Part shown: positions 1 to 64,000 of the stretch, piece by piece
Layout: each line of letters begins with the position of its first letter
Position numbering within the stretch: the first letter of the stretch is position 1
Assembly: GCA_015075625.1 (NCBI GenBank)
Contig: JABTTZ010000002.1
Span: forward strand, 806,001 to 870,000
DNA from: Anaerolineales bacterium
GTDB taxonomy: Bacteria > Chloroflexota > Anaerolineae > Aggregatilineales > UBA2796
Direction: 5' to 3'
DNA length: 64,000 nt
Made by a program: the position numbers and the translations under genes
Notes under the pieces: model-generated
What the model saw: the letters and a program-made list of their open reading frames with translations, nothing else
Database searches by the model: none
Told to the model about the DNA's origin: nothing

Positions 1-1186
1 CCTCATCGATCAGGTCAATTGCCTTGTCGGGAAGCTGCCGATCTGCGATGTAGCGGTGGGAGAGCGTCGCCGCTGCGATCACGGCGCTGTCTTGGATGCG
101 CACACCGTGATGCACTTCATAACGCTCTTTCAAGCCCCGCAAAATGCTGATCGTGTCCGCCACGTTCGGTTCATCAATGAATACAGGCTGAAAGCGCCGT
201 TCGAGCGCGGCATCTTTTTCGATGTATTTGCGGTATTCATCGAGAGTCGTCGCCCCAATGGCGTGCAGTTCGCCCCGCGCCAACATGGGCTTGAGCATGT
301 TTCCGGCGTCCATCGCCCCTTCGCCGGCGCCCGCCCCGACAATCGTATGAAGTTCGTCCAAAAACAAGACGATCTCGCCAGCGGCATCGGCAACTTCTTT
401 GAGAACAGCCTTCAGGCGTTCTTCAAATTCGCCGCGATATTTAGCGCCAGCAACGAGCGACCCCATATCAAGGGCAATGATCCGTTTGCGCTTCAGACCC
501 TCTGGCACATCGCCATTTACAATGCGCTGCGCCAGCCCTTCGACAATCGCCGTCTTGCCAACGCCTGCCTCGCCAATGAGGACGGGGTTGTTCTTCGTCC
601 GGCGGCTGAGGACTTGCACAACGCGGCGGATTTCCTCATCGCGCCCGATGACTGGATCAAGTTTCCCCGTGCGGGCGGCGGCGGTCAGATCGCGCCCATA
701 TTTTTCCAGCGCTTGAAAGGTCGCTTCGGGGTCTTGGCTGGTGACGCGCTGCCCGCCGCGTATGGCGACGAGCGCCTTCAAGACCTCGGCATAGGTGATG
801 CCCTGTCGCTTGAGTAGATCGGCAAGGGTCTTGTCCTCGGTGAGCGCAAGGAGGATGTGATCAGTGCTGATGTACTCATCCTTCATCTTGCCCGCCTCGC
901 GTTCGGCACGGCTGAGCGCCTCCACCGCCGGGCGGGAGAGACCCGTCTGGGCGTCCCCCGTGACGCGGGGTTTTGCCTCAAGGAGCGCCTCCAGCTCAGC
1001 GGCAAGCCGTTCGGGGCGTCCCCCGATGCGGGCGATGACCTGGGGGACGACCCCCTCTGGCTGCTGAAGGAGCGCCAACAGCAGGTGGGCTGGCTCAATT
1101 TCTGGGTGGTGTTTTTCGCCGGCAAGGTTCTGCGCGGCAAGCGCCGCCTCCCGCGCTTTGTTCGTAAAATTGTTTAGGTTGATCAT
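1..1186 (-). CDS. clpB: ATP-dependent chaperone ClpB, N-terminal 395 residues (3' end outside window)
   Basis: Hsp100 disaggregase that, with DnaK, threads aggregated proteins through a hexameric ring in the cytoplasm. The minus strand reads openly from ATG at 1186 to the window edge. It begins [19 protein letters not shown], a Clp N-domain (about residues 1-150). NBD1 follows, with Walker A GEAGVGKT near residue 205, Walker B VLFLDELH near 275, the [17 protein letters not shown] pore-loop region, an arginine-finger region (ALERRFQP), and [13 protein letters not shown] just before the cut, where ClpB and ClpC normally enter the middle or linker domain. An SD-like GGAGAGG lies 8 to 9 bases before the ATG. 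The N-domain fits ClpB better than ClpC, but the diagnostic coiled-coil middle domain is not in view. Convincing open frames on the plus strand here are shadows. Confidence 0.93.
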
Positions 1187-1535
1187 AGGAATCATCCTCT
1201 CCTTGTTCTGATTCTAAAGAATCTCGTGTAGGAAAGGCGTTGGCAAACCATTAGAGGGATGTTGTAGGGGAAGGGAGTTACGGAGTGCGGGGGGGGGCGC
1301 GGGGCTGAAGCCGCCGCGCTAGGCATAACCACCCCGTTGGGGCTTAAGACGAATCCAGGGAGAGTCTCTTTGCCTTCAAGCGTCAATCCTAGTCTGCTGC
1401 TTTAGGGGCAGGCAAAACGGCGCGGACGCCCCAGGGGTCGCCCCTACAGAATAATTTATAGTGCCTATGGTATGATTTCCTCTCCCGATTTGGGTTATAA
1501 TCCCCTCAGCGCCTCTCTCTAACCAATGGTGGTAC
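1187..1535. other. Divergent intergenic region between clpB and the kinase gene
   Basis: It must contain both promoters. A TATAAT hexamer at 1496-1501 sits 34 bp before the kinase ATG, but no good -35 box stands 16-18 bp upstream. The middle holds one copy of the palindromic intergenic repeat (1296-1346) and a rearranged second module at about 1372-1400 (CTGCTGCTTTAG). No HrcA/CIRCE-type inverted repeat was seen in front of clpB. No gene is recognised. Confidence 0.5.
1296..1346. repeat. Short palindromic intergenic repeat, copy 1
   Basis: It has the two-part arrangement also found at 20713, 27003 and 59101. A GGGGCTGAAGCC-type module is followed about 20 bp later by CCCCGTTGGGG, an 11-bp near-perfect palindrome. 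It lies between divergent genes and has no coding potential. Confidence 0.6.
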
Positions 1536-3788
1536 ATGATGACAGACCTCATCGGGCAGCGTCTTGGGGATTATGTGATCAGCGGCGTGTTGGGCAAAGG
1601 AGGCATGGCAGCCGTCTACCGCGCGCGCCAGCAAAGCGTTCAGCGCGATGTGGCGATCAAAGTGATCAAACCCGATCTCACCCAGTCGCTAAACCCGGAA
1701 GAATTCCTCGCCCGTTTCCGGCGCGAGGCACAGACGATTGCCAACCTGAGCCACCCCCATATTTTGAAATTGTTCGATTACGGGCAGGCGGGCGAGATGC
1801 TCTACCTGGTCATGGAACTGCTCTCCGGCGGCACGTTGGCGGATCGGCTCAAGGGAGGACGCCTCAACCTGACCGCCGCCGCAAAACTCTTGGATCAGGT
1901 GGCGGGGGGGCTTGATTACGCCCACAAGCGGGGCATCGTCCACCGCGACCTGAAACCGCAAAACGTCCTCTTTGACGAGGAAGGCAACGCCTTCCTGAGC
2001 GATTTTGGGATTGCCAAACTGCTGAACGAGGGGACGAAACTGACCGGCACGGGGACGGCGCTGGGGACGCCCGCCTACATGCCGCCGGAGCAGTGGCAAA
2101 ATAGGGCGCTGGACGCCCGTGCCGATGTCTATGCGCTGGGGGTGCTGCTCTTTGAGGCGCTCACAGGGCAGATGCCGTTCAACGCCGACACGCCCTTCCA
2201 GATGATGTACGCCCATGTGAACGAACGCCCCCGCTCCTTGCGAGGGATGGTCGGTACCATCCCCGAAAGCATTGAGGCGGTGATTCTGAAAGCGCTGAAC
2301 AAAGAACGCGAGGATCGCTTTCAAAGCGCGGGCGCTTTTGCCGAGGCGTTTCGGGCGGCGCTGACAGGCGTGATGCCAGTGGACGCTGGGCAGGAGATGG
2401 ATCGCACAGCACGGACACCCGCCGGGGGGATTCCCGCTGTGATACCAACAGCAATGCCCACAGAAGACGCCCCTCAACCCCAACGCGGCGGTGGACGCTC
2501 CCCGCTGACTGCCGGATTGGTCGCCCTCGTCGTCGTCATTGGCGTTATCATGATCCTCATCGGGAGGGGCGGAAATGCGCCCACCACTGGAACAGAGACA
2601 GCGATCAGCACCACCCCTTCAGCGGCGGCGATGAATCCAACGGAGACGACGCCCCCCCCCGCCACCACAACGGAAACGCCCTCGTCAATGGCGACAGATG
2701 CTCCCACTGCTACCTACACAGCAACCTTTCGCTTGGAGGAGATTGCCGCAGCCACGCTGACGGCGGGGGCAGCAACCCGTAACGTAATCCAAACGGCGAC
2801 GGCGGGGCAGCGAACAGTTGAGGGATACATTGCGGCGGCAAACGCCACCGAGACGGCGGCGCTTTGGACATACACGCCCACACCGACGAACACCTTTACG
2901 ACGACCTTTACGCCCACACCGACGAACACCTTTACGACGACCTTTACGCCAACGCCGACGAACACCTTTACGATGACCTTTACGCCCACGCCGACGAACA
3001 CCTATACACGCACCTTTACGCCAACGGCAACCTTCACTCCTTCCAAGACGCCCGCCTCCTCCGTCGCCGCCACGCCGACGTTTATTCCCGCTGGAGCAAA
3101 GGTGAATTGGACGGTTGTCAAGCAGGCGTTTGACGGCGTGCCGATGGTGCTTGTCCCGGCCGGCTGTTTCATGATGGGAAGCACTACTAGTGAGGATGAA
3201 AAGCCAATCCATGAGGTGTGCCTCACGAAATCCTTTTGGATCGACCAATATGAGGTGAGCAACGCCCAATTCAAAAGCAAAGGCGGACAAGCGAAACGCT
3301 CTAGTAACTGGACGGGCAGTGATCTCCCCCGCGAAAATATCACCTGGTTCGAGGCGCGGGATTTCTGTACCCTGCGCGGAGCGCGGCTGCCCACCGAAGC
3401 GGAATGGGAATACGCCGCCCGTGGACCCCAGAGCCTTGCCTACCCTTGGGGGAACAGTTTTGTGGCGGACAATATGGTTTACTCCAATAATTCAGGGGAT
3501 GAACCTGCCTCGGTGGGGAGTCGCCCCGGTGGGGTATCATGGATAGGGGCATATGATTTGAGCGGGAACATGTGGGAATGGGTGGCGGATTGGTATGATT
3601 CGGGCTATTATGGCGTCTCGACCAAAACCAACCCACAGGGGTCGCAGGACGGAAATTCTCGCGTGCTGCGGGGCGGGTCGTGGATCAACGACGAGGACTA
3701 CGCCCGCGCTGCGAATCGGAACTGGAACATTCCTGCCATCGAGGACATCTTCGTTGGATTCCGCTGCGCCCGCTTTTTCTCCCAGTAG
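1536..3788 (+). CDS. Membrane Ser/Thr protein kinase with C-terminal formylglycine-generating-enzyme-like domain
   Basis: 750 aa. The cytoplasmic PknB-type kinase domain spans about residues 13-270: glycine loop GKGGMAAVY, VAIK lysine K42, HRDLKPQN with D138, DFG at 156-158, and PPEQ in the APE position. One transmembrane segment lies at about 324-343. A long Thr/Pro/Ala-rich linker (about 350-515) follows, containing four 12-residue repeats. From about 525 there is an FGE-sulfatase/SUMF1-like C-type lectin fold with FMMGS, FWIDQYEVSN, RLPTEAEWEYAARG, GNMWEWVADW and GFRCAR. By topology this domain should be extracellular, so it probably senses or binds a ligand; enzymatic FGE activity is not implied. 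The start could be this ATG or the next in-frame ATG at 1539. The gene stands alone, with a terminator 43 bp downstream. The kinase assignment is firm and the ligand is unknown. Confidence 0.92.
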   Translation: MMTDLIGQRLGDYVISGVLGKGGMAAVYRARQQSVQRDVAIKVIKPDLTQSLNPEEFLARFRREAQTIANLSHPHILKLFDYGQAGEMLYLVMELLSGGTLADRLKGGRLNLTAAAKLLDQVAGGLDYAHKRGIVHRDLKPQNVLFDEEGNAFLSDFGIAKLLNEGTKLTGTGTALGTPAYMPPEQWQNRALDARADVYALGVLLFEALTGQMPFNADTPFQMMYAHVNERPRSLRGMVGTIPESIEAVILKALNKEREDRFQSAGAFAEAFRAALTGVMPVDAGQEMDRTARTPAGGIPAVIPTAMPTEDAPQPQRGGGRSPLTAGLVALVVVIGVIMILIGRGGNAPTTGTETAISTTPSAAAMNPTETTPPPATTTETPSSMATDAPTATYTATFRLEEIAAATLTAGAATRNVIQTATAGQRTVEGYIAAANATETAALWTYTPTPTNTFTTTFTPTPTNTFTTTFTPTPTNTFTMTFTPTPTNTYTRTFTPTATFTPSKTPASSVAATPTFIPAGAKVNWTVVKQAFDGVPMVLVPAGCFMMGSTTSEDEKPIHEVCLTKSFWIDQYEVSNAQFKSKGGQAKRSSNWTGSDLPRENITWFEARDFCTLRGARLPTEAEWEYAARGPQSLAYPWGNSFVADNMVYSNNSGDEPASVGSRPGGVSWIGAYDLSGNMWEWVADWYDSGYYGVSTKTNPQGSQDGNSRVLRGGSWINDEDYARAANRNWNIPAIEDIFVGFRCARFFSQ
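2874..3017 (+). repeat. Four tandem 36-bp repeats inside the kinase gene
   Basis: Units start at 2874, 2910, 2946 and 2982. Each encodes the 12 residues TPTPTNTFTTTF with small variations (M for T, YTR for FTT). The length is a multiple of three, so unit gain or loss keeps the frame and changes the length of the stalk between membrane and sensor domain. The low complexity produces spurious open frames on the other strand. Confidence 0.9.
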
Positions 3789-3830
3789 TTCTGTGGTTCT
3801 GAATTCTGATTTTCTGTTTTCTGAGGGGGT

Positions 3831-3861
3831 TCGGGGGCGAAGCCCCCGATCAAATTTTTTT
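3831..3861 (+). terminator. Rho-independent terminator after the kinase gene
   Basis: Stem TCGGGGGC (3831-3838) with GCCCCCGA (3842-3849), loop GAA, then CAAA and a run of seven or more T from 3854. It begins 43 bp after the kinase stop codon. Confidence 0.8.
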
Positions 3862-3885
3862 GCTTTTTGAAGGGGATTTTCGTAG

Positions 3886-3905
3886 GGACACGGCGTGCCG
3901 TGTCC
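3886..3905. repeat. 20-bp palindrome
   Basis: GGACACGGC and GCCGTGTCC separated by GT. It is embedded in a GTAGGGAC-type motif that recurs, mutated or inverted, near 10885, 12712 and 13758. It looks like another short intergenic repeat rather than an operator, because it lies between a terminator and the RNA element. Confidence 0.5.
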
Positions 3906-3933
3906 GCATTGTGGGGCATGAGGAGGGCGGATG

Positions 3934-4100
3934 CCTACAGCATTTTTCAAGGAGATTGACCCCTTAGTGGTTGACAGCCCCGCTTATCACAATATACTTA
4001 CCGATGGGCTAGGCGGTGGTGATCTAAAGGGTAAACGAACGACGCCCGCTCTTCTTGTAAGAAGGCTGGTTGCAGTCCAACCAGTGAGGGTACTGCAATA
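3934..4100 (+). ncRNA. Candidate structured small RNA / orphan leader, copy A of a two-copy element
   Basis: Copy B is at 33372-33536 and most positions agree by eye. From a predicted transcription start near 4005 the RNA would contain a CUUCU-UGUA-AGAAG hairpin (4051-4064). Next comes a 7-bp hairpin, CTGGTTG (4066-4072) with CAACCAG (4078-4084) and loop CAGTC, then GAGGG and ACTG (4092-4095), which can pair with the loop CAGT as a pseudoknot. The seventh stem pair is G-C here and A-U in copy B, a compensatory change. In copy B the element runs into an ATG; here the matching place reads ATAAG, so no frame follows and the transcript would be stand-alone. It matches no riboswitch class I know. 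The function is unknown. Confidence 0.5.
3971..3998 (+). promoter_or_regulatory. Sigma70-type promoter of RNA element copy A
   Basis: TTGACA (3971-3976), a 16-bp spacer, and TATACT (3993-3998). The same boxes and spacing are kept in copy B although the spacer sequence differs, which suggests selection on the promoter. Confidence 0.7.
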
Positions 4101-4118
4101 AGCCCCTCATCCCCGAAA

Positions 4119-4165
4119 GCGCCGCCTGTTCTGGTAGCCCGCGAGGGTCAACGTTCGGGCGGCGC
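4119..4165. terminator. GC-rich inverted repeat between RNA element A and argF
   Basis: GCGCCGCC (4119-4126) pairs with GGCGGCGC (4158-4165) around a 31-base interior with further pairing potential. It could end transcription of RNA copy A and of the convergent carbamoyltransferase gene. The flanking T content is poor on both strands, so termination is only plausible. Confidence 0.4.
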
Positions 4166-4176
4166 ATTGTGGTAGT

Positions 4177-5160
4177 TTAGCTCATCGTCAGCGCCATCGC
4201 CGCCTTCTGCACATGGAGGCGGTTTTCCGCCTCGTCGTAAACGATGCTCTGCGCCCCGTCGATCACCTCATCGGTGACTTCGATGTTGCGATCTGCGGGC
4301 AGGCAGTGCATGTAAACGGCGTGATCCTTCGCCAGTTTCATCCGCCGCGAGTCGGTGATCCAATCCGTGTACTTTTTGCCGATCTCAGCGCTCTCTTTGT
4401 TGTCCGTCGTCGTCAGCAGCGCCCCCCACGATTTCGGGTAGACAATATCCGCCCCCTTGAAGCCATCGTCAAAGTTATGCAGGATATCCAGACTGCCGCC
4501 GCTCTTCCGGGCGTTATCCCGCGCCTGCTGAACAATATCGGGCATCAGCTTATATTCTGGCGGGTGGGTCAGGCGGACGTTCATCCCCAAGCGTGTCATG
4601 AGCAGGATCAAGCTCTGGGGGACGGAGATCGGCTTTTGATAGCTGGAGGCATAGGCCCAACTGACGTTGATCGTCTTTCCGTGAAGGCTGCCCCGCCCAA
4701 ATTTTTCCATGATCGTCATCGCATCGGCAAGGATTTGGAAGGGGTGGTATACGTCACACTGCATGTTCAGCACGGGGACGCGGCTGTGTTCGGCAACCTC
4801 CCGAATGTATTTGTTTCCGAAATCCCAATCACACTGGCGAATGGCGATTCCGTCGCAATAGCGCCCGACAATTTGCCCGATCTCTTTGGCGGTATCCCCA
4901 TGCGAAATTTGGGTCGTCTCGCTGTCGATGAACTGCGCATGTCCGCCAAGCTGCGCCATCCCCGCCTCAAAACTCACGCGGGTGCGCGTGCTGGTGAAGA
5001 AAAAGAGCATCGCCAAGACCTTATCGCGCAAAATGGCGTGTGGCTCGCCCAACGCCCGCTTGCGTTTCAAGTCCCACGCCACATCAAAGAGCGTGTCCAG
5101 CTCGTCCATTGTCCATTCTTGTTCGGTGATCAAATCTCGTCCGCGAAGGTAGGTTTGCAT
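4177..5160 (-). CDS. argF: Carbamoyltransferase of the ornithine / N-acetylornithine family
   Basis: 327 aa. It transfers a carbamoyl group from carbamoyl phosphate to an ornithine-type amine in arginine synthesis. Visible motifs are STRTR for carbamoyl-phosphate binding, HPFQILAD (HPxQ), and MHCLPADRN near the end. The ornithine-binding SMG loop of classical OTCases is missing. The matching place reads DIVYPKSWG, as in N-acetylornithine carbamoyltransferases and the YgeW group, and the C-terminus EAENRLHVQKA also resembles them. The amine substrate is therefore uncertain and the symbol only provisional. The start at 5160 is chosen for AAAGGAG 10 bases upstream and because MQTYLRGRDLI begins the family homology; the frame is open further upstream. 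It follows hisG on the same strand. Confidence 0.8.
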   Translation of the reverse strand: MQTYLRGRDLITEQEWTMDELDTLFDVAWDLKRKRALGEPHAILRDKVLAMLFFFTSTRTRVSFEAGMAQLGGHAQFIDSETTQISHGDTAKEIGQIVGRYCDGIAIRQCDWDFGNKYIREVAEHSRVPVLNMQCDVYHPFQILADAMTIMEKFGRGSLHGKTINVSWAYASSYQKPISVPQSLILLMTRLGMNVRLTHPPEYKLMPDIVQQARDNARKSGGSLDILHNFDDGFKGADIVYPKSWGALLTTTDNKESAEIGKKYTDWITDSRRMKLAKDHAVYMHCLPADRNIEVTDEVIDGAQSIVYDEAENRLHVQKAAMALTMS

Positions 5161-5330
5161 GATGAAAAGCGCTCCTTTGAAGATGAACCCGTTAATTGCT
5201 CCGAAACACTGCCCTATTGTCCCCTGTTGTCCCCCGTTTGGCGATCTGAGGATAGAGGGGAGCGCGGGAAACGGTAGATTAGGATCAGTCCTTCGCCCGT
5301 GAGAACCCATGGGGGGCGCAGTTAGGATCA

Positions 5331-6386
5331 TCAGCGACTCACCCCTAAGCGGTTTAGCAGGGCGGCGCTGTGGGGTGATTCCTCCAGAAAGACGTAGCGT
5401 GCCGGAATCACGGTCGTTTGCGTGCCGCCTATACTGCGCAGGTGGGCAACAGCGGCGATGATGTGCTTGCGATGGACGATGATCGTCGTATTGAACCAGC
5501 GATCCGATCCAGCATCCGTCTTACTGGCATAAATCGGGGAAACGGTTGGACCCTGAAGCCCCCGCGTGAAGGGCTTTGAGGCGACGGCGGCGGCGATCTG
5601 TTCGGGGCTTTGCCCGCGCATGTTCGCGCTCAGTTGGTAATACTGCCCCCCGTGCAGCGTCGCATCGAACACCTCTAACATCGTCAGAGCAGTTTCCAGC
5701 GCAAGCGGCGATTCGCACAGGCGGCGGGCGTTGGCGATGACACACGCCGTCGATTCAAGGATTGTCCCATCGGCAACAGGTTTCAGATGGTTTTCACGGA
5801 GTGTTGTCCCCGTTGCGCTCAGGTCGATGATCACATCAGCATAGCCGAGCGTCGGCGCGGCTTCAATCGCCCCTTCCGCCTCGACAAGGGTGAAGTGATG
5901 AATACCGTGATCGCGCAGGAATTCCCGCGCCATGCGGGTGAACTTCGTCGCCACACGGATGTTCCGGCGGCGATGTTCGCGGAAATCGAGGGCGACATCG
6001 GCAATATCGGTCATCGTCTCCACATCGATCCATGCTTCGGGGACGGCAATGACCAGATCGCACGCGCCGTACCCTAAATCGTTGTGGATCACAATCACAT
6101 CGTCGTCGTGTCCGGCATATTCGCGGACGACATCCAGCCCGGTAATTCCCAATTCCACCGTACCATCGTGTACCTTGTAGACAATATCGGTGACGCGCTG
6201 AAAGAGGACATCCACCTGTGGCAAGGCGGGCATAGTCGCCACATATTGGCGCGGATTCGGCTTGGAGACCTTCAAATCGCACGATTTCAAAAAATCGAGA
6301 GTAGGGTCGGCAAGCGCCCCTTTGCTTGGCAGGGCTAAGGTGATGCGGGCGGCGCTCTCTGCGATGCTGTTTGCTGTGGTGGTCAT
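5331..6386 (-). CDS. hisG: ATP phosphoribosyltransferase, long (HisGL) form
   Basis: 351 aa. First step of histidine synthesis, joining ATP and PRPP to give phosphoribosyl-ATP in the cytoplasm. The catalytic part includes ALPSKGALADPTLDFL, VELGITGLDVV, EAAPTLGYADVIIDLSATG (PRPP-binding region, about residues 165-190) and TILESTACVIANARRL. A C-terminal PII-like regulatory domain (about 265-345, GPTVSPIYA and WFNTTIIVHRKHI) marks the long, self-sufficient form regulated by histidine. Its ATG overlaps the stop of the upstream hisS-like gene (ATGA), so the two are translationally coupled. The carbamoyltransferase follows about 170 bp downstream. Confidence 0.93.
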   Translation of the reverse strand: MTTTANSIAESAARITLALPSKGALADPTLDFLKSCDLKVSKPNPRQYVATMPALPQVDVLFQRVTDIVYKVHDGTVELGITGLDVVREYAGHDDDVIVIHNDLGYGACDLVIAVPEAWIDVETMTDIADVALDFREHRRRNIRVATKFTRMAREFLRDHGIHHFTLVEAEGAIEAAPTLGYADVIIDLSATGTTLRENHLKPVADGTILESTACVIANARRLCESPLALETALTMLEVFDATLHGGQYYQLSANMRGQSPEQIAAAVASKPFTRGLQGPTVSPIYASKTDAGSDRWFNTTIIVHRKHIIAAVAHLRSIGGTQTTVIPARYVFLEESPHSAALLNRLGVSR

Positions 6387-7909
6387 GATTGCCCCTCGGC
6401 GATGGTGTCAGTGTTGGCGTCGTGTGCGGCGATCAGCCGTGCGGCGTCCTCAAGGGGCAGCGTCGTTTGTTCCCCCCGTGCCATATCGCGCAGGGTGATG
6501 CGCCCCGCCGTTTGTTCCGCTCCGCCAACAAGGATCACATAAGGGATGTTTCGCTTGGCGGCACGCCCCAAGACACCACTCAGGGTGCGCGGCGGGGGCA
6601 TGACCAACTCGACTGCGCTGCTGCGCCGCAGCACCGTCGCCACCCGCGCCGCCTCGCCCTCGTCCGCCGCCGTCAGCGGGACAACAAGCGCCTGTACAGG
6701 GGGAATCAAGGGGGCATCCGCCGCCGCTTGCCGTGCTAACTCGGCAAGAATGCGCTCCAAGCCAAAGGCAAAGCCAACAGCGGGCGTATCCTGCGCCGCG
6801 CCAATCACCCGAATGTAGTCGTCATAGCGCCCGCCCCCACACAGTTGGCTGGAACTATCCTCCGCTGGCGTATGCCCCTCAAAGACGATTCCCGTGTAAT
6901 AGTTCAGCCCCCGCGCCAACCCGGGCTGGATGCTGATGCGATCCTCGGCAAGGTCGTAGACGCTCAGCAGCTTGACCGCCGCTTGGAGCGTCTCAAACTC
7001 AGCGAGGACGCTTGGATCGTCGGGCAAAAGGCGTGCCAATTCGGGCAAGGCATGGGAAGGTGTCCCCTCGATGGCGACAAACGTCTCCAGAAAATCGAGC
7101 GCCCGCCGCACATCCTCGCGGGAATCGGCACGGCGCTGTTTTGCCAAAAGGCGGCGAGCAATGTCCTCGCTGCTGCGCCCCGAACCTGTCGTACCCAGAT
7201 CGGCGCTGGCGAGCAGCAGTTGTAGCGTCCGCTCAATCTCCCGTTCCGAACTGCTCCCTTCCCCTTTTAAGGCGGTGGGTAGCCCACTGAAAAAGGCGTC
7301 TAGCTGCCCCTCCACATAATCCCGCCCCCGCTTGCGAAGGTTTTCCGCCTGCCCCAAAAGGTGGCGCTGTGTCCGTCGTTCAAGGTTAAACCGGCGTAAA
7401 AGAGCGCTCATCAGCCCGACATGCCCAATGGCAATCGTCCACGCCTGCACACCGAGGGCGAACAGCCCTGCCGCCGCCATGCCGATCACTTCGGCGTCCG
7501 CGCTTGCCCCGCTTCCGCCGATCAACTCCGCCCCGATCATCGTAAATTGGCGGCTGTGTCCGCGTCCGGGCGATTCATAGCGAAAGACGCTCCCCGAAAA
7601 TCCCCATCGGATCGGTTTCGCGTCGTGTTGGTGGCGCTCCACATAAAGCCGTGCAGCAGAGGGCGTGAATTCCGAACGCAGGCAGAGCAGCCGTCCGTAC
7701 ATCTCAAAGGTGAAGAGGCGGCTCATGGCGTCGTCGCCGCTTTTCGTCAAAAAGAGATCGGCATATTCAACGAGCGGCGTCTCCACCTGCTGGTAGCCAA
7801 AACGGGCAAACACGCGGTGAAGGGTGGCGGTGATCGCTGCGGCTTGGGCGCTTTCGGCGGCGGCGCGATCATAGAAGCCCGGCGGACGGGTGTAGGTTGG
7901 GGTGGGCAT
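6383..7909 (-). CDS. hisS: Histidyl-tRNA synthetase-like protein (HisS, with HisZ-like traits)
   Basis: 508 aa, longer than the usual 420-430. It has the class II catalytic fold with motif 2 VFRYESPGRGHSRQF, histidine-site motif GLARGLNYYTG, GGGRYDDYIRVIG, motif 3 GFAFGLERIL, and a C-terminal anticodon-binding domain (about residues 405-495). HisS normally has LRPEGT; here the segment is LRSEFTPSAAR, closer to the HisZ regulatory subunits of short-form HisG. It overlaps hisG, yet that HisG is the long form and should not need HisZ. The anticodon domain and intact histidine motifs favour a synthetase. About 60 extra residues sit in the middle insertion (about 225-300). If another hisS exists in the genome, a regulatory role becomes more likely. 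Confidence 0.8.
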   Translation of the reverse strand: MPTPTYTRPPGFYDRAAAESAQAAAITATLHRVFARFGYQQVETPLVEYADLFLTKSGDDAMSRLFTFEMYGRLLCLRSEFTPSAARLYVERHQHDAKPIRWGFSGSVFRYESPGRGHSRQFTMIGAELIGGSGASADAEVIGMAAAGLFALGVQAWTIAIGHVGLMSALLRRFNLERRTQRHLLGQAENLRKRGRDYVEGQLDAFFSGLPTALKGEGSSSEREIERTLQLLLASADLGTTGSGRSSEDIARRLLAKQRRADSREDVRRALDFLETFVAIEGTPSHALPELARLLPDDPSVLAEFETLQAAVKLLSVYDLAEDRISIQPGLARGLNYYTGIVFEGHTPAEDSSSQLCGGGRYDDYIRVIGAAQDTPAVGFAFGLERILAELARQAAADAPLIPPVQALVVPLTAADEGEAARVATVLRRSSAVELVMPPPRTLSGVLGRAAKRNIPYVILVGGAEQTAGRITLRDMARGEQTTLPLEDAARLIAAHDANTDTIAEGQS

Positions 7910-8059
7910 TGTCCTCGGTTTCGTTTGGTTCGTACAGGTGGCGTATCAGGGGAAATCTTAGCGCGGGGAGAGGACAGCGGCAAGATCAGCCGCAGGTGGG
8001 GATAAGGCGTGCGGCGGTGTTCCCGCCACACACCCCATACCCTCACACCCTAACAGAGA

Positions 8060-9034
8060 TCAAAAGCCGAAATAGCCATTCAAGAGAGAAGGCAGTTCCT
8101 TTTTGGGAATAAACTTCATAACTCCCATCCGTGACCGGATGGGAGTTATAGGAAGCCTCAATGCCTCAAAAATCGCCCCAACTCGTTTGGCAAAGGCGCT
8201 TGAATATTGGATATAGCGCTGTTCACCAACAAAGATATGCCATGGTCCACCACCCCCAAATAGGTTTGATTGATCCGTTGTAAGCATTAGCTGTAAGCCA
8301 TTGGCAAAGGTCAAGCCAACCGTCCAATCGGGGTAATTATCGCAGCATATCTGCAACGGTGTGAATTGCTGCACAGGGAGCAGATTGGTCACCCCGCCGG
8401 CTAATGCCTGAACCAACGCCGGGTCAATGACGGGTGGGGGCTGTGCCGCCTTTGTTGGCGGAAGCCGCTCCCCCTTCCCTATCGTGGTGCGGTCTGTAAT
8501 CGACACAATGGGTGTATCCGTATCTGCCTCTGTAATCACTATCGTATAATCGTACCAGTTGCCAAGCCCTTGCCATGTATAGCGAAGGATTACCTTCGTG
8601 ATCGGCTGGTTGACCGCTGATGGCACGTCAACTAGCGGGATGTCCTCCTCGGCAAAGGTATAAAAGGCATGGCGCGTAAAAGCGTAAGCCGGGTTTGCCT
8701 TCATCACTTCGCTAAACAGTGTCCTTGATTCCCACCGAACAGCCGATTCCAGCAGTTCACATGTTTTGCTCGGAACGTCTACGTTCTCACGATTCTCCCG
8801 TCGTAGAAGGTAATCTTCACAGGCGCGTGCCTCGGCAAGCTGATCATTCGTGATGGGTCGTACAGGAAAGGGGAGTCCTTCGTTGGTTGGTTTTACTGTA
8901 GGTGTTCTAGTAGGCGTTGGGCTTGCTGCCCCCTGCGCCTGCACCACTTCCCTATCCCCCACATTGGCAATCATCGCCACGAAAAGAATACCTACCACTA
9001 AAACACCGACACCTATTCGTCTAAAGTAATTCAT
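8060..9034 (-). CDS. Hypothetical secreted protein with Thr/Pro linker
   Basis: 324 aa, not recognised. The N-terminus is a signal peptide or signal anchor: MNYFRRIG followed by the hydrophobic run VGVLVVGILFVAMIA. A short SPTPTRTPTVKPT linker follows, then a soluble domain with four cysteines (two in one CC pair). An upstream ATG at 9061 is in frame, but 9034 is preferred because GAAAGAGAA precedes it and the signal peptide then starts normally. The gene is monocistronic, convergent to nothing obvious, and divergent from the lipoprotein gene at 9240. A perfect 14-bp inverted repeat lies in its 3' part. Confidence 0.7.
   Translation of the reverse strand: MNYFRRIGVGVLVVGILFVAMIANVGDREVVQAQGAASPTPTRTPTVKPTNEGLPFPVRPITNDQLAEARACEDYLLRRENRENVDVPSKTCELLESAVRWESRTLFSEVMKANPAYAFTRHAFYTFAEEDIPLVDVPSAVNQPITKVILRYTWQGLGNWYDYTIVITEADTDTPIVSITDRTTIGKGERLPPTKAAQPPPVIDPALVQALAGGVTNLLPVQQFTPLQICCDNYPDWTVGLTFANGLQLMLTTDQSNLFGGGGPWHIFVGEQRYIQYSSAFAKRVGAIFEALRLPITPIRSRMGVMKFIPKKELPSLLNGYFGF
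8118..8149. repeat. Perfect 14-bp inverted repeat inside a coding region
   Basis: ATAACTCCCATCCG (8118-8131) and CGGATGGGAGTTAT (8136-8149) with loop TGAC. It lies about 60-90 bp before the stop codon of the secreted-protein gene and is not followed by a T run on either strand, so it is not a standard terminator. Confidence 0.8.
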
Positions 9035-9239
9035 GGATTCTCTTTCAATCATCCGGTTCATATGTCACACAATCACTTTACAAAATCACTGTTTAAGCCA
9101 GTGTAACAATCTAAGAGAACGTGTGTAAAAATGGCGAAGGTGCTGATCCCCCCACGCTCACCCGCCGTTCATGCCCCCCACCCGTGTTGTGGTGGTACAA
9201 TGCGAAGGCTTGTCTAAGAAAGTGAGCCTGTAAACCCGC

Positions 9240-9980
9240 GTGAGTATCCGAAGCCGATTCCGTCTGTCTATTTTCCGCCCTGCGGCGCTGCTGATCGCTC
9301 TCGCCTTCCTGATCACTGCCTGTCAGGGCTTTCCCCAAGTCCAAATTCTGGTTGTGATCACGGCGACGCCTGACCCCAACGTGATCGTGATCACGAAAAC
9401 GCCCGTCCCCACCGATGTGGCGGTGGTGATCACAGCAACGCCGGAAGGGGGAGCGCCAACCGCGCCGCCCATCGCCAGCGAAGCCCCTCCCCAACCCACG
9501 CTCAGCATTTTTCCGACGGAAACACGGGCAGAGATTCGCATTGCCCAACAGGACTTTCAGAACGGCTTTATGTTCTGGATTTCGGCTGCGCAGCCGCCGG
9601 TGATCTGGGTGCTGATGATCTCGCCAGACAGCCCCAACCGCAACACGGGACAGTGGCGCTCTTACCCCGATACCTTTGCAGAAGGGCAGCCCGAAGTTGA
9701 TCCAGCGCTTGTCCCACCGGCGGACACGCTCTACCAACCGCGACGCGGCTTTGGCAAGCTCTGGCGGGAAACACCCGGTCTGCGTGAGGCGCTTGGGTGG
9801 GCAACTACTCCCGAATTTGACCTGACGACGGGCTATGTCTATCGTCCGGGTGGTTTCTTAGACGATCAAGGGCGGTACAATATCGGACCGGGCAAGCATT
9901 TTCTGACAACCTTAGATCGGAAAACGTTTGTCATGTATGAATCGGCGGATGGCTTTGGAACATGGGAGCGTTTGAACTGA
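9240..9980 (+). CDS. Putative lipoprotein, hypothetical
   Basis: 246 aa. It begins with GTG (9240). A signal peptide with lipobox LITAC puts the lipidated cysteine near residue 28. A valine/threonine/proline-rich stretch with repeated VVITATP and VIVITKTP motifs (about 35-85) is followed by a globular C-terminal domain of about 150 residues rich in Trp and Tyr, which I do not recognise. An extended -10-like TGGTACAAT sits about 40 bp upstream. One base separates it from the Wzz-like gene, so the pair is an operon and may act together in cell-surface polysaccharide assembly. Confidence 0.75.
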   Translation: MSIRSRFRLSIFRPAALLIALAFLITACQGFPQVQILVVITATPDPNVIVITKTPVPTDVAVVITATPEGGAPTAPPIASEAPPQPTLSIFPTETRAEIRIAQQDFQNGFMFWISAAQPPVIWVLMISPDSPNRNTGQWRSYPDTFAEGQPEVDPALVPPADTLYQPRRGFGKLWRETPGLREALGWATTPEFDLTTGYVYRPGGFLDDQGRYNIGPGKHFLTTLDRKTFVMYESADGFGTWERLN

Positions 9981-9981
9981 G

Positions 9982-10662
9982 ATGACCCTGAACGAGTATG
10001 TGCGTATCCTTGTGCGGCGCGGCTGGATTATCCTTTTGGCGGGGCTGCTTACCGCCGGCGCAGCCTATGCCTTCAGCCGAATGCAGACGCCGCTCTACCG
10101 TGCCACGCAAAAGCTCTTGATCGCCCCCGCACGGAACGATTTTGGTTTGGCGCAGACCTTGAAACAACTCATGTCCAGTTGGGGCGAGCGGCTTAGCGCT
10201 GATGCACGGGCGGCAGAGGTGATCGAGGCACTGGACACCCGAACAACAGGCGACGATACCTCCTTGGACATGACCCCCGGCGCGTTAGCAAGCCGCGTCA
10301 CCGTCTCCCCCGATTTGAACACGCTCATCCTCGCTATTGATGTCGAATTAGAGGATGGCATTGTTGCCAGCCGTGTGGCGAACACCTATGGAAAGCTCTT
10401 TGTGGCATGGCGCAACCAACAAAACGCCCCGCTCCGTCTTGAAGATCGGATTGATGCTGAACTTCTGGATTACCCAAATTACAGTTTGTTCCGCCCCAAT
10501 ACGACGGTCAATGTGGCGGCGGGTGGACTTCTGGGCATGATCGTGGGAGGGGCGATTGCCTTCGTCCTCGAAGTGTTGGGGGCAAACATCATCCGGCGGC
10601 GAGAGGATGTTGAACGCGGCGTGGAACTGCGCATCTTGGCAACGCTCCCCGACGGGGGGTAG
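9982..10662 (+). CDS. Wzz/YveK-type polysaccharide chain-length determinant protein
   Basis: 226 aa. The start MTLNEYVRILVRRGWIILLAG, with a first transmembrane helix at about 15-32, a periplasmic or extracellular part containing YRATQKLLI, and a second helix at about 180-202 followed by a short cytoplasmic tail with RRREDVERG, is the Wzz membrane-adaptor layout. No fused tyrosine kinase (BY-kinase) domain is present and none is encoded nearby. A probable role is control of polysaccharide length or export. It is the second gene of a two-gene operon with the lipoprotein. Confidence 0.8.
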   Translation: MTLNEYVRILVRRGWIILLAGLLTAGAAYAFSRMQTPLYRATQKLLIAPARNDFGLAQTLKQLMSSWGERLSADARAAEVIEALDTRTTGDDTSLDMTPGALASRVTVSPDLNTLILAIDVELEDGIVASRVANTYGKLFVAWRNQQNAPLRLEDRIDAELLDYPNYSLFRPNTTVNVAAGGLLGMIVGGAIAFVLEVLGANIIRRREDVERGVELRILATLPDGG

Positions 10663-10701
10663 AGGACGAGAGGATTTTAGAAAATTCTCTTGATAAAAGG
10701 C

Positions 10702-10858
10702 GGATTTACGCAGTTGAACGTGTTTACCCCGTATTGATCGAAAGAGGTAGATTGAGGGGGAAGCCCCCTCAAGACTTCTTTTCCCCCTTCTCCCTCAGGG
10801 AGAGCGGGTACACGCCGAAGGCGGGTCGCAGGGGGATGACGGAAAATGCGTAACTCCT
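10702..10858. mobile_element. MITE-like element, copy 1
   Basis: 157 bp, non-coding. Its ends are GGATTTACGC and GCGTAACTCC (inverted), flanked by the perfect 7-bp direct repeat AAAAGGC (10695-10701 and 10859-10865). The interior matches the copies at 32517, 51729 and 58130 (TGTTTACCCCGTATTGATCG) and contains the hairpin TTGAGGGGGAAGCCCCCTCAA. No transposase is in the window. Confidence 0.75.
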
Positions 10859-10935
10859 AAAAGGCAGATGGGCGGATGCGCTGCGGCGCGTCCCTACAAG
10901 CGATCACGATGAACGATCACTAAGGGGCTTTTTCG

Positions 10936-11982
10936 ATGGCTGTCGTAAACATCACGATTATCGGCACAGGGCGAATCGGCGCGTCGCTTGGCTTGGCGCT
11001 CCAAGCCTACAGCAAGCGAGGGGATGCCAAACACCAGTTTGTTGTCACAGGTTATGATCGCAAGGTGGCTCGCCTTCGCGCCGCCGCCAAACTTGGCGCA
11101 GTAGAGGCGGAAGTCCCAGAGATTACGAACGCCGTCAGCCGCGCCGATCTCGTTTTCCTTGCCATGCCTTACGGGGAAGCAAAGGAACTCTACGAACTGA
11201 TGGGGGCGGCGCTGAAGCCCGGCGCAGTGGTTGTTGATACTGCCCCTCTCAAACTTCCTCCCCAAGCGTGGGCAGACCGTCACTTCCCCCGTGACCCAGA
11301 GGATGGCAGCGCCGCGGCCTACCTTGTGGGCGTCCTTCCGGTGATCAACCCCGATTACCTTGGTGACCCAGACGATTCACCGGAAGGGGCGCGGGCGGAT
11401 CTGTTCACCGGCGGACTGATGATCCTCTCCCCCGCCGCCAACTGCCCCCCAGAAGCCGTCCAACTCGTCAGCGATCTGACCGAACTACTCGGCATCCGTA
11501 TCCATTTTGTCGATCCCCACGAACACGATGGGATCATCGCTGGTACAGAGGGCTTGCCCGCCCTGCTCCAAGTTGCTTATTTCCAGAGTCTTTCACGAGC
11601 AAACGGGTGGGCAGACGCCGGATGGATCAGCAACCCCGCCTTTTTCCTCGCCACCTACAAGCTCTTGGACAGCGATCCCGAAACGCTTGCCGCCGAATTG
11701 CACGACAATCGGGCGAATTTGCTGCGGCGGATTGATGCCCTCAGTGCGGCTCTCCATGCTCTGCGCGATACACTCACCCACGAGAATTCCGACGCCCTAG
11801 CCGACCTGATCGATGAATCGGCACGGAAATATCGGGTGTGGGCAAACCAGCGCGAACGGAACAAATGGGAGACCGACATTGAGCCAGAAGCTACCGAACA
11901 AGGGGCGAAATCGCGCTTTTCGATGCTTGGGTTTGGCTCACTCTTACCAAGCATTGGCGGACGTAAAAAGGGAAAGAAATAA
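10936..11982 (+). CDS. tyrA: Prephenate/arogenate dehydrogenase family protein
   Basis: 348 aa. NAD(P)-dependent oxidative decarboxylation of prephenate or arogenate in tyrosine synthesis. The N-terminal Rossmann motif is GTGRIGASLG (residues 10-19). A helical dehydrogenase domain contains HEHDGIIAGTEGLPALLQ, which corresponds to the conserved EHD...T..LPH region of TyrA proteins. There is an unusual insertion around DPEDGSAAAY and a basic tail, GRKKGKK. AAGGGG lies 9 bases before the ATG. It stands alone between MITE copy 1 and a small-gene region, with no other aromatic-pathway gene nearby. A related NADP-binding oxidoreductase of other specificity cannot be ruled out. Confidence 0.75.
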   Translation: MAVVNITIIGTGRIGASLGLALQAYSKRGDAKHQFVVTGYDRKVARLRAAAKLGAVEAEVPEITNAVSRADLVFLAMPYGEAKELYELMGAALKPGAVVVDTAPLKLPPQAWADRHFPRDPEDGSAAAYLVGVLPVINPDYLGDPDDSPEGARADLFTGGLMILSPAANCPPEAVQLVSDLTELLGIRIHFVDPHEHDGIIAGTEGLPALLQVAYFQSLSRANGWADAGWISNPAFFLATYKLLDSDPETLAAELHDNRANLLRRIDALSAALHALRDTLTHENSDALADLIDESARKYRVWANQRERNKWETDIEPEATEQGAKSRFSMLGFGSLLPSIGGRKKGKK

Positions 11983-12095
11983 CAGCGTCCGCCCGCTTGT
12001 TGCGCTGTGATCAACCTGACCAGAACCTCCACCCCAATTCGCCCCAACGTTGGTACGATTGGGCAAGATGCACGAAGGATAAAGGGTTAAATTGT

Positions 12096-12111
12096 GCAAC
12101 ATGCATGTTGC
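12096..12111. promoter_or_regulatory. Perfect 16-bp palindrome, possible operator
   Basis: GCAACATGCATGTTGC is fully self-complementary. It lies 31 bp before the small ORF at 12142 in an otherwise gene-free stretch. It has the size expected for a dimeric repressor site, but no matching regulator is known here. Confidence 0.4.
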
Positions 12112-12141
12112 TCCCCACGCACACCCCCCATAGACTTAGTG

Positions 12142-12309
12142 ATGATTGTGCTTTTGGACACAAACCTCACCAAGCGAAGTGCTGTGATTATGATGGTTGG
12201 GTTGCTCTCGATTATTAGCGTTCTCGTGGTACTTACCAGCCTCGTACTTATTATTAAGTACGAGAAGCAAGGGTGGTGTAGTGCTGCGTTGCCCGCGAAT
12301 GGTCTCTGA
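12142..12309 (+). CDS. Possible small single-pass membrane protein
   Basis: 55 aa, unrecognised. A charged N-terminus (LDTNLTKR) precedes one strongly hydrophobic helix of about 25 residues (VIMMVGLLSIISVLVVL and onward), then KYEKQG and a short tail. No clear ribosome-binding site precedes 12142; ATGs at 12190 and 12193 are alternatives. The region sits between a 16-bp palindrome and a strong terminator, so something is transcribed. The product may equally be a small RNA, because a 10-bp hairpin lies inside the frame. Confidence 0.3.
   Translation: MIVLLDTNLTKRSAVIMMVGLLSIISVLVVLTSLVLIIKYEKQGWCSAALPANGL
12241..12264 (+). repeat. Perfect 10-bp hairpin within the small transcription unit
   Basis: CTCGTACTTA and TAAGTACGAG with loop TTAT. 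It overlaps the end of the predicted membrane helix of the small ORF. It supports an RNA-level role for the 12096-12366 unit, though it could be a second operator. Confidence 0.6.
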
Positions 12310-12337
12310 GAGCCAAAAGCGACGTAACCGGAAACTC

Positions 12338-12366
12338 AAAAGCCGCCCTACACAGGCGGCTTTTTT
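12338..12366 (+). terminator. Strong rho-independent terminator
   Basis: AAAAGCCGCC (12338-12347), a 7-base loop, then GGCGGCTTTT and T to 12366. It ends the unit that begins after tyrA and lies 43 bp before the next start codon. Confidence 0.9.
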
Positions 12367-12408
12367 GTTGAATCGTCCAATTTTAGTGTGACCGCAGGAG
12401 AGCGAATC

Positions 12409-12630
12409 ATGCCCGACAAAACGCCCACCCAAACGAAACTCGCCAAGATGGAGCGTGACAACAGCCCATGGACGGAACTCTATCAAGCCGAGGAGCAGCC
12501 CGCCCAACCCACCAACCCTGACATGCAAAGCGCCGCCCCTGCTGGCAGCAGCACGAACGCGCCGCGCCCTTCCGCCAATCAAGCGGATAAGGATGCACAG
12601 GACGCCCTCACCAAAGCGTTTAATTGGTAA
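12409..12630 (+). CDS. Small hypothetical protein
   Basis: 73 aa, highly polar, without Cys. It starts MPDKTPTQTKLAKMERDN and has a disordered Ala/Pro/Gln-rich middle. The start at 12409 is chosen over the in-frame ORF start at 12388 because GCAGGAGAG precedes it by 7 to 8 bases. No domain is recognised. A terminator whose left arm is inside the last codons closes the gene, which supports a real monocistronic unit. Confidence 0.6.
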   Translation: MPDKTPTQTKLAKMERDNSPWTELYQAEEQPAQPTNPDMQSAAPAGSSTNAPRPSANQADKDAQDALTKAFNW

Positions 12631-12648
12631 TGGGGGCGTCCTTTTTTT
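12600..12648 (+). terminator. Terminator overlapping the 3' end of the small gene
   Basis: GGACGCCC (12600-12607, within the coding sequence) pairs with GGGCGTCC (12634-12641), followed by seven T. The stop codon lies in the loop, so translation to the stop would interfere with hairpin formation. Confidence 0.75.
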
Positions 12649-12782
12649 ATCCCATCGCGGTGGGTTAGGCATGTACTCTCAGGAAGCACAGCCGCCAGAG
12701 TTGGGGCGTCTCTAGGGACGCCCCAGGATGACCCAGACAAGACAGAACACATATACCAAAGAGATTAGGAATTTTCAGCCCT

Positions 12783-13727
12783 ATGGCACTTGCACACGGT
12801 CCTTACGTTTGGTTTGACGGGAAATTTGTCCGGTGGGAAGATGCGACGGTTCATGTCGGCGTACATGCTCTCCACTATGGCTCTAGCGTGTTTGAGGGGA
12901 TTCGCGCTTACGACACGAAACAAGGCACAGCAATCTTTCGCCTTGCCCCGCATGTTCAGCGGATGGTGAATAGCTGCAAAATCGTCCGCATTGCCGTTCC
13001 CTACACTGCCGATGAGCTTTCGCAGGCGATTCAAGAGGTGGTCGCCCTTAATGGGCAGCCCGCCTGTTACATCCGCCCGCTCATCTTTCGGGGGATGGGC
13101 AGTTTTGACCTTGATGGGCGTCCCAACCCCACACAGGTGGTGATTCTTTCCTTCGCGTGGGGTCCGTACCTCGGTGCGGGGGCGATTGAGAACGGCATTG
13201 AGGCGATGGTCAGTTCGTGGCGGCGGCTCAGCCCCTCGGATGGCGCTCCGATGGGAAAAATCGGCGGGCAGTATGTGAACAACAGCTTTGCCCGTATGGA
13301 GGCAAAGGATAACGGCTATGGCGAGGCGTTGGAGCTTGACCTGAACGGCAACATGAGCGAGGGATCGGGCGAAAACCTCTTTGTTGTCTTGGATGGTGTC
13401 ATCTACACCCCGCCCATCGGCACATCCATCCTCGCTGGCGTCACGCGCTCCAGCGTGATCCAACTCGCCCGCGATCTCGGTTATGAGGTGCGCGAGACGG
13501 TTATGAGCCGCGATGTCCTTTACATTGCCGATGAGATGTTCGTCACTGGCACGGCGGCAGAGATCACCCCCATCCGTTCCCTAGACAAAGTGCCGATTGG
13601 GTCGGGGACGCGAGGGGCGATCACAAAGGCGCTTCAAGAGGAATTTTTCGGCATTGTTAGCGGCAATATGGTGGATCGGCACGGGTGGCTGACACCCGTC
13701 ACACTGGGCGAACCTGCCAAAGGATAA
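12783..13727 (+). CDS. ilvE: Branched-chain amino acid aminotransferase
   Basis: 314 aa. PLP-dependent transfer of the amino group between glutamate and the 2-keto acids of Val, Leu and Ile, the last step of each pathway. Fold-type IV features are HYGSSVFEGIRAY, the PLP lysine K159 in MGKIGGQ, LDLNGNMSEGSGENLF, and GTAAEITPIRS. The C-terminal GWLTPV matches the E. coli IlvE type. It is first in a same-strand run, ilvE-ilvB-ilvN-ilvC-leuA-cimA, with gaps of 57-185 bp that leave room for internal promoters. No T-box or leader-peptide attenuator was seen upstream, only a GGGGCGTC/GACGCCCC hairpin at 12698-12719. Confidence 0.95.
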   Translation: MALAHGPYVWFDGKFVRWEDATVHVGVHALHYGSSVFEGIRAYDTKQGTAIFRLAPHVQRMVNSCKIVRIAVPYTADELSQAIQEVVALNGQPACYIRPLIFRGMGSFDLDGRPNPTQVVILSFAWGPYLGAGAIENGIEAMVSSWRRLSPSDGAPMGKIGGQYVNNSFARMEAKDNGYGEALELDLNGNMSEGSGENLFVVLDGVIYTPPIGTSILAGVTRSSVIQLARDLGYEVRETVMSRDVLYIADEMFVTGTAAEITPIRSLDKVPIGSGTRGAITKALQEEFFGIVSGNMVDRHGWLTPVTLGEPAKG

Positions 13728-13799
13728 GCAGTGGTGGGAGTGCGGATACCCTAAACGGTGTCCCTACAGACATAATCACGATTTACAAAGGGAGTCTTC

Positions 13800-15518
13800 A
13801 TGAAACTCACGGGCGCGGAAATCATCTGGGAATGTTTGCTGAAGGAAGGCGTCGAATTCGTTTGGGGCTATCCGGGGGGGGCAATTCTGCCCACCTATGA
13901 TGCCCTCAGCAAGTATGACAAGCGGCTAAAACACGTTTTGGTGCGCCACGAACAAGGCGCTACACACATGGCGGATGGCTACGCACGGGCGACAGGTAAG
14001 GTTGGCGTGGCAATGGCGACCAGCGGTCCGGGCGCAACGAATATGGTGACGGGGATCGCCACCGCCATGATGGACTCCTCGCCCATTGTGTGCATCACCG
14101 GGCAAGTCCCCTCGCCCGTAATCGGCACGGACGCTTTCCAAGAAACGGACGTGACGGGCGTCACCTTGCCGATCACCAAGCATAATTTCCTCGTCACCGA
14201 TATTCGGGACTTGGTAAAGACGATGCGCAAGGCGTTTTTCATCGCCCGCACGGGGCGTCCAGGTCCGGTGTTGGTCGATATTGCCAAAGATGTCCAAAAT
14301 GCCAGCATCGAATTTGAGTACCCAACGGGCGTGATCAAGCTGCCCGGCTATACACCGCCGAAAGCCGCCACCGCGCACGATTTGGAACGCGCCGCCGCAT
14401 TGATCAAAACGGCGAAAAAACCGCTTATCCTTGCCGGACACGGGGTGAACATGTCTGGTGCAGAGCGGGCGCTGCTCTCGCTGGCAGAGATCGCCCAAAT
14501 TCCAGTGGCGCTGACGCTCTTGGGCAAGGGCGCTGTCCCAGAAAGCCACCCGCTCTGTTTGGGAATGATGGGGATGCACGGCGCCGCGTCGGTGAATCAG
14601 GCAATTCAATCGGCAGATTTACTGATCGCCTGCGGGATGCGCTTTGATGACCGTGTGACGGGCAACCTGAAAACCTATTCCCCGAACTCGCAAAAGATTC
14701 ACATCGACATTGACGCTTCCGAACTGAACAAGGCGGTCAAGGTTGATGTGGGCATTGCCGGCGACCTGCGCACTGTCCTTGAGCAGCTTTCGCCGCACGT
14801 CCCAACGCTGGAACACCGTGCCTGGTTAGCGGAAATTCGGGATTGGCAAGAGGATGGCGATCAGCGTGACATTGTCAATCAGGTACTGCCAAGCGACAAA
14901 CTCTATGCGGCACAAGCAATCCGCGACCTGTGGACAGCTACACGCGGCGATGCCATTGTCGTCACCGATGTGGGGCAGCATCAAATGTGGGAGGCACAGT
15001 ATTACCTTCATGACCGCCCGCGCACCCTGATCACCTCTGGCGGGTTGGGGACGATGGGCTTTGGCTTGCCCGCCGCCATTGGCGCAAAGATGGGCTGCCC
15101 AGATGAGACAGTGTGGGCGGTGGTGGGCGATGGCGGCTTCCAAATGACGCTGACCGAGCTTGGCACGGCGGCGCAAGAAAATGTTGATGTGAACATCGCC
15201 ATCATCAACAACAGCTATTTGGGCATGGTGCGCCAATGGCAAGAATTCTTCTATGAGGAACGCTACAACGCAACACCGCTGCGCAACCCAGATTTCTGCA
15301 TGTTGGCTGCCGCCTATGGGATTCCCGCCTTCCGTGTGACCAACCGCGAGGAAATTCCCGATGCGGTGGCAAAGGCACAGAGCATCAAGGGTCCGACCCT
15401 TGTGGAGTTCCGCGTTGAATCCGCCGATATTGTTTACCCGATGGTGCCTGCCGGAGCCGATTTGCATGCGATGATCCGCCGCCCGATGAACCTACCGGAC
15501 TGGTCAGAGAATCACTAG
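13800..15518 (+). CDS. ilvB: Acetolactate synthase large subunit
   Basis: 572 aa. ThDP- and FAD-dependent condensation of two pyruvates to acetolactate (Val/Leu), or of pyruvate and 2-oxobutanoate (Ile). The N-terminal domain has WGYPGGAILP and the catalytic glutamate in RHEQGATHMADGYARATG; FQETDV follows. The C-terminal ThDP motif is GDGGFQMTLTELGTAAQ to INNSYLGMVRQWQ. The SD AAAGGGAG stands 6 bases before the ATG. The length is normal. It is followed by the regulatory subunit gene ilvN. Confidence 0.96.
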   Translation: MKLTGAEIIWECLLKEGVEFVWGYPGGAILPTYDALSKYDKRLKHVLVRHEQGATHMADGYARATGKVGVAMATSGPGATNMVTGIATAMMDSSPIVCITGQVPSPVIGTDAFQETDVTGVTLPITKHNFLVTDIRDLVKTMRKAFFIARTGRPGPVLVDIAKDVQNASIEFEYPTGVIKLPGYTPPKAATAHDLERAAALIKTAKKPLILAGHGVNMSGAERALLSLAEIAQIPVALTLLGKGAVPESHPLCLGMMGMHGAASVNQAIQSADLLIACGMRFDDRVTGNLKTYSPNSQKIHIDIDASELNKAVKVDVGIAGDLRTVLEQLSPHVPTLEHRAWLAEIRDWQEDGDQRDIVNQVLPSDKLYAAQAIRDLWTATRGDAIVVTDVGQHQMWEAQYYLHDRPRTLITSGGLGTMGFGLPAAIGAKMGCPDETVWAVVGDGGFQMTLTELGTAAQENVDVNIAIINNSYLGMVRQWQEFFYEERYNATPLRNPDFCMLAAAYGIPAFRVTNREEIPDAVAKAQSIKGPTLVEFRVESADIVYPMVPAGADLHAMIRRPMNLPDWSENH

Positions 15519-15592
15519 AACATACGACGGGCACGCACCATGCGCCCCAACCACAGCCTAATTTTGACATCCAAAGGGAAGGATACCCCTGC

Positions 15593-16114
15593 ATGAAACA
15601 TACCTTAGTTGCCCTTGTGGAAAACGAACCGGGCGTCTTAAATCGCGTCGTCAGTTTGTTCCGGCGGCGCAACTTCAATATTGACAGCCTGACCGTCGGG
15701 CGGACGGAAGACCCGAACATCTCGCGCATGACCATTGTCCTGGATAGCAATGTGACCCGTGCGTACCAAGTGGAAAAGAACCTCTACAAGCTGGTGAACG
15801 TGATCAAGGTGCTGGATGTGACCGAAAAACCCTTCATCAGCCGCGATCTGGCGCTAGTGAAAGTTTCCGCTGGGGGAGGCGCAGAGGGCGTCGCCGCACA
15901 GTTCGGCGCACGGGTGCTGGATACTACCGACGGCATGACCATGTACGAACTCTCTGCCGAAGAATCCCATGTTGAGGCATTTGTGGACGCCCTACGCCCC
16001 TTTGGGATTGTGGAAGTAGTGCGGACGGGCGTTGTGGCGATGGGGCAAGGGAACGTTGTCACACGGGTAGACCCCGAAACAGAAGATGCCCTTCTGGACA
16101 CGGTGGAAGGGTAG
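15593..16114 (+). CDS. ilvN: Acetolactate synthase small regulatory subunit
   Basis: 173 aa. It activates IlvB and confers valine feedback. The N-terminal ACT domain (VALVENEPGVLNRVVSLFRR, about residues 5-78) has the FNIDSLTVG motif, and a C-terminal ACT-like half carries DTTDGMTMYELSA. GGGAAGGAT is the ribosome-binding site. Length and position after ilvB are typical of the long IlvH/IlvN type. Confidence 0.95.
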   Translation: MKHTLVALVENEPGVLNRVVSLFRRRNFNIDSLTVGRTEDPNISRMTIVLDSNVTRAYQVEKNLYKLVNVIKVLDVTEKPFISRDLALVKVSAGGGAEGVAAQFGARVLDTTDGMTMYELSAEESHVEAFVDALRPFGIVEVVRTGVVAMGQGNVVTRVDPETEDALLDTVEG

Positions 16115-16299
16115 TGGTTCGTCAAAACCCTACCCGCTGCTCTAATTCTTTCCTCGTTTATAGGGAGGGGAGAGGGGCTTTGAAAAAAATCCTTCGAGGG
16201 GTTAAAACCCTACCCCGCTACAATAACCCTGTGTATTTTGCGCGGGCGGCGCTTTGATCCGCCCTTTACCGGCTTTTCTAAGGAGTCAACAACCCTATC

Positions 16300-17322
16300 A
16301 TGGCAACGCTTTACTACGATAAGGACGCCGATCTTGGGCTGCTCGCGGATAAAACCGTCGCGGTTATCGGCTATGGCAGTCAGGGTCATGCCCACGCGCT
16401 GAACCTTCGGGATAGCGGTGTGAAGGTCGTCGTCGGGCTGCACGAGGGCAGCAAATCGCGGGCGAAGGCAGAAGCAGACGGGCTGACCGTTCTCAGCGTC
16501 CCCGCTGCGGCAGAGGCGGCGAACGTAATTATGATTTTGATCCCCGACACGAAACAGGCGGAAGTCTACCGTCGGGATATTGCCCCCCACCTGAAGGCGG
16601 GCGATACGCTCATGTTTGCACACGGGTTCAACATTCGTTTTGGGCAGATTGTGCCGCCAGAAAACATCAATGTGGCGATGGTTGCCCCGAAGGGTCCCGG
16701 ACACCGCGTCCGCGAAACCTATACCGAGGGGGGCGGAACGCCCTGCCTGTACGCCGTCTATCAAGACCCATCGGGGAATACAAAAGCGCTTGCCCTTGCC
16801 TATGCGAAAGCGATTGGCGGGACGCGGGCGGGCGTCTTGGAAACGACCTTTGCCGAGGAAACCGAGACCGACCTGTTTGGCGAGCAAACGATCCTCTGCG
16901 GCGGCGTGACGGCGCTGGTCAAGGCGGCGTTCGAGACACTCGTAGAGGCGGGCTACCAACCGGAAGTCGCCTACTTTGAGTGCCTTCACGAACTGAAACT
17001 CATTGTGGACTTGCTCTATCAGGGCGGGATGAACTACATGTGGTATTCCGTTTCCGACACGGCGGAATATGGCGGCTATGTCACCGGACGGCGGATGGTG
17101 ACGGACGAAACGCGCAAGGAAATGAAACAAGTTCTGACGGAAATTCAGAACGGCTCGTTTGCCGAGACGTGGATTGAGGAAAACGCGACAGGCTTGAAGC
17201 ATTTCAAGGAACTGCGTCAGGTAGACCGCACTCATCAGGTAGAAGATGTCGGGGCGCGGCTGCGGGAGATGATGCCCTTCCTGAAGCCGAAGCGCCTGAA
17301 GGATTACGATCCGAACGCTTAA
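16300..17322 (+). CDS. ilvC: Ketol-acid reductoisomerase, class I
   Basis: 340 aa. Mg- and NADPH-dependent isomerisation and reduction of acetolactate to dihydroxyisovalerate. The Rossmann motif is [13 protein letters not shown] (about residues 25-37). The catalytic domain carries [23 protein letters not shown] (metal-binding Asp and Glu) and [14 protein letters not shown]. The class I length lacks the duplicated C-terminal domain of the long form. The SD AAGGAGT is about 13 bases before the ATG. A 185-bp gap from ilvN contains a GGGCGG/CCGCCC hairpin (16244-16265) that may be part of the leader. Confidence 0.96.
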
Positions 17323-17415
17323 GGGTGTGTCCACCCATGCCCCTTCTGCCCATCGGGGGAGGGGGTCTGGGTCAGATGCATGAGTGCACAAGTTAAACCC
17401 AGTGAGGGGGAGATC

Positions 17416-19032
17416 ATGTCTGTAGACCCTGTAGTACGCTCAAACCGCGTCCGCATTTTTGATACGACCCTGCGCGATGGGGAACAATCCCCCGGCGCGT
17501 CCTTGAACAGCGCCGAAAAGCTGGAGATCGCCCATGCCTTAGCCGCCCTCGGCGTCGATATTATTGAGGCGGGCTTCCCCGCTACCTCCCCGGACGATCT
17601 GGCTGCCGTACAGCGTATCGCCCACGAAGTGGGGAAGGTTGATACGGTGACCATCTGCGGGTTGTCACGATGCGTCCGCAAGGATATTGAACTGTGTTGG
17701 GAAGGCGTCCGTTACGCGGCAAGCCCTCGTATTCATACCTTCCTCTCCACCTCGGATATTCACCTGAAATATCAGATGAACATGACCCGTGCCGAGGCAT
17801 TGGAACGGGCGCGGGAGATGGTGCATTTGGCGCGTTCGCTGTGCGCCGATGTCGAATTCAGCACGATGGACGCCGGGCGCTCGGAATGGACATACGTGGC
17901 GGAAGTCTGTGCGGCTGCCATTGCCGAGGGCGCAACGACCATCAACGTCCCTGACACAGTGGGCTATATGACCCCCGATGAGTATGGACGGATGATCGGC
18001 TACCTGATCGAAAATACCCCCGGTGGGCGGAATCCTGACGTTATTTGGTCGGTGCATTGCCACAACGATTTGGGCATGGCAACGGCAAACACACTGGCAG
18101 GGATTCACGCTGGCGCACGGCAGGCGGAAGTGACCATCAACGGCATTGGCGAACGCGCTGGAAACACCGCGTTGGAAGAAGTGGTCATGGCGCTCCACAC
18201 GCGGGCGAACTACTACAACAACCTGTACACGGGGATCGACACGAAACAGATCAGCCGCATCAGCCGCATGGTTGCCAACTACACAGGGATGGTCGTCCAG
18301 CCCAACAAGGCGATTGTCGGGGCGAACGCCTTCAGCCACGAGGCGGGCATTCACCAAGACGGGCAGTTGAAAAACCATGAAACCTACGAGATCATGCGCC
18401 CCGAAAGCGTCGGGATCAGCGAGAGTCGCCTTGTCTTGGGCAAGCACAGCGGGCGGCACGCCTTCAAAGTACGGCTGCGCGATCTGGGCTACGACGTGGC
18501 GGATGACGAACTGCGCAAGGCGTTTGAACGGTTCAAGGAAGTTGCCGATAAGAAAAAGCACATCACCGATGCCGACTTGCAGGCGATCATGTCCGATCAG
18601 CTTGAGGGCCCCGTTGAAATCTTCAAACTGCGCGGGATGCAGGTGACCTGTGGGCAGATCGGGATGCCAACGGCGACGATCAAGTTGGAAGGTCCCGACG
18701 GGAAGGAATACATTGAGGCAGCAATCGGATCGGGTCCGGTGGATGCCGTGTACAGCGCGATGGACAAGATTGTGAACGCCCCGAACCGCCTTTTGGAATT
18801 CATCGTCCGCGCCATTACCGAGGGAATCGACGCGCAGGGTGAAGTGACCGTCCGCATTTGCACGAAAGATGGCGAGTACCAGACCTTTGGCGGGCATGGC
18901 TCTGACCCTGATATTGTCGTCGCCAGTGGGAAGGCGTACCTCGCCGCGCTGAACCGCCTGTTGGTAGCGACGGGCGGGGCGGGCGTCACCCCAGAGGGCG
19001 AGTCGGCAACCATCCGTATGGCGGGGGATTGA
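17416..19032 (+). CDS. leuA: 2-isopropylmalate synthase
   Basis: 538 aa. Claisen condensation of acetyl-CoA with 2-oxoisovalerate, the first committed leucine step. The catalytic barrel has [16 protein letters not shown] with metal and general-base residues, [18 protein letters not shown] (HxH), and a [13 protein letters not shown] loop. The LeuA dimer or regulatory domain from about residue 390 should bind leucine. The start at 17416 is preferred to the in-frame ATG at 17380 because GAGGGGGAG lies directly upstream. The cimA paralogue follows 64 bp downstream. Confidence 0.95.
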
Positions 19033-19096
19033 GCCTTACTGTATTTCGATCCGTTAAAGAAATACCTATCGTACTGATCATGAGGGGAGATACGCC

Positions 19097-20689
19097 TTGT
19101 CTGTAGCCGTACATATCTACGATACCACGCTCCGCGATGGGACACAGCGGGAGGGGATTTCGCTCTCCCTTCAAGACAAACTGAAAATCACGCGGATTCT
19201 GGATGATTTAGGCGTCTCCTACATTGAGGGGGGGTGGCCCGGATCGAACCCGAAAGATGCCGCCTATTTCGACGCTGTGCGTGAACTCCCCTTGCGGACG
19301 GCGAAGATCGCCGCCTTTGGCTCAACCTGCCGTGTGGGGAGTACGCCCGCCGAGGATGAGAACATCCACGCCCTTGTCGATGCCCAAACGCCCGTCGTCA
19401 CCCTTGTGGGGAAATCGTGGCTGCTGCACGTCTACGAAGTGCTGCGGACGACGCCGGAAGATAACTACCGCCTGATCGGGGAATCCGTTGCCTATATGAA
19501 GGCGCTTGGCAAAGAGGTGGTCTACGACGCCGAACATTTCTTCGATGGCTACAAGGCGGATTCGGAATACGCGCTGACGACGCTCAAGGCGGCGGTGCAA
19601 AACGGCGCCGATTGGATCACCCTTTGCGATACGAATGGTGGCACGCTCTATTGGGAAGTGGAGCAGATTTTCTGCGAGATCGTTCGTGCCTTGCCGGGAG
19701 TAAAGGTCGGAATTCACACCCACAACGACGGCGAGTTGGGCGTTGCCAATTCCCTTGCCGCCGTCCGTTCTGGGGCGACGATGGTGCAAGGGACGATCAA
19801 CGGCTATGGCGAACGCTGTGGAAACGCCAACCTGTGCAGCATCATCCCCGATCTGATGATCAAAATGAACGTCACGTGCCTGCCCGACGATGCCCACTTG
19901 ACGACGCTCACCCATGTCGCCCGTACCGTTGCCGAGATCGCCAATCTCCCGCCGGATAGCCACCTTGCCTATGTGGGACGGAGCGCCTTTGCCCACAAGG
20001 GCGGGATTCACGTTGCCGCCATGCGCCGCACGGCGCAAAGCTACCAGCATATCGATCCTGTTTTGGTGGGCAACGAGATGCGCGTCTTGCTCTCTGATCT
20101 CAGTGGGCGGGGAAACATCCTGAGCAAGGCGGAGCAGTGGGGGCTGGATGTCTCCAGCGAGGCAGCGCGAAAGGTCTTGGAGGAGATCAAGCGGTTGGAG
20201 AACCTTGGCTATGTGTTCGAGGGGGCAGAGGCGTCCGTTGCCATGATGCTCAAGCGGGCGCAAGCCGATTACAAAGCCCCCTTTGAGTTGATCGATTTCC
20301 TCGTTGTGGTCGAAAACCGGCGCGGGCGGGGTCTGCTGGCAGAGGCGACAGTGAAACTGTCCGTTGGCGATCAGGTCATGCATACCGCCGCCGAGGGGAA
20401 CGGTCCAGTGAACGCCCTTGATTCAGCCCTGCGCAAGGCGTTAGAGCCTGTTTACCCCCATGTCCGCGAGTTCACCTTGGCGGATTATAAAGTGCGTATT
20501 TTAGATAGCCACACCGGATCGGCGGCGACGACGCGGGTGCTGATCGATACCCAAAGCGCCCATGCCCGCTGGAGTACTGTTGGGGCGGGGACGAACATCA
20601 TAGATTCCTCGTGGCGGGCGCTGCTGGACAGCGTGGAGTATGGTTTGACCTTGATCCACGATAAAGCGAATGACGCCCGTACACCGTAG
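19097..20689 (+). CDS. cimA: (R)-citramalate synthase
   Basis: 530 aa. It condenses pyruvate and acetyl-CoA to citramalate, giving 2-oxobutanoate for isoleucine without threonine deaminase. It shares the LeuA-type fold but has IYDTTLRDGTQREGIS, YIEGGWPGSNPKD and GIHTHNDGELGVANSLAA, all typical of the CimA/TIGR00977 group. The C-terminal regulatory domain is present. It starts with TTG (19097) after GAGGGGAGA. It is last in the ilv/leu run; leuB, leuC, leuD and ilvD are not in the window. Confidence 0.93.
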   Translation: MSVAVHIYDTTLRDGTQREGISLSLQDKLKITRILDDLGVSYIEGGWPGSNPKDAAYFDAVRELPLRTAKIAAFGSTCRVGSTPAEDENIHALVDAQTPVVTLVGKSWLLHVYEVLRTTPEDNYRLIGESVAYMKALGKEVVYDAEHFFDGYKADSEYALTTLKAAVQNGADWITLCDTNGGTLYWEVEQIFCEIVRALPGVKVGIHTHNDGELGVANSLAAVRSGATMVQGTINGYGERCGNANLCSIIPDLMIKMNVTCLPDDAHLTTLTHVARTVAEIANLPPDSHLAYVGRSAFAHKGGIHVAAMRRTAQSYQHIDPVLVGNEMRVLLSDLSGRGNILSKAEQWGLDVSSEAARKVLEEIKRLENLGYVFEGAEASVAMMLKRAQADYKAPFELIDFLVVVENRRGRGLLAEATVKLSVGDQVMHTAAEGNGPVNALDSALRKALEPVYPHVREFTLADYKVRILDSHTGSAATTRVLIDTQSAHARWSTVGAGTNIIDSSWRALLDSVEYGLTLIHDKANDARTP

Positions 20690-20712
20690 GGACGCCTACC
20701 GGGCCGCGTGTT

Positions 20713-20860
20713 GCCCGCCGCTAAAGCAGCGGGCTGAGGTTGACCACCCCTACCGGGCTTGAAAGGCAATGCGCCCGCCGCGCCCACCTAATGGAGGAAG
20801 ATCACGTCTTTAAGCCCCAACGGGGTGATTGTCCATAGCGCGTGGGCTTTAGCCCCGCAC
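20713..20860. repeat. Cluster of palindromic intergenic repeats, copy 2
   Basis: It contains CCGCTAAAGCAGCGGG, ACCACCCCTACCGGG, CCCCAACGGGGTG and GTGGGCTTTAGCCCC. These are the same modules, in part inverted, as at 1296, 27003 and 59041. Poly-C and poly-A tracts follow, up to the arsA-like gene. Confidence 0.65.
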
Positions 20861-20947
20861 CCTCCCGCCCCCCCCCCAAAAAAAACGCAACCTTCCCTCA
20901 CCCCCCCACGTATTACCTCATAGGAAGTGTGAGGACGAACAACCATC

Positions 20948-22120
20948 ATGCGTATTATTGTACACACGGGGAAGGGCGGCGTCGGCAAGACGAGCGTCAG
21001 CGCGGCGACGGCGCTTCATTGCGCTGAGATGGGGCTGAAAACAATTGTGATCAGCACCGACACGGCGCACAGCTTGGGCGATTCGCTGGATCGAGAGATT
21101 GGTCCCGAACCGATTGAGATTCGCCCCAATCTGTGGGCGCAAGAGGTAGACGCCCGCTATTCGATGGATAAATATTGGGGCGCGTTCCAAAAATACATGA
21201 TCGCCCTCTTTAGCCGGCGTGGGGTGGAAGACATTGTAGCTGAGGAAGTGACCATCCTCCCGGGCTTTGAAGAAGGGGCGCATCTGCTGTGGATTGATAA
21301 ATACGTCCGCGAGGGATTCTACGATATGCTTATCGTAGATGCCGCTCCCACCGCCGAGACTCTCCGCTTGCTGAGTCTGCCGGATGTCAGCCGTTGGTGG
21401 TTTGAGCGCTTGATCAAACTGACGCGAGGCATGTCGCGGGTGCTGCGCCCCATTGCCAAGCCGCTGCTGCGGACGGAACTGCCCAACAAAGAGGCATTTG
21501 ATACCGTTGAGGCGCTGTTCAAAACACTGGATAATGTGCGGGCGCTGCTTGCCGACCCCACCATGAGCAGTATGCGCTTGGTGGTGAACCCTGAAAAAAT
21601 GGTGATCAAGGAGACGCAGCGGACATACACCTATCTGAATCTCTATGGTTACGCGGTAGATGCCGTGATCTGCAACAAGATTCTGCCGGAGGCGGTCACC
21701 GACCCCTATTTCCAGCAGTGGAAAGACCTCCAACGCGAGAACATCGCCCTGATTCAGGAGGTTTTTGGAGAGCTTCCCCTCTTGAAAGCGCCCATGATGG
21801 AACGTGATGTGAGCGGCTTAGAGGGACTTAGACACCTTGCCGATAATCTCTACACCAATGTAGACCCGACGAAACGCTTGTTTCACGGGACAACCCATGA
21901 GATTATTGCGCAAGGGAAAGGGGGCTATTTGCTCCGTGTGCCGCTCCCCTTTGCCCACCGCGATGATCTCGATCTCTACCGTTCGGCGGATGAGATCACG
22001 CTGCGGGTGGGACCCTACCGCCGAAACATTGTCTTGCCGCACGCTCTCTGGAAGTTAGAGATTGGCACGGCACGCTTTGAGGGCGAGGCGCTCAACATCG
22101 AATTCATCGCAAAAGCCTGA
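20948..22120 (+). CDS. ArsA/Get3 family ATPase
   Basis: 390 aa. Deviant Walker A GKGGVGKT (residues 8-15) and switch region DTAHSLGDSLD are those of the ArsA/TRC40 group; VDAAPTAETLRLL is the switch II signature. It is a single ATPase unit, not the tandem 580-residue ArsA. It has only two cysteines, so the arsenite-binding triad is absent. The C-terminal ~85 residues form the HSP20-like domain common in bacterial homologues of unknown job (handling of membrane proteins or a cofactor is suspected in this group). It is followed 41 bp later by the UbiB-like kinase gene, a likely operon. Confidence 0.85.
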   Translation: MRIIVHTGKGGVGKTSVSAATALHCAEMGLKTIVISTDTAHSLGDSLDREIGPEPIEIRPNLWAQEVDARYSMDKYWGAFQKYMIALFSRRGVEDIVAEEVTILPGFEEGAHLLWIDKYVREGFYDMLIVDAAPTAETLRLLSLPDVSRWWFERLIKLTRGMSRVLRPIAKPLLRTELPNKEAFDTVEALFKTLDNVRALLADPTMSSMRLVVNPEKMVIKETQRTYTYLNLYGYAVDAVICNKILPEAVTDPYFQQWKDLQRENIALIQEVFGELPLLKAPMMERDVSGLEGLRHLADNLYTNVDPTKRLFHGTTHEIIAQGKGGYLLRVPLPFAHRDDLDLYRSADEITLRVGPYRRNIVLPHALWKLEIGTARFEGEALNIEFIAKA

Positions 22121-22161
22121 ACCTAAGCCAGTTCAGCCGAAGTGAAAAGGAATCAAGCACG

Positions 22162-24240
22162 GTGGCGATGAACGGAACGAATGGGACAAAGGAAACGAAC
22201 GGAACTGCCGCGAAACGCGCCGTCCGGCAGCGGCTAGAGGGTGTTCTTGCCCCCATGCCAGCCGAGACGCCAGCGGACTCTGCCGCGCCGATCCTTACCA
22301 AACATGCCCAACAACCCCTTCCTGCGACGGCACCCCATCTCCCCCCCCGTGAAAACGCCCCCGATGAAGGGCATCGCGGGGGGACAATCCGGCGGGGGCG
22401 TTTCCGGCGGACGGTGGCGTTTTTCAGCCTGACCTTTTTCCGCGTCCTGTTTTGGGAGGTGTTCCTCCGCCGGATCGTTGGCGAAAAACCGATCAGCCGA
22501 GGGCGTTCGCGGCGCTGGCGGCTTTATGCCAAACGCTTTCGCCGTCTCGCCATTGATATGGGCGGGGTGATGATCAAACTGGGGCAGTTCATCTCCACCC
22601 GTGTGGACGTGCTGCCGCCTGAGATCACCGAAGAACTTGCCGGTCTGCAAGATCAAGTCCCGATTGTCCCCTTCGAGTACATCCAAGCGACCATGACACG
22701 CGAACTCGGCTCGCTGGAGGATCATTTTTTGTGGGTCACCCCCGAACCCATCGCGGCGGCGTCTTTCGGGCAGGTTCATCGGGCGCAGCTTCACAATGGG
22801 GATCGCGTTGTCGTCAAGGTGCAGCGCCCCCACATCACAGACATTGTGCAGACCGATCTCAGCGCCTTGCAGTTTGTCTCGCACCTTGCCATGCGCTATG
22901 CCCCCATCCGGCGGCGGGCGAACGTCCCCGCCCTGTTGGAGGAATTTAGCCGCGTTCTGTGGGAAGAACTCGATTACCGCAAAGAGGCGGATAATGCCCT
23001 TCTGTTTAACTCTATGTTTGGCAACGACATGGGCATTTACGTCCCGGGCGTCTACCTTGAACACTCTACCCACTATGTCCTCACCCAAGAGGACGTGACG
23101 AGCATCAAGCTGAACGATTATGCGGCGATAGACCGCGCCGGAGTCAGCCGCAAAGAGGTTGCCCAACGGCTGATCAACTGCTATCTACGGCAGATTTTCG
23201 ATTACAAGTATTTTCACGCCGATCCCCATCCGGGCAATCTGTTCGTCTACCCCCTTCCCGATGACGAACAAGACGGCTTGAGCGGGACGAGTACAATCAA
23301 CGGCGTTCCCTACTTTGCTGCGCAACAGGGACGGCAGGGTAAAAATGGCAAAAATAGCGCCGCCAGTCACCCCGAAACGCTTGCCTTCACCACGCCGAAT
23401 GGACATGCCACACCGAATGAGACCCCCGCCGGACGCAAGTTCTACCTGATCTTCATTGATTTCGGCATGACCGGGCGGCTGACCCCACAGATCGTCGGCG
23501 GGCTGCGGGAGACGCTGATCGCCATCCTCACCCAAGATGCGAAAGCGCTGGTCGATAGCTACGGCAAACTAGGCATCCTCATGCCAAGCGCAGATCGGGC
23601 GCGGCTTGAGGCGGCAACCCGCGCCGTCTTCGATAAGGTCTGGGGGCTGAACATGAACGAACTCAGTTCGCTCCCCTTTGAAGACGTGACCGAGGTCGCC
23701 CTTGAGTTCAGCGATCTAATCATGTCCATGCCCTTCCAAATGCCGCAGGATTTCATCTACCTCAGCCGCACGATAGGGATTCTGAGCGGGATGTGTACAG
23801 GGCTTGATCCGCAGTTTGACCCCTGGCGGGAGATGCAGCCCTTTGCCACCCGCCTTTTGGCAGAAGAATCTGAGGTGCGGCGGGGCAATTTGCCCGTCCT
23901 GAATGGGGCGGCGGGTGTCTTGGCAAGCGCGGCACTAAAGACCATCCGCGATTTCTTTGCCCGCACGTACCGTCTCCCCGCGCTGGCGGATACCGTGCTG
24001 GATCGCGCCGAACGGGGTGAACTGGTCGTCCAGGTGAAGCCGAGCGATGCCTTTGGGCAGCAGGTGACACGCATTGAATCCGCCATTCACCAAATTTCGT
24101 TGGGAGTGATCTTCACCGCCACAAGTGTCACCAGCGCGATTCTCTATGTGGGTGGGGAGCGTGGGTGGGGGACAATGGGGTTCATGGCGGCGGGGGTCAT
24201 CTTCGTGATGATCACCCTTCGCGGGCGGGGGGATCGCTAA
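22162..24240 (+). CDS. ABC1/UbiB (AarF) family atypical kinase
   Basis: 692 aa, longer than the usual 500-560. Family signatures are IKLGQFISTR (KxGQ), ASFGQVHRA (Ala-rich loop), VVKVQRP, YFHADPHPGN and FIDFGMTG. Two C-terminal hydrophobic helices (about 640-690) anchor it in the membrane. Members support quinone or isoprenoid lipid metabolism through an atypical ATPase activity. Extra parts are a ~95-residue polar N-terminus (NGTNGTKETNGT) and a ~60-residue Gly/Asn/Ser-rich insertion between HADPHPGN and DFG. GTG at 22162 is taken as start with AAGGAA nine bases upstream; ATG at 22168 is possible. Confidence 0.88.
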   Translation: MAMNGTNGTKETNGTAAKRAVRQRLEGVLAPMPAETPADSAAPILTKHAQQPLPATAPHLPPRENAPDEGHRGGTIRRGRFRRTVAFFSLTFFRVLFWEVFLRRIVGEKPISRGRSRRWRLYAKRFRRLAIDMGGVMIKLGQFISTRVDVLPPEITEELAGLQDQVPIVPFEYIQATMTRELGSLEDHFLWVTPEPIAAASFGQVHRAQLHNGDRVVVKVQRPHITDIVQTDLSALQFVSHLAMRYAPIRRRANVPALLEEFSRVLWEELDYRKEADNALLFNSMFGNDMGIYVPGVYLEHSTHYVLTQEDVTSIKLNDYAAIDRAGVSRKEVAQRLINCYLRQIFDYKYFHADPHPGNLFVYPLPDDEQDGLSGTSTINGVPYFAAQQGRQGKNGKNSAASHPETLAFTTPNGHATPNETPAGRKFYLIFIDFGMTGRLTPQIVGGLRETLIAILTQDAKALVDSYGKLGILMPSADRARLEAATRAVFDKVWGLNMNELSSLPFEDVTEVALEFSDLIMSMPFQMPQDFIYLSRTIGILSGMCTGLDPQFDPWREMQPFATRLLAEESEVRRGNLPVLNGAAGVLASAALKTIRDFFARTYRLPALADTVLDRAERGELVVQVKPSDAFGQQVTRIESAIHQISLGVIFTATSVTSAILYVGGERGWGTMGFMAAGVIFVMITLRGRGDR

Positions 24241-24252
24241 GGTGTGCAGGGG

Positions 24253-25194
24253 CTAGACGGTAGGGGCTGCCGGAACAGCGATCACCCAACTCTCGGTAAC
24301 GAGGAGGTCTTGGGGTGCGTAATGGGCGAATTCCTTCGCCAGCCGGACGCCAGTGGGAAGGGTTTCGGCAGCCCGTTTGTTTTCTTCCCGCAGAATCCGA
24401 AAGCCATTTTCCTCATAAAACTGGCGGTAATCGCTGATCCGTAGACGGTTTTGATATTGCAAGGGGTTATTGAACCACCGCCATGTTCGCTCGGAGTAGT
24501 TCAGGAAATTGTAGGGCGTGATCGTTTTATCAAAATAGACATAATGATCAGTCAGATCAATCATATCGCTCAGCACAGAGCGCTCATGAGCAAGCCGCCG
24601 ATACATCTTGAGGATACTGCGCAAAACCTCCCCCGGAATATGCTCATAGGTGTTGTTGGAGACGAATAAATCGGGCGGAGGGAGGGTGGTTAGTTCCCGC
24701 ACATCCTGTACCCGCGCCTCGATGTGCAGCGCCTCCAGCGCCTCTTTGATACCCTCCGTGTCAATCCGTTTACGTGCTTGTTCAAGCAGGGATAGGCGGT
24801 TTTCGGCAAGGGGCAGCCATGTTTGAAGAGTCCCTTGTTCGGCATAGTGAAGAAACAGATCGAGCGTCTCTTGCAGCAGGGTACGGCGCGTCAGCCCAAC
24901 CTTATCGATGGTGATGATGTGCGCCACCCCCGCAAGGGCGAAGGCGATAGGCACAAAGGGCAGCCACCCTGTCCCAATCTCTAAGACTCGCTCTGGTCGG
25001 GCGTCAGGGGCGTTCAGGGCAAAGCGGTAATTTTCTAAGTGGGTTTTAAAGGTGCTGAGCTTGTTTTCAAGCGTTATCTGGGTGGGGTGCAGCCCCTTCG
25101 AGACATAGCGCTGAAAGAGGTAGTTCGTTGTCCGGGAGAAGGGCAGCACAGACAATGTGCCTTGCAGCGCCGCTTTCAGATACCACAATGCCAT
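24253..25194 (-). CDS. SAM-dependent methyltransferase-like protein
   Basis: 313 aa. Class I methyltransferase motif I is VLEIGTGWLPFVPIAFALAG; an acidic residue follows at the expected distance (TIDKVG). A later PPDLFVSNNTYEHIPGEVL resembles motif IV plus a following helix. No specific substrate is apparent. The start at 25194 is chosen because upstream in-frame sequence consists of intergenic repeat modules; no good ribosome-binding site is seen, so the start is soft. Its stop is close to the convergent UbiB-like gene. It lies downstream of HMG-CoA reductase on the same strand. Confidence 0.75.
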   Translation of the reverse strand: MALWYLKAALQGTLSVLPFSRTTNYLFQRYVSKGLHPTQITLENKLSTFKTHLENYRFALNAPDARPERVLEIGTGWLPFVPIAFALAGVAHIITIDKVGLTRRTLLQETLDLFLHYAEQGTLQTWLPLAENRLSLLEQARKRIDTEGIKEALEALHIEARVQDVRELTTLPPPDLFVSNNTYEHIPGEVLRSILKMYRRLAHERSVLSDMIDLTDHYVYFDKTITPYNFLNYSERTWRWFNNPLQYQNRLRISDYRQFYEENGFRILREENKRAAETLPTGVRLAKEFAHYAPQDLLVTESWVIAVPAAPTV

Positions 25195-25232
25195 GAATGA
25201 TGCCTGTTTGGGTTGCTGTTCTTCGGAGTGTG

Positions 25233-25300
25233 GCAGGGGCTTAGCCCGCTGCTTTCGCGGCGGGCAGATGCGGCTGCCCTCTAGGGCGTCCCTATAGTGG
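25233..25300. repeat. Palindromic intergenic repeat, copy 3
   Basis: It contains GGCTTAGCCCGCTGCTTTCGCGGCGGG-type modules (shown here only in part) and CTAGGGCGTCCCTATAG, lying between the HMG-CoA reductase and methyltransferase genes. It matches the family at 59041 and 45905. Confidence 0.55.
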
Positions 25301-25352
25301 TGCGGAGGAAGGGCAGGGTTTCCCCCTAGCCTTGTGGGAAGGTAAGTAAGGG

Positions 25353-26909
25353 CTATCGGTTTCGCCCGTATTTCTCGTGGCTGGACACCCAATCCGAGGA
25401 GGAGATTGCTGAGCCAAGGGAGAGTTCACCCGCCAAGACGACACCAGCGATAATCTCCGCCAGTTTGTTCACCTTGCCTCGTCCGGTGCAGCCCAAAACC
25501 GCTAAGCATTCATTTTGGGTGGGCAGCTTCGTCCCCCCGCCGTGCGTGGCAATGATCAGCGAAGGAATCGTGATCGACAAGTAGAGATCGCCCTCTGGCG
25601 TCACCTCCGTATAGAGGATGCCCGCCGAGGACTCAGACACATTTGCCACATCTTGTCCGGTGGCAATGAACATCGCTGTGATCGCGTTCGGGCTGTGCGC
25701 CCCGTTGTTGTTTGCCCCAGAGATAAACGCCCCCACATTGGATACCTGCATGTGGTAGTTCAGGCTCTCCGGCGTGACGCGCATCACCTGTTGAAGGGTA
25801 TCGCGCTTGATCGTCACTTCCGCCGTCACGCGCTTGCCCCGCGTCCGCATGACGTTGATCTGGGACGCCTTTTTATCGGTGGCAAAGTTTGATTCCAGAT
25901 AGAAATGCTTGATTGGGTAGTCTTTGTAAGCGTCCAAAATCCAACTACAGGCGGCAAAGGTCGCCCGCCCAACCATGTTCTGTCCGGCGGCATCGCCAGT
26001 GGAGTAGTTAAAGCGCAGGTAGGCAAATTTGTTGCTTAGGTAAGGGTCTACATACTGCAACTTAGCAACACTGGAGGTTGCCTCGGCTTCCTCGCGGATT
26101 TTTCCCATGTTCTCATGCACCCAATGGACAAATTCCCGTCCAGCACGGGCGTTCTCAAAAATAAAGACAGGCGCCCGCTGCATCGCATCGCCAACCACCG
26201 TCGCTATGACGCCGCCGCTCAGATTCAGCACTTTGATGCCGCGATTATAAGAGGCGATCAGCGTCCCTTCGGAGGTTGCCAGAGGGATCAGGAACTCCCC
26301 TTGTGCGTGTTCGCCGTTCACCCGCAGCGGGCCGGCAAAGCCAAGCGGAATCTGAGCGACGCCGGTGAAATGTTCGACATTTCCCTTCGTCACATGCGGA
26401 TCAAACGAGTATTTTGAACTATGGACAAGTTTTGCCCCTGAATACTGTTCGACAAAGGCGATCCGCTCAGCAATGATCGCTTCGCTGTAATCATCGTTCG
26501 CATCGCGGGGGAGGCGCGTCAGGTTATCGTGTTTTTCGGTGATGCTGTCCTCAACAGTCAGGGTCAGTTCGCCAAAGGGGAGCGCCTCAAAAGTGACTTC
26601 CACCGTGTGTTTGCCGGGGGCAAGGTGTTCCCCTTTGGCAAAGACGGTCAGCGCCTTGCGCAGTGGAAAGTCAATCGGGTTGTCTTTGCTAATCTGGGCG
26701 GGAGTGCGCGTGTCACCCTCCCCCAAAATGACAGTGATATGGGCAAGATCAACGGCTTTGCCATCAATGCTCACCCCCTTGAGGGCGGCAAAGGTGGCAT
26801 CGCTGAGGCGGTTCTTGATCGAAAAATGAATCCCACCGTCCCCATTTTCTAAACTGCTGTAGGTGTATAACTGCTTCAAAATCATTGTTGGAATAGCAAT
26901 TGTCGTCAT
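25353..26909 (-). CDS. Hydroxymethylglutaryl-CoA reductase, class I-like
   Basis: 518 aa. NADPH-dependent reduction of HMG-CoA to mevalonate, the committed step of mevalonate-pathway isoprenoid synthesis. The catalytic core runs from about residue 140: TSEGTLIASYNRG (catalytic Glu), GDAAGQNMVGRAT (catalytic Asp region and ENVIG-equivalent neighbourhood), HGGGT, and a final SSHEKYGR that places the catalytic His as in class I enzymes. The N-terminal ~135 residues form an additional beta-rich domain (VDLAHITVILG, GKHTVEVTFEALPFG) in place of the membrane anchor of eukaryotic enzymes. The start MTTIAIP at 26909 has GAGGGG seven bases upstream. No other mevalonate gene is nearby. Confidence 0.9.
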   Translation of the reverse strand: MTTIAIPTMILKQLYTYSSLENGDGGIHFSIKNRLSDATFAALKGVSIDGKAVDLAHITVILGEGDTRTPAQISKDNPIDFPLRKALTVFAKGEHLAPGKHTVEVTFEALPFGELTLTVEDSITEKHDNLTRLPRDANDDYSEAIIAERIAFVEQYSGAKLVHSSKYSFDPHVTKGNVEHFTGVAQIPLGFAGPLRVNGEHAQGEFLIPLATSEGTLIASYNRGIKVLNLSGGVIATVVGDAMQRAPVFIFENARAGREFVHWVHENMGKIREEAEATSSVAKLQYVDPYLSNKFAYLRFNYSTGDAAGQNMVGRATFAACSWILDAYKDYPIKHFYLESNFATDKKASQINVMRTRGKRVTAEVTIKRDTLQQVMRVTPESLNYHMQVSNVGAFISGANNNGAHSPNAITAMFIATGQDVANVSESSAGILYTEVTPEGDLYLSITIPSLIIATHGGGTKLPTQNECLAVLGCTGRGKVNKLAEIIAGVVLAGELSLGSAISSSDWVSSHEKYGRNR

Positions 26910-27225
26910 GGCAAAACCCCTCACTAGACAAAACCTAAGATAAACGCTCTGGGGAAGTGTACCCTAAACCATACAGGGAAGTGAAACGCAGACGGCGTGG
27001 GAGGAGGCGTGGGCTTTAGCCCCACGCCCTAGGGATTAATCACTCCGTTGGAGTTAGAGATGTGACCTCCCTCCGTCGGTTGGGCGTGATAAAGAGGGAC
27101 ACTCCAAGCCCCGTAGGGGTCGTCAATCCTAGCCCAACGGGTTAGCGTTGGGCGCTATGGTGAGGGCGTCTTTCCTGAACACGCTGGTGTGGGGGAAAGT
27201 TAGATGGTTTTTTACTCAGCGCGAC
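26910..27225. other. Gene-free region with palindromic repeats (copy 4, 27003-27160)
   Basis: GTGGGCTTTAGCCCCAC, CACTCCGTTGGAGT, AAGCCCCGTAGGGGT and CCCAACGGGTTAGCGTTGGG modules lie in a row. The promoter of the HMG-CoA reductase gene must be at the left end; no clear -10/-35 pair was found. No coding potential is recognised. Confidence 0.55.
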
Positions 27226-27507
27226 TTACTGTGACTCCCCATTCACCGGGCGGGGACGGCTTTTAGGCGGCACGGTGTAGACAATCAACCGAGAGCCATC
27301 AATCGCTGTGCCATTGTAACGCTGGACAGCGGCGCGGGCATCTTCGGGGAAAACCATTTCCACAAAGGCGAACCCATGCAGCCCATGTGTCCCTTTGCGT
27401 ACAAGGGTCACTTGTTCCACCTTGCCTACCTCAGTGAACATTTGCTGTAAATCAGACTCGGTGATATTTCCTGCTAAATCGCCTACATAGAGCCGTTTGT
27501 GATTCAT
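27226..27507 (-). CDS. RRM-type RNA-binding protein
   Basis: 93 aa. A single RNA-recognition motif: RNP2 RLYVGDL near residue 6 and RNP1 HGFAFVEM near 45, with a short proline/arginine tail. It resembles the small stand-alone RRM proteins of cyanobacteria and other bacteria, often cold-induced, which bind single-stranded RNA in the cytoplasm. GTAAGGAG stands about 13 bases before the ATG. It is divergent from ribF; the shared 200-bp region is AT-rich and has palindromes, suggesting regulated expression. Confidence 0.88.
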   Translation of the reverse strand: MNHKRLYVGDLAGNITESDLQQMFTEVGKVEQVTLVRKGTHGLHGFAFVEMVFPEDARAAVQRYNGTAIDGSRLIVYTVPPKSRPRPVNGESQ

Positions 27508-27573
27508 GATGCACCTATGCTCCTTACACCTGCTAAGATATGTCTCGGCGTGTCGCTGTTCTGGCGACTTTTA

Positions 27574-27590
27574 CAAATTTCAGAAATTTG
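27574..27590. promoter_or_regulatory. 17-bp palindrome in the rrm-ribF divergent promoter region
   Basis: CAAATTTC and GAAATTTG around a central A, perfectly symmetric, ending two bases before a -35 box for ribF. A second CAAATTTG lies at 27638-27645 downstream of the -10. This is the pattern of a paired operator. Confidence 0.5.
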
Positions 27591-27591
27591 C

Positions 27592-27621
27592 TTGTACGCA
27601 TTGTACAGCACAAATTATAAG
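27592..27621 (+). promoter_or_regulatory. Predicted promoter of ribF
   Basis: TTGTAC (27592-27597), 18-bp spacer, TATAAG (27616-27621), giving a leader of about 80 nt. The leader lacks the conserved FMN-riboswitch sequence. Confidence 0.5.
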
Positions 27622-27710
27622 ATGCCTAGCGATATATCAAATTTGTGATGCCTTCTTAACGCTTGTCAGCCATCCCCTTTTTAGGTACTGTTTAGGTTAG
27701 AAAGTGATCT

Positions 27711-28646
27711 ATGCAACATTACACCCACCTCAACGACGTACAGTTAAACCAAGAATCCCTCGTCACAATCGGCGTTTTTGACGGTGTTCATCGTGGACAT
27801 GCCGCCCTCATTGGGCAGCTTGTGGCAGCGGCAAAACGCTTGAATCGCCTCGCCGTTGTGTTAACCCTCTTTCCGCATCCTGATATAGTTTTGAGAAACG
27901 AGAAAGGGCGTTATTACCTCACTGCTCCAGAGGAAAAAGCCCGCTTATTCGGGGAATTGGGCGTCGATGTGGTGATCACTCACCCCTTTGATCAGTCCGT
28001 GCGGGCGGTGCGGGCAGCCAATTTTGTTGACCTGCTGCGCGATCACCTCCTCATGAGCGGCTTATGGGTGACGGCGGAATTTGCCCTCGGCTATCAACGC
28101 GAGGGAAACTTTACATTTTTGAAGAATCAAGGGGCGCTCAAGGGCTTTGCCGTTCAAGAATTGACGATGCTCCTTGATGCGGAACAGCGCCGCATTAGTA
28201 GTCAAGGCATTCGGGAAGCGCTGATTGCGGGGGATGTACAGCGGGCGGGTGAGTGGCTCGGACGCCCCTACCGCCTACAGGGAGAGGTCATCCATGGTGA
28301 CCATCGCGGGCGGACGATTGGCTTCCCAACGGCGAATCTTGCCGTGTGGGAAGAACAGGTCATCCCCGCCAACGGCGTGTATGCCTGCTATGCCCAGATC
28401 GACAGCGAGGCAGAACGCTATCAGGCGGTGACGAACATTGGGGTACGCCCCACCTTTGGCGCGGCGGATGGGGTCCGTATTGAGGCGCATCTCTTGGATT
28501 TTGATCGAGATATTTATGGGCGACACGTAATCCTTGAGCTTGTTGAACGGCTGCGCGGCGAACAAAAATTCCCTAATCTAGAGGGGTTGATCGCCCAGAT
28601 CAGCGCCGATGCGGCTGAGGGACGGCGTATCTTGAAGGAAGGGTGA
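27711..28646 (+). CDS. ribF: Bifunctional riboflavin kinase / FAD synthetase
   Basis: 311 aa. It makes FMN and then FAD from riboflavin. The N-terminal nucleotidyltransferase domain has GVFDGVHRGH and LTLFPHPD; ISSQGIREALIAGDV precedes the C-terminal riboflavin kinase domain with GRTIGFPTANL. The length is typical. It is first of a tight run, ribF-DUF2905-queA (gap 4 bp, then overlap 4 bp). No obvious SD lies before the ATG. Confidence 0.95.
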   Translation: MQHYTHLNDVQLNQESLVTIGVFDGVHRGHAALIGQLVAAAKRLNRLAVVLTLFPHPDIVLRNEKGRYYLTAPEEKARLFGELGVDVVITHPFDQSVRAVRAANFVDLLRDHLLMSGLWVTAEFALGYQREGNFTFLKNQGALKGFAVQELTMLLDAEQRRISSQGIREALIAGDVQRAGEWLGRPYRLQGEVIHGDHRGRTIGFPTANLAVWEEQVIPANGVYACYAQIDSEAERYQAVTNIGVRPTFGAADGVRIEAHLLDFDRDIYGRHVILELVERLRGEQKFPNLEGLIAQISADAAEGRRILKEG

Positions 28647-28650
28647 GCAA

Positions 28651-28893
28651 ATGACTCTTGAATCCATCGGAAAAATCCTCCTCATTGGCGGCGGGGTGGC
28701 GTTGGCGTTGGGGGTGGTGTTTCTCCTTCTGGCGCGGATCCCAATCCTGAATCAGTTGTTCAACCTCCCGGGCGATCTTCGCATCCAAACGGAAAACGTC
28801 TCTTGCTTTGTCCCCATCGTTAGCATGATTGTGATCAGCGTTGTGGGGACGATCCTGATCAACGTCATTTTGCGCCTGATCAACCGCGAATGA
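28651..28893 (+). CDS. DUF2905 family small membrane protein
   Basis: 80 aa with two transmembrane helices (about 8-28 and 52-75) around a short loop LPGDLRIQTEN. This is the DUF2905 pattern: RIP..N.LPGD followed by a second helix. The function is unknown. Its stop overlaps queA's ATG by 4 bp. In many bacteria DUF2905 genes lie beside ruvB or queA, which agrees with this context. Confidence 0.85.
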   Translation: MTLESIGKILLIGGGVALALGVVFLLLARIPILNQLFNLPGDLRIQTENVSCFVPIVSMIVISVVGTILINVILRLINRE

Positions 28894-30014
28894 CCCACCT
28901 ACCTATCGATCCAGCGCCTGACCCGCGTTTGGACGAGTACGATTTTTACCTTCCCCCCGAACAGATCGCCCAGAGCGCGGTTGAGCCGCGTGATTCCTCG
29001 CGGCTGTTGGTGATTCATCGTACAGGGGACGGGAATGTCCCGCTTGAACAGCGCACCTTCCGCGATCTGCCCGACTACCTGCGCCCCGGCGATTGTCTCG
29101 TCCTGAATGAAACCCGGGTGATTCCGGCGCGGCTGCACGGGCAGAAAGCCGATACAGGTGGGGCGGTGGAATTGCTGCTCCTGCGGCGCTTAGACGCCAC
29201 CCGCTGGCGGGCAATGGTCGGCGGCAAGCGGCTGACCGTCGGCGTCCGCCTCACGATTCGCGGCGCCCCCCTCACAGCGACCATCACCGAAGTGGGTGAG
29301 GATGCCCTGCGCGTCGTCGCTTTTAGCGAACCGCTTGAGCCATACCTGAGCGCCATTGGTGAAGCGCCGCTGCCTCCCTACATTCGGACGCCGATCCTCA
29401 ACCCAGAACGTTACCAAACCGTCTTCGCCCGCGAGTCCGGCTCTGCCGCCGCGCCCACCGCCGGACTGCACTTCACCCCCGAACTGCTGGCGCGAATCGA
29501 AGCGAGTGGGGTGGGCATTGTGCGCTGCCTGTTGCACGTTGGCTTGGGGACGTTTCTGCCCGTCACCGAGGAACAGATCAGCGCCCGAAGACTGCATCAG
29601 GAATATGCCGAGCTATCCCCCACCGCCGCCGCTCAGATCAATGCGACGCGCCGCGCCGGAGGGCGGGTTGTGGCGGTGGGGACAACGACCACACGCACTC
29701 TTGAATCGGCGGCGCTGAGGGCAATAGGCATGACCGATACATCGGGCGCTGTCGTCTACAATGCGGCAGCAAAGGCAGCACCGGAGGGCGAGACGGTAAT
29801 CCCTTTTCAGGGCGAGACGGCGCTGTTCATCGTCCCAGGCTTTCGCTTTCGGGCGGTGGATGCGCTGGTGACGAATTTCCACCTTCCGAAATCCTCGCTG
29901 CTCATGCTTGTCAGCGCCTTTGCCGGACGGGAGACGATCCGCCATGCCTACGAAACGGCGATCCGCGAGGGCTATCGTTTCTACAGCCTCGGTGATGCCT
30001 GTTTGATCCTGTGA
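28890..30014 (+). CDS. queA: S-adenosylmethionine:tRNA ribosyltransferase-isomerase
   Basis: 374 aa. It adds the ribosyl moiety of SAM to preQ1 in the tRNA wobble position, giving epoxyqueuosine. Recognisable motifs are YDFYLPPEQIAQ at the N-terminus, LVLNETRVIPARL, GSAAAPTAGLHFT, VGTTTTRTLES and TNFHLPKSSLLMLVSAFAG. The length is slightly above the usual 340-355. The ATG overlaps the DUF2905 stop. Confidence 0.96.
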   Translation: MTHLPIDPAPDPRLDEYDFYLPPEQIAQSAVEPRDSSRLLVIHRTGDGNVPLEQRTFRDLPDYLRPGDCLVLNETRVIPARLHGQKADTGGAVELLLLRRLDATRWRAMVGGKRLTVGVRLTIRGAPLTATITEVGEDALRVVAFSEPLEPYLSAIGEAPLPPYIRTPILNPERYQTVFARESGSAAAPTAGLHFTPELLARIEASGVGIVRCLLHVGLGTFLPVTEEQISARRLHQEYAELSPTAAAQINATRRAGGRVVAVGTTTTRTLESAALRAIGMTDTSGAVVYNAAAKAAPEGETVIPFQGETALFIVPGFRFRAVDALVTNFHLPKSSLLMLVSAFAGRETIRHAYETAIREGYRFYSLGDACLIL

Positions 30015-30036
30015 AGGGCTGCTCGGAGTCAATGGA

Positions 30037-31410
30037 ATGCCCAGTTCACCAATCGCCCACCGCTTTTACCGCCTTCTTCGCCCGATCCTCGTTCGGTTGG
30101 GTGTGGTGAGCCTTGCCCGTTGGCTAATCGGCGGCGAGATGCGGCGGGCGGTGGCGGTTCGTTTGGGGCTGGCGGGCTTTCAACCGGAAGAAATCCCCGC
30201 CCCTCAGCGGGGAGGCGGGGACGTTCGCGCCGCTCACCCTGAGTTGCTGGAAGGTATCGTCCTTGCCGCTGATCTTCAGGCGGAATCGGGCTTGGGCGAG
30301 TTGAATCGCGGCTATGGGCGGGCGCTGCTGAGTGCAAACATCCCCCTTCAACATCACCCGCTCACCTATAACCTCCCCCGCCGTGAGCCGCTCTCGCCGG
30401 AATTGGCAGCCATCCCCAGCGCCCCCCGAAAACCCCCCAAAATCATGCTCATGGCTTCCCCGCCCGCCCAGATTATCGAGACGCTGCGGGGGCTTCCGCC
30501 TGCCCTCCGGCGTGCGCCATACCGTCTTGCGCTGTGGGCGTGGGAGCGCGATTCCTTTCCGGCGGCGTGGAGGGCGCTCTGTGCGGTGGCGGGCATTAAC
30601 GAAGTATGGACGATCAGCCACTTTGCGCGGACGGTCATTGCCGCCGCCGTTGACGTTCCGGTGGTGCGTATCCCGATCCCCGTAGACGCTCGTCCCACTG
30701 TCGGGATCAGCCGCGCCGCGCTCGGCTTACCGGAACGGCGCTTCGTCGTCTTTTTCAGCTTCAGCGCTGCCTCCACCGCCGCCCGCAAAAATCCCTTTGG
30801 GGTGATTGAGGCATTCCGCCGCGCTTTTGGTCGCCCGGCTGAGGGTGATCCCGATTCCCCGCTGCTGGTGATTCGCGCCCATCACCTCGACCAGCACGAC
30901 GCCAAAGGGCTGGCTGCCCCGCTGCGTCAGGGTGTCGCCGGCGTTGGCGGAAAATTACTGGAAGGGCGCTTGAGCCACCAAGCGGTGGTGGATCGGATCG
31001 CGCTCAGCGATTGCTACCTCTCCCTTCACCGCGCCGAGGGGTTCGGTTTGGGAATGGCGGAGGCGATGGGTGTAGGCGTGCCGGTTATTGGCACAGGCTA
31101 TTCCGGCAGCATGGACTTCCTCACCGCCGAGACAGGCTTTCCCATCCGTTATAGGCTGCGCCCGATCCATGAGGACGATCACCGATACCAACCGCACCTG
31201 CACACCCTCTACCCACCGGGGGACTCGCAGTGGGCAGAGCCTGATCTCGATCACGCGGCGGAGTGTCTGCGCTTTCTCTATATGAATCGCAGCACCGCCC
31301 GCGCCCAAACCGAACGCGGGCAGCGCCTCATTGAAACAGAGTACAGCCCGGCAGCAGTGGGAGCGTTCATGGCTGCACGTCTCGCCCATGTAGGGATTTC
31401 CACCTTATGA
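30037..31410 (+). CDS. Glycosyltransferase family 1/4-like protein
   Basis: 457 aa. The C-terminal half has the GT-B donor-site pattern SDCYLSLHRAEGFGLGMAEAMG followed by GVPVIGTGYSGSMDF. The N-terminal ~110 residues are less conserved and include a possible interfacial hydrophobic stretch (FYRLLRPILVRLGVVSLARW). CGGAGT precedes the start at about 8 bases. It overlaps the next glycosyltransferase by 4 bp, so the two are an operon, probably for glycans or glycolipids. Confidence 0.82.
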   Translation: MPSSPIAHRFYRLLRPILVRLGVVSLARWLIGGEMRRAVAVRLGLAGFQPEEIPAPQRGGGDVRAAHPELLEGIVLAADLQAESGLGELNRGYGRALLSANIPLQHHPLTYNLPRREPLSPELAAIPSAPRKPPKIMLMASPPAQIIETLRGLPPALRRAPYRLALWAWERDSFPAAWRALCAVAGINEVWTISHFARTVIAAAVDVPVVRIPIPVDARPTVGISRAALGLPERRFVVFFSFSAASTAARKNPFGVIEAFRRAFGRPAEGDPDSPLLVIRAHHLDQHDAKGLAAPLRQGVAGVGGKLLEGRLSHQAVVDRIALSDCYLSLHRAEGFGLGMAEAMGVGVPVIGTGYSGSMDFLTAETGFPIRYRLRPIHEDDHRYQPHLHTLYPPGDSQWAEPDLDHAAECLRFLYMNRSTARAQTERGQRLIETEYSPAAVGAFMAARLAHVGISTL

Positions 31411-32510
31411 CTCGTGTGTTGATCGAAGCCAGTGAGGTCTACCGTAACACCACCGGAATCAGCCGCTACAGTCGGGCGCTGATCCGCCACCTGCCAAGCG
31501 CTGCGCCCGATCTCGATCTCGTTTTTTCGCCGCCCGATTACGCTCGCCGAACGCATACGCGGACGCCGCGCACGGCGCTCAGTCGCTTTCGCCACCTTGC
31601 CCAACACCTCTACCTCACGCAGATTGCTGTGATCAACGCCACACGTCAGCGACAGCCAGGGGTGATCCATTCGTTGAACTTTTTCGTCCCTTTGCTGACG
31701 GCTGTCCCCCGTGTGACAACGTTCTTCGACCTTGCCTATTTTGATATTCCCCACCATACAGATCGCTTTTGGGGGTTTTACGGACGGCAGCTAATGCCCC
31801 TTTTTGCCCGCCAGAGCGCGGCGATTATCACCCCTATGGCGGCGACCAAAGAAGCCATTTGCCGGCGTTTTGGCGTTCGCCCAGAGCGTGTTCATGTCGT
31901 GGGCGCAGGCGTCGATCCGCACTTCCGTCCGGTGACCGATGCGGCGGAGTTGGGGCGCGTCCGGCTTCGCTATAACCTCCCGCTGAGCGGGAGGTTTGCC
32001 CTCTATGTGGGGGCATGGCACGCCCCGAAAAACCTTCCTACCCTCATTGAGGCATTCACTGGCTTGGAGGGGGCGTCACTGCTGATCACCGGACAACCGC
32101 ACACGAACGCCGAATTGGGAGTGATTGCCCAAGCGCGGGCGAGTCACGCGCCGGTACAGTTCCTCTACCACGTCCCAGAGTCAGATTTGCCCACGCTCTA
32201 TACCCTGGCGCGGGTGGTCGTCTTACCCTCCCTCTACGAGGGATTCGGCTTGCCCGTGATTGAAGCGATGGCATGTGGAACGCCCGTCATTTGCTCTGAT
32301 ATTCCCATCCTGCGGGAAGTGACTGACGGGGCGGCGGCGCTTTTCCCCCCCGAAGAACCAGATATTCTGAACGAACTGCTCAAACTGCTGCTCTTTGATG
32401 AATACGAACACCTTGCCTGGCGCTCCGCAGCGCTGGCACGTTCAGCAACCTTCGACTGGCGGCAGACGGCAGCGGCGGTGGCAGGCGTGTGGCGGGGGGT
32501 GGCGGGCTGA
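31407..32510 (+). CDS. GT4 family glycosyltransferase
   Basis: 367 aa GT-B enzyme. LYVGAWHAPKNLPTLIEAF is the start of the donor-binding domain. VVLPSLYEGFGLPVIEAMACG contains the E-x7-E motif, and GTPVICSDIPILREV follows. The acceptor domain begins VLIEASEVYRNTTGISRYSR, typical of mannosyl- or rhamnosyltransferase-like GT4 members. The sugar and acceptor cannot be told from sequence. It is the second gene of the pair with 30037-31410; MITE copy 2 begins seven bases after its stop. Confidence 0.9.
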   Translation: MTRVLIEASEVYRNTTGISRYSRALIRHLPSAAPDLDLVFSPPDYARRTHTRTPRTALSRFRHLAQHLYLTQIAVINATRQRQPGVIHSLNFFVPLLTAVPRVTTFFDLAYFDIPHHTDRFWGFYGRQLMPLFARQSAAIITPMAATKEAICRRFGVRPERVHVVGAGVDPHFRPVTDAAELGRVRLRYNLPLSGRFALYVGAWHAPKNLPTLIEAFTGLEGASLLITGQPHTNAELGVIAQARASHAPVQFLYHVPESDLPTLYTLARVVVLPSLYEGFGLPVIEAMACGTPVICSDIPILREVTDGAAALFPPEEPDILNELLKLLLFDEYEHLAWRSAALARSATFDWRQTAAAVAGVWRGVAG

Positions 32511-32516
32511 TTCTAA

Positions 32517-32678
32517 TAGGACTTACGCAGTTGAACGTGTTTACCCTGTATTCATCGAAAGGGGAAGTTTGAGGGGGCTTCCCCCTCAAAAAAATGGATT
32601 CCCGCCTCTTCCAGTGGGAGAAGCAGGTACACGCCGAAGGCGGGGCGCAGGGGGATGAGGGCAACTGAGTAAGGTCTA
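32517..32678. mobile_element. MITE-like element, copy 2
   Basis: 162 bp with ends TAGGACTTACGCAGTTG and CAACTGAGTAAGGTCTA (inverted, three mismatches), flanked by the perfect 5-bp direct repeat TCTAA (32512-32516 and 32679-32683). An internal hairpin, TTTGAGGGGG-CTT-CCCCCTCAAA, is present. It ends 29 bp before the -35 box of the Fe-S carrier gene. Confidence 0.8.
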
Positions 32679-32707
32679 TCTAATTTTTCTAACTCCTGTC
32701 TGAGTAA

Positions 32708-32736
32708 TTGACGATGATTCTCTTGTGTGCTACACT
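32708..32736 (+). promoter_or_regulatory. Predicted promoter of the A-type Fe-S carrier gene
   Basis: TTGACG (32708-32713), 17-bp spacer, TACACT (32731-32736); leader about 47 nt. Confidence 0.65.
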
Positions 32737-32790
32737 CCGATCTAGAGAGTACCATCGTCCATCTGTGTACGACCCTACGAGGCTAAAGTC

Positions 32791-33222
32791 ATGACCGATT
32801 TGATTCAACATGATGAGATTGAAGTCGCTGAGACGGATGTCCTTCCCCTTACCGTAACGCCCATGGCGGCAGCGAAGATCAAAGAACTTCTTGCTGCCCG
32901 CAATATTCCCAACCATGCGCTGCGCGTGTTCGTCAGCGGTGGGGGCTGTTCCGGCTTGCAATATGGCATGGCGTTTGAGGGCAGCCCTAGCGAGTACGAT
33001 ACGCTTCTTGAGGTGGGCGAGGGGATTCGCGTTGTCATTGACCCCACTAGCGTTATGTACATTGGCGGGGCGACGATTGATTTTGTAGATAGCCTGATGG
33101 GTGGCGGTTTCCGCATTGATAACCCGAATGCCGTGTCCACCTGTGGCTGCGGGACATCCTTCAAGACAAAGGGCGAAAACAGCGCCCAAACAGGGACAGG
33201 CGGCGGCTGCGGCTGCCACTAA
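32791..33222 (+). CDS. erpA: A-type iron-sulfur cluster carrier (ErpA/IscA/HesB family)
   Basis: 143 aa. It receives and delivers Fe-S clusters. The three conserved cysteines are visible: C53 in GGGCSGLQYG, and C118 and C120 in STCGCGTSF. It has an acidic ~18-residue N-terminal extension and an extra Cys-rich tail (GGGCGCH) beyond the usual 107-120 residues. SD GAGG lies nine bases upstream. It has its own promoter and no isc or suf genes beside it. Which A-type subfamily it belongs to is not certain. Confidence 0.9.
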   Translation: MTDLIQHDEIEVAETDVLPLTVTPMAAAKIKELLAARNIPNHALRVFVSGGGCSGLQYGMAFEGSPSEYDTLLEVGEGIRVVIDPTSVMYIGGATIDFVDSLMGGGFRIDNPNAVSTCGCGTSFKTKGENSAQTGTGGGCGCH

Positions 33223-33371
33223 AAGGCAGTCTCTCACCCCCTTCCCCCTCGCTCGTAGGGGCGACCCGCTGTGGTCGCCCGTCCCTTCCCTCAACTTCTC
33301 CTCTCAACAGCCCTCTTTTAGGGTACACTAGGCGGCACACTGTCCAGAGCGAACATCGCTTTGGAGTCCAA
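33223..33371. other. Intergenic stretch before RNA element copy B
   Basis: A GTAGGGGCGACC...GGTCGCCCGTCCC-type palindromic repeat at about 33257-33285. No gene is recognised. Confidence 0.4.
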
Positions 33372-33536
33372 CCTACAGCATTTTTCAAGAAGATTGCCCC
33401 TTATTGGTTGACAGCCTTGCTCAGCCTGATATACTCCTCAATGGGGTATGCTGTGGTGATCTAAGGGATAAAATCACGACGTTCGCCCGTCTTGTAAGAA
33501 GGCTGGTTATAGTCTAACCAGCGAGGGTACTGCAAT
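33372..33536 (+). ncRNA. Candidate regulatory leader RNA of the phosphatase-psuG operon, copy B
   Basis: Copy A is at 3934-4100. The leader of about 95 nt, from a predicted start near 33442, ends directly at the ATG. It has a 7-bp hairpin CTGGTTA (33503-33509) with TAACCAG (33515-33521) and loop TAGTC. CGAGGG, the ribosome-binding site (33522-33527), follows, then ACTG (33529-33532), which can pair with the loop UAGU to form a pseudoknot bracketing the ribosome-binding site. Stem pair 7 is A-U here and G-C in copy A. The layout suggests control of translation initiation. The ligand or factor is unknown. Confidence 0.5.
33408..33435 (+). promoter_or_regulatory. Promoter of the phosphatase-psuG operon
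   Basis: TTGACA (33408-33413), 16-bp spacer, TATACT (33430-33435), identical in both boxes and spacing to copy A. Confidence 0.75.
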
Positions 33537-34121
33537 ATGCGCATCATTCTCGCCCGTCATGGGCAATCGTTCGTCAATGTCGACCCCGCCAAATATGCCG
33601 GACAGGATACCCCCTTAACCCCATTGGGAGAGGCACAAGCACATGCACTTGGCGTTTGGCTGAAAACACACCACATCACCGACATTGGGTTGATCTATGC
33701 CAGTCCGCTGAAACGCGCCAACCAAACGGCGGAAATCGTCAACTGCTATTTGGAAAAACCGCTTGAGATCGACGCCGATTTGGTCGAGATTGAACGCTTT
33801 GATTGGGGGCTGCTGGAAAAGCGCGATCACCCACAGAGCGCCACCATCAGCCGGACTGTTGACCCCTATTACGCTGCCTTTCACGAGCGCGTTGGGCGTT
33901 TCTTCACAAAGTTAGTCGGCGATGTCTCGCGCACGGATACCCTTCTCGTCGTGGCACATGGTGGGACGAACGGGACGCTCATCCGCCATATCTTTCGCTC
34001 CCTCGAACTCGCCACAAATACGAATAACACCGGCTTGCATATCTTCGATTGGCATGAGGGTAATTGGATCATTCGGGGGATCAACGTCACCCGCCACCTG
34101 CCCATGGAGATGCTTTCATGA
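33537..34121 (+). CDS. Histidine phosphatase (phosphoglycerate mutase-like) family protein
   Basis: 194 aa. The N-terminal LARHGQSFVN carries the catalytic His of the branch-1 RHG motif. IYASPLKRANQTAEIV has the second phosphate-binding Arg, and VVAHGGTNGTLIRHIF the second His. It is probably a phosphatase for a sugar or nucleotide phosphate rather than a glycolytic mutase. Its stop overlaps psuG's ATG, so the two are co-translated. Substrate might be a product of pseudouridine breakdown (inference from context). It lies directly behind RNA element B. Confidence 0.85.
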   Translation: MRIILARHGQSFVNVDPAKYAGQDTPLTPLGEAQAHALGVWLKTHHITDIGLIYASPLKRANQTAEIVNCYLEKPLEIDADLVEIERFDWGLLEKRDHPQSATISRTVDPYYAAFHERVGRFFTKLVGDVSRTDTLLVVAHGGTNGTLIRHIFRSLELATNTNNTGLHIFDWHEGNWIIRGINVTRHLPMEMLS

Positions 34122-35035
34122 GCATCCGTCCAGAAGCAGTTACCGTCCATCCCGAAGTGCGCGAGGCGCTGGCGGCGGGGATGCCGGTTGTCGCCCTTGA
34201 AAGCACAATCATTGCACACGGAATGCCCTACCCCACCAACCTTGAGGTTGCCCACCGCTGCGAACAGCTTGTCCGCGAGGCGGGAGCAGTTCCCGCCACC
34301 CTCGCCATTCTGGGCGGCGTCATTCGCGTTGGCTTAAGCGCCCCTGAACTGGAATACTTCGCCACTAGCCAAACGATCTTGAAGGCGGTGGAGCGCGATT
34401 TTCCGATGATCCTCGCCCGTAAAGCGGACGCCGCGGTGACCGCTGGCAGTAGCCTTGCCATTGCTGCCGCTGCCGGAATCAGCGTTTTTGTCACGGGCGG
34501 AATCGGTGGGGTGGGGGCAAGCGCCGCCCAAGATTTCGACATCTCTGCCGATTTGCTGGCAATTGCCGAATACCCCGTCCTCACCGTCTGTTCGGGGACG
34601 AAAGCGTTTATGGACATCCCCGCCACGCTGGAATACCTAGAGACGCTCCGCGTCCCAGTGATCGGCTACCGCTTCGCAGAATTTCCGATGTTCTACACGC
34701 GGGGGAGCGGCGTCGGGCTGGAATGGGTTGCCCAATCCCCGGCAGAGGTCGCGGCGATCCTCGCGGCGCGGCTGCACCTGAGCACGTCCGGCGGCGTCTT
34801 GTTGGGCGTTCCCGTTCCAGAAACGGCGGAACTTCCGGCGGCGGAATCGCGGGCGGCGATCCAAGCAGCGTTGGCGCATCTACGGGAGAAAGGCATCAGC
34901 GGGAAGGGTGTCACGCCTTTCGTCTTGAACGCGATCAAGGAGTACACCGGCGCGGCGAGTCTACGGGCAAATGTCGCCCTGATTGAGAATAATGCCCGCG
35001 TGGGCGCTGAGATCGCCGCTGCCTTTGCCAAGTAG
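34118..35035 (+). CDS. psuG: Pseudouridine-5'-phosphate glycosidase
   Basis: 305 aa. It reversibly cleaves pseudouridine 5'-phosphate to uracil and ribose 5-phosphate. Motifs are ALESTIIAHGMPYPTNLEVA, DAAVTAGSSLAIAAAAGI, FVTGGIGGVG, FDISADL and VTPFVLNAIKEYT. The usual GGVHRG reads GGVGAS here. The start MSIRPEAV at 34118 is chosen because it overlaps the upstream stop (ATGA); an in-frame extension to 34064 overlaps the phosphatase. No PfkB-type pseudouridine kinase (psuK) is adjacent. The assignment is firm, although the altered loop deserves attention. Confidence 0.92.
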   Translation: MSIRPEAVTVHPEVREALAAGMPVVALESTIIAHGMPYPTNLEVAHRCEQLVREAGAVPATLAILGGVIRVGLSAPELEYFATSQTILKAVERDFPMILARKADAAVTAGSSLAIAAAAGISVFVTGGIGGVGASAAQDFDISADLLAIAEYPVLTVCSGTKAFMDIPATLEYLETLRVPVIGYRFAEFPMFYTRGSGVGLEWVAQSPAEVAAILAARLHLSTSGGVLLGVPVPETAELPAAESRAAIQAALAHLREKGISGKGVTPFVLNAIKEYTGAASLRANVALIENNARVGAEIAAAFAK

Positions 35036-35090
35036 AAACACCCCCTGGGCGTCCGCCCACCCCGCGCCCGCCTTAGGCTACAGGCAACAA

Positions 35091-35115
35091 AAAACGGGTC
35101 ATCATGACCCGTTTT
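35091..35115. terminator. Bidirectional terminator between psuG and rpmJ
   Basis: AAAACGGGTC (35091-35100) and GACCCGTTTT (35106-35115) around ATCAT. A-rich DNA on the left gives a six-T run for minus-strand transcripts of rpmJ, and TTTT serves the plus strand. Confidence 0.85.
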
Positions 35116-35166
35116 CATTGGTTGCGGTACGCTGAAGTGATCTGTGATGACTCACGCTGCGGGCGC

Positions 35167-35283
35167 TTACCCCTGCCGTTGTTTATGTTTGGGGTCAACG
35201 CTGCAAATGACATACAGATAGCCGCGCCGCCGCACAAAACGGCATTTCGCGCACATCTTCCGCACCGAAGGACGTACCTTCAT
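35167..35283 (-). CDS. rpmJ: 50S ribosomal protein L36
   Basis: 38 aa, [14 protein letters not shown] followed by [13 protein letters not shown] and ending [11 protein letters not shown]. The zinc-ribbon ligands C11, C14, C27 and H33 mark the C+ type. GAGGG precedes the ATG at about 8 bases. A TATAAT -10 (complement of 35324-35329) lies about 40 bp upstream, without a clear -35. It stands alone rather than in the infA-rpmJ-rpsM cluster, between psuG (convergent) and murJ. Confidence 0.93.
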
Positions 35284-35443
35284 GGGGATACCCTCACACG
35301 CTTTCTAAATCAAACGAATAGCCATTATACGCGGCGCAGGGGCGTTTTTCTATGGTCAGTTTTTCGCGGGGACAATGTACAGACACATGAAACAGGTGGG
35401 ACACCCGTGCTATATCCCCTACTCGCCGCATCTCTTATGACGT

Positions 35444-37066
35444 TTAGGGCTTGACCGCCCGCTGAAAGAGTAGCCTACGTATCTCTCCGATCTCGCGCAT
35501 TCGCAACAGGAATGCCATCCCCACAAAGACGATCACCCCTAGGGCAAGCTGCACCCCGCCATGAAAGGCGTTCAACAGGCGCGGATCGCTGAAAGGGGTG
35601 ATCCCGTTGATCGTGGGGGCAAAGGCGATCATCACCGCCGCCATGACCGCCGAGGCAAGGCTCGTTTTGAGCAGCGTCGTCAGCAGGACGCCTTCGTGAA
35701 TACCTTTCCAGCGCCGCCGCAGAACAAGGATCAAGATCAGCAGTTCAATGCCTACCGCAAGGCTGTTCGCCAAGCCCAAACCAGCAACCTGAAACCATGC
35801 CACAAAGAGGAAAGCAAAGCCGATGTTGCAGACGACCTCCACAAGCTGCGCGGCAAGCGGCACAACCATATCTTTATCGGCATAGAAGGCACGGGCGACA
35901 ATCTCTAGGGCGCTCTGGGTGACAATGCCTAAGGCAAACAGTTGCAACACGAAAAAGACGCGGCTGACACCAGCGCTGTCGAACGCCCCGCCCTCCAAGA
36001 TCGCCACAAAAGGACGCCCCCCCACCGCCAGCAAGACGGCAGCCGGAATCGCGGCGGTGAGGATGAAGCGCAGCGACCCGCTCATCGCTGTCCGTTTGCC
36101 GTCCAGATCGTCCCGTGCGCTCAGCAGCGCCAGTGTCGGGAAGATGACCAACCCCATCGCCGTGCCGATGATCGTCTGCGGAATTTGCATCAGCGCATAG
36201 CCACGATCAAACGCCGCCGTAGACCCTTCCGCCAAACGGGAGGCGATATTACCCGCTACCAAGAGGTTTAGGTTCGCCAGTGAAAGCCCCACAGCGCGAG
36301 GAATCATGAGGGTGATCACCTGCCGCAGTTCGGCGTTTCGCCAGTTCAGATAGGGTTGCCAGCGGGCGCGGATGCGGATCAGTCCGGGGATTTGAATCGC
36401 CAAATGGAGCGCCGCGCCAATCACCGCGCCCACCGCCGCGCCGTAAATGCCCATGAAGCGTGCCAAGATCGCCACGCCGATTAGATTGCCCACATCGTAA
36501 AAGATGGGCGAGAGCGCCGGATAGAGAAATGTTTGATGCGTGTGCAAGACGCCCGACACCAATCCGCTGATGGAAAACAGAATCAGACTGAGCAGCAGAA
36601 TACGCATCAGGTTTGCCGTTTGCGCCACCTTTGCTGCCCCATCTGCCCCTTGCGCAAAGCCGGGGGCAGTGACATTCGCCACCAGCCAGGGAGCGGTAAA
36701 AAAGACGATCACGCTGAGGAAAAGCGCGGTGAGGAACACGGTGTTGACGACATTCGAGGTCAGTTTCCACGCGCTGTCTCGCGCTCCCTTGCTCAGCAGC
36801 CCGCTGAAGATAGGGATAAAGGCGTAGGCAAGCGCCCCCCCCGAAATGAGGATATACAACTGGGAGGGAAGCTGATTCGCAGCGGTGAAGGTATCCCACT
36901 CCCGCCCGACGCCAAAGCGATCCAAGCCAATCCATTTTTCGATCAGGCTGAACGCCTTACCAAAGGTCAGAATACCGATGACCATCGCCGCAGAGCGGGC
37001 GATCCGTCCGGCGGTGGGTGGGCGTAAGGGTTCGGCGGCGGGTGATTCGTGTGGCGCGTCAGTCAT
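35444..37066 (-). CDS. murJ: Lipid II flippase MurJ (MviN family)
   Basis: 540 aa polytopic MOP-superfamily protein with about 14 hydrophobic segments. It moves lipid-linked peptidoglycan precursor across the membrane. Family traits are KAFSLIEKWIGLDRFGVGREWDTF near the N-terminus (split here by a few residues), FFTAPWLVANVTAPGF, and LNLLVAGNIASRL. AAAGGACGCT is the ribosome-binding site. The C39-peptidase gene lies upstream on the same strand with a 59-bp gap, so the two may share a transcript. Confidence 0.93.
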   Translation of the reverse strand: MTDAPHESPAAEPLRPPTAGRIARSAAMVIGILTFGKAFSLIEKWIGLDRFGVGREWDTFTAANQLPSQLYILISGGALAYAFIPIFSGLLSKGARDSAWKLTSNVVNTVFLTALFLSVIVFFTAPWLVANVTAPGFAQGADGAAKVAQTANLMRILLLSLILFSISGLVSGVLHTHQTFLYPALSPIFYDVGNLIGVAILARFMGIYGAAVGAVIGAALHLAIQIPGLIRIRARWQPYLNWRNAELRQVITLMIPRAVGLSLANLNLLVAGNIASRLAEGSTAAFDRGYALMQIPQTIIGTAMGLVIFPTLALLSARDDLDGKRTAMSGSLRFILTAAIPAAVLLAVGGRPFVAILEGGAFDSAGVSRVFFVLQLFALGIVTQSALEIVARAFYADKDMVVPLAAQLVEVVCNIGFAFLFVAWFQVAGLGLANSLAVGIELLILILVLRRRWKGIHEGVLLTTLLKTSLASAVMAAVMIAFAPTINGITPFSDPRLLNAFHGGVQLALGVIVFVGMAFLLRMREIGEIRRLLFQRAVKP

Positions 37067-37125
37067 AGCGTCCTTTGGTTTCTATGCGTTGGTCTTTGCA
37101 GCCCTCACCACTTGGAAAAGGGGTG

Positions 37126-38730
37126 TTACAGCGGCGGACGGAACGTCCCATTATCAATCTCGGCAAGGCGCTGCGCCGCCAATGTGGAGCGGGTGTTGAT
37201 GCGCACCGCCCGTTGGAAGGCTTGTTTCGCCGCTGTGTAATCGCCCTGTGCGGCAAGCGCCATCCCCTTCCAATAGAGCGATTCTTCCAAATCTGCCGAG
37301 TTCGCCAGCGTTGCATTGGCAAGTTTCAAGACCTCGCCATAATTGCCAGCGTGATAGTACGCCTCATAGGGAGTGAATTGATACCACAAAAAGCGCCAGG
37401 GGAGCATCGTCCCGATATTTCGAGCGCGGTCAAAGGCGGTGGCGGCGCGGGCATAATCCCCCTGTAGGACGTATGCCGACCCCAGATTGAACCACGCATA
37501 GGGGTTATCTGTCTGGATGGAGGCTTCTTCCTTTGCCTTGCTCAGGGCGAACTGAATGGCATAGTTCACATCCTTGTAGCCGCCCAATACATCGGCAAGT
37601 TCCCGTTCACGGTCTGCGGGGTAAATGACGATAAAGACACGGTTGAATTGCTGCCAGCGCGTATCCAGCGAGTCGTAGCTCTCCCAACGATCCCCTAGAT
37701 AGGTGTCCAAGCCGTGCATTTCGCCCCGTGTGTCGTCATAGCCCTGAATGGTGAGGTAATGCCCAAGCCACCCTTCTTCGGGCAGGGAGTAGCCCTTCTC
37801 GATGATCACGGCAAAATTATTGGCGACGATGCGTTTCAGTAGGTCGAGCGTCCCGCCGACGCGCACCAACGCTTTATATGGCGTGCCGCGCTGTGCGTTG
37901 AGATACTCGTTGACGAAATTAACGAGTTCCCAGGGGTTCACATTGCGATCTTCCCGATCCGGCTTCAGGTAGTCGATCACCGTATCTTGCCCGCCCGTCC
38001 AGCCGAGGTAATTGAGCGCTTGGGTTAGGTTTGCCGGTCCGCAGGTGTTCCATTTTTGTTTGACGAACTTATAGCCAGATGCCTGATAATACGCCGGAAC
38101 AGGGATGAACGTCGGCGGCGGCAGCGGCGGCAAGGTCGGCGCGAAGGTGGCGGTGGGCGGCGGGAGGAAATTTGCCTCGCCGGGGGTTGGCGTTGCCCCA
38201 ATCGCGGCAATCACCGGCGTATTCGTCGCCAGCATGGGTGTCACACGGGAGACAAAGGGAAGGCTTGGCGTGAGGCTAGGCGATGGGACGGCGGGAACAA
38301 CGGCTTCCGCGCTAGGCGGAGACGTTTCTTCCGTCCCTAGCGCAGGGGGATTCCCCAAGAGCGCCATGGCGGTGGCATCGTTGCCCGGATTTGCCGTTGG
38401 GAGCGTATCCAACCCATAAACGCGGGTCGGTTTGAAGGCTTCTAAAAGGGGCAAGCGGTTCATCCAAACAACTTGTTCGCTGGTGGGTAAGCTGCGAAAC
38501 CACGTTGGGAGGATGATCAGGGCGAGAGTAATCAACCCTGTAAAGAGCAGCATTGCCACGCCGGACATGACCAGCGTAAATTTGAGGAGGCTCATGCGTT
38601 GAGCATAGCGGGCATCCTCGGCAAGCTCAAGGGCGCTTGGCGCTTCTCCTGCGAGATCGTCGTATAAGGCATATTGCTGCCGTCGATTTTCCCGCTCTAA
38701 ACGGCGGCGTTCGCGTACCCGTTCGGACAT
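37126..38730 (-). CDS. Membrane-anchored C39-like peptidase with C-terminal TPR repeats
   Basis: 534 aa with the chosen start. A charged N-terminus, one transmembrane helix (LVMSGVAMLLFTGLITLALII, about residues 55-77) and a Pro/Thr-rich linker lead to a papain-fold domain. The catalytic Cys is in NTCGPANLTQAL and the His in GHYLTIQGY, placing it with peptidase_C39_2. Three or so TPR units follow (NPYAWFNLGSAYVLQGDYARA and later). The location is probably outside the membrane. The start at 38730 has CAGGAT upstream; in-frame ATGs at 38769 and 38796 are alternatives. Its target is unknown; it precedes murJ. Confidence 0.82.
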   Translation of the reverse strand: MSERVRERRRLERENRRQQYALYDDLAGEAPSALELAEDARYAQRMSLLKFTLVMSGVAMLLFTGLITLALIILPTWFRSLPTSEQVVWMNRLPLLEAFKPTRVYGLDTLPTANPGNDATAMALLGNPPALGTEETSPPSAEAVVPAVPSPSLTPSLPFVSRVTPMLATNTPVIAAIGATPTPGEANFLPPPTATFAPTLPPLPPPTFIPVPAYYQASGYKFVKQKWNTCGPANLTQALNYLGWTGGQDTVIDYLKPDREDRNVNPWELVNFVNEYLNAQRGTPYKALVRVGGTLDLLKRIVANNFAVIIEKGYSLPEEGWLGHYLTIQGYDDTRGEMHGLDTYLGDRWESYDSLDTRWQQFNRVFIVIYPADRERELADVLGGYKDVNYAIQFALSKAKEEASIQTDNPYAWFNLGSAYVLQGDYARAATAFDRARNIGTMLPWRFLWYQFTPYEAYYHAGNYGEVLKLANATLANSADLEESLYWKGMALAAQGDYTAAKQAFQRAVRINTRSTLAAQRLAEIDNGTFRPPL

Positions 38731-39079
38731 GCCATCCTGTTCTGATCTGAGCCAAAGGTAGCGCGTCATGGTACTTGGTTTTCGGGGCATTGGCAAGATT
38801 CAGCGGATGAGTGTTTGGTAGATCATTCGCACAGCGATGTTCGGCACCCCTTGCTTTCTGTGAGACGGCGAGGGGGCAAAGCGCAATAGCGGAGTGCTGC
38901 CTTATTTCGCCTTCATCCGGTTGCTTTTGGGGTTGTGTTCCAATTCTGCCAGCCCTAGCGCCTCCAACAGCGGGGGGATGTACATAATTCCATCGTCTGT
39001 TCCTCCGCCTGTAACTTCGTAGGGGTGTTTCTCGTACCTTTGCAAAGGGGCAGGCTGTCAGGGGCAGTGCCTTCTTACC
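38731..39079. other. Intergenic region between divergent C39-peptidase and GT2 genes
   Basis: Promoters for both genes must lie here. On the minus strand a short frame ending at 38902 looks protein-like but has no proper start (see rejected items). CCTTTGCAAAGG at 39039-39050 is a 12-bp palindrome that may be an operator. No further gene is supported. Confidence 0.4.
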
Positions 39080-39109
39080 TTGCCAAGCCCCCCATCGTTT
39101 CGGTATACT
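39080..39109 (+). promoter_or_regulatory. Predicted promoter of the GT2 gene
   Basis: TTGCCA (39080-39085), 18-bp spacer, TATACT (39104-39109). Transcription would begin near 39116, inside the longest open frame, and so supports the downstream TTG start. Confidence 0.65.
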
Positions 39110-39148
39110 GGGGCGGGTATTCTCAGGACAAGGTACAGGTACAGCGCA

Positions 39149-39838
39149 TTGAACTATTCAGTCTCGGTGATCATCCCCTGCTACAACGAAGTAAAAACGA
39201 TCCAAGAGGTCGTTCAGGCAGTCAAAGACACCGCCATTGCTCACGAGATTATCATTGTTGATGATGGCTCAACGGACGGCACACGTGATCTGCTGACCGC
39301 CTATGCCGATGATCCATTGGTGCGGGTGATCCTCCACGATCACAATCAGGGCAAGGGCGCTGCCGTGCGGACGGGCTTTGCCGCCGCCACTGGCGAGATT
39401 TTCCTGATCCAAGACGCCGATTTGGAATACGACCCCCGCGATTACCCAAAGCTGCTCCAGCCGCTTCAAGAAAACAAGACGATGGTCGTCTATGGATCGC
39501 GTTTCCTCGGCGGTCCGCGCTCCACGATGTTTTTCTGGAACATGATCGCCAACCGCACCCTAACGCTGATCACGAACATCCTCTACAACACGATTCTCAG
39601 CGATATGGAAACCTGTTACAAGGTCATGCGGGCAGAGGTCGTCAAGGGGATGCGGTTGCGCTCCCGACGCTTTGAATTTGAGCCAGAGATTACCTCGAAA
39701 ATCCTCAAGCGCGGCTACCGCATTTACGAAGTGCCGATCTCGTACAACGGGCGTCCCTGGGACGAGGGGAAAAAGATCAAATGGACAGATGCCCCCATTG
39801 CCGTCTTTACCCTTGTCCGTTACCGCTTTGTAAATTAA
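39149..39838 (+). CDS. GT2 family glycosyltransferase, dolichol-phosphate-mannose-synthase type
   Basis: 229 aa. GT-A fold: VSVIIPCYNEVKTIQEVV, IIIVDDGSTDGT, NQGKGAAVRTGF, and the DxD-like metal motif QDADLEYD. The close homology to polyprenyl-phosphate glycosyltransferases and the lack of transmembrane helices suggest that it charges undecaprenyl phosphate with a sugar. TTG at 39149 is used as the start, preceded by AAGGTACAGG; an upstream ATG at 39080 would place the promoter inside the gene. The GT39 gene downstream could use the lipid-linked sugar. Confidence 0.88.
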   Translation: MNYSVSVIIPCYNEVKTIQEVVQAVKDTAIAHEIIIVDDGSTDGTRDLLTAYADDPLVRVILHDHNQGKGAAVRTGFAAATGEIFLIQDADLEYDPRDYPKLLQPLQENKTMVVYGSRFLGGPRSTMFFWNMIANRTLTLITNILYNTILSDMETCYKVMRAEVVKGMRLRSRRFEFEPEITSKILKRGYRIYEVPISYNGRPWDEGKKIKWTDAPIAVFTLVRYRFVN

Positions 39839-39869
39839 CCGCGCCGTGTGAACGGCGGGTGAACCAGAT

Positions 39870-41264
39870 ATGATGCGCCGCCGCGCTCTCGCCGCCGTCG
39901 TTGTGATCCTTCTGGCGGGGGCGGCGGTACGTCTGCACACACTCAACACCGCCTATCCCTTTCACCCCGACGAGGCGCTCTATGGGACGTATGCCCGCCG
40001 CCTCGCCCGCTATGGCGAATACCTCTTCCCCGATGTTCCCCTAGATAAACCGCCCGTTGGGATTATTCTCACCGGTTGGTCGTTCGCCCTTTTTGGCGAA
40101 ACCCCCTTCGGCGGGCGCATTGCCACTGTCTTTGTCTCGCTGCTCACGCTTGCCGCCTTTTATGCCCTCCTGCACAGCGGAGGGCGCGGCACAATCAAGG
40201 ACATTGCTCCGATTGCTCTCCTGCTGCTGACCGTCGCCCCCTTCGAGGTCAGCTTTGCCGCCACCCTCTTTCACGATCCGCTGCTCACCCTCTGGCTGAT
40301 CAGCGCCGCCATGGCGCTGGCACGGCAAAGGGCGGCATGGGCGGGGGCGTTCGCTGCCCTCGCCCTTGCCACCAAACAGAGCGCAATCCAGTTTTTGCCG
40401 CTCTACGCCCTGCTTGGAATCAGCATCCGCAGTAAGGTGTTTTCGTGGCGGGATGCCCTTCGCTTTGCCTGTCCTTTGGGGATTGGAATCAGCGCGTTGG
40501 CGGTGTGGAGCGCGGCGCGTGCCTTCCCCATTGATTTCTGGACGCTTGGCGTGACGAATCCCGGTGCGCTGCGGTGGATTCGCGCTGAGGAAGTCCTCCC
40601 GCGCCTTGCCACTTGGGGGAGCTATGTGGGTGATTCCTTTGGGGGGATTCCCGCCCCATTGCTCTTTTCGGCGGCGGCACTCGTTGCCGCGGTGCGCCAT
40701 ACGGGGCGTTTTCGCGCCGAGGGAGTCGCGGCGGTGGGCGTGCTTGGGACGTTCTTCCTCTATTGGCTGGTCGCCTTCCCCCTCTATGATCGCTACCTTG
40801 TGCCGCTCGTCCCGCTGATGGTGATCCTCATGGCGCGGGGAATGTGTCTCTTGCTCGGCGTCCGTCGGGCGCGGTGGGTTGCCCTTGTCGTCAGCCTCGC
40901 CATGATCCTGCCGCTTGTCGCCCTCCGGCAGGACTCGGCTGATCTGGGAGTGGCGGGCTTGGCGCGGGCGATCAAAACACGGCTGCCCGCCGAGTCGGTG
41001 GTTTGGGATCACTGGCTTGGGTGGGAACTCGGTTGGTACTTAGGCGAACCAGTGGGAATGAAAGTAATTTGGCAGCCGACGCCGGAAGCCTTTGCCCGCG
41101 CCGCCTGCGGAACGACGCTGACGAATGGGCATACCTATTTCGCCGCCCCTCTCAACGGCGAACTGGATCGCTGGCGGATGACCTTTGCCGCCTTTGGCGG
41201 GCGAATGTCGCTGCTCTACGATCAGGATCGTCTTGTTCTCTACGCGCTGGACTGCACCTTTTGA
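39870..41264 (+). CDS. GT39/ArnT-like integral membrane glycosyltransferase
   Basis: 464 aa with about 10-11 hydrophobic segments. The first extracytoplasmic loop has FHPDEALYGTYARR (the acidic DE motif near residues 32-33) and DKPPVG, typical of the PMT/ArnT superfamily, which uses polyprenyl-phosphate sugars. It lies 31 bp after the GT2 gene and is likely its partner: one makes the lipid-linked sugar inside, the other transfers it outside. The acceptor is unknown. Confidence 0.85.
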   Translation: MMRRRALAAVVVILLAGAAVRLHTLNTAYPFHPDEALYGTYARRLARYGEYLFPDVPLDKPPVGIILTGWSFALFGETPFGGRIATVFVSLLTLAAFYALLHSGGRGTIKDIAPIALLLLTVAPFEVSFAATLFHDPLLTLWLISAAMALARQRAAWAGAFAALALATKQSAIQFLPLYALLGISIRSKVFSWRDALRFACPLGIGISALAVWSAARAFPIDFWTLGVTNPGALRWIRAEEVLPRLATWGSYVGDSFGGIPAPLLFSAAALVAAVRHTGRFRAEGVAAVGVLGTFFLYWLVAFPLYDRYLVPLVPLMVILMARGMCLLLGVRRARWVALVVSLAMILPLVALRQDSADLGVAGLARAIKTRLPAESVVWDHWLGWELGWYLGEPVGMKVIWQPTPEAFARAACGTTLTNGHTYFAAPLNGELDRWRMTFAAFGGRMSLLYDQDRLVLYALDCTF

Positions 41265-41364
41265 GGGTCGCCCGCCGTCTGGAATCATGCGGTATCCTTA
41301 ATCTGGGGGGGTGTGAGGATTTGGAGAGATACAAAGGTGTTGAACAAAAGGAAAGACCTTCACG

Positions 41365-42009
41365 ATGATCACTGATCACGATTTGCCGCCACCCGCTTAC
41401 GTCCCGCAACCCTTCCCTCCGATGGTCATTGAACCCGTGCAGTTGGAAGGGCGCGTCGTCCGTCTTGAACCGCTCACCCGCGCCCACCTTGAGGGGTTGT
41501 GCGCCGTTGGGTTAGACGAATCGATCTGGCGCTATATGGCGGCGATGATTCGCAGCCGGGCAGACATGCACACCTATCTTGAGGCGGCGCTGGCGGGGCA
41601 AGTCGCCGGAACGCTGCTCCCTTTTGTCACCGTCTCCCAAGCGACGAATCAGCCCATCGGCAGCACGCGCTATATGGCGATAGACCGCGATGCCCACCGC
41701 CTCGAAATTGGCGGAACATGGCTGACGCCCGCCGCACAGCGGACGGGGGCGAACACCGAGGCAAAGTACCTCATGCTCCGCCATGCCTTTGAGACGTTGG
41801 GTTGTTTGCGGGTGGAGCTAAAAACGGACGCCCTGAACAGCAAATCGCGGGCGGCGATCCTCCGCATTGGGGCGCGGCAGGAAGGGATTTTTCGCAACCA
41901 CATGATCAGCCACGATGGGCGCATCCGCCACAGCGTCTACTTCAGCATTACGAATGACGAGTGGGGGGCGGTCAAAGCGCTGTTAGAGGGGTTTATGAGC
42001 GGCGGCTGA
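41365..42009 (+). CDS. GNAT family N-acetyltransferase, RimJ/RimL-like
   Basis: 214 aa. LEGRVVRLEPLTRAHLEGL at the start, IGGTWLTPAAQRTGANTEAK (acetyl-CoA-binding region, with a QRTG in place of the usual QGKG), and LGCLRVELKTDALNSKSRAAI match the RimL/GNAT3 subgroup of N-terminal or small-molecule acetyltransferases. The N-terminus has a proline-rich extension. It runs directly into the remnant gene on the opposite strand. Confidence 0.87.
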   Translation: MITDHDLPPPAYVPQPFPPMVIEPVQLEGRVVRLEPLTRAHLEGLCAVGLDESIWRYMAAMIRSRADMHTYLEAALAGQVAGTLLPFVTVSQATNQPIGSTRYMAIDRDAHRLEIGGTWLTPAAQRTGANTEAKYLMLRHAFETLGCLRVELKTDALNSKSRAAILRIGARQEGIFRNHMISHDGRIRHSVYFSITNDEWGAVKALLEGFMSGG

Positions 42010-42105
42010 TCACGCCCGCGAACCCTTGCCGCTCCAAGTGTGCGACAGCACCTCACGATTCATCTCGTTATCGTCAACCACAAGGATAAGCGAGGGATCA
42101 GACAC
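42010..42105 (-). pseudogene. Truncated response-regulator receiver fragment
   Basis: 31 codons starting GTG with GAGG upstream: VSDPSLILVVDDNEMNREVL, then SHTWSGKGSRA and stop. The first 20 residues are the beta1-alpha1 segment of a receiver domain, with the acid-pocket DD and the NEMNREVL typical of PleD/hybrid-kinase receivers. The phosphoryl-accepting Asp, the conserved Lys and everything else are missing. The rest was probably deleted; the stop overlaps the end region of the neighbouring acetyltransferase gene. Confidence 0.65.
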
Positions 42106-42142
42106 AGGACGCCTCTTTCTGCAATGACTGGCGCGTTATGTC

Positions 42143-42200
42143 GTTAAAACCCCAATGGGGCGTCTGATCTCAGCTCGCTTCTTTAGCGGCGGGGTGTTGG
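42143..42200. repeat. Palindromic intergenic repeat, copy 5
   Basis: AAAACCCCAATGGGGCGTC followed by CTTCTTTAGCGGCGGGG. It is the same module pair as at 45905 and 59041. Confidence 0.55.
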
Positions 42201-42247
42201 GGTTGCGCTCGCAACTGTATTGCGCACCACACCAAAGTATACCGAAT

Positions 42248-43432
42248 TCAGGCGAGGGGAAGGGTGAACAACAAACACGCGCCAGAGGGAATCCCCCCCT
42301 CTACCCAGATTCGCCCGCCGTGTGCCTCGATAATGTGTTTCCCAATGGCAAGACCCAACCCCGTCCCCCGCCCCCGCGAGTCCGCCGCGCCGCTGCGCGT
42401 TCCATCAACCTGATAGAAACGCTCAAAGACCCGCGTCCGCTCAAAGGGGGGAATCCCCGGCCCGCTGTCTTTGATGCACACCGCAAGATGAGAGGTCGTC
42501 TGTGCTGTGCTGATGACTATCTCGCCTTTTTTGGGGGTGAATTTCACCGCATTATGAAAAATATTGTTGATCACGCGCCGCACTTGATCTGGGTCGGCAA
42601 GGACGCGCACATCCATCGCCGCTTCGTTGATCACCGTCAGCCCTTTTTCTTCAAATTGGGCTTCCATCATCTCAAGGCTGCGGCTAAGAATATCGCCAAA
42701 GGTTGTCTCCACCATGCGCATGATCGCCCGCCCCGATTCAATGGTGCTGAGGTCGAGCAATTCTTGCATCATATGTTGAAGGCTGTCGGTAGCGCTGGCA
42801 ATCTTCGCCAGTTTCGTTTGGTCGCCTTGTGGGTTTTTGCCAAGATTCTGACGAAGCATCTCCACCAGAAGGCGAATCGAACTGATGGGCGTGCGCATAT
42901 CGTGGGAAAAGTTCGCCACCATATCGCGCCGCGCCCGTGTCAGGCGGATCAGTTCGGTCACATTGTTGAGGGTTACGACGACGCGGATCACCGCGCCATC
43001 GTTCCCGGTATGACGAACAATTCGAGCGCGAAAGGTGAACTGGTCAAGGGTCAACTGCTGGTCAAGGCGCGGCTCACCGTGCAGCGCCGCCGTCAAGTAG
43101 CCTTCCAACTCGTGGGAGCGGGTGACGGCAATAAACGACGTGCCGAGGCTGCCCTCCCCCACCCCAAACAGATCGCGTGCCGCCTGATTCAGCCGCCGGA
43201 TGCGCCGTTCGGAATCCACAACCAGAATCGGATCGTAACTGGCATCGGCAATCTGCGCTGTCTCTTGGTGGGCGCTCTCGGCGTCGGCTTTGGCAAGGCG
43301 TTGTTCACGCTCAAGGGTGACAAGCCTCCCCGCAAGGCGTTCCTGCCCACGCCGCGCCCGCTGCCAAAACAAAAACTGAATCGCCCCCGCAAGGGCGAGG
43401 GCGATCACGAGGACGGCTGTTGCATCAATCAT
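42248..43432 (-). CDS. Sensor histidine kinase, PhoR-like
   Basis: 394 aa. One N-terminal transmembrane helix (AVLVIALALAGAIQFLFW), a short coiled coil, and a PAS domain (about 55-160). A HisKA domain has H177 in NFSHDMRTPISSIRLLVE. The HATPase domain has NNIFHNAVKFTPKKG (N box), DSGPGIPP (G1) and GRGTGLGLAIGKHI (G2). The short extracellular part suggests sensing in the membrane or cytoplasm. It sits eight bases after the response-regulator gene on the same strand, and the two form a two-component system, probably for phosphate or envelope cues by homology only. Confidence 0.93.
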   Translation of the reverse strand: MIDATAVLVIALALAGAIQFLFWQRARRGQERLAGRLVTLEREQRLAKADAESAHQETAQIADASYDPILVVDSERRIRRLNQAARDLFGVGEGSLGTSFIAVTRSHELEGYLTAALHGEPRLDQQLTLDQFTFRARIVRHTGNDGAVIRVVVTLNNVTELIRLTRARRDMVANFSHDMRTPISSIRLLVEMLRQNLGKNPQGDQTKLAKIASATDSLQHMMQELLDLSTIESGRAIMRMVETTFGDILSRSLEMMEAQFEEKGLTVINEAAMDVRVLADPDQVRRVINNIFHNAVKFTPKKGEIVISTAQTTSHLAVCIKDSGPGIPPFERTRVFERFYQVDGTRSGAADSRGRGTGLGLAIGKHIIEAHGGRIWVEGGIPSGACLLFTLPLA

Positions 43433-43440
43433 GGCGGCGG

Positions 43441-44127
43441 CTAACCCTCAAAACGGTAGCCCACACCGCGCACGGTGACAATGCGCTGCGGGGTAGAGGG
43501 ATCATCCTCAATCTTTTCCCGCAGCCAGCGGATATGAACATCCACCGTGCGCTTATCGCCAAAGAATTCGTACCCCCAGACTTTCGTCAGGATCAAATCG
43601 CGGGAGAGAACCGCCCCCTGATTGCGCATCAATTCTGAGAGCAGATCAAATTCCTTGTGGCTCAGTTGAAGGACATTCGCCCCCCGAAAGGCTTTCCGTC
43701 CGGCAAGGTCAATGCGCAAATCGTGGGCGATCAACTCGCTTTGCAAGGCGGGGCGTCCGGGCATCCGGCGTATCATGGCACGAACGCGGGCGAGAAATTC
43801 CCCCAAGCCGAAGGGCTTCACAATATAATCATCGGCGCCGCTCTCCAAGCCGACAATCTTATCCACCTCTGCCCCCCGTGCGGTGAGCATGATGATCGGG
43901 ATGTGCGAGATCGTGGCGTCTTTGCGGATGATGCGGCAGACACTCAACCCATCCAAAATGGGGAGCATGACATCCAAAACGACCAGATCGGGCATCTTGG
44001 CACGCACCATCGCCAGCGCCGCCTCGCCATCGGCGGCATGGAATACTTCATAGCCCTCGTCGGTCAGATTTTCCATCAGCGTTTCGGCTAAGGTTGCTTC
44101 GTCTTCGACGATAAGGACTTTTGTCAT
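43441..44127 (-). CDS. OmpR/PhoB family response regulator
   Basis: 228 aa. The receiver domain has VEDE near the N-terminus, phosphorylated D52 in VVLDVMLP, and the conserved Lys in YIVKPF. A winged-helix DNA-binding domain (about 130-226) ends with TVDVHIRWLREKIED and VRGVGYRFEG. The start at 44127 is chosen for AGGA seven bases upstream; an in-frame extension to 44151 lacks one. A TGGTATAGT extended -10 lies upstream (complement of about 44164-44172). Confidence 0.94.
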   Translation of the reverse strand: MTKVLIVEDEATLAETLMENLTDEGYEVFHAADGEAALAMVRAKMPDLVVLDVMLPILDGLSVCRIIRKDATISHIPIIMLTARGAEVDKIVGLESGADDYIVKPFGLGEFLARVRAMIRRMPGRPALQSELIAHDLRIDLAGRKAFRGANVLQLSHKEFDLLSELMRNQGAVLSRDLILTKVWGYEFFGDKRTVDVHIRWLREKIEDDPSTPQRIVTVRGVGYRFEG

Positions 44128-44366
44128 TCGATTCCTACTCCACCCCTTCACTACTTTGGGGCGACTATACCATATCGTTTAGGGAGATGCTAAGGGTGCT
44201 GAGGGACGTGCGCCAATCAAAACCGTTGCGTTGTAAGGCTTACCCGAAAAGAGTGACTTCGTGCCACAACCCCCGTGCATCCCTGCACCCTACTGCACCC
44301 CGCCTTCCCACTAGGGGAGGTATACTTGCTGCAACAGACCGCTGCGGCAAGGCGTGCGATGACCCT

Positions 44367-45875
44367 ATGACCACCCACCCACCCACCCCTTTATACCGTC
44401 CCCCACCCGCGTTCGACCTGCTCCACTTGCCCCTCATTGGGCGGCTGCTCAAGCAGAAACGCGGGCGGTTGTACCTTCAAATACCCCTTTTGGTGGTGGC
44501 GCTCTTGCTCGCCTATGATGGCTTCACGGGCGCTCAGCGGGCGGGGGAAAACCTTGCCACCGTTGGCGCATGGGTGCATTACCGAGGGCTGGTTATCCTC
44601 GCCCTGTTGTTCGCCGGAAATCTGTTTTGCATGGGCTGCCCTTTTACGCTCCCCCGAACACTGGCGCGGCGACTCTCCAAGAGTGGGCGGCGCTTTCCAA
44701 AAGCGCTCCGCACAAAATGGGTTGCCTTTGGCGGGCTTTTCGGGCTGTTTTTCCTCTACGAATGGCTTGACCTCTGGGCAAGTCCGGCGCTGACGGCATG
44801 GGTAATTGTTGCCTATTTCCTCAGTGCCTTCGTTTTGGAGGTCGTTTTCACCGAATCGGCGTTCTGTAAGTATGTCTGCCCGTTGGGGACGTTCAATTTT
44901 GTCTACAGCACCATCTCGCCCTTCCAGATCAAAGCGAAAGACCCCACCCGCTGCCAAACCTGTGAGGGGAAAGAATGTCTAAAGGGGAGCTATGCCCCCT
45001 CCCCCGTGATTCTGATTGACGCGATTACCGATGGCGTGCCAACCCAGACCCACCTTCATGATCGTTCTGGTGTGTTGGGCTGCGGGACGCTTCTCTATGT
45101 TCCCCAAATGCGCACCAATCTTGAGTGTACCCTATGCCTCGATTGCGTCCGCGCCTGCCCACACGATAACGTCGCCCTTGCGCTGCGCAGCCCCACCCGC
45201 GAACTGCGCGATCCGAAAGCCTACCCCCGCCGTTGGGATGTGGGCTTTTTGTTCGTCGCGCTTTCTTTCATGGGGCTGACGAACGCTTTCGGGATGATCC
45301 CGCCCATGTATGCCCTGATGGAAAGCATAGCGCGGGCGACAGGTATCAAGAGTGAAGGGCTGCTTTTGTTCATCCTGTTCGCCATTGGAAACATCGTGAT
45401 TCCGGCGGCGTTGAGCCTTGCGGCGGCGCGGGCAGCGCTGCGGCTCTCCGGCATGGCAGTTCACGGGCGGCGCTGGCGGAATACCTTCGCCGCCTTCGCC
45501 CCCACCTTCATCCCCTTTGGATTGGGAGTTTGGGCGGCACATTACGGCTTTCACTTCCTGATTGGAGCGCAGACGATCATCCCTGTCTTTCAAAATTTTC
45601 TTGTCGATCATCGAATTATGCTCTTGGGTGAGCCAAATTGGGCAGTGGGGGCGTTATTCCGCCTTGAGCAAATCGCCGTCATACAGGGCGTGGCGCTGGT
45701 TGGCGGCTACCTCGTCAGTATGGCGCTCTCGCGGCGGGTGGCGCTGAAGTTGTTTGGTCGGCGTGGGCTGCTGGCGTGGCTGCCCTACGCGCTGCTCTTT
45801 CTGGGAATGTTGATTGCCGCCCTCGCCATTTTGGGGCAGCCGATGGAAATGCGGGGGATGATGACCTTCAATTAG
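44367..45875 (+). CDS. Membrane ferredoxin of the NapH/CcoG type
   Basis: 502 aa. About nine or ten transmembrane segments surround a cytoplasmic cysteine-rich part: CMGCPF near residue 90, ESAFCKYVCPLG, CQTCEGKECLKG, and a 4Fe-4S motif CTLCLDCVRACPH. This layout matches the polyferredoxins that pass electrons between quinol and a redox partner. No nap, nos or cco gene is nearby, so the partner is unknown. The start at 44367 is chosen because the longer frame (to 44121) crosses the promoter of the divergent regulator; no clear ribosome-binding site is visible. Confidence 0.8.
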   Translation: MTTHPPTPLYRPPPAFDLLHLPLIGRLLKQKRGRLYLQIPLLVVALLLAYDGFTGAQRAGENLATVGAWVHYRGLVILALLFAGNLFCMGCPFTLPRTLARRLSKSGRRFPKALRTKWVAFGGLFGLFFLYEWLDLWASPALTAWVIVAYFLSAFVLEVVFTESAFCKYVCPLGTFNFVYSTISPFQIKAKDPTRCQTCEGKECLKGSYAPSPVILIDAITDGVPTQTHLHDRSGVLGCGTLLYVPQMRTNLECTLCLDCVRACPHDNVALALRSPTRELRDPKAYPRRWDVGFLFVALSFMGLTNAFGMIPPMYALMESIARATGIKSEGLLLFILFAIGNIVIPAALSLAAARAALRLSGMAVHGRRWRNTFAAFAPTFIPFGLGVWAAHYGFHFLIGAQTIIPVFQNFLVDHRIMLLGEPNWAVGALFRLEQIAVIQGVALVGGYLVSMALSRRVALKLFGRRGLLAWLPYALLFLGMLIAALAILGQPMEMRGMMTFN

Positions 45876-45904
45876 GTTGTGTTGACAGTGTAATCCCAGT
45901 GATC

Positions 45905-46058
45905 CCGCCTAAAGCAGCGGACTGAAAGCAACCACCCCTTCGGGGCTTGGAAACCCTAACCTCCTCCCCGTAAACACAGAAAGAATCTCTCCCCCTTTCC
46001 CCGTGTACGGAGAAAGGCGACTGCTGCGCAGTAACCGGGGAGGATAGGGGTTCTGAAC
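45905..46058. repeat. Intergenic repeats: palindromic copy 6 plus CTTTCC/GGAAAG family copy 1
   Basis: 45905-45955 has CGCCTAAAGCAGCGG and ACCACCCCTTCGGGGCTTGG. 45977-46058 has a second family, CTCTCCCCCTTTCCCCGTG with TACGGAGAAAGG and GGATAGGGGTTCT, also found at 51937 and 58968. Confidence 0.55.
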
Positions 46059-46139
46059 CAAAATCATCAACAGAACCTAGCGGTTAGCGGTACAATCCTT
46101 CTTTAAACTACTGTTATTTATATGTCGGGAGAGTCTTTT

Positions 46140-47105
46140 ATGTCTACGATGCCTTCCCACGTCACCGATGCGATTCCTTTGGGGCTGGTGGAAGAACTTG
46201 CCATTGAGTTAAACAAACGGGCAGCAATGGCGATCCCCCCCGATGTGATGGCACGCTTTGACCAACTAATCGCCTTAGAAACCGAACCCCTCTCCCTTTT
46301 GGTCTTGGAGCAAATTAAGGCGAACGCGGAATTAGCAATCAAGACCGGACGCCCCATGTGCGGCGATACTGGACTGCCCCGCTACTACATTAAAGTGGGC
46401 AACGACGCCCCGCGCATTGAAGGGGGCATGGTCGGTTTTGAAAACGCCCTTCGGCGGGCGGTGGCGCTGGTGACGAAAACAATGCCCCTCCGTCCCAACC
46501 GCGTCCACCCACTGAGCCGCCTCGACCACGACAACAACATCGGGATGCACGCCCCAGAAGTAACCTATACCTACGAGCCGGACGCCGATTGGATCGACAT
46601 TATCGCCGTCCACAAGGGCGGTTTGTTCGGCAGCGATTACCGAATGCTCTTTCCCAGTGACGGGATCAAAGGGATTAAGCGTTTCTTCCTTGATGTTGTT
46701 GCCGAGTTCAACCGGCGTGGGCTTGCCTGCCCGCCCTCAGTGATCGGGATCGGCTTGGGGGGGACGAAGGATACCTGTTTCCGCTTGGGAAAAGAGGCGG
46801 CGTGCTTGCGCTATGTGCCGGATCGCAACCCCGATCCGAAGGTTGCCGAACTGGAAGACGAATTGACCGAACTGGGCAACCGTGCAGGCTTCGGTCCGAT
46901 GGGCTTCCCCGGCGCCACAGCGATTGCCGCCGTGAAGATTGAATGCGCCTATGCCCACACCGGAGGGCTGCCCATGTCTGTCCACCATTTCTGCCATGCC
47001 ACACGCCGCGCCGTCGTCCGGCTTTACCCTGATGGACGGTACGAATACCGCCCTGATCCGGCATGGTTCACCCCCTATTATCGTCGCACTGCGGTAGAGT
47101 GGTAA
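46140..47105 (+). CDS. Class I fumarate hydratase / tartrate dehydratase alpha subunit
   Basis: 321 aa. It is the Fe-S alpha part of class I fumarases, hydrating fumarate to malate (or acting on a related diacid). MCGDTGLPRYYIKVG, GLGGTKDTCFRLGKEA and VHHFCHATRRA supply three cysteines likely to hold the 4Fe-4S cluster. The beta subunit, needed for activity and usually next door, is absent: the next gene is a GH31 glycosidase. The start at 46140 follows GGGAGAG. An isolated alpha subunit could act with a beta encoded elsewhere. Confidence 0.85.
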   Translation: MSTMPSHVTDAIPLGLVEELAIELNKRAAMAIPPDVMARFDQLIALETEPLSLLVLEQIKANAELAIKTGRPMCGDTGLPRYYIKVGNDAPRIEGGMVGFENALRRAVALVTKTMPLRPNRVHPLSRLDHDNNIGMHAPEVTYTYEPDADWIDIIAVHKGGLFGSDYRMLFPSDGIKGIKRFFLDVVAEFNRRGLACPPSVIGIGLGGTKDTCFRLGKEAACLRYVPDRNPDPKVAELEDELTELGNRAGFGPMGFPGATAIAAVKIECAYAHTGGLPMSVHHFCHATRRAVVRLYPDGRYEYRPDPAWFTPYYRRTAVEW

Positions 47106-47123
47106 GAACGGACACGCCTGTTC

Positions 47124-49172
47124 ATGACCATTCTACACAAAACCCTACATGGCACCGTGCAGATCACCATCCTCGATCACCATCTCATCCGCGTTCGCTG
47201 GTATGCCGGAACGCAGCCCAATCCGGCAATGTCTCGCACGTGGTCGCTTGTCGATGGGCAAGGGAATGCCCCTCGTGAGGGGTGGGCGCGGTCTGCCGTT
47301 GACGATCTCTTTCCGCGCCCAAACATTCCCATCCACGAGAGCGCCGAGGGGTGGACGTTCGAGACGCCCCTCATTCGCGTGCGCGTGCAGCGCGATCCCT
47401 TCCAAATCACGTGGACAGAGCCGCACACGGGCGTTGAACTTATGGCGGATGTGCCGGCGCTCTCCCACCGCCGGAGCAAAGCGGGTATTGTTCACACGCT
47501 CACCCGCCACCGACAGGATCACTATTATGGCTTTGGCGAGATGAGCGGGGCGCTGGACAAACATTCCCGCCGGATGCGCTTGCGCAATACGGACGCCTTC
47601 GCCTACGATGCCGAACATGCCAACCCACTTTATAAGCACATCCCCTTTTACCTCACGCTGCGGGGACTGAACGCCGAGGATAACGATATTGCTGCCTATG
47701 GTTTGTTCTACGACACGCCCTTTGATGCCGAATTCGATATGGGCGCAGAGATCAACAACTATTACAGCGATTATCGCTCCGCTCGTTTTGCTGGCGGCGA
47801 CCTTGATTATTATGTCATTCTCGGCGGGCGCGGGCGGGACTGCCTGCGGAAGGTCGTCAGCGCCTATACAGCACTCACCGGACGAATTCCCCTCCCGCCG
47901 CGCTGGACGCTTGGTTACCTCGGCTCAGGGATGCGCTATACCGAGGCGGAGGACGCTCAAACCGCCCTTGCCGAATTCATCACCCTTTGCCAAAAACACG
48001 GCATCCCATGCAGCGGCTTTCACCTTTCTTCTGGCTATACAAAGGCGGCAGACGAGAAACGCTACGTCTTTACCTGGAATCGTGTGCGGGTGAACAACCC
48101 ACAAGGCATGACGAACGCCTTTCATAAGGCGGGGATGGGCGTTATCGCCAATGTAAAACCCGGGATTTTGACGACACATCCGGCATGGGAGAGCCTAACA
48201 GCAAAGGGGATGCTCATTCGTGCCTCGGAGAATGATCAGCCTGATCGCGATCTTTTTTGGGGTGGGGAGGCGGGGCATTTGGATTTTACCAACCCCGCCA
48301 CTTATGGCTGGTGGAAGGACAACATCACTGCACAACTTCTCGATCTGGGCGTCGATCACATCTGGAACGACAACAACGAGTTCAATCTGAACGCCGACGA
48401 CGCTCGCTGTCACGGCTTTGGGCAGACGACGCCCCTTGCCGCGCTGAAACCGATCCAAACATTCCTCATGGCGCGGGCATCTTACGAGGCACAGATCGAA
48501 CACGCCCCAGAGAAAACGCCCTTTGTTCTCACGCGGGCGGGCAGCCCGGGGACGCAGCGCTACGCGGCAACCTGGACGGGCGATAACCGTTCGGAGTGGG
48601 CGGCGCTGAAATACGGAATCACCACCTGTTTGGGGCTTTCGTTGTGCGGCTTTGCCAATGTGGGGATGGATATTGGCGGCTTTGCTGGCGATCCGCCCGA
48701 CCCCGAATTGTTCTTGCGGTGGGTGCAGGCGGGGACGTTCATGCCCCGGTTTTGTATCCATTCGTGGCGCAGCGATGAAGGGGAAAACGCCCCCTGGATG
48801 CATCCTTCTGTGTTGCCCGCTGTTCGTGATTACATCGGGCTGCGCTACAAGCTGATCCCCTACCTGTATGGCTTGGTCGCTCAGGCAGCGGCAAGTGGTG
48901 AGCCGATCATGCGTCCCCTCGTCTATGATTTCCCCGATGATCCGAAAACCCATGCTGAATCGTTCGCCTTTTTGGTGGGAAGTGATCTGCTCGTCGCTCC
49001 GGTTGTGGAGGCGGGCGAACGAACGCGGCGTGTCTACCTTCCAAAGGGAGGGGATTGGCGCGATTGGTACGGCGAAACGGTCTACAACGGGGGGCAAACA
49101 ATCACCCTCGACGCGCCGTTAGAGCGGATTCCTCTCTTGGTGCGGGCGGGGGCGACCATTCCCTTAGAATAA
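47124..49172 (+). CDS. Glycoside hydrolase family 31 (alpha-glucosidase/xylosidase type)
   Basis: 682 aa without signal peptide, so probably cytoplasmic. The retaining nucleophile Asp is in HIWNDNNEF near residue 416 and the acid/base Asp in TWTGDNRSEW near 487. The N-terminal beta-sandwich carries DHYYGFGEMSGALDK, and the C-terminal region ends in typical beta-sandwich sequence (VYLPKGGDWRDWY). It cleaves terminal alpha-linked sugars. It starts 18 bp after the fumarase gene, suggesting co-transcription without an obvious functional link. A hairpin terminator follows. Confidence 0.92.
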   Translation: MTILHKTLHGTVQITILDHHLIRVRWYAGTQPNPAMSRTWSLVDGQGNAPREGWARSAVDDLFPRPNIPIHESAEGWTFETPLIRVRVQRDPFQITWTEPHTGVELMADVPALSHRRSKAGIVHTLTRHRQDHYYGFGEMSGALDKHSRRMRLRNTDAFAYDAEHANPLYKHIPFYLTLRGLNAEDNDIAAYGLFYDTPFDAEFDMGAEINNYYSDYRSARFAGGDLDYYVILGGRGRDCLRKVVSAYTALTGRIPLPPRWTLGYLGSGMRYTEAEDAQTALAEFITLCQKHGIPCSGFHLSSGYTKAADEKRYVFTWNRVRVNNPQGMTNAFHKAGMGVIANVKPGILTTHPAWESLTAKGMLIRASENDQPDRDLFWGGEAGHLDFTNPATYGWWKDNITAQLLDLGVDHIWNDNNEFNLNADDARCHGFGQTTPLAALKPIQTFLMARASYEAQIEHAPEKTPFVLTRAGSPGTQRYAATWTGDNRSEWAALKYGITTCLGLSLCGFANVGMDIGGFAGDPPDPELFLRWVQAGTFMPRFCIHSWRSDEGENAPWMHPSVLPAVRDYIGLRYKLIPYLYGLVAQAAASGEPIMRPLVYDFPDDPKTHAESFAFLVGSDLLVAPVVEAGERTRRVYLPKGGDWRDWYGETVYNGGQTITLDAPLERIPLLVRAGATIPLE

Positions 49173-49178
49173 CCCTCC

Positions 49179-49208
49179 GTAAGGGCGCATCTGCGCGTGC
49201 GCCCTTAC
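49179..49208. terminator. Hairpin between convergent GH31 and oxidoreductase genes
   Basis: GTAAGGGCGCA (49179-49189) and TGCGCCCTTAC (49198-49208), a perfect 11-bp stem with an 8-base loop. It lies in the 41 bp between two stop codons. T runs are short, so it is a terminator or an mRNA end-protecting hairpin. Confidence 0.65.
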
Positions 49209-49213
49209 ATTTC

Positions 49214-50248
49214 CTACACTGTCAGGACGATCTTCCCAAACACATCCCCGCGTTCTAAGGCGATGTGCGCTGCGGCTGCCTCGGCTAAAGGGTAGACCGC
49301 GCCGACTTTCGGCGTCAACTTTCCGGCAAAGATCAGGTTCATCACCGTGATGAAATCACGGCGCGGCGCCATCGTGCTTCCAATCAAGCTGATCTGTTTG
49401 GAAAAGACATAGCGCAAATCAAGCTCCATGAGCGCCCCACTGGTGTTTCCCACCGTCAGAATGCGCCCGCCACGCTTCACCGCCCGGATGCTTTGAAAGT
49501 ATGTATCTTTGCCAACATTATCGACGACGACATCCACGCCCGCCCGCCCCGTTAGTTTGTAGACCGCCCGCGCCCAATCGGGGTCAAGGCTGCGGTCAAT
49601 GAGGTGATCAGCGCCGAGGGCGGCTGCCTCCTCTAATTTTGCCGCGCTGCTGCCAACGACATAGACGGTTGCCCCAGCATATTTGGCAATCGGGATGCTG
49701 GCGCTGTTCACCCCACCGCCTGCCCCAACGATCAAGACGCTCTCGCCCGCACGAAGTCCCCCCCGCGTGATCAGGCTGTGCCACGCCGTCAAAAAGACGA
49801 GTGCCGCTGCTGCTGACTCGTTATAGCCAACATGATCGGGAAGTTTAAGGACATTTCGAGCGGGGACGCAAACATACTCGCAGTACGTTCCAGACATATC
49901 CTCACCGAGGATGCGAAACTCTGGAGCAAGGTTTTCGCGCCCTTCCCAAAGGGGATCGTAGCCTTCAAGGGTGATCCCCGGATTGATCACGACGCGATCT
50001 CCAACGGCGATCCCCTTCACCCCCCCACCGAGGGCGTCAATCTCGCCAGCGGCATCGGCGCCTAAGATGTGTGGGAGGGTAAGTTTGATGCCCTCCCACC
50101 CGTTGCGCACCCAAATATCAAGGCGGTTGAGCGCCGCCGCCCGCACGCGCACACGCACCTCACCCGCTTGGGGCGTGGGAGTGGGAAAATCCTCTATGTA
50201 ACGCAGTTGATCAACCCCACCGTGCGCCTGAATAATGACTGCCCGCAT
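49214..50248 (-). CDS. Zinc-type medium-chain alcohol dehydrogenase / quinone oxidoreductase-like
   Basis: 344 aa MDR-superfamily NAD(P)H oxidoreductase. GroES-like domain PHILGADAAGEI; cofactor-binding motif VLIVGAGGGVNSASI; VVDNVGKDTYFQSI later. Catalytic zinc ligands are not obvious (the usual C/H positions in GADAAGE lack a His), pointing to the quinone-oxidoreductase branch. The start at 50248 has AAGGA nine bases upstream. It is divergent from the response regulator at 50391. Confidence 0.87.
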   Translation of the reverse strand: MRAVIIQAHGGVDQLRYIEDFPTPTPQAGEVRVRVRAAALNRLDIWVRNGWEGIKLTLPHILGADAAGEIDALGGGVKGIAVGDRVVINPGITLEGYDPLWEGRENLAPEFRILGEDMSGTYCEYVCVPARNVLKLPDHVGYNESAAAALVFLTAWHSLITRGGLRAGESVLIVGAGGGVNSASIPIAKYAGATVYVVGSSAAKLEEAAALGADHLIDRSLDPDWARAVYKLTGRAGVDVVVDNVGKDTYFQSIRAVKRGGRILTVGNTSGALMELDLRYVFSKQISLIGSTMAPRRDFITVMNLIFAGKLTPKVGAVYPLAEAAAAHIALERGDVFGKIVLTV

Positions 50249-50390
50249 TGGTGAAAATCCTTTTGGTATGGTCTCTCGAAAGGGGAAGTGTACTCCCTTT
50301 GGGAATGTCGCGTCCATTCACACCCACCCGCCGGAATTCAGATTGTAATTGGGCTATGATCGCGGCAGACGCAAAATCACCCTATACTAA

Positions 50391-50807
50391 ATGACTATGG
50401 CATACATTCTTGTGATTGAAGACGATCCCCACACTGGGCGACTGGTGGAAAAACTGTTGACGCGGGCGGGACACCGCGTCATCATTGCCGAGACGGGCGA
50501 AGCGGGGTTGATGCACGCCTTCGAGACGCCGCCCGATGCGTTCCTCATTGATCTGGGGTTGCCCGATATTGATGGGCAGACGGTCATTGCCCTGCTGCGG
50601 CAAGAACCCAATTTTATGACGATGCCGCTCATCGCCTTCACCGCTTACCCAGAGGCGAACGCTCGTCAACTAGCACGCGCTTACGGTTGTACAGGGGTAA
50701 TTGTCAAACCCATTGATTCGCGCTATTTTGCCACCCAAGTTGAATCCTTTGTCCATCCGCCCATCTCCCCCCAAACAGATGCAGAAAAGGAACTCCCCCC
50801 CTCGTGA
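50391..50807 (+). CDS. Stand-alone response regulator receiver protein (CheY-like)
   Basis: 138 aa, receiver domain only. Acid pocket ED and D at residues 10-12, phosphorylated D54 in FLIDLGLPDIDG, a Thr/Ala switch in AFTAYP, and Lys in VIVKPID. A short disordered tail follows. It overlaps the GNAT gene by 4 bp, an operon that may link a phospho-signal to an acetyltransferase, possibly by protein contact (inference). No histidine kinase is adjacent. Confidence 0.9.
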   Translation: MTMAYILVIEDDPHTGRLVEKLLTRAGHRVIIAETGEAGLMHAFETPPDAFLIDLGLPDIDGQTVIALLRQEPNFMTMPLIAFTAYPEANARQLARAYGCTGVIVKPIDSRYFATQVESFVHPPISPQTDAEKELPPS

Positions 50808-51661
50808 GTATTGCCACATCATCGAGTCATCTTTGCCTGCCTGCCAGCCACTACAGTATGGATAAATTGGCGACAATCTATAACGCCGCCCGGGTCGATT
50901 ACATTGTCCCTATGCCCATGAACGGGCGGCGCATGGCAGACTACATCCGCTGCTATGATATTGATCTTGGCGCGTCGCTTGTCAGCCTTGATAGCGAGGG
51001 GCGCGAGACGGGAATCATCATGCTTGGTGTGCGCGGCGGGCGAACGTGGATCACCCGCTTGGGCATTATCCCGACAACGCGCCGCAGCGGGGTTGGGCAG
51101 TTTCTCATGGAGCAGGTATTGGCACGCTCACGGGCACTTCAAGCCACATCTGTCCAATTGGAGGTGATTGAAGGGAATCGCCCTGCCCACGCATTGTTTG
51201 TCAAATTGGGGTTCCAAAAGGTGCGTGATCTGTTGGTGATTCGCCGCCCGCCCGGGCAGCCTCTGCCGGTCTTTGCCCCCACAAACGCTCAACTATTCAT
51301 GACCGATTCCGACGAGATTCCCTCCCTTCTCAGCCGCCGCGACCACACACCGGCATGGACGGAGGAAAAGCGCTCAATTCTCAATGCGGGGAGTGTGCAA
51401 GGCTTAGGTATCCTCCTTGATGGGACAGAGGCTGGCTGGATTATCTATCAGCACCTCCCCTTTCAAATGAGTCACCTTGTTATGAGTCCCAACGCTTCCG
51501 AGGCGATGCATCAGGCGCTTTTGTACCACCTGCATAAACAACACCCACTCCAAGAGACAAAGGTGGAAAACCTCCCCCTCGACCATCCCACATGGGCGGC
51601 TTTTCAGGCGTTCGGCTATGTCGAGGAATTCCGCCGGATCGGAATGCACCTTGTTTTTTGA
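50804..51661 (+). CDS. GNAT family N-acetyltransferase
   Basis: 285 aa. The GNAT core (about residues 45-155) has WITRLGIIPTTRRSGVGQFLMEQ, an acetyl-CoA pyrophosphate-binding motif A with RRSGVG, and ALFVKLGF. The C-terminal ~120 residues form a second, GNAT-like half without a clear motif, so a tandem GNAT fold is likely. It starts with GTG overlapping the receiver gene. The substrate is unknown. MITE copy 3 lies 67 bp downstream. Confidence 0.82.
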   Translation: MSIATSSSHLCLPASHYSMDKLATIYNAARVDYIVPMPMNGRRMADYIRCYDIDLGASLVSLDSEGRETGIIMLGVRGGRTWITRLGIIPTTRRSGVGQFLMEQVLARSRALQATSVQLEVIEGNRPAHALFVKLGFQKVRDLLVIRRPPGQPLPVFAPTNAQLFMTDSDEIPSLLSRRDHTPAWTEEKRSILNAGSVQGLGILLDGTEAGWIIYQHLPFQMSHLVMSPNASEAMHQALLYHLHKQHPLQETKVENLPLDHPTWAAFQAFGYVEEFRRIGMHLVF

Positions 51662-51728
51662 TCGCTTACCCCCATCCCTTGCGGTGGCGGTTTTCAGCGC
51701 AGCACGTTAGTGCCAGGGGTACTTAGTC

Positions 51729-51871
51729 ACTCACCTTACGCAGTTGGGTTTGTTCACCCCGTATTCGTCGAAAGGGGCAGTTTGAGGGGGAAGCCCCCTC
51801 AAAAAAGTGCATTCCCCCTCTCCCGCGTGGCGGGAGAGGGGTTAGGGTGAGGGTCTGTGCCTAAGGTGAGT
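51729..51871. mobile_element. MITE-like element, copy 3
   Basis: 143 bp, perfect 10-bp terminal inverted repeats ACTCACCTTA / TAAGGTGAGT, flanked by the 5-bp direct repeat TAGTC (51724-51728 and 51872-51876). The interior has the family signature TTACGCAGTTG, CGTATTCGTCGAAAGGGG and hairpin TTTGAGGGGGAAGCCCCCTC. Its right third differs from copies 1 and 2. Confidence 0.8.
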
Positions 51872-51876
51872 TAGTC

Positions 51877-52056
51877 GTCTAGTAGTCGATCAAGAGGTAA
51901 CCATAGAAAAAGACAGTCCTCACCCCCTCGCCCGCAGAATTTCTCCCCTTTCCCTGTGTACGGGGAAAGGCGGCGGGGGATAGGGGTTCTTTTAGAAATC
52001 TTTCTGACGGACTACTAGTCACAATCGCTGACCTTAATACAATCTGGGAGCTGCCA
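51877..52056. repeat. CTTTCC/GGAAAG intergenic repeat, copy 2 (about 51937-51996)
   Basis: CAGAATTTCTCCCCTTTCC, TGTGTACGGGGAAAGG and GGGATAGGGGTTCT match 45977-46058. The direct repeat GTCTAGTAGTCGAT / GACTACTAGTC-like segments at 51876 and 52006 are inverted to each other and may mark the borders of a nested insertion. No gene is recognised. Confidence 0.5.
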
Positions 52057-53391
52057 ATGAAACACATATCCTTCCTCACCGTCCAGCGCTATTTCCGCCG
52101 CTATGGGGCGGATGTTGCCAGCCAACTCCGGCAACGTTACGGGGATCGCCTTCAGACGCGCCGCCTCCCCTTCATTGGACGGCTGACAATGCTTTTCCAC
52201 CCTCAAGACATCCATGCTGTGATGGTGAAACAAGGAGTGCATGTCGATAAACCCCATCTCGTTGCCCGCCTCCTGAAGTCGTCCTTTGGACAAGGCTTGT
52301 TCACCAGCAATGGCGATCTCTGGCGAAGGCAGCGAAAGCTCATCCAGCCGGCTTTTCAGCATACGCAGATCGCTCGCTATGCCGACCTGATGGTTGCTCA
52401 CAGCCTTGACTTCACCGCCGCGTGGCAAGACGGCGCGGTTATCTCCCTTGATCAGGCGATGCACGCCCTTACCTTACGGATCGTACTAGCCGCCCTCTTT
52501 TCGACGGACTCAGGAAAGACCGGTCAGGAAATCCACCATGCTGTGATTGATCTGGGAATGGGGCTTGCCGCCCAAATGAAACTCCCCATTCCCGATTGGC
52601 TGCCCACCCCAATGATGCGCCGTAAGCGTCGCGGAAGTCGGGTGCTGCGTCGTATCGTTGCCGAACAGATTGCTTTACGGCGGACGCAAGGTGAAGGCAA
52701 CAGCCCGTCCGACCTACTTTCGATGCTCATCTTCAGCCGCGATCCCGAAACCGGCGCGGGGATGTCTGACCTGCAAATCACCGATGAAGTGATCACCTTT
52801 TACATCGCCGGACACGAGACAACCGCGCTTCTCTTGGGATGGGCATGGGTGCTTTTGGCGCAGCACCCCGAATGTGCGCAAGCCCTTCATGCCGAAGTTG
52901 ATTTAGTGGTAGGCGATGCTCCACTGAGCGCGGCGGATCTGCCGCGCCTGCCCTATACAAGCTGCATTGTGAAAGAGGTTCTGCGGCTCTACCCCCCCTC
53001 ATGGTTCATCTTTCGCCAGCCGAACAGTCCCCTTACTTTAGAGAGGCGTGATGAGCAGCCTGCTGAGGGTATCAGCGAGGGGATCATCTTCACCTTCCCC
53101 TATGCCACACAGCGCGATCCACGCTGGTTTCCCGATCCCGATGCCTTTCAGCCGGAGCGTTGGGCAAACGATTACGAGAAAACCCTTCCCAAAGGGGTGT
53201 ACTTTCCCTTTGGAATGGGCGGACGGGTGTGCATTGGAAATGGGTTCGCTCTCATGGAGGCGCAGTTGATTTTAGCGACATTGGCACGGCATTGGCGAGT
53301 TGTCGTCATGGATACGGCGCGTCCGGTAGCAAGTGGGGCAACTCTCGGCTTTGCCGAACCCATCCGAGCGCGGCTGGAACGGCGGGGCTAA
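52057..53391 (+). CDS. Cytochrome P450
   Basis: 444 aa, soluble (no N-terminal anchor). I-helix oxygen-activation motif AGHETTALLL, ExxR in VKEVLRLYP, PERW, and the heme Cys in FPFGMGGRVCIGNGFALME near residue 392. The sequence type resembles bacterial CYP102/CYP4-like fatty-acid or terpene hydroxylases. No ferredoxin or reductase gene is adjacent, so electrons must come from elsewhere. GGGAG lies six bases before the ATG. Its end overlaps the convergent membrane-protein gene by 4 bp. Confidence 0.94.
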   Translation: MKHISFLTVQRYFRRYGADVASQLRQRYGDRLQTRRLPFIGRLTMLFHPQDIHAVMVKQGVHVDKPHLVARLLKSSFGQGLFTSNGDLWRRQRKLIQPAFQHTQIARYADLMVAHSLDFTAAWQDGAVISLDQAMHALTLRIVLAALFSTDSGKTGQEIHHAVIDLGMGLAAQMKLPIPDWLPTPMMRRKRRGSRVLRRIVAEQIALRRTQGEGNSPSDLLSMLIFSRDPETGAGMSDLQITDEVITFYIAGHETTALLLGWAWVLLAQHPECAQALHAEVDLVVGDAPLSAADLPRLPYTSCIVKEVLRLYPPSWFIFRQPNSPLTLERRDEQPAEGISEGIIFTFPYATQRDPRWFPDPDAFQPERWANDYEKTLPKGVYFPFGMGGRVCIGNGFALMEAQLILATLARHWRVVVMDTARPVASGATLGFAEPIRARLERRG

Positions 53392-54188
53392 TCCTCCCGC
53401 ACAAAGCGCGTCTCAGCAATCAGCGCCCACAGAACATCCTTACCGCCCGATTCCGGTGTCGCTGTTGAAAAATCAATCCCCTCGAAAAGACGATCCAACC
53501 GTCGCTCGATAATCACCCGATACGTTTTTCCGTCCATCGGGATCGGCGCGGCGTTCCCCGCCCCGTCAAGAATGTCGCGGATCGCCCCGTTCGCTAGACT
53601 TGTCCGAAAGGTGAAGGGCATTGCCGATGTCGCCCCCGGCAAGCGGTATTCCCCGCTCAGCCAGAGCGTTACCCCTACCATGCTAGTGGTAGGCTGTGCC
53701 TCGGCAGCAGCACGATCCGGGCGGGCAGCAAGGTAATGCCCCTCACAGTACAACGGCTCATTGCCGGAAACCGTCCCCAAGACAAAGCGGGTCGGGCGTG
53801 CCAGCGGTTCAATGGCGGAGGCAAGGTAGCGCGTCACATCAATCCCCTCGCCATGTCCGGCGCGGGCGGTGATGATTTCCCCAAAAAGCCATGAAAGCGG
53901 CGAATGCTTGTGCGGGCAGTAGATGAGTTGTAGGCTGTAACTCCCCAGATAACCCTCCCGAACAGTCACCTCCACGCCGGCTGTGGTCGTCACCCGCCAG
54001 CCGCTCTCTCCCCCTTCGCTCAGTGGTTGCGCCGCCCCCCACACCCAATCAAGGGCATAGGTGACCTCCCCGCTGATGGGCATACGCAAGGCGACAAAAG
54101 CAAACCCCACCCACAAGACTGCAATCACGGCGAGCGTCAGTAGCAAGCGGCGGATTAGTACCCGTCTGGACAGCCTTCGGTTAGACAT
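53388..54188 (-). CDS. Hypothetical membrane-anchored protein
   Basis: 266 aa, not recognised. A basic N-terminus and one transmembrane helix (LLLTLAVIAVLWVGFAFVALR, about 16-36) lead to an extracytoplasmic domain of about 225 residues with only two Cys (CPHKH and YCEGHY). The start MSNRRLSRR at 54188 is chosen for AAAGGGAG eight bases upstream; the open frame continues to 54347 but overlaps the promoter of the divergent dioxygenase gene. Confidence 0.7.
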   Translation of the reverse strand: MSNRRLSRRVLIRRLLLTLAVIAVLWVGFAFVALRMPISGEVTYALDWVWGAAQPLSEGGESGWRVTTTAGVEVTVREGYLGSYSLQLIYCPHKHSPLSWLFGEIITARAGHGEGIDVTRYLASAIEPLARPTRFVLGTVSGNEPLYCEGHYLAARPDRAAAEAQPTTSMVGVTLWLSGEYRLPGATSAMPFTFRTSLANGAIRDILDGAGNAAPIPMDGKTYRVIIERRLDRLFEGIDFSTATPESGGKDVLWALIAETRFVRED

Positions 54189-54335
54189 AGGACTCCCTTT
54201 CTTGTTGGAACACCCTCTAGGGCATCCACCGGCAAAACCTGAACATCCCCCACACCCAATCTGCACACATTCTGAATACCTTTCCTTTATACTTTCAACT
54301 GTACCCAGACGAAAATCAGAAGAAAGACAAAACCT

Positions 54336-55184
54336 ATGGAACTGCATGACGACGACAAGCCGATTGGTCGCCTCTTAACCCGCCGCGAGATGTTGGCGCT
54401 TTTGGGTGGCGTGGGTGTTGCTACCGCGTTAGGTGGGGCAGGCTTGCGTACCTTGAGCGCAATGACACCTACCCCTACGCCCTCCCCGCTAGGGACGGGG
54501 ACGCCCTTCTTAAATCCGACGGCGACAGCGACACTCCCCGCGCCATCGTGCATCGTCCGTCCCGTACTGACCGAGGGACCTTACTTTGTGGACGCCGTGC
54601 TGAACCGCTCCGATATTCGGACAGAACCCTCCGATGGGAGTGTAAAAGAGGGAAAGATACTACGCCTTGTCTTTAGAGTGCTGGATGTCACAAACAGCCA
54701 ATGTGCGCCCCTAGCGGGCGCTCAGGTGGATATATGGCACTGCGATGCCGAGGGGGTCTATTCCGGCGTCACGGATCCGGGCTTCAACACCTCCGCGCTC
54801 TCCTTCCTACGCGGCTACCAAGTGACTGATGCCAGCGGCAAGGCGGAATTCACCACCATTTACCCGGGTTGGTACGATGGGCGGGCGGTTCACATCCACT
54901 TCAAGATTCGCACCGACCCAACGGCGAATCAGGGCTACGAGTTCACCTCACAGGTCTTTTTTGACGACACCTTCACCGATGATGTCTACAAAGACCCCAT
55001 CTACAGTGGGCGCGGCGCACGGACGCGGCGGAACGCCAACGATGGCATTTTCCAGCAGTCCGAGGGGCTGCTCACCTTAAATGTTGTACCCGAAGGGGAG
55101 GGCTACACTGCCCTGTTCGATATTGGCTTGGATTTGAACGCCGCGCCCACCTCAGGCGGGGGGCAGCCCGGACGCCGCCCGTAG
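54336..55184 (+). CDS. Exported intradiol ring-cleavage dioxygenase
   Basis: 282 aa. The N-terminus has a twin-arginine-like signal (TRREMLALLGGVGVATALG), then a TPTPTPSP linker (about 45-72). The catalytic domain begins LTEGPYFVD, followed by GAQVDIWHCDAEGVYSG and IYPGWYDGRAVHIHFK, which carries the Tyr and His ligands of non-heme Fe(III) (about 176-188). It belongs to the protocatechuate/catechol 1,2-dioxygenase superfamily, but secreted forms may act on lignin-type or cell-surface phenolics. No aromatic-degradation gene is nearby. The Tat signal fits export of a pre-folded iron enzyme. Confidence 0.87.
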   Translation: MELHDDDKPIGRLLTRREMLALLGGVGVATALGGAGLRTLSAMTPTPTPSPLGTGTPFLNPTATATLPAPSCIVRPVLTEGPYFVDAVLNRSDIRTEPSDGSVKEGKILRLVFRVLDVTNSQCAPLAGAQVDIWHCDAEGVYSGVTDPGFNTSALSFLRGYQVTDASGKAEFTTIYPGWYDGRAVHIHFKIRTDPTANQGYEFTSQVFFDDTFTDDVYKDPIYSGRGARTRRNANDGIFQQSEGLLTLNVVPEGEGYTALFDIGLDLNAAPTSGGGQPGRRP

Positions 55185-55208
55185 CCCGCTAGGTTTTTGG
55201 CTTAATTC

Positions 55209-55290
55209 CGTCGCCTAAAGCGGTGTGCTGAGATCAGGGGAAAACAACCTCTGCTTTCAGCACGCGGGCTTTAACCCCGTGCCGCCGGCG
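55209..55290. repeat. Palindromic intergenic repeat, copy 7
   Basis: CGCCTAAAGCGGTGTGCTGA and CTTTCAGCACGCGGGCTTTA with AACCCCGTG: the two halves form an inverted pair around GGGGAAAACAACCTC. It lies between the convergent dioxygenase and topoisomerase genes. Confidence 0.55.
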
Positions 55291-55331
55291 CACCTGCTAG
55301 GGGTATATTGTAGGCGCTCACTCTGTGTCCT

Positions 55332-57812
55332 CTATTCCCCCGCGCCATTCAGGTGGGCATCAGTGGGGGGTTTGGCAACCTCTGGACGGCGGACGATCTG
55401 CGTCACGGCATAGACACGATCATGTTGAAGCAGTTTGATTCCGCTGTAATCCCCTTTCAACGTCCGCGCCCCATGCGGCGCATCAGAAAAGCGGACAACC
55501 TTAAAACGCCCACGCAAAGTCAAGATGATCACAAGGTCATTCAGAGTGGCAATGGACGACGTGGCAAGACGATCCCCAAGCGTCAGTTTCATCGTCGTCA
55601 CGCCCGCCCCCGCCCGCCCTTGCAGCGGATATTCCGCCAGTGGGGAACTCTTGGCAATGCCCGTCTCAGTAATCGTCCATAGGGCGGCGTTTTCCCGCAC
55701 AACTCCGGCGCTGACAACCCTATCCCCATTTGTCAGCCGAATTCCGCGCATCCCCCCTGCCGGAAGTCCGGTGGGGCGCACTTCATTCACCTTGAAGCGG
55801 ATTGCCTGCCCCTCAGCAGTGATCATCATCACCTCATCATCATCTTCCACGTAATGGGCGGCGATGATCCGATCCTCGCCCACATTCATCACCGGAAAGG
55901 CACGCGCCACCAGCCCGGGCAAATCAGCAACCCGAATCCGTTTGGCATCGCCCCCCTCGGTGGCAAAGAACAAATAACCATCCTCCATCGAGGGGGTGAT
56001 GCTGATCGCGCCAGCAATGCCCTCCCCGCCGCGAAAATCCGTTTGCGAGCCGAGATCAGTCCCTTCGGCAGGTTCGTCAGACATGGGCAGCCCCTGCACG
56101 GGGACAGAGGCTGCCCGTCCATCGGCGGCAATCACATAGAGAATGTCGGCGGTGTTGCTGCGCAGCAGAAAACGCGGCACATCTTCCGTGCGGGCGGTGA
56201 TCTTTGGCGGGGCGTCCTGATAGGTGCGGCTGATGCGGTTGCCTACGGTGAGCGTCACCCATGTACTCTCGTTTTGCGCCAAAAGTTCTGCCGCGCTCAC
56301 CTCACGCGGAGCGCCGCTGATGATCGCCGTCCGGCGCGGATCGTTGAAGCGTTTCTTGATCTCCAGCAGTTCGTCGGCAATCACCTTACGCATAGCGAAT
56401 GGGCTTGCCAACAGCCCCTCTAGGTATTGAATCTGCTGAATTTTTTCTTTAAATTCATCTTCAAGTTTTGTCCGCTCTAGAGCGGCAAGGCGGCGAAGCG
56501 GCATATCAAGGATGGCATTCGCTTGCAGCGCACTCAGACTCAGGCGGCTCATCAAGGCGCTGCGGGCGGTGTCCGTCGTCTCGCTCTCGCGGATGATTTG
56601 AATGACGAGGGTGATTTGCTCAAGGGCGGTCAGCAGCCCTTGTAAAATATGGGCGCGTTCGCGGGCGCGCCTCAGATCGTAGACTGAGCGCCGCCGGATC
56701 ACCTCTAGGCGATGGTCAAGGTAGACCCGCAGAGACTGTTTTAGGGAGAGCGTGCGTGGCTCGTTATCGACCAGCGCCAGCATGATCACGCTGAACGTGC
56801 TTTGCAGCGGCGTCAGCTTGAACAGGTCTTTCAGCACCTCCGCCGGATCAAAGCCGCTGCGTACTTCAATGACAATGCGCAGCCCCTGCCGGTCACTCTC
56901 GTCACGCAGATCGTTGATCCCGTCGATCCGTTCGTTCCGCACAAGATCGGCAATCCGTTCGATCAGGCTGTTTTTGTTGATCTGGTAGGGAATCTCGCCA
57001 ATGACAATCTGTGCCTTGCCGCGTCCCAGACTTTCAATATGCACCTTCGCCCGCACAGTTAGCTTTCCCCGCCCGGTGGCATAGGCGGCGGTTAGGGCAT
57101 TGTCATACTCTTGAGCATCCCCTGTGTTATCGGTGAAGATCAAGCCGCCCGTCGGAAAATCCGGTCCCTTGATAAAGCTCAGCAGATCGTGAACGGTCAC
57201 ATCCTCAAGGCGATCCCATTGGCGCAGCATGTAGACGGCGGCATCCACCACCTCACCGAGGTTATGCGGGGGGATGTTTGTGGACATCCCAACGGCAATC
57301 CCCGACGCGCCGTTGACCAGCATATTCGGAAAGGCGGCGGGCAAAACGCTTGGCTCTTGAAGGCTGCCATCAAAGTTATCGGTGTAGGGCACCGTATCTT
57401 TGTCCAGATCGGTCAGCAGTTCAATGCCTTCAACCGTCATCCGTGCTTCGGTGTAACGCATGGCGGCGGGCGCATCGCCATCAATACTGCCAAAATTCCC
57501 CTGCCCATCGACCAATTCATAGCGGACGGAGAAATCTTGCGCCATCCGTGCCATCGCATCATACACCGCCTGATCGCCGTGCGGATGGTATTTCCCCAAC
57601 ACCTCACCAACGATACGGGCGCTTTTCTTATACGCCGTCTCCGGGCGCAAGCCCATATCGGACATGGCATAGAGGATGCGCCGTTGAACGGGCTTCAAGC
57701 CATCGCGGGCGTCGGGCAAGGCGCGGGCGACGATCACGCTCATCGCGTAATCGAGGTAGGCTTCGCGCATTTGTTCGTCAATGTTTACCGGGCGAACGAC
57801 ACCAATTGTCAT
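55332..57812 (-). CDS. Type II topoisomerase subunit A, divergent paralogue (GyrA/ParC)
   Basis: 826 aa. Breakage-reunion domain [41 protein letters not shown], catalytic Tyr in [13 protein letters not shown], and [22 protein letters not shown]. The C-terminal beta-pinwheel is present. Its first blade lacks a GyrA box; a degenerate QGRAGAG occurs only in a later blade, so it may work as ParC (decatenation) or as a second gyrase A. It has its own promoter with a GAAC-N4-GTTC palindrome upstream. A fuller GyrA paralogue is at 59445 on the other strand, and no B-subunit gene is in the window. The start at 57812 fits the family. Confidence 0.88.
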
Positions 57813-57850
57813 TGAAATTCTCGCTTGCACCTTTGAAGGCTATGGGCGCG

Positions 57851-57880
57851 ATCTTACGAGAGCGCACCGGAAACTGTCAA
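57851..57880 (-). promoter_or_regulatory. Predicted promoter of the minus-strand topoisomerase gene
   Basis: On the minus strand TTGACA (57880-57875), 18-bp spacer, TAAGAT (57856-57851); leader about 32 nt to the ATG at 57812. Confidence 0.7.
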
Positions 57881-57888
57881 CCGCCGAT

Positions 57889-57908
57889 TTCAGAACGCTA
57901 GTTCTGAA
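57889..57908. promoter_or_regulatory. Palindrome TTCAGAAC-N4-GTTCTGAA upstream of the topoisomerase promoter (SOS-box-like)
   Basis: Perfect 8-bp arms around GCTA, eight bases upstream of the -35 box. Its core GAACGCTAGTTC fits the GAAC-N4-GTTC LexA box of Gram-positive-type bacteria. LexA specificity in this organism is unknown, so the link to SOS is a hypothesis. Confidence 0.45.
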
Positions 57909-58129
57909 CTATAACACGAATGGGGGTATGGGGGCAAGGGGTCTGTACCGAAGGGGAAGTCTAGCCACACAGATCATACTTCATAGGAGATGGTGTGTGG
58001 AGGGCGAGTTTCTCAGCAAACATTAGGGTCTATTGGCGGTTTAACCTCAGACGCGACCATTATCCCTAACTCAACGTGTGTTGCCCTATTGTTTTTCAAA
58101 AATCCCTTATACTGTAGATTGTCACCATT

Positions 58130-58271
58130 TAGGACTTATGCTGTTGAGCGTGTTTACCCTAGTATTCATCGAAAGGGGAAGTTTGAGGGGGCTTCCCCTT
58201 CAAAAACTCGTTTCCCCCTTCTCCCTCAGGGAGAAGTGGGAAGGGGGATGAAGGCGACTGCGTAACGTCTA
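58130..58271. mobile_element. MITE-like element, copy 4
   Basis: 142 bp. Left end TAGGACTTATGCTGTTG, right end GCGACTGCGTAACGTCTA (inverted match). CCATT lies on the left (58125-58129) and again one base after the right end (58273-58277). The interior has TGTTTACCCTAGTATTCATC and GAGGGGGCTTCCCC. The downstream gene's start codon is 30 bp from its right end, so the element could supply or disturb its promoter. Confidence 0.72.
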
Positions 58272-58301
58272 GCCATTAATGCTTACTTTATGGAGGATGC
58301 A

Positions 58302-58940
58302 ATGTTTTCACGAAATCGTTGGGTACTTTGTATGGTTATCGTGGCATGTGTGGCAACCCTTGTTGTCGGCGCGCCGGGACGGGTTGCCAAAGCCGGCGCG
58401 ATTGCCGAGATAACCGGAACAACGGTTACCGGAGTAGATAACCCGCATATCGTCTTTCTTCATGCTGGTCAGACCGTTGGCGCAACATTGAACTGCGTCA
58501 ACGCCACAGGATTTGATCCCTTCTTGTATGCTTTTGCCCCTGATGGCTCGTTAGTGGCTTTGGATGATGATGGCGGCGACCAAGACTGTGACGGTGCGTG
58601 GAGTTCGTATCTTGAGTTTACAGCCCCAGTTGAAGGCGATTATACCTTCTTCGCTGGCGATTATTTTTACCGAGGCGGTCAACCTTACTCCCTCATGGTG
58701 TTCGATGGCACCGGTGCCGGACCGGGTGTTCCTAGTGGTTATGTCCTCTTGACCATGACTTGCGACATGGCCGTCTTCGACATGCCCGGCGGCAACCCCG
58801 TAGGAAACAACCGCGTCAAAAGCGGGCAAACCTTCTATACCAATCCCAAAACCAAGTTGGATGCCAACGGCGAAAGTTGGACGCAGATTTTTGTGAGCAG
58901 CCGCATCGATCCCTGGGTGCCAAGCCGCTGCGTGAACTAG
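58302..58940 (+). CDS. Hypothetical secreted protein with pre-peptidase-C-like beta-sandwich
   Basis: 212 aa. Signal peptide MFSRNRWVLCMVIVACVATL with cleavage near AKAGA. The first domain (about 40-135) resembles the PPC fold found behind secreted peptidases: FLHAGQTVGATL, FDPFLYAFAPDGSLVALDDDGG, and VEGDYTFFAGDYF. The second part (about 140-212) contains NNRVKSGQTFYTNPKTK and could be SH3-like. No catalytic domain is present. GGAGGATGCA directly before the ATG at 58302 fixes the start (an in-frame ATG at 58290 is upstream). Confidence 0.72.
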   Translation: MFSRNRWVLCMVIVACVATLVVGAPGRVAKAGAIAEITGTTVTGVDNPHIVFLHAGQTVGATLNCVNATGFDPFLYAFAPDGSLVALDDDGGDQDCDGAWSSYLEFTAPVEGDYTFFAGDYFYRGGQPYSLMVFDGTGAGPGVPSGYVLLTMTCDMAVFDMPGGNPVGNNRVKSGQTFYTNPKTKLDANGESWTQIFVSSRIDPWVPSRCVN

Positions 58941-59404
58941 CCCCCTCGCCGTACTACGTTCCAAGAGAATCCCTCCCCCTGCCCCCTTTTCCTGTATACA
59001 GGGAAAGGGAGAGAAATTCTCTCTGTCTGTTACGGGGTGGGGACAAGCCCCGAAGGGGTGGCTGCTTTCAGCCCGCTGCTTTAGCGGCGGGCGCATACCA
59101 TAGACGAGGCGGCGCAGGGCGGGGCTAAAGCCCTCGTGCTAGGAATGATCACCCCGTTGGGGTTTGAATACAAAACGCCTTGCCTTTCAAGCTCCGTAGG
59201 GGTGGCTGTTTTCAGCCCGCTGCTTTAGCGGCAGGATCACTGGCGTTACACTGTCCACACACCTTCGTTCCCGGATAAGCCTTTTATAGCGCCGGAGGCA
59301 TCCAACCCACCGCCTCACACCCCCGCCTCTTAAAAAACCTCAATAACCCTACTTTTTCCTCACAAACACTTAGGATTCGCCCTGTGAAAACCCTCTTTTT
59401 CAGG
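58941..59404. repeat. Repeat-rich intergenic region: CTTTCC family copy 3 and palindromic copies 8a/8b
   Basis: 58968-59035 has CTCCCCCTGCCCCC and TTTCCTGTATACAGGGAAA, a stronger hairpin than in the other copies. 59041-59098 and 59191-59238 share GGGGTGGCTG.TTTCAGCCC followed by GCTGCTTTAGCGGC as direct repeats about 150 bp apart. GGGCTAAAGCCC and ACCCCGTTGGGGT lie between them. No gene is recognised in these 460 bp. Confidence 0.65.
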
Positions 59405-59410
59405 GTATAA
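59405..59410 (+). promoter_or_regulatory. -10 box of gyrA
   Basis: TATAAT about 35 bp before the ATG. The -35 position reads CTGTGA (59382-59387), a weak match with a 17-bp spacer. Confidence 0.45.
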
Positions 59411-59444
59411 TGAACAAGTGTTTACTCCTAAGGAAAATTCGCCC

Positions 59445-62153
59445 ATGGATATCGGTACGATCCGCCCCGTCAGCATCGACACGCAAATGCGCGAAAGCTA
59501 CCTTGATTACGCCATGAGCGTAATCGTCGCCCGCGCTTTGCCCGACGCCCGCGATGGCTTGAAACCCGTCCACCGTCGTATTCTCTACGTCATGCACGAT
59601 ATGGGGCTGCGCCCGAATGGGTCTTACAAGAAAAGCGCCCGTATCGTTGGTGAAGTCTTGGGGAAGTACCACCCGCACGGCGATCAGGCGGTGTACGATG
59701 CCATGGTGCGTTTGGCGCAAGATTTTTCCATGCGCTACATGCTGGTTGATGGGCAGGGAAACTTCGGCAGCATCGATGGCGACGCACCCGCCGCCATGCG
59801 CTATACCGAAGCAAAAATGAAAGCCATTGCTGAGGAAATCCTTGCTGACCTCAATTTAGATACAGTAGATTGGTCGGATAATTTCGATGGTTCGCTCCAA
59901 GAACCAAACGTCCTCCCCGCCCGCATCCCCAATATGCTGATCAATGGCAGCAGCGGGATCGCGGTGGGCATGGCAACGAACATCCCCCCCCACAACCTCC
60001 GCGAGATCGCCCAAGCCGCCAGCTACCTCATCGACCATTACGATACCTTCGATGAGGTCAGCGTTGATGACCTGATGCAGTTTGTGAAGGGTCCCGATTT
60101 TCCTACCGGCGCTTCCATCCTTGCTAGCGACGAACTGCGCGAAATGTACGCCACCGGACGCGGGCGTCTGATCGTCCGTGCCACCTGTTCGGTAGAGGAA
60201 ATTGGCAAAAATGGCGAGCGTCAAGCAATCATTGTCACCGAAATCCCCTACCAAGCGAACAAGGTCGCCATTATTGAACGCATTGCCCAGCTTGTCAAAG
60301 AGGATAAGCTCGATGAAATCTCTGATCTGCGCGATGAATCAGACCGCAAGGGGATGCGCATCGTCATTGAGTTGAAACGCGCCGCCCAACCCCTTAAGAC
60401 GCTCAACAAGCTCTACAAGTTCACCCAACTGCAAAGCACCTTTGGCGTCCAAATGTTGGCGCTGGTCGATAACGAACCGCGCACCCTCAGCCTAAAACGG
60501 GCGCTGCAAGTTTATATTGAACACCGCCGCGAGGTTATCCGCCGCCGCTCGGAGTTTCAGCTTGCCAAAGCGCGGGCGCGGGCGCATATCCTTGAAGGCT
60601 ACCTCAAGGCACTCGCCAACATTGATGATATTATCCGCACCATTCGTGAGGCAGAAGATACCGACACCGCCCGCGAAAACCTGATGATCCTCTTTGACCT
60701 CACCGAGATTCAGGCACAGGCGATCCTCGAACTTCAACTGCGGCGCATTGCCAGCCTTGAGCGCAAGCGCATTGACAACGAATACACCGAGGTCGCTGCC
60801 ACGATGAGCTACCTTGAAGACCTTCTCGCCCACCCTAAGAAAATCCTTGCCCTGATCCAAACCGATCTTGCCGAGGTTGCCGCAAAGTACGGCGACGAAC
60901 GCCGCACCCGCCTTGACTTTGAAACAGTGGGTGAGTTTGAGGAGACCGATTTCATCCGTGAGGAAGAAGTCCTCATTGCGCTCACCAAGCGTGGCTTCAT
61001 CAAACGTTCGCCCGCCTCCCTTTACCGTACACAAGGACGCGGGGGACGCGGTGTGACAGGCATAACCACCCGCGATGAAGATAACGTCGAACTGCTCCTC
61101 AGCGCCAACTCGCACGGGTATGTTCTGTGCTTCACCAATTTCGGGAAGGTCTATGCCCTCCGTGCCTACCAAGTCCCAGAGGCAGATCGCACGGGCAAGG
61201 GGCAGTTGATCTCGAACCTCATCGCCCTGAACCCCGATGAAAAAATCACCGGACTCACTTGTGTCGATAATTTCGATGCTGGCTATTTCGTCATGGTCAC
61301 TCGCAATGCGAAGATCAAGCGTGTTGAAATTTCCGAATTTTCAGCGGTGCGTACCTCTGGCTTGATTGCCATCACCCTTGATGATGATGATCGGCTCGAA
61401 TGGGTGCGCCGCACCTCTGGCGAGGATCACTTGATCGTCGTCACCGCCTATGGTATGGCAATTCGCTTTGATGAACGCGAAGTGCGCGTCATGGGGCGGG
61501 GGGCGGCGGGTGTCAATGCTATTCGCCTCAACGAGGGCGATTATCTTGCCGGTGTCGATGTCATTGACCAAACCAAAACGGAACTGCTCATCGTCACTAG
61601 GAAAGGCTTCGGCAAGCGCAGCCCCTTGAATGATTACCGCCTTCAGGGGCGCTATGGGATGGGCTTGCGCACCATTGGCACAGAGACCCTCAAAAAACAG
61701 GGCGTCATTGTCAGCGTTCATACCCTGACTACGACGGATGAGATCACCGTGATCACCCGCGAGGGAATGTCCATTCGGATGCGTGCCAGCGAGATTCGTT
61801 TGGTCAGGCGCCCATCGGGTGTTGTCCGCCTGATCAATAAACTTGGCTCTGATCACGTTGTAAGTGTTGCTGTTGTCGGGACGAACGGTGAGGATGCCGA
61901 GAGTACGACCCTCACCCCGCTAGATGCAAATGACAGCGGTGTCCTTGCCGAAGACGCCGATGCCCTTTTAGCAGATATGGGGGATATGGTCGATGATAGT
62001 GATATCGATCAAGAGGGCGCTGAGGATGAACCTGAAGCCGACTTTGACGCGGAGGAACTGACCGATGATACACACCGTTCTGCACTGGATCATTCAGCGG
62101 GTCGTCCTGAGACTCGTCCGTCTGCTAATGGATCGATTGATGGGCAAGAGTAG
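59445..62153 (+). CDS. gyrA: DNA gyrase subunit A
   Basis: 902 aa. The ATP-dependent negative supercoiling enzyme's DNA-cleaving subunit. [41 protein letters not shown], catalytic Tyr in [13 protein letters not shown], and [23 protein letters not shown] GyrA box QGRGGRG stands at the start of the C-terminal pinwheel (about residue 530), supporting true gyrase. QGRYGMG recurs in a later blade. The last ~80 residues are a highly acidic tail ([27 protein letters not shown]). AAGGA precedes the ATG at 59445. The paralogue at 55332 is on the opposite strand. Confidence 0.93.
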
Positions 62154-62225
62154 CCTCTACCCCACCCCTGAGGGTGGGACAGACTACCTGCCTATGGGCA
62201 ATCCGAGGATCACCCAGACGCAGCC

Positions 62226-62840
62226 ATGATTGATCGACTGAACAGTTTCAACAGCCCGTCGCCCATCCTTCGCCGCTGGTTTTCCGTTGCGCTCAGCCGT
62301 ATCGGAGCGGCGGTGGACAGCTTGGGCATTTCCCCCAACACGATCACCCTCATCGGGCTTCTTCCCGCCCTCATTGCCGCTTGGCTCATTGGGACGGGAG
62401 CACTACCGTTGGCGGGCGTCGTCCTCATCCTCGGAGCGCCGCTTGATGCCCTTGATGGGGCGGTGGCGCGGGCAGCCGGCAAGGTCACACCTTTCGGGGC
62501 GCTCCTCGATTCAACAGTGGATCGCTATGCCGATGGGTTGCTCTTTGCTGCATTTACTTGGTATTTCGCCGGGCGGGGCGAGACAGCGGGCTTTTTGCTC
62601 ACGCTCATTGCGTGGATAGGGGGCTTTGCCGTCAGCTACATCCGCGCAAGGGCAGAAGCGGCGGGGCTTGGCTCGATTCAAGGTGGGCTGTTTGATCGCC
62701 TCGTGCGGATGCTCATGCTAATCGGGATGCTGCTCAGCGGGTGGCTGCTGCCGGGGATGCTCATCCTTGCCGTTGGGACTCAAGCGACAGCGCTCCAACG
62801 CTTGCTGCTCGCCGCCAAAGCGGGCAAACTCTCTCTCTAA
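62226..62840 (+). CDS. CDP-alcohol phosphatidyltransferase family protein
   Basis: 204 aa, about six transmembrane helices. The family signature D-x2-DG-x2-AR-x8-G-x3-D-x3-D is visible as DALDGAVARAAG then FGALLDSTVDRYAD, which binds Mg and the CDP-linked donor. It makes a phospholipid by displacing CMP (phosphatidylinositol- or phosphatidylglycerol-phosphate-like product); the acceptor alcohol cannot be told. It lies 72 bp after gyrA on the same strand and ends seven bases from the convergent EamA gene. Confidence 0.9.
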   Translation: MIDRLNSFNSPSPILRRWFSVALSRIGAAVDSLGISPNTITLIGLLPALIAAWLIGTGALPLAGVVLILGAPLDALDGAVARAAGKVTPFGALLDSTVDRYADGLLFAAFTWYFAGRGETAGFLLTLIAWIGGFAVSYIRARAEAAGLGSIQGGLFDRLVRMLMLIGMLLSGWLLPGMLILAVGTQATALQRLLLAAKAGKLSL

Positions 62841-62846
62841 GAACCT

Positions 62847-63986
62847 TCACCGCTTACCCTTTTTCTCTTTTCGTGATTTCTGTTCTTTTTCTTTTGCCTG
62901 CTGGCGGGCAAATGCCGCCATCTCGCGAGGGCTTTCGTAACGCGCCGGGGCGCTCATCATTCGCTCAATTAGCCGCATATCCTCCACGCTGATCTCATCA
63001 AGGGTTGCCACTTGTGTTTTCCCCCCGAACGCCTTCCGAAAGGCGATCCGGTTGAAATTTTGGGTGGTTGCCCGTCCTAACTGCATCGCCACAAAGAGCG
63101 GGATTTCCCCCGTTTTTAGTTTGTCCAGGTCTTGCCGCCGGATCAGCAAAAGACTTGCCATGAGGACGCCCACCCCCACCCACTGCACGCCCGTCAAGGA
63201 ATCTCCCAAAAGGACGAACGCCAACAGCAGCGTAACCCCCGCTTCTGAAATCCCAATCAGAACGGTTTGTGTCGGACCCAAGCGCTTCAGACCAAAGAAC
63301 ATCGCCAACCGCGCCAACGCCGTCGAAATACCGAGGGCAATGATCGGCGCAAGGGCATCGGCATGCTGCGGAATCCATTCCATGCGGTAGATCACCCGTG
63401 CCGCCACGACGATCACCGCCATTGTCGTCAGGACGTAAAGCGCCACCGTCGGGGAGGGCATTTCATAGGTGACGCGCTGCCCCAAGACGAACGTCGCTGC
63501 AAAGAGGATCGCGTTGCCAAGCATCAAGCCCGTCCCCAGCCAATCGATCCGCCCACTGACCCCCTGTGTGATCAGCGTCACCGCCAGCAGCGCCAAACTC
63601 GCCCGCAGCACATCCCGCCCCGAAAGGCGCTGACCGCCCGCAAAGGAAAGGACGATCACAAAGATCAGGTAGGTCGCGTTCAGTAGTTGGGCAACAGAAG
63701 CATCGAGACGACTCAGCCCGTTGTAATAAAATAGCGAGCCGATCCCGTTCACCGTCCCCACCACGATGCACCCCAACAGCCCTGCCGGATAGACAAAAAT
63801 GTACTTTCGGGCAAAAAGCAGGTAAACAACCCACAAAATGCCCGCCGCCACAACGGTGCGCAGCGCGGCAAGGGTGAACGGATCAGCCCCTGCCCGAATT
63901 GCCATTTTTCCAAAGATGGGGGCAAGCCCCAAAAAGATCGGGTAGCAAATCAGGATCAAGCGCCGTTGCGACAGGCGAAGTTTCAT
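62847..63986 (-). CDS. EamA/DMT family transporter with basic C-terminal extension
   Basis: 379 aa. Two EamA repeats giving ten transmembrane helices (about residues 8-285): FLGLAPIFGKMAIRAGADPF in the first, and TQTVLIGISEAGVTLLLAF in the second. Drug/metabolite transporters of this kind export amino acids or other small solutes. Unusually, about 90 soluble residues follow, ending in a Lys/Arg/Glu-rich tail (QQAKEKEQKSRKEKKGKR). GAGGGG five bases before the ATG fixes the start. The substrate is unknown. Confidence 0.87.
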   Translation of the reverse strand: MKLRLSQRRLILICYPIFLGLAPIFGKMAIRAGADPFTLAALRTVVAAGILWVVYLLFARKYIFVYPAGLLGCIVVGTVNGIGSLFYYNGLSRLDASVAQLLNATYLIFVIVLSFAGGQRLSGRDVLRASLALLAVTLITQGVSGRIDWLGTGLMLGNAILFAATFVLGQRVTYEMPSPTVALYVLTTMAVIVVAARVIYRMEWIPQHADALAPIIALGISTALARLAMFFGLKRLGPTQTVLIGISEAGVTLLLAFVLLGDSLTGVQWVGVGVLMASLLLIRRQDLDKLKTGEIPLFVAMQLGRATTQNFNRIAFRKAFGGKTQVATLDEISVEDMRLIERMMSAPARYESPREMAAFARQQAKEKEQKSRKEKKGKR

Positions 63987-64000
63987 GGCTGCCCCTCAAC

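Follow-up and report, generated by a model that had tools for sequence, protein, structure and literature searches.

The window, by which we mean the whole 64,000-nucleotide stretch of DNA that was analysed, holds two copies of one repeat on the + strand, at 3934-4100 (copy 1) and 33372-33538 (copy 2), which align over the full element. Copy 1 is near the family consensus and runs from CCTAC|AGC to GTACTGCAATA, and copy 2 is old and diverged, at about 83% identity. Both carry TTGACA-N16-TATACT, predicted to be a sigma-70-type promoter, at 3971-3998 in copy 1, where a scan reports 11 of 12 matches, and at 33408-33435 in copy 2, where it was read from the sequence. Further downstream, copy 1 has two hairpins, P1 (TCTTCT-TGTA-AGAAGG, 4050-4065) and P2 (CTGGTTG-CAGTC-CAACCAG, 4066-4084), the second of which reads CTGGTTA-TAGTC-TAACCAG in copy 2 (33503-33521). 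The shared hexamers and the 7-bp hairpin are as an earlier note on this DNA had described them, and so is pair 7 of the hairpin, which is G-C in copy 1 (4072/4078) and A-U in copy 2 (33509/33515). A GAGGG that is nearly invariant across the family, a candidate Shine-Dalgarno sequence, follows P2 at 4086-4090 and 33523-33527. In copy 2 it stands 9 nt ahead of the ATG at 33537, the start codon, abutting the copy, of a phosphoglycerate-mutase-like gene of the histidine-phosphatase family (PF00300, 33537-34121, + strand). No co-directional gene starts 3' of copy 1; the next gene, argF-like, lies on the opposite strand with its end 76 nt downstream.

The element had been taken to exist in two copies, but the genome holds about 108 of them. 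A search of the assembly (4.68 Mb in 5 contigs) with copy 1 gives at least 40 copies at 91-100% identity, and a covariance model built on the 3' 105 nt gives about 108 copies of an interspersed repeat of about 165 bp without genes, the weakest few being doubtful. Patterns made from the ends occur 87 times (left) and 101 times (right). We collected 102 copies, of which 93 are full length, 49 on the + strand and 44 on the - strand. The copies are 70-98% identical to the consensus and fall into several subfamilies. Outside this genome the covariance-model search, a check that the earlier note had proposed, comes back empty: the repeat is absent from 10 other genomes of the same family. A wider search of 153 other genomes of the order gives no more than three hits, each 20-28 nt long and close to the E-value limit, which is chance level. 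Plasmids searched by blastn have no match, and exact core patterns of the repeat found none in viral contigs or in the contigs of GTDB r220. The earlier note saw no resemblance to a riboswitch class, and indeed no known RNA class fits: no covariance model of Rfam 15, riboswitches and HEARO included, matches the repeat even at E up to 5. The literature searched contains no account of such a family. As far as sequence comparison can tell, the best reading of the repeat is a mobile element that carries a promoter and a leader, is non-autonomous and is specific to this lineage.

The left end of the repeat is CYTAC followed by AGCATTTTTCAAGGAGATTG, with CYTAC|AGCA in most copies, and the right end is GAGGGTACTGCA, mostly followed by ATA. 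The ATA comes directly after TGCA in 52 of 92 right ends and 4, 8 or 12 nt past it in 12 more, other offsets being found in only 5; about a quarter of the right ends are without it. The tails with 4-nt steps include TGCA-ATCA-ATA, TGCA-TGCA-ATA and TGCA-ATCG-ATCA-ATCA-ATA (L101:1045-1224, L075:1357-1540, L110:670-852, and others). At two loci, L121 (C1:1074690) and L086 (C1:1736003), the element's final ~16 nt (GAGGGTACTGCAATA) recur in tandem just past the 3' end, imperfectly in one case. Paired ends lie 125-150 nt apart, save in a few shortened or diverged copies and one that is internally deleted. The internally deleted copy (L115, G000:C1:1969005-1969087) keeps both ends and P1/P2 and is devoid of the promoter. 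When the ends are compared by eye (CTACAGCATTTTTC vs TATTGCAGTACCCTC), no terminal inverted repeats are seen. Among the 102 copies, the -35 sequence is exactly TTGACA in 77 and the -10 sequence exactly TATACT in 60. Old subfamilies, too, have retained the promoter, the hairpins and GAGGG.

The difference between the window copies at pair 7 was first read as a compensatory change that argues for a selected RNA and not just duplicated DNA. The promoter and the structured leader are supported, in that the hexamers and both hairpins are conserved, but the argument overlooks that the repeat is a high-copy mobile one, and for such a repeat two similar copies alone imply nothing about RNA. The specific compensatory change is not supported either: 95 copies of the family have G-C at pair 7, 2 have G-U, window copy 2 alone has A-U, and five others have A-C, hence a broken pair. 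In 70 distinct copies P1 is paired in 96.0% and P2 in 97.6% of cells, and double-changed cells number 5 where shuffling predicts 0.6, with covariation above that of every shuffle. This excess is by itself not proof of either hairpin, because related copies can exceed shuffles without any structure. Among 31 mostly old copies P2 is paired in 94.4% of cells, and its pair 4 has six exchanges of A-U for G-C. Judged from a tree, the switch at pair 4 probably represents about two independent events, a modest amount of covariation. The proposed pairing of the P2 loop with a downstream ACTG is possible in both window copies, as had been noted, but as a pseudoknot it is not supported over the 70 copies: 21 of them have a broken pair 3 and 34 a broken pair 5, and the covariation is no better than in shuffles.

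The position of the copies relative to genes was determined with a home-made codon-usage gene caller, run on the flanking stretches. Of 92 copies, 62 have a co-directional gene to their right and 30 do not (p = 0.001). Among the 93 full copies, 18 have a gene start no more than 8 nt past the 3' end, and none has an outward-pointing one that close to the 5' end (p = 8e-6); of random intergenic points, 1.9-9.4% are within 8 nt of a gene start. Ten of the proteins that start near a copy were identified from their domains: DNA polymerase III delta, E1 dehydrogenase, FolD, carbamoyltransferase, MraY-type transferase, biotin carboxylase, glycogen synthase, histidine phosphatase (window 33537), PALP enzyme and transaldolase. 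They are diverse and have no pathway in common; gene names such as holA and mraY are our reading of the domains. Because many copies directly precede ordinary as well as essential genes, the family resembles a jumping promoter by which gene expression has been rewired in this one species. The copies could instead be simple REP-like repeats that play no part in expression, the promoter-like and hairpin features being passengers. Many copies, window copy 1 among them, do sit where no co-directional gene follows, and the genome does have other intergenic repeats. We nevertheless hold this to be improbable: the -35 box, the hairpins and GAGGG are among the best-preserved parts of diverged copies, and the crowding of gene starts, 18 to 0, is at one end only.

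The element inserts as a unit, as orthologous and paralogous empty sites show. In the congener G001 only a few bases separate the ftsI stop from the mraY start (GTTAACCTTATG), and between the same genes this genome has an insertion of about 162 bp, which is the element. The second case is a dispersed intergenic repeat that contains the element at C1:1799341 and is free of it at C1:844305 and C2:119724; the empty site reads CCC-TA-GTTACC and the filled one CCC-TA-[element]-TA-GTTACC. These two are the only insertion events resolved to the base. For window copy 2, the flanks fall on different contigs in the congener, which therefore offers no readable empty site for it. A test for open reading frames across joined flanks yielded candidates for insertion inside coding genes, but on inspection and gene calling none clearly interrupts a gene.

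The empty site between ftsI and mraY also bears on another reading, in which the repeat is a cis-regulatory leader RNA that is inherited vertically, acts like a riboswitch or binds a protein, and coordinates some 100 genes as one regulon. Such an RNA would account for a structured leader with a conserved P2 and for GAGGG right ahead of start codons, and its GCCC could pair with the Shine-Dalgarno GGGU, a helix paired in 98.2% of cells. Yet this anti-Shine-Dalgarno helix has no covariation above shuffles and was rejected. An inherited leader is also at odds with the lack of the repeat in all 10 family relatives, the empty site of the congener, the 30 of 92 copies (window copy 1 included) without a co-directional gene, the absence of a common pathway downstream and the lack of an Rfam match. 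We consider it highly improbable.

What moves the element was sought among the genes of the genome and at the ends of the repeat. An autonomous parent was rejected: a pattern search of the genome for both ends at up to 3 mismatches, with inspection of odd end pairs, found the short element only and no copy holding a longer, gene-bearing insert. One possible mechanism, unlikely in our estimate though deserving consideration, is that of an IS630/Tc1-mariner-type MITE moved by a TA-duplicating transposase, which would be compatible with a mobile promoter. It would explain the TA on both sides of the element at the paralogous site, the left ends in YTA and the 52 of 92 right ends in TGCA-ATA. However, the ends resemble short direct repeats (TACAGCA, TACTGCA) more than inverted ones, about one right end in four lacks ATA, and the genome has no longer element with matching ends. 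Since terminal inverted repeats were sought and none was seen, the element falls outside the usual definition of a MITE.

Quite unlikely, in our view, is an element of the IS200/IS605 (Y1) palindrome-associated kind, or one of the TnpB style with a guide RNA, having a fixed 5' target CYTAC, a hairpin near the 3' end and an internal promoter that reads outward through the right end. The YTAC-like left target and the 3'-subterminal hairpin are as expected, and the genome does carry Y1 and TnpB genes. But those genes have different ends, on which ground they were rejected as the parent, the paralogous empty site is CCTAG and not CCTAC, and a guide-RNA model does not predict that start codons should crowd the 3' end. 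The leader RNA itself might take part in movement, for example through an RNA intermediate or RNA-guided insertion, as a self-spreading 5' leader with the stepwise tails TGCA-(NNNN)n-ATA as its footprint; this we regard as highly improbable.

The two window copies thus most likely belong, on the comparisons above, to one family of small non-autonomous mobile elements, each in effect a portable expression start. The element, of about 165 bp and without an open reading frame, would consist of a sigma-70 promoter, a leader of ~95 nt that folds into two hairpins and, at the 3' end, a GAGGG resembling a Shine-Dalgarno sequence. A trans-acting transposase, which may have been lost or may go unrecognised here, would insert it at sites resembling C(C/T)TA. 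Where a copy lands correctly oriented and close ahead of a gene, its own promoter, leader and Shine-Dalgarno sequence would replace the displaced native start signals. Because the element supplies a promoter and a Shine-Dalgarno sequence for those displaced, insertions directly before genes may be tolerated or favoured. Gene-adjacent copies would then be kept by selection, and others, such as window copy 1, may be neutral passengers.

Mobile promoters are reportedly short, near-identical repeats that lie upstream of unrelated genes and are assumed to be promoters. They are cited in PMC8049555 ('Promoter propagation in prokaryotes', Matus-Garcia et al. 2012; van Passel et al. 2014). The present family is like them in having many near-identical copies of a short repeat ahead of unrelated genes, its promoter role being predicted from conserved hexamers. 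As judged from the citing paper and general knowledge, it differs in its defined start and end, its structured leader, a Shine-Dalgarno sequence reaching the start codon, a copy number of about 108 within a single genome, and empty sites that have been resolved. Correia elements are MITEs with outward promoters. MITEs, of which MITEAba12 is an example (PMC6382973), share with our element the small size, lack of genes, high copy number, intergenic location and, as proposed for it, movement in trans, but the element here has neither terminal inverted repeats nor a recognisable parent transposase. The REP/GTAG repeats and REPINs (PMC3733652, PMC8049555) are likewise high-copy intergenic repeats with palindromes, and the left end of the element reads GTAG on the opposite strand. 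The element is however 165 bp long against 20-40 bp, asymmetric and promoter-bearing, and some 130 bp separate its hairpin P2 from the GTAG end. The family would work like the mobile promoters, and the MITEs with promoters, that others have described; its reach up to the start codon with a folded leader is unusual.

Should the copies prove active, a single mobile repeat found in this lineage alone has given a promoter, a leader and a Shine-Dalgarno sequence to dozens of unrelated genes, some of them essential (MraY type, DNA polymerase III delta), and promoter turnover by transposition would be directly testable against the congener with the empty site. The case also cautions that two similar 'RNA elements' in one window can belong to a large repeat family.

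Other repeats were encountered in the course of the analysis. A second intergenic repeat family, TTACGCAGTTGAACGTGTTTACCC.GTATTCATCGAAAGGGG, occurs in the window at 10702-10803, 32519-32672, 51732-51833 and 58162-58234, and similar sequence lies near several copies of the element (L030, L233 and L235, for example). At window 2867-3046 there are tandem repeats of 12 and 36 nt inside a gene for a 750-aa kinase/sulfatase-modifying-factor-like protein. Elsewhere in the genome (L144, G000:C1:1725000-1727500) an intact Y1 transposase of 142 aa lies within dense arrays of palindromic repeats (GGCGCGGGGTTAAAACGCCCGCGC...CCCCTACGGGG), the two together possibly forming a REP/RAYT-like system.
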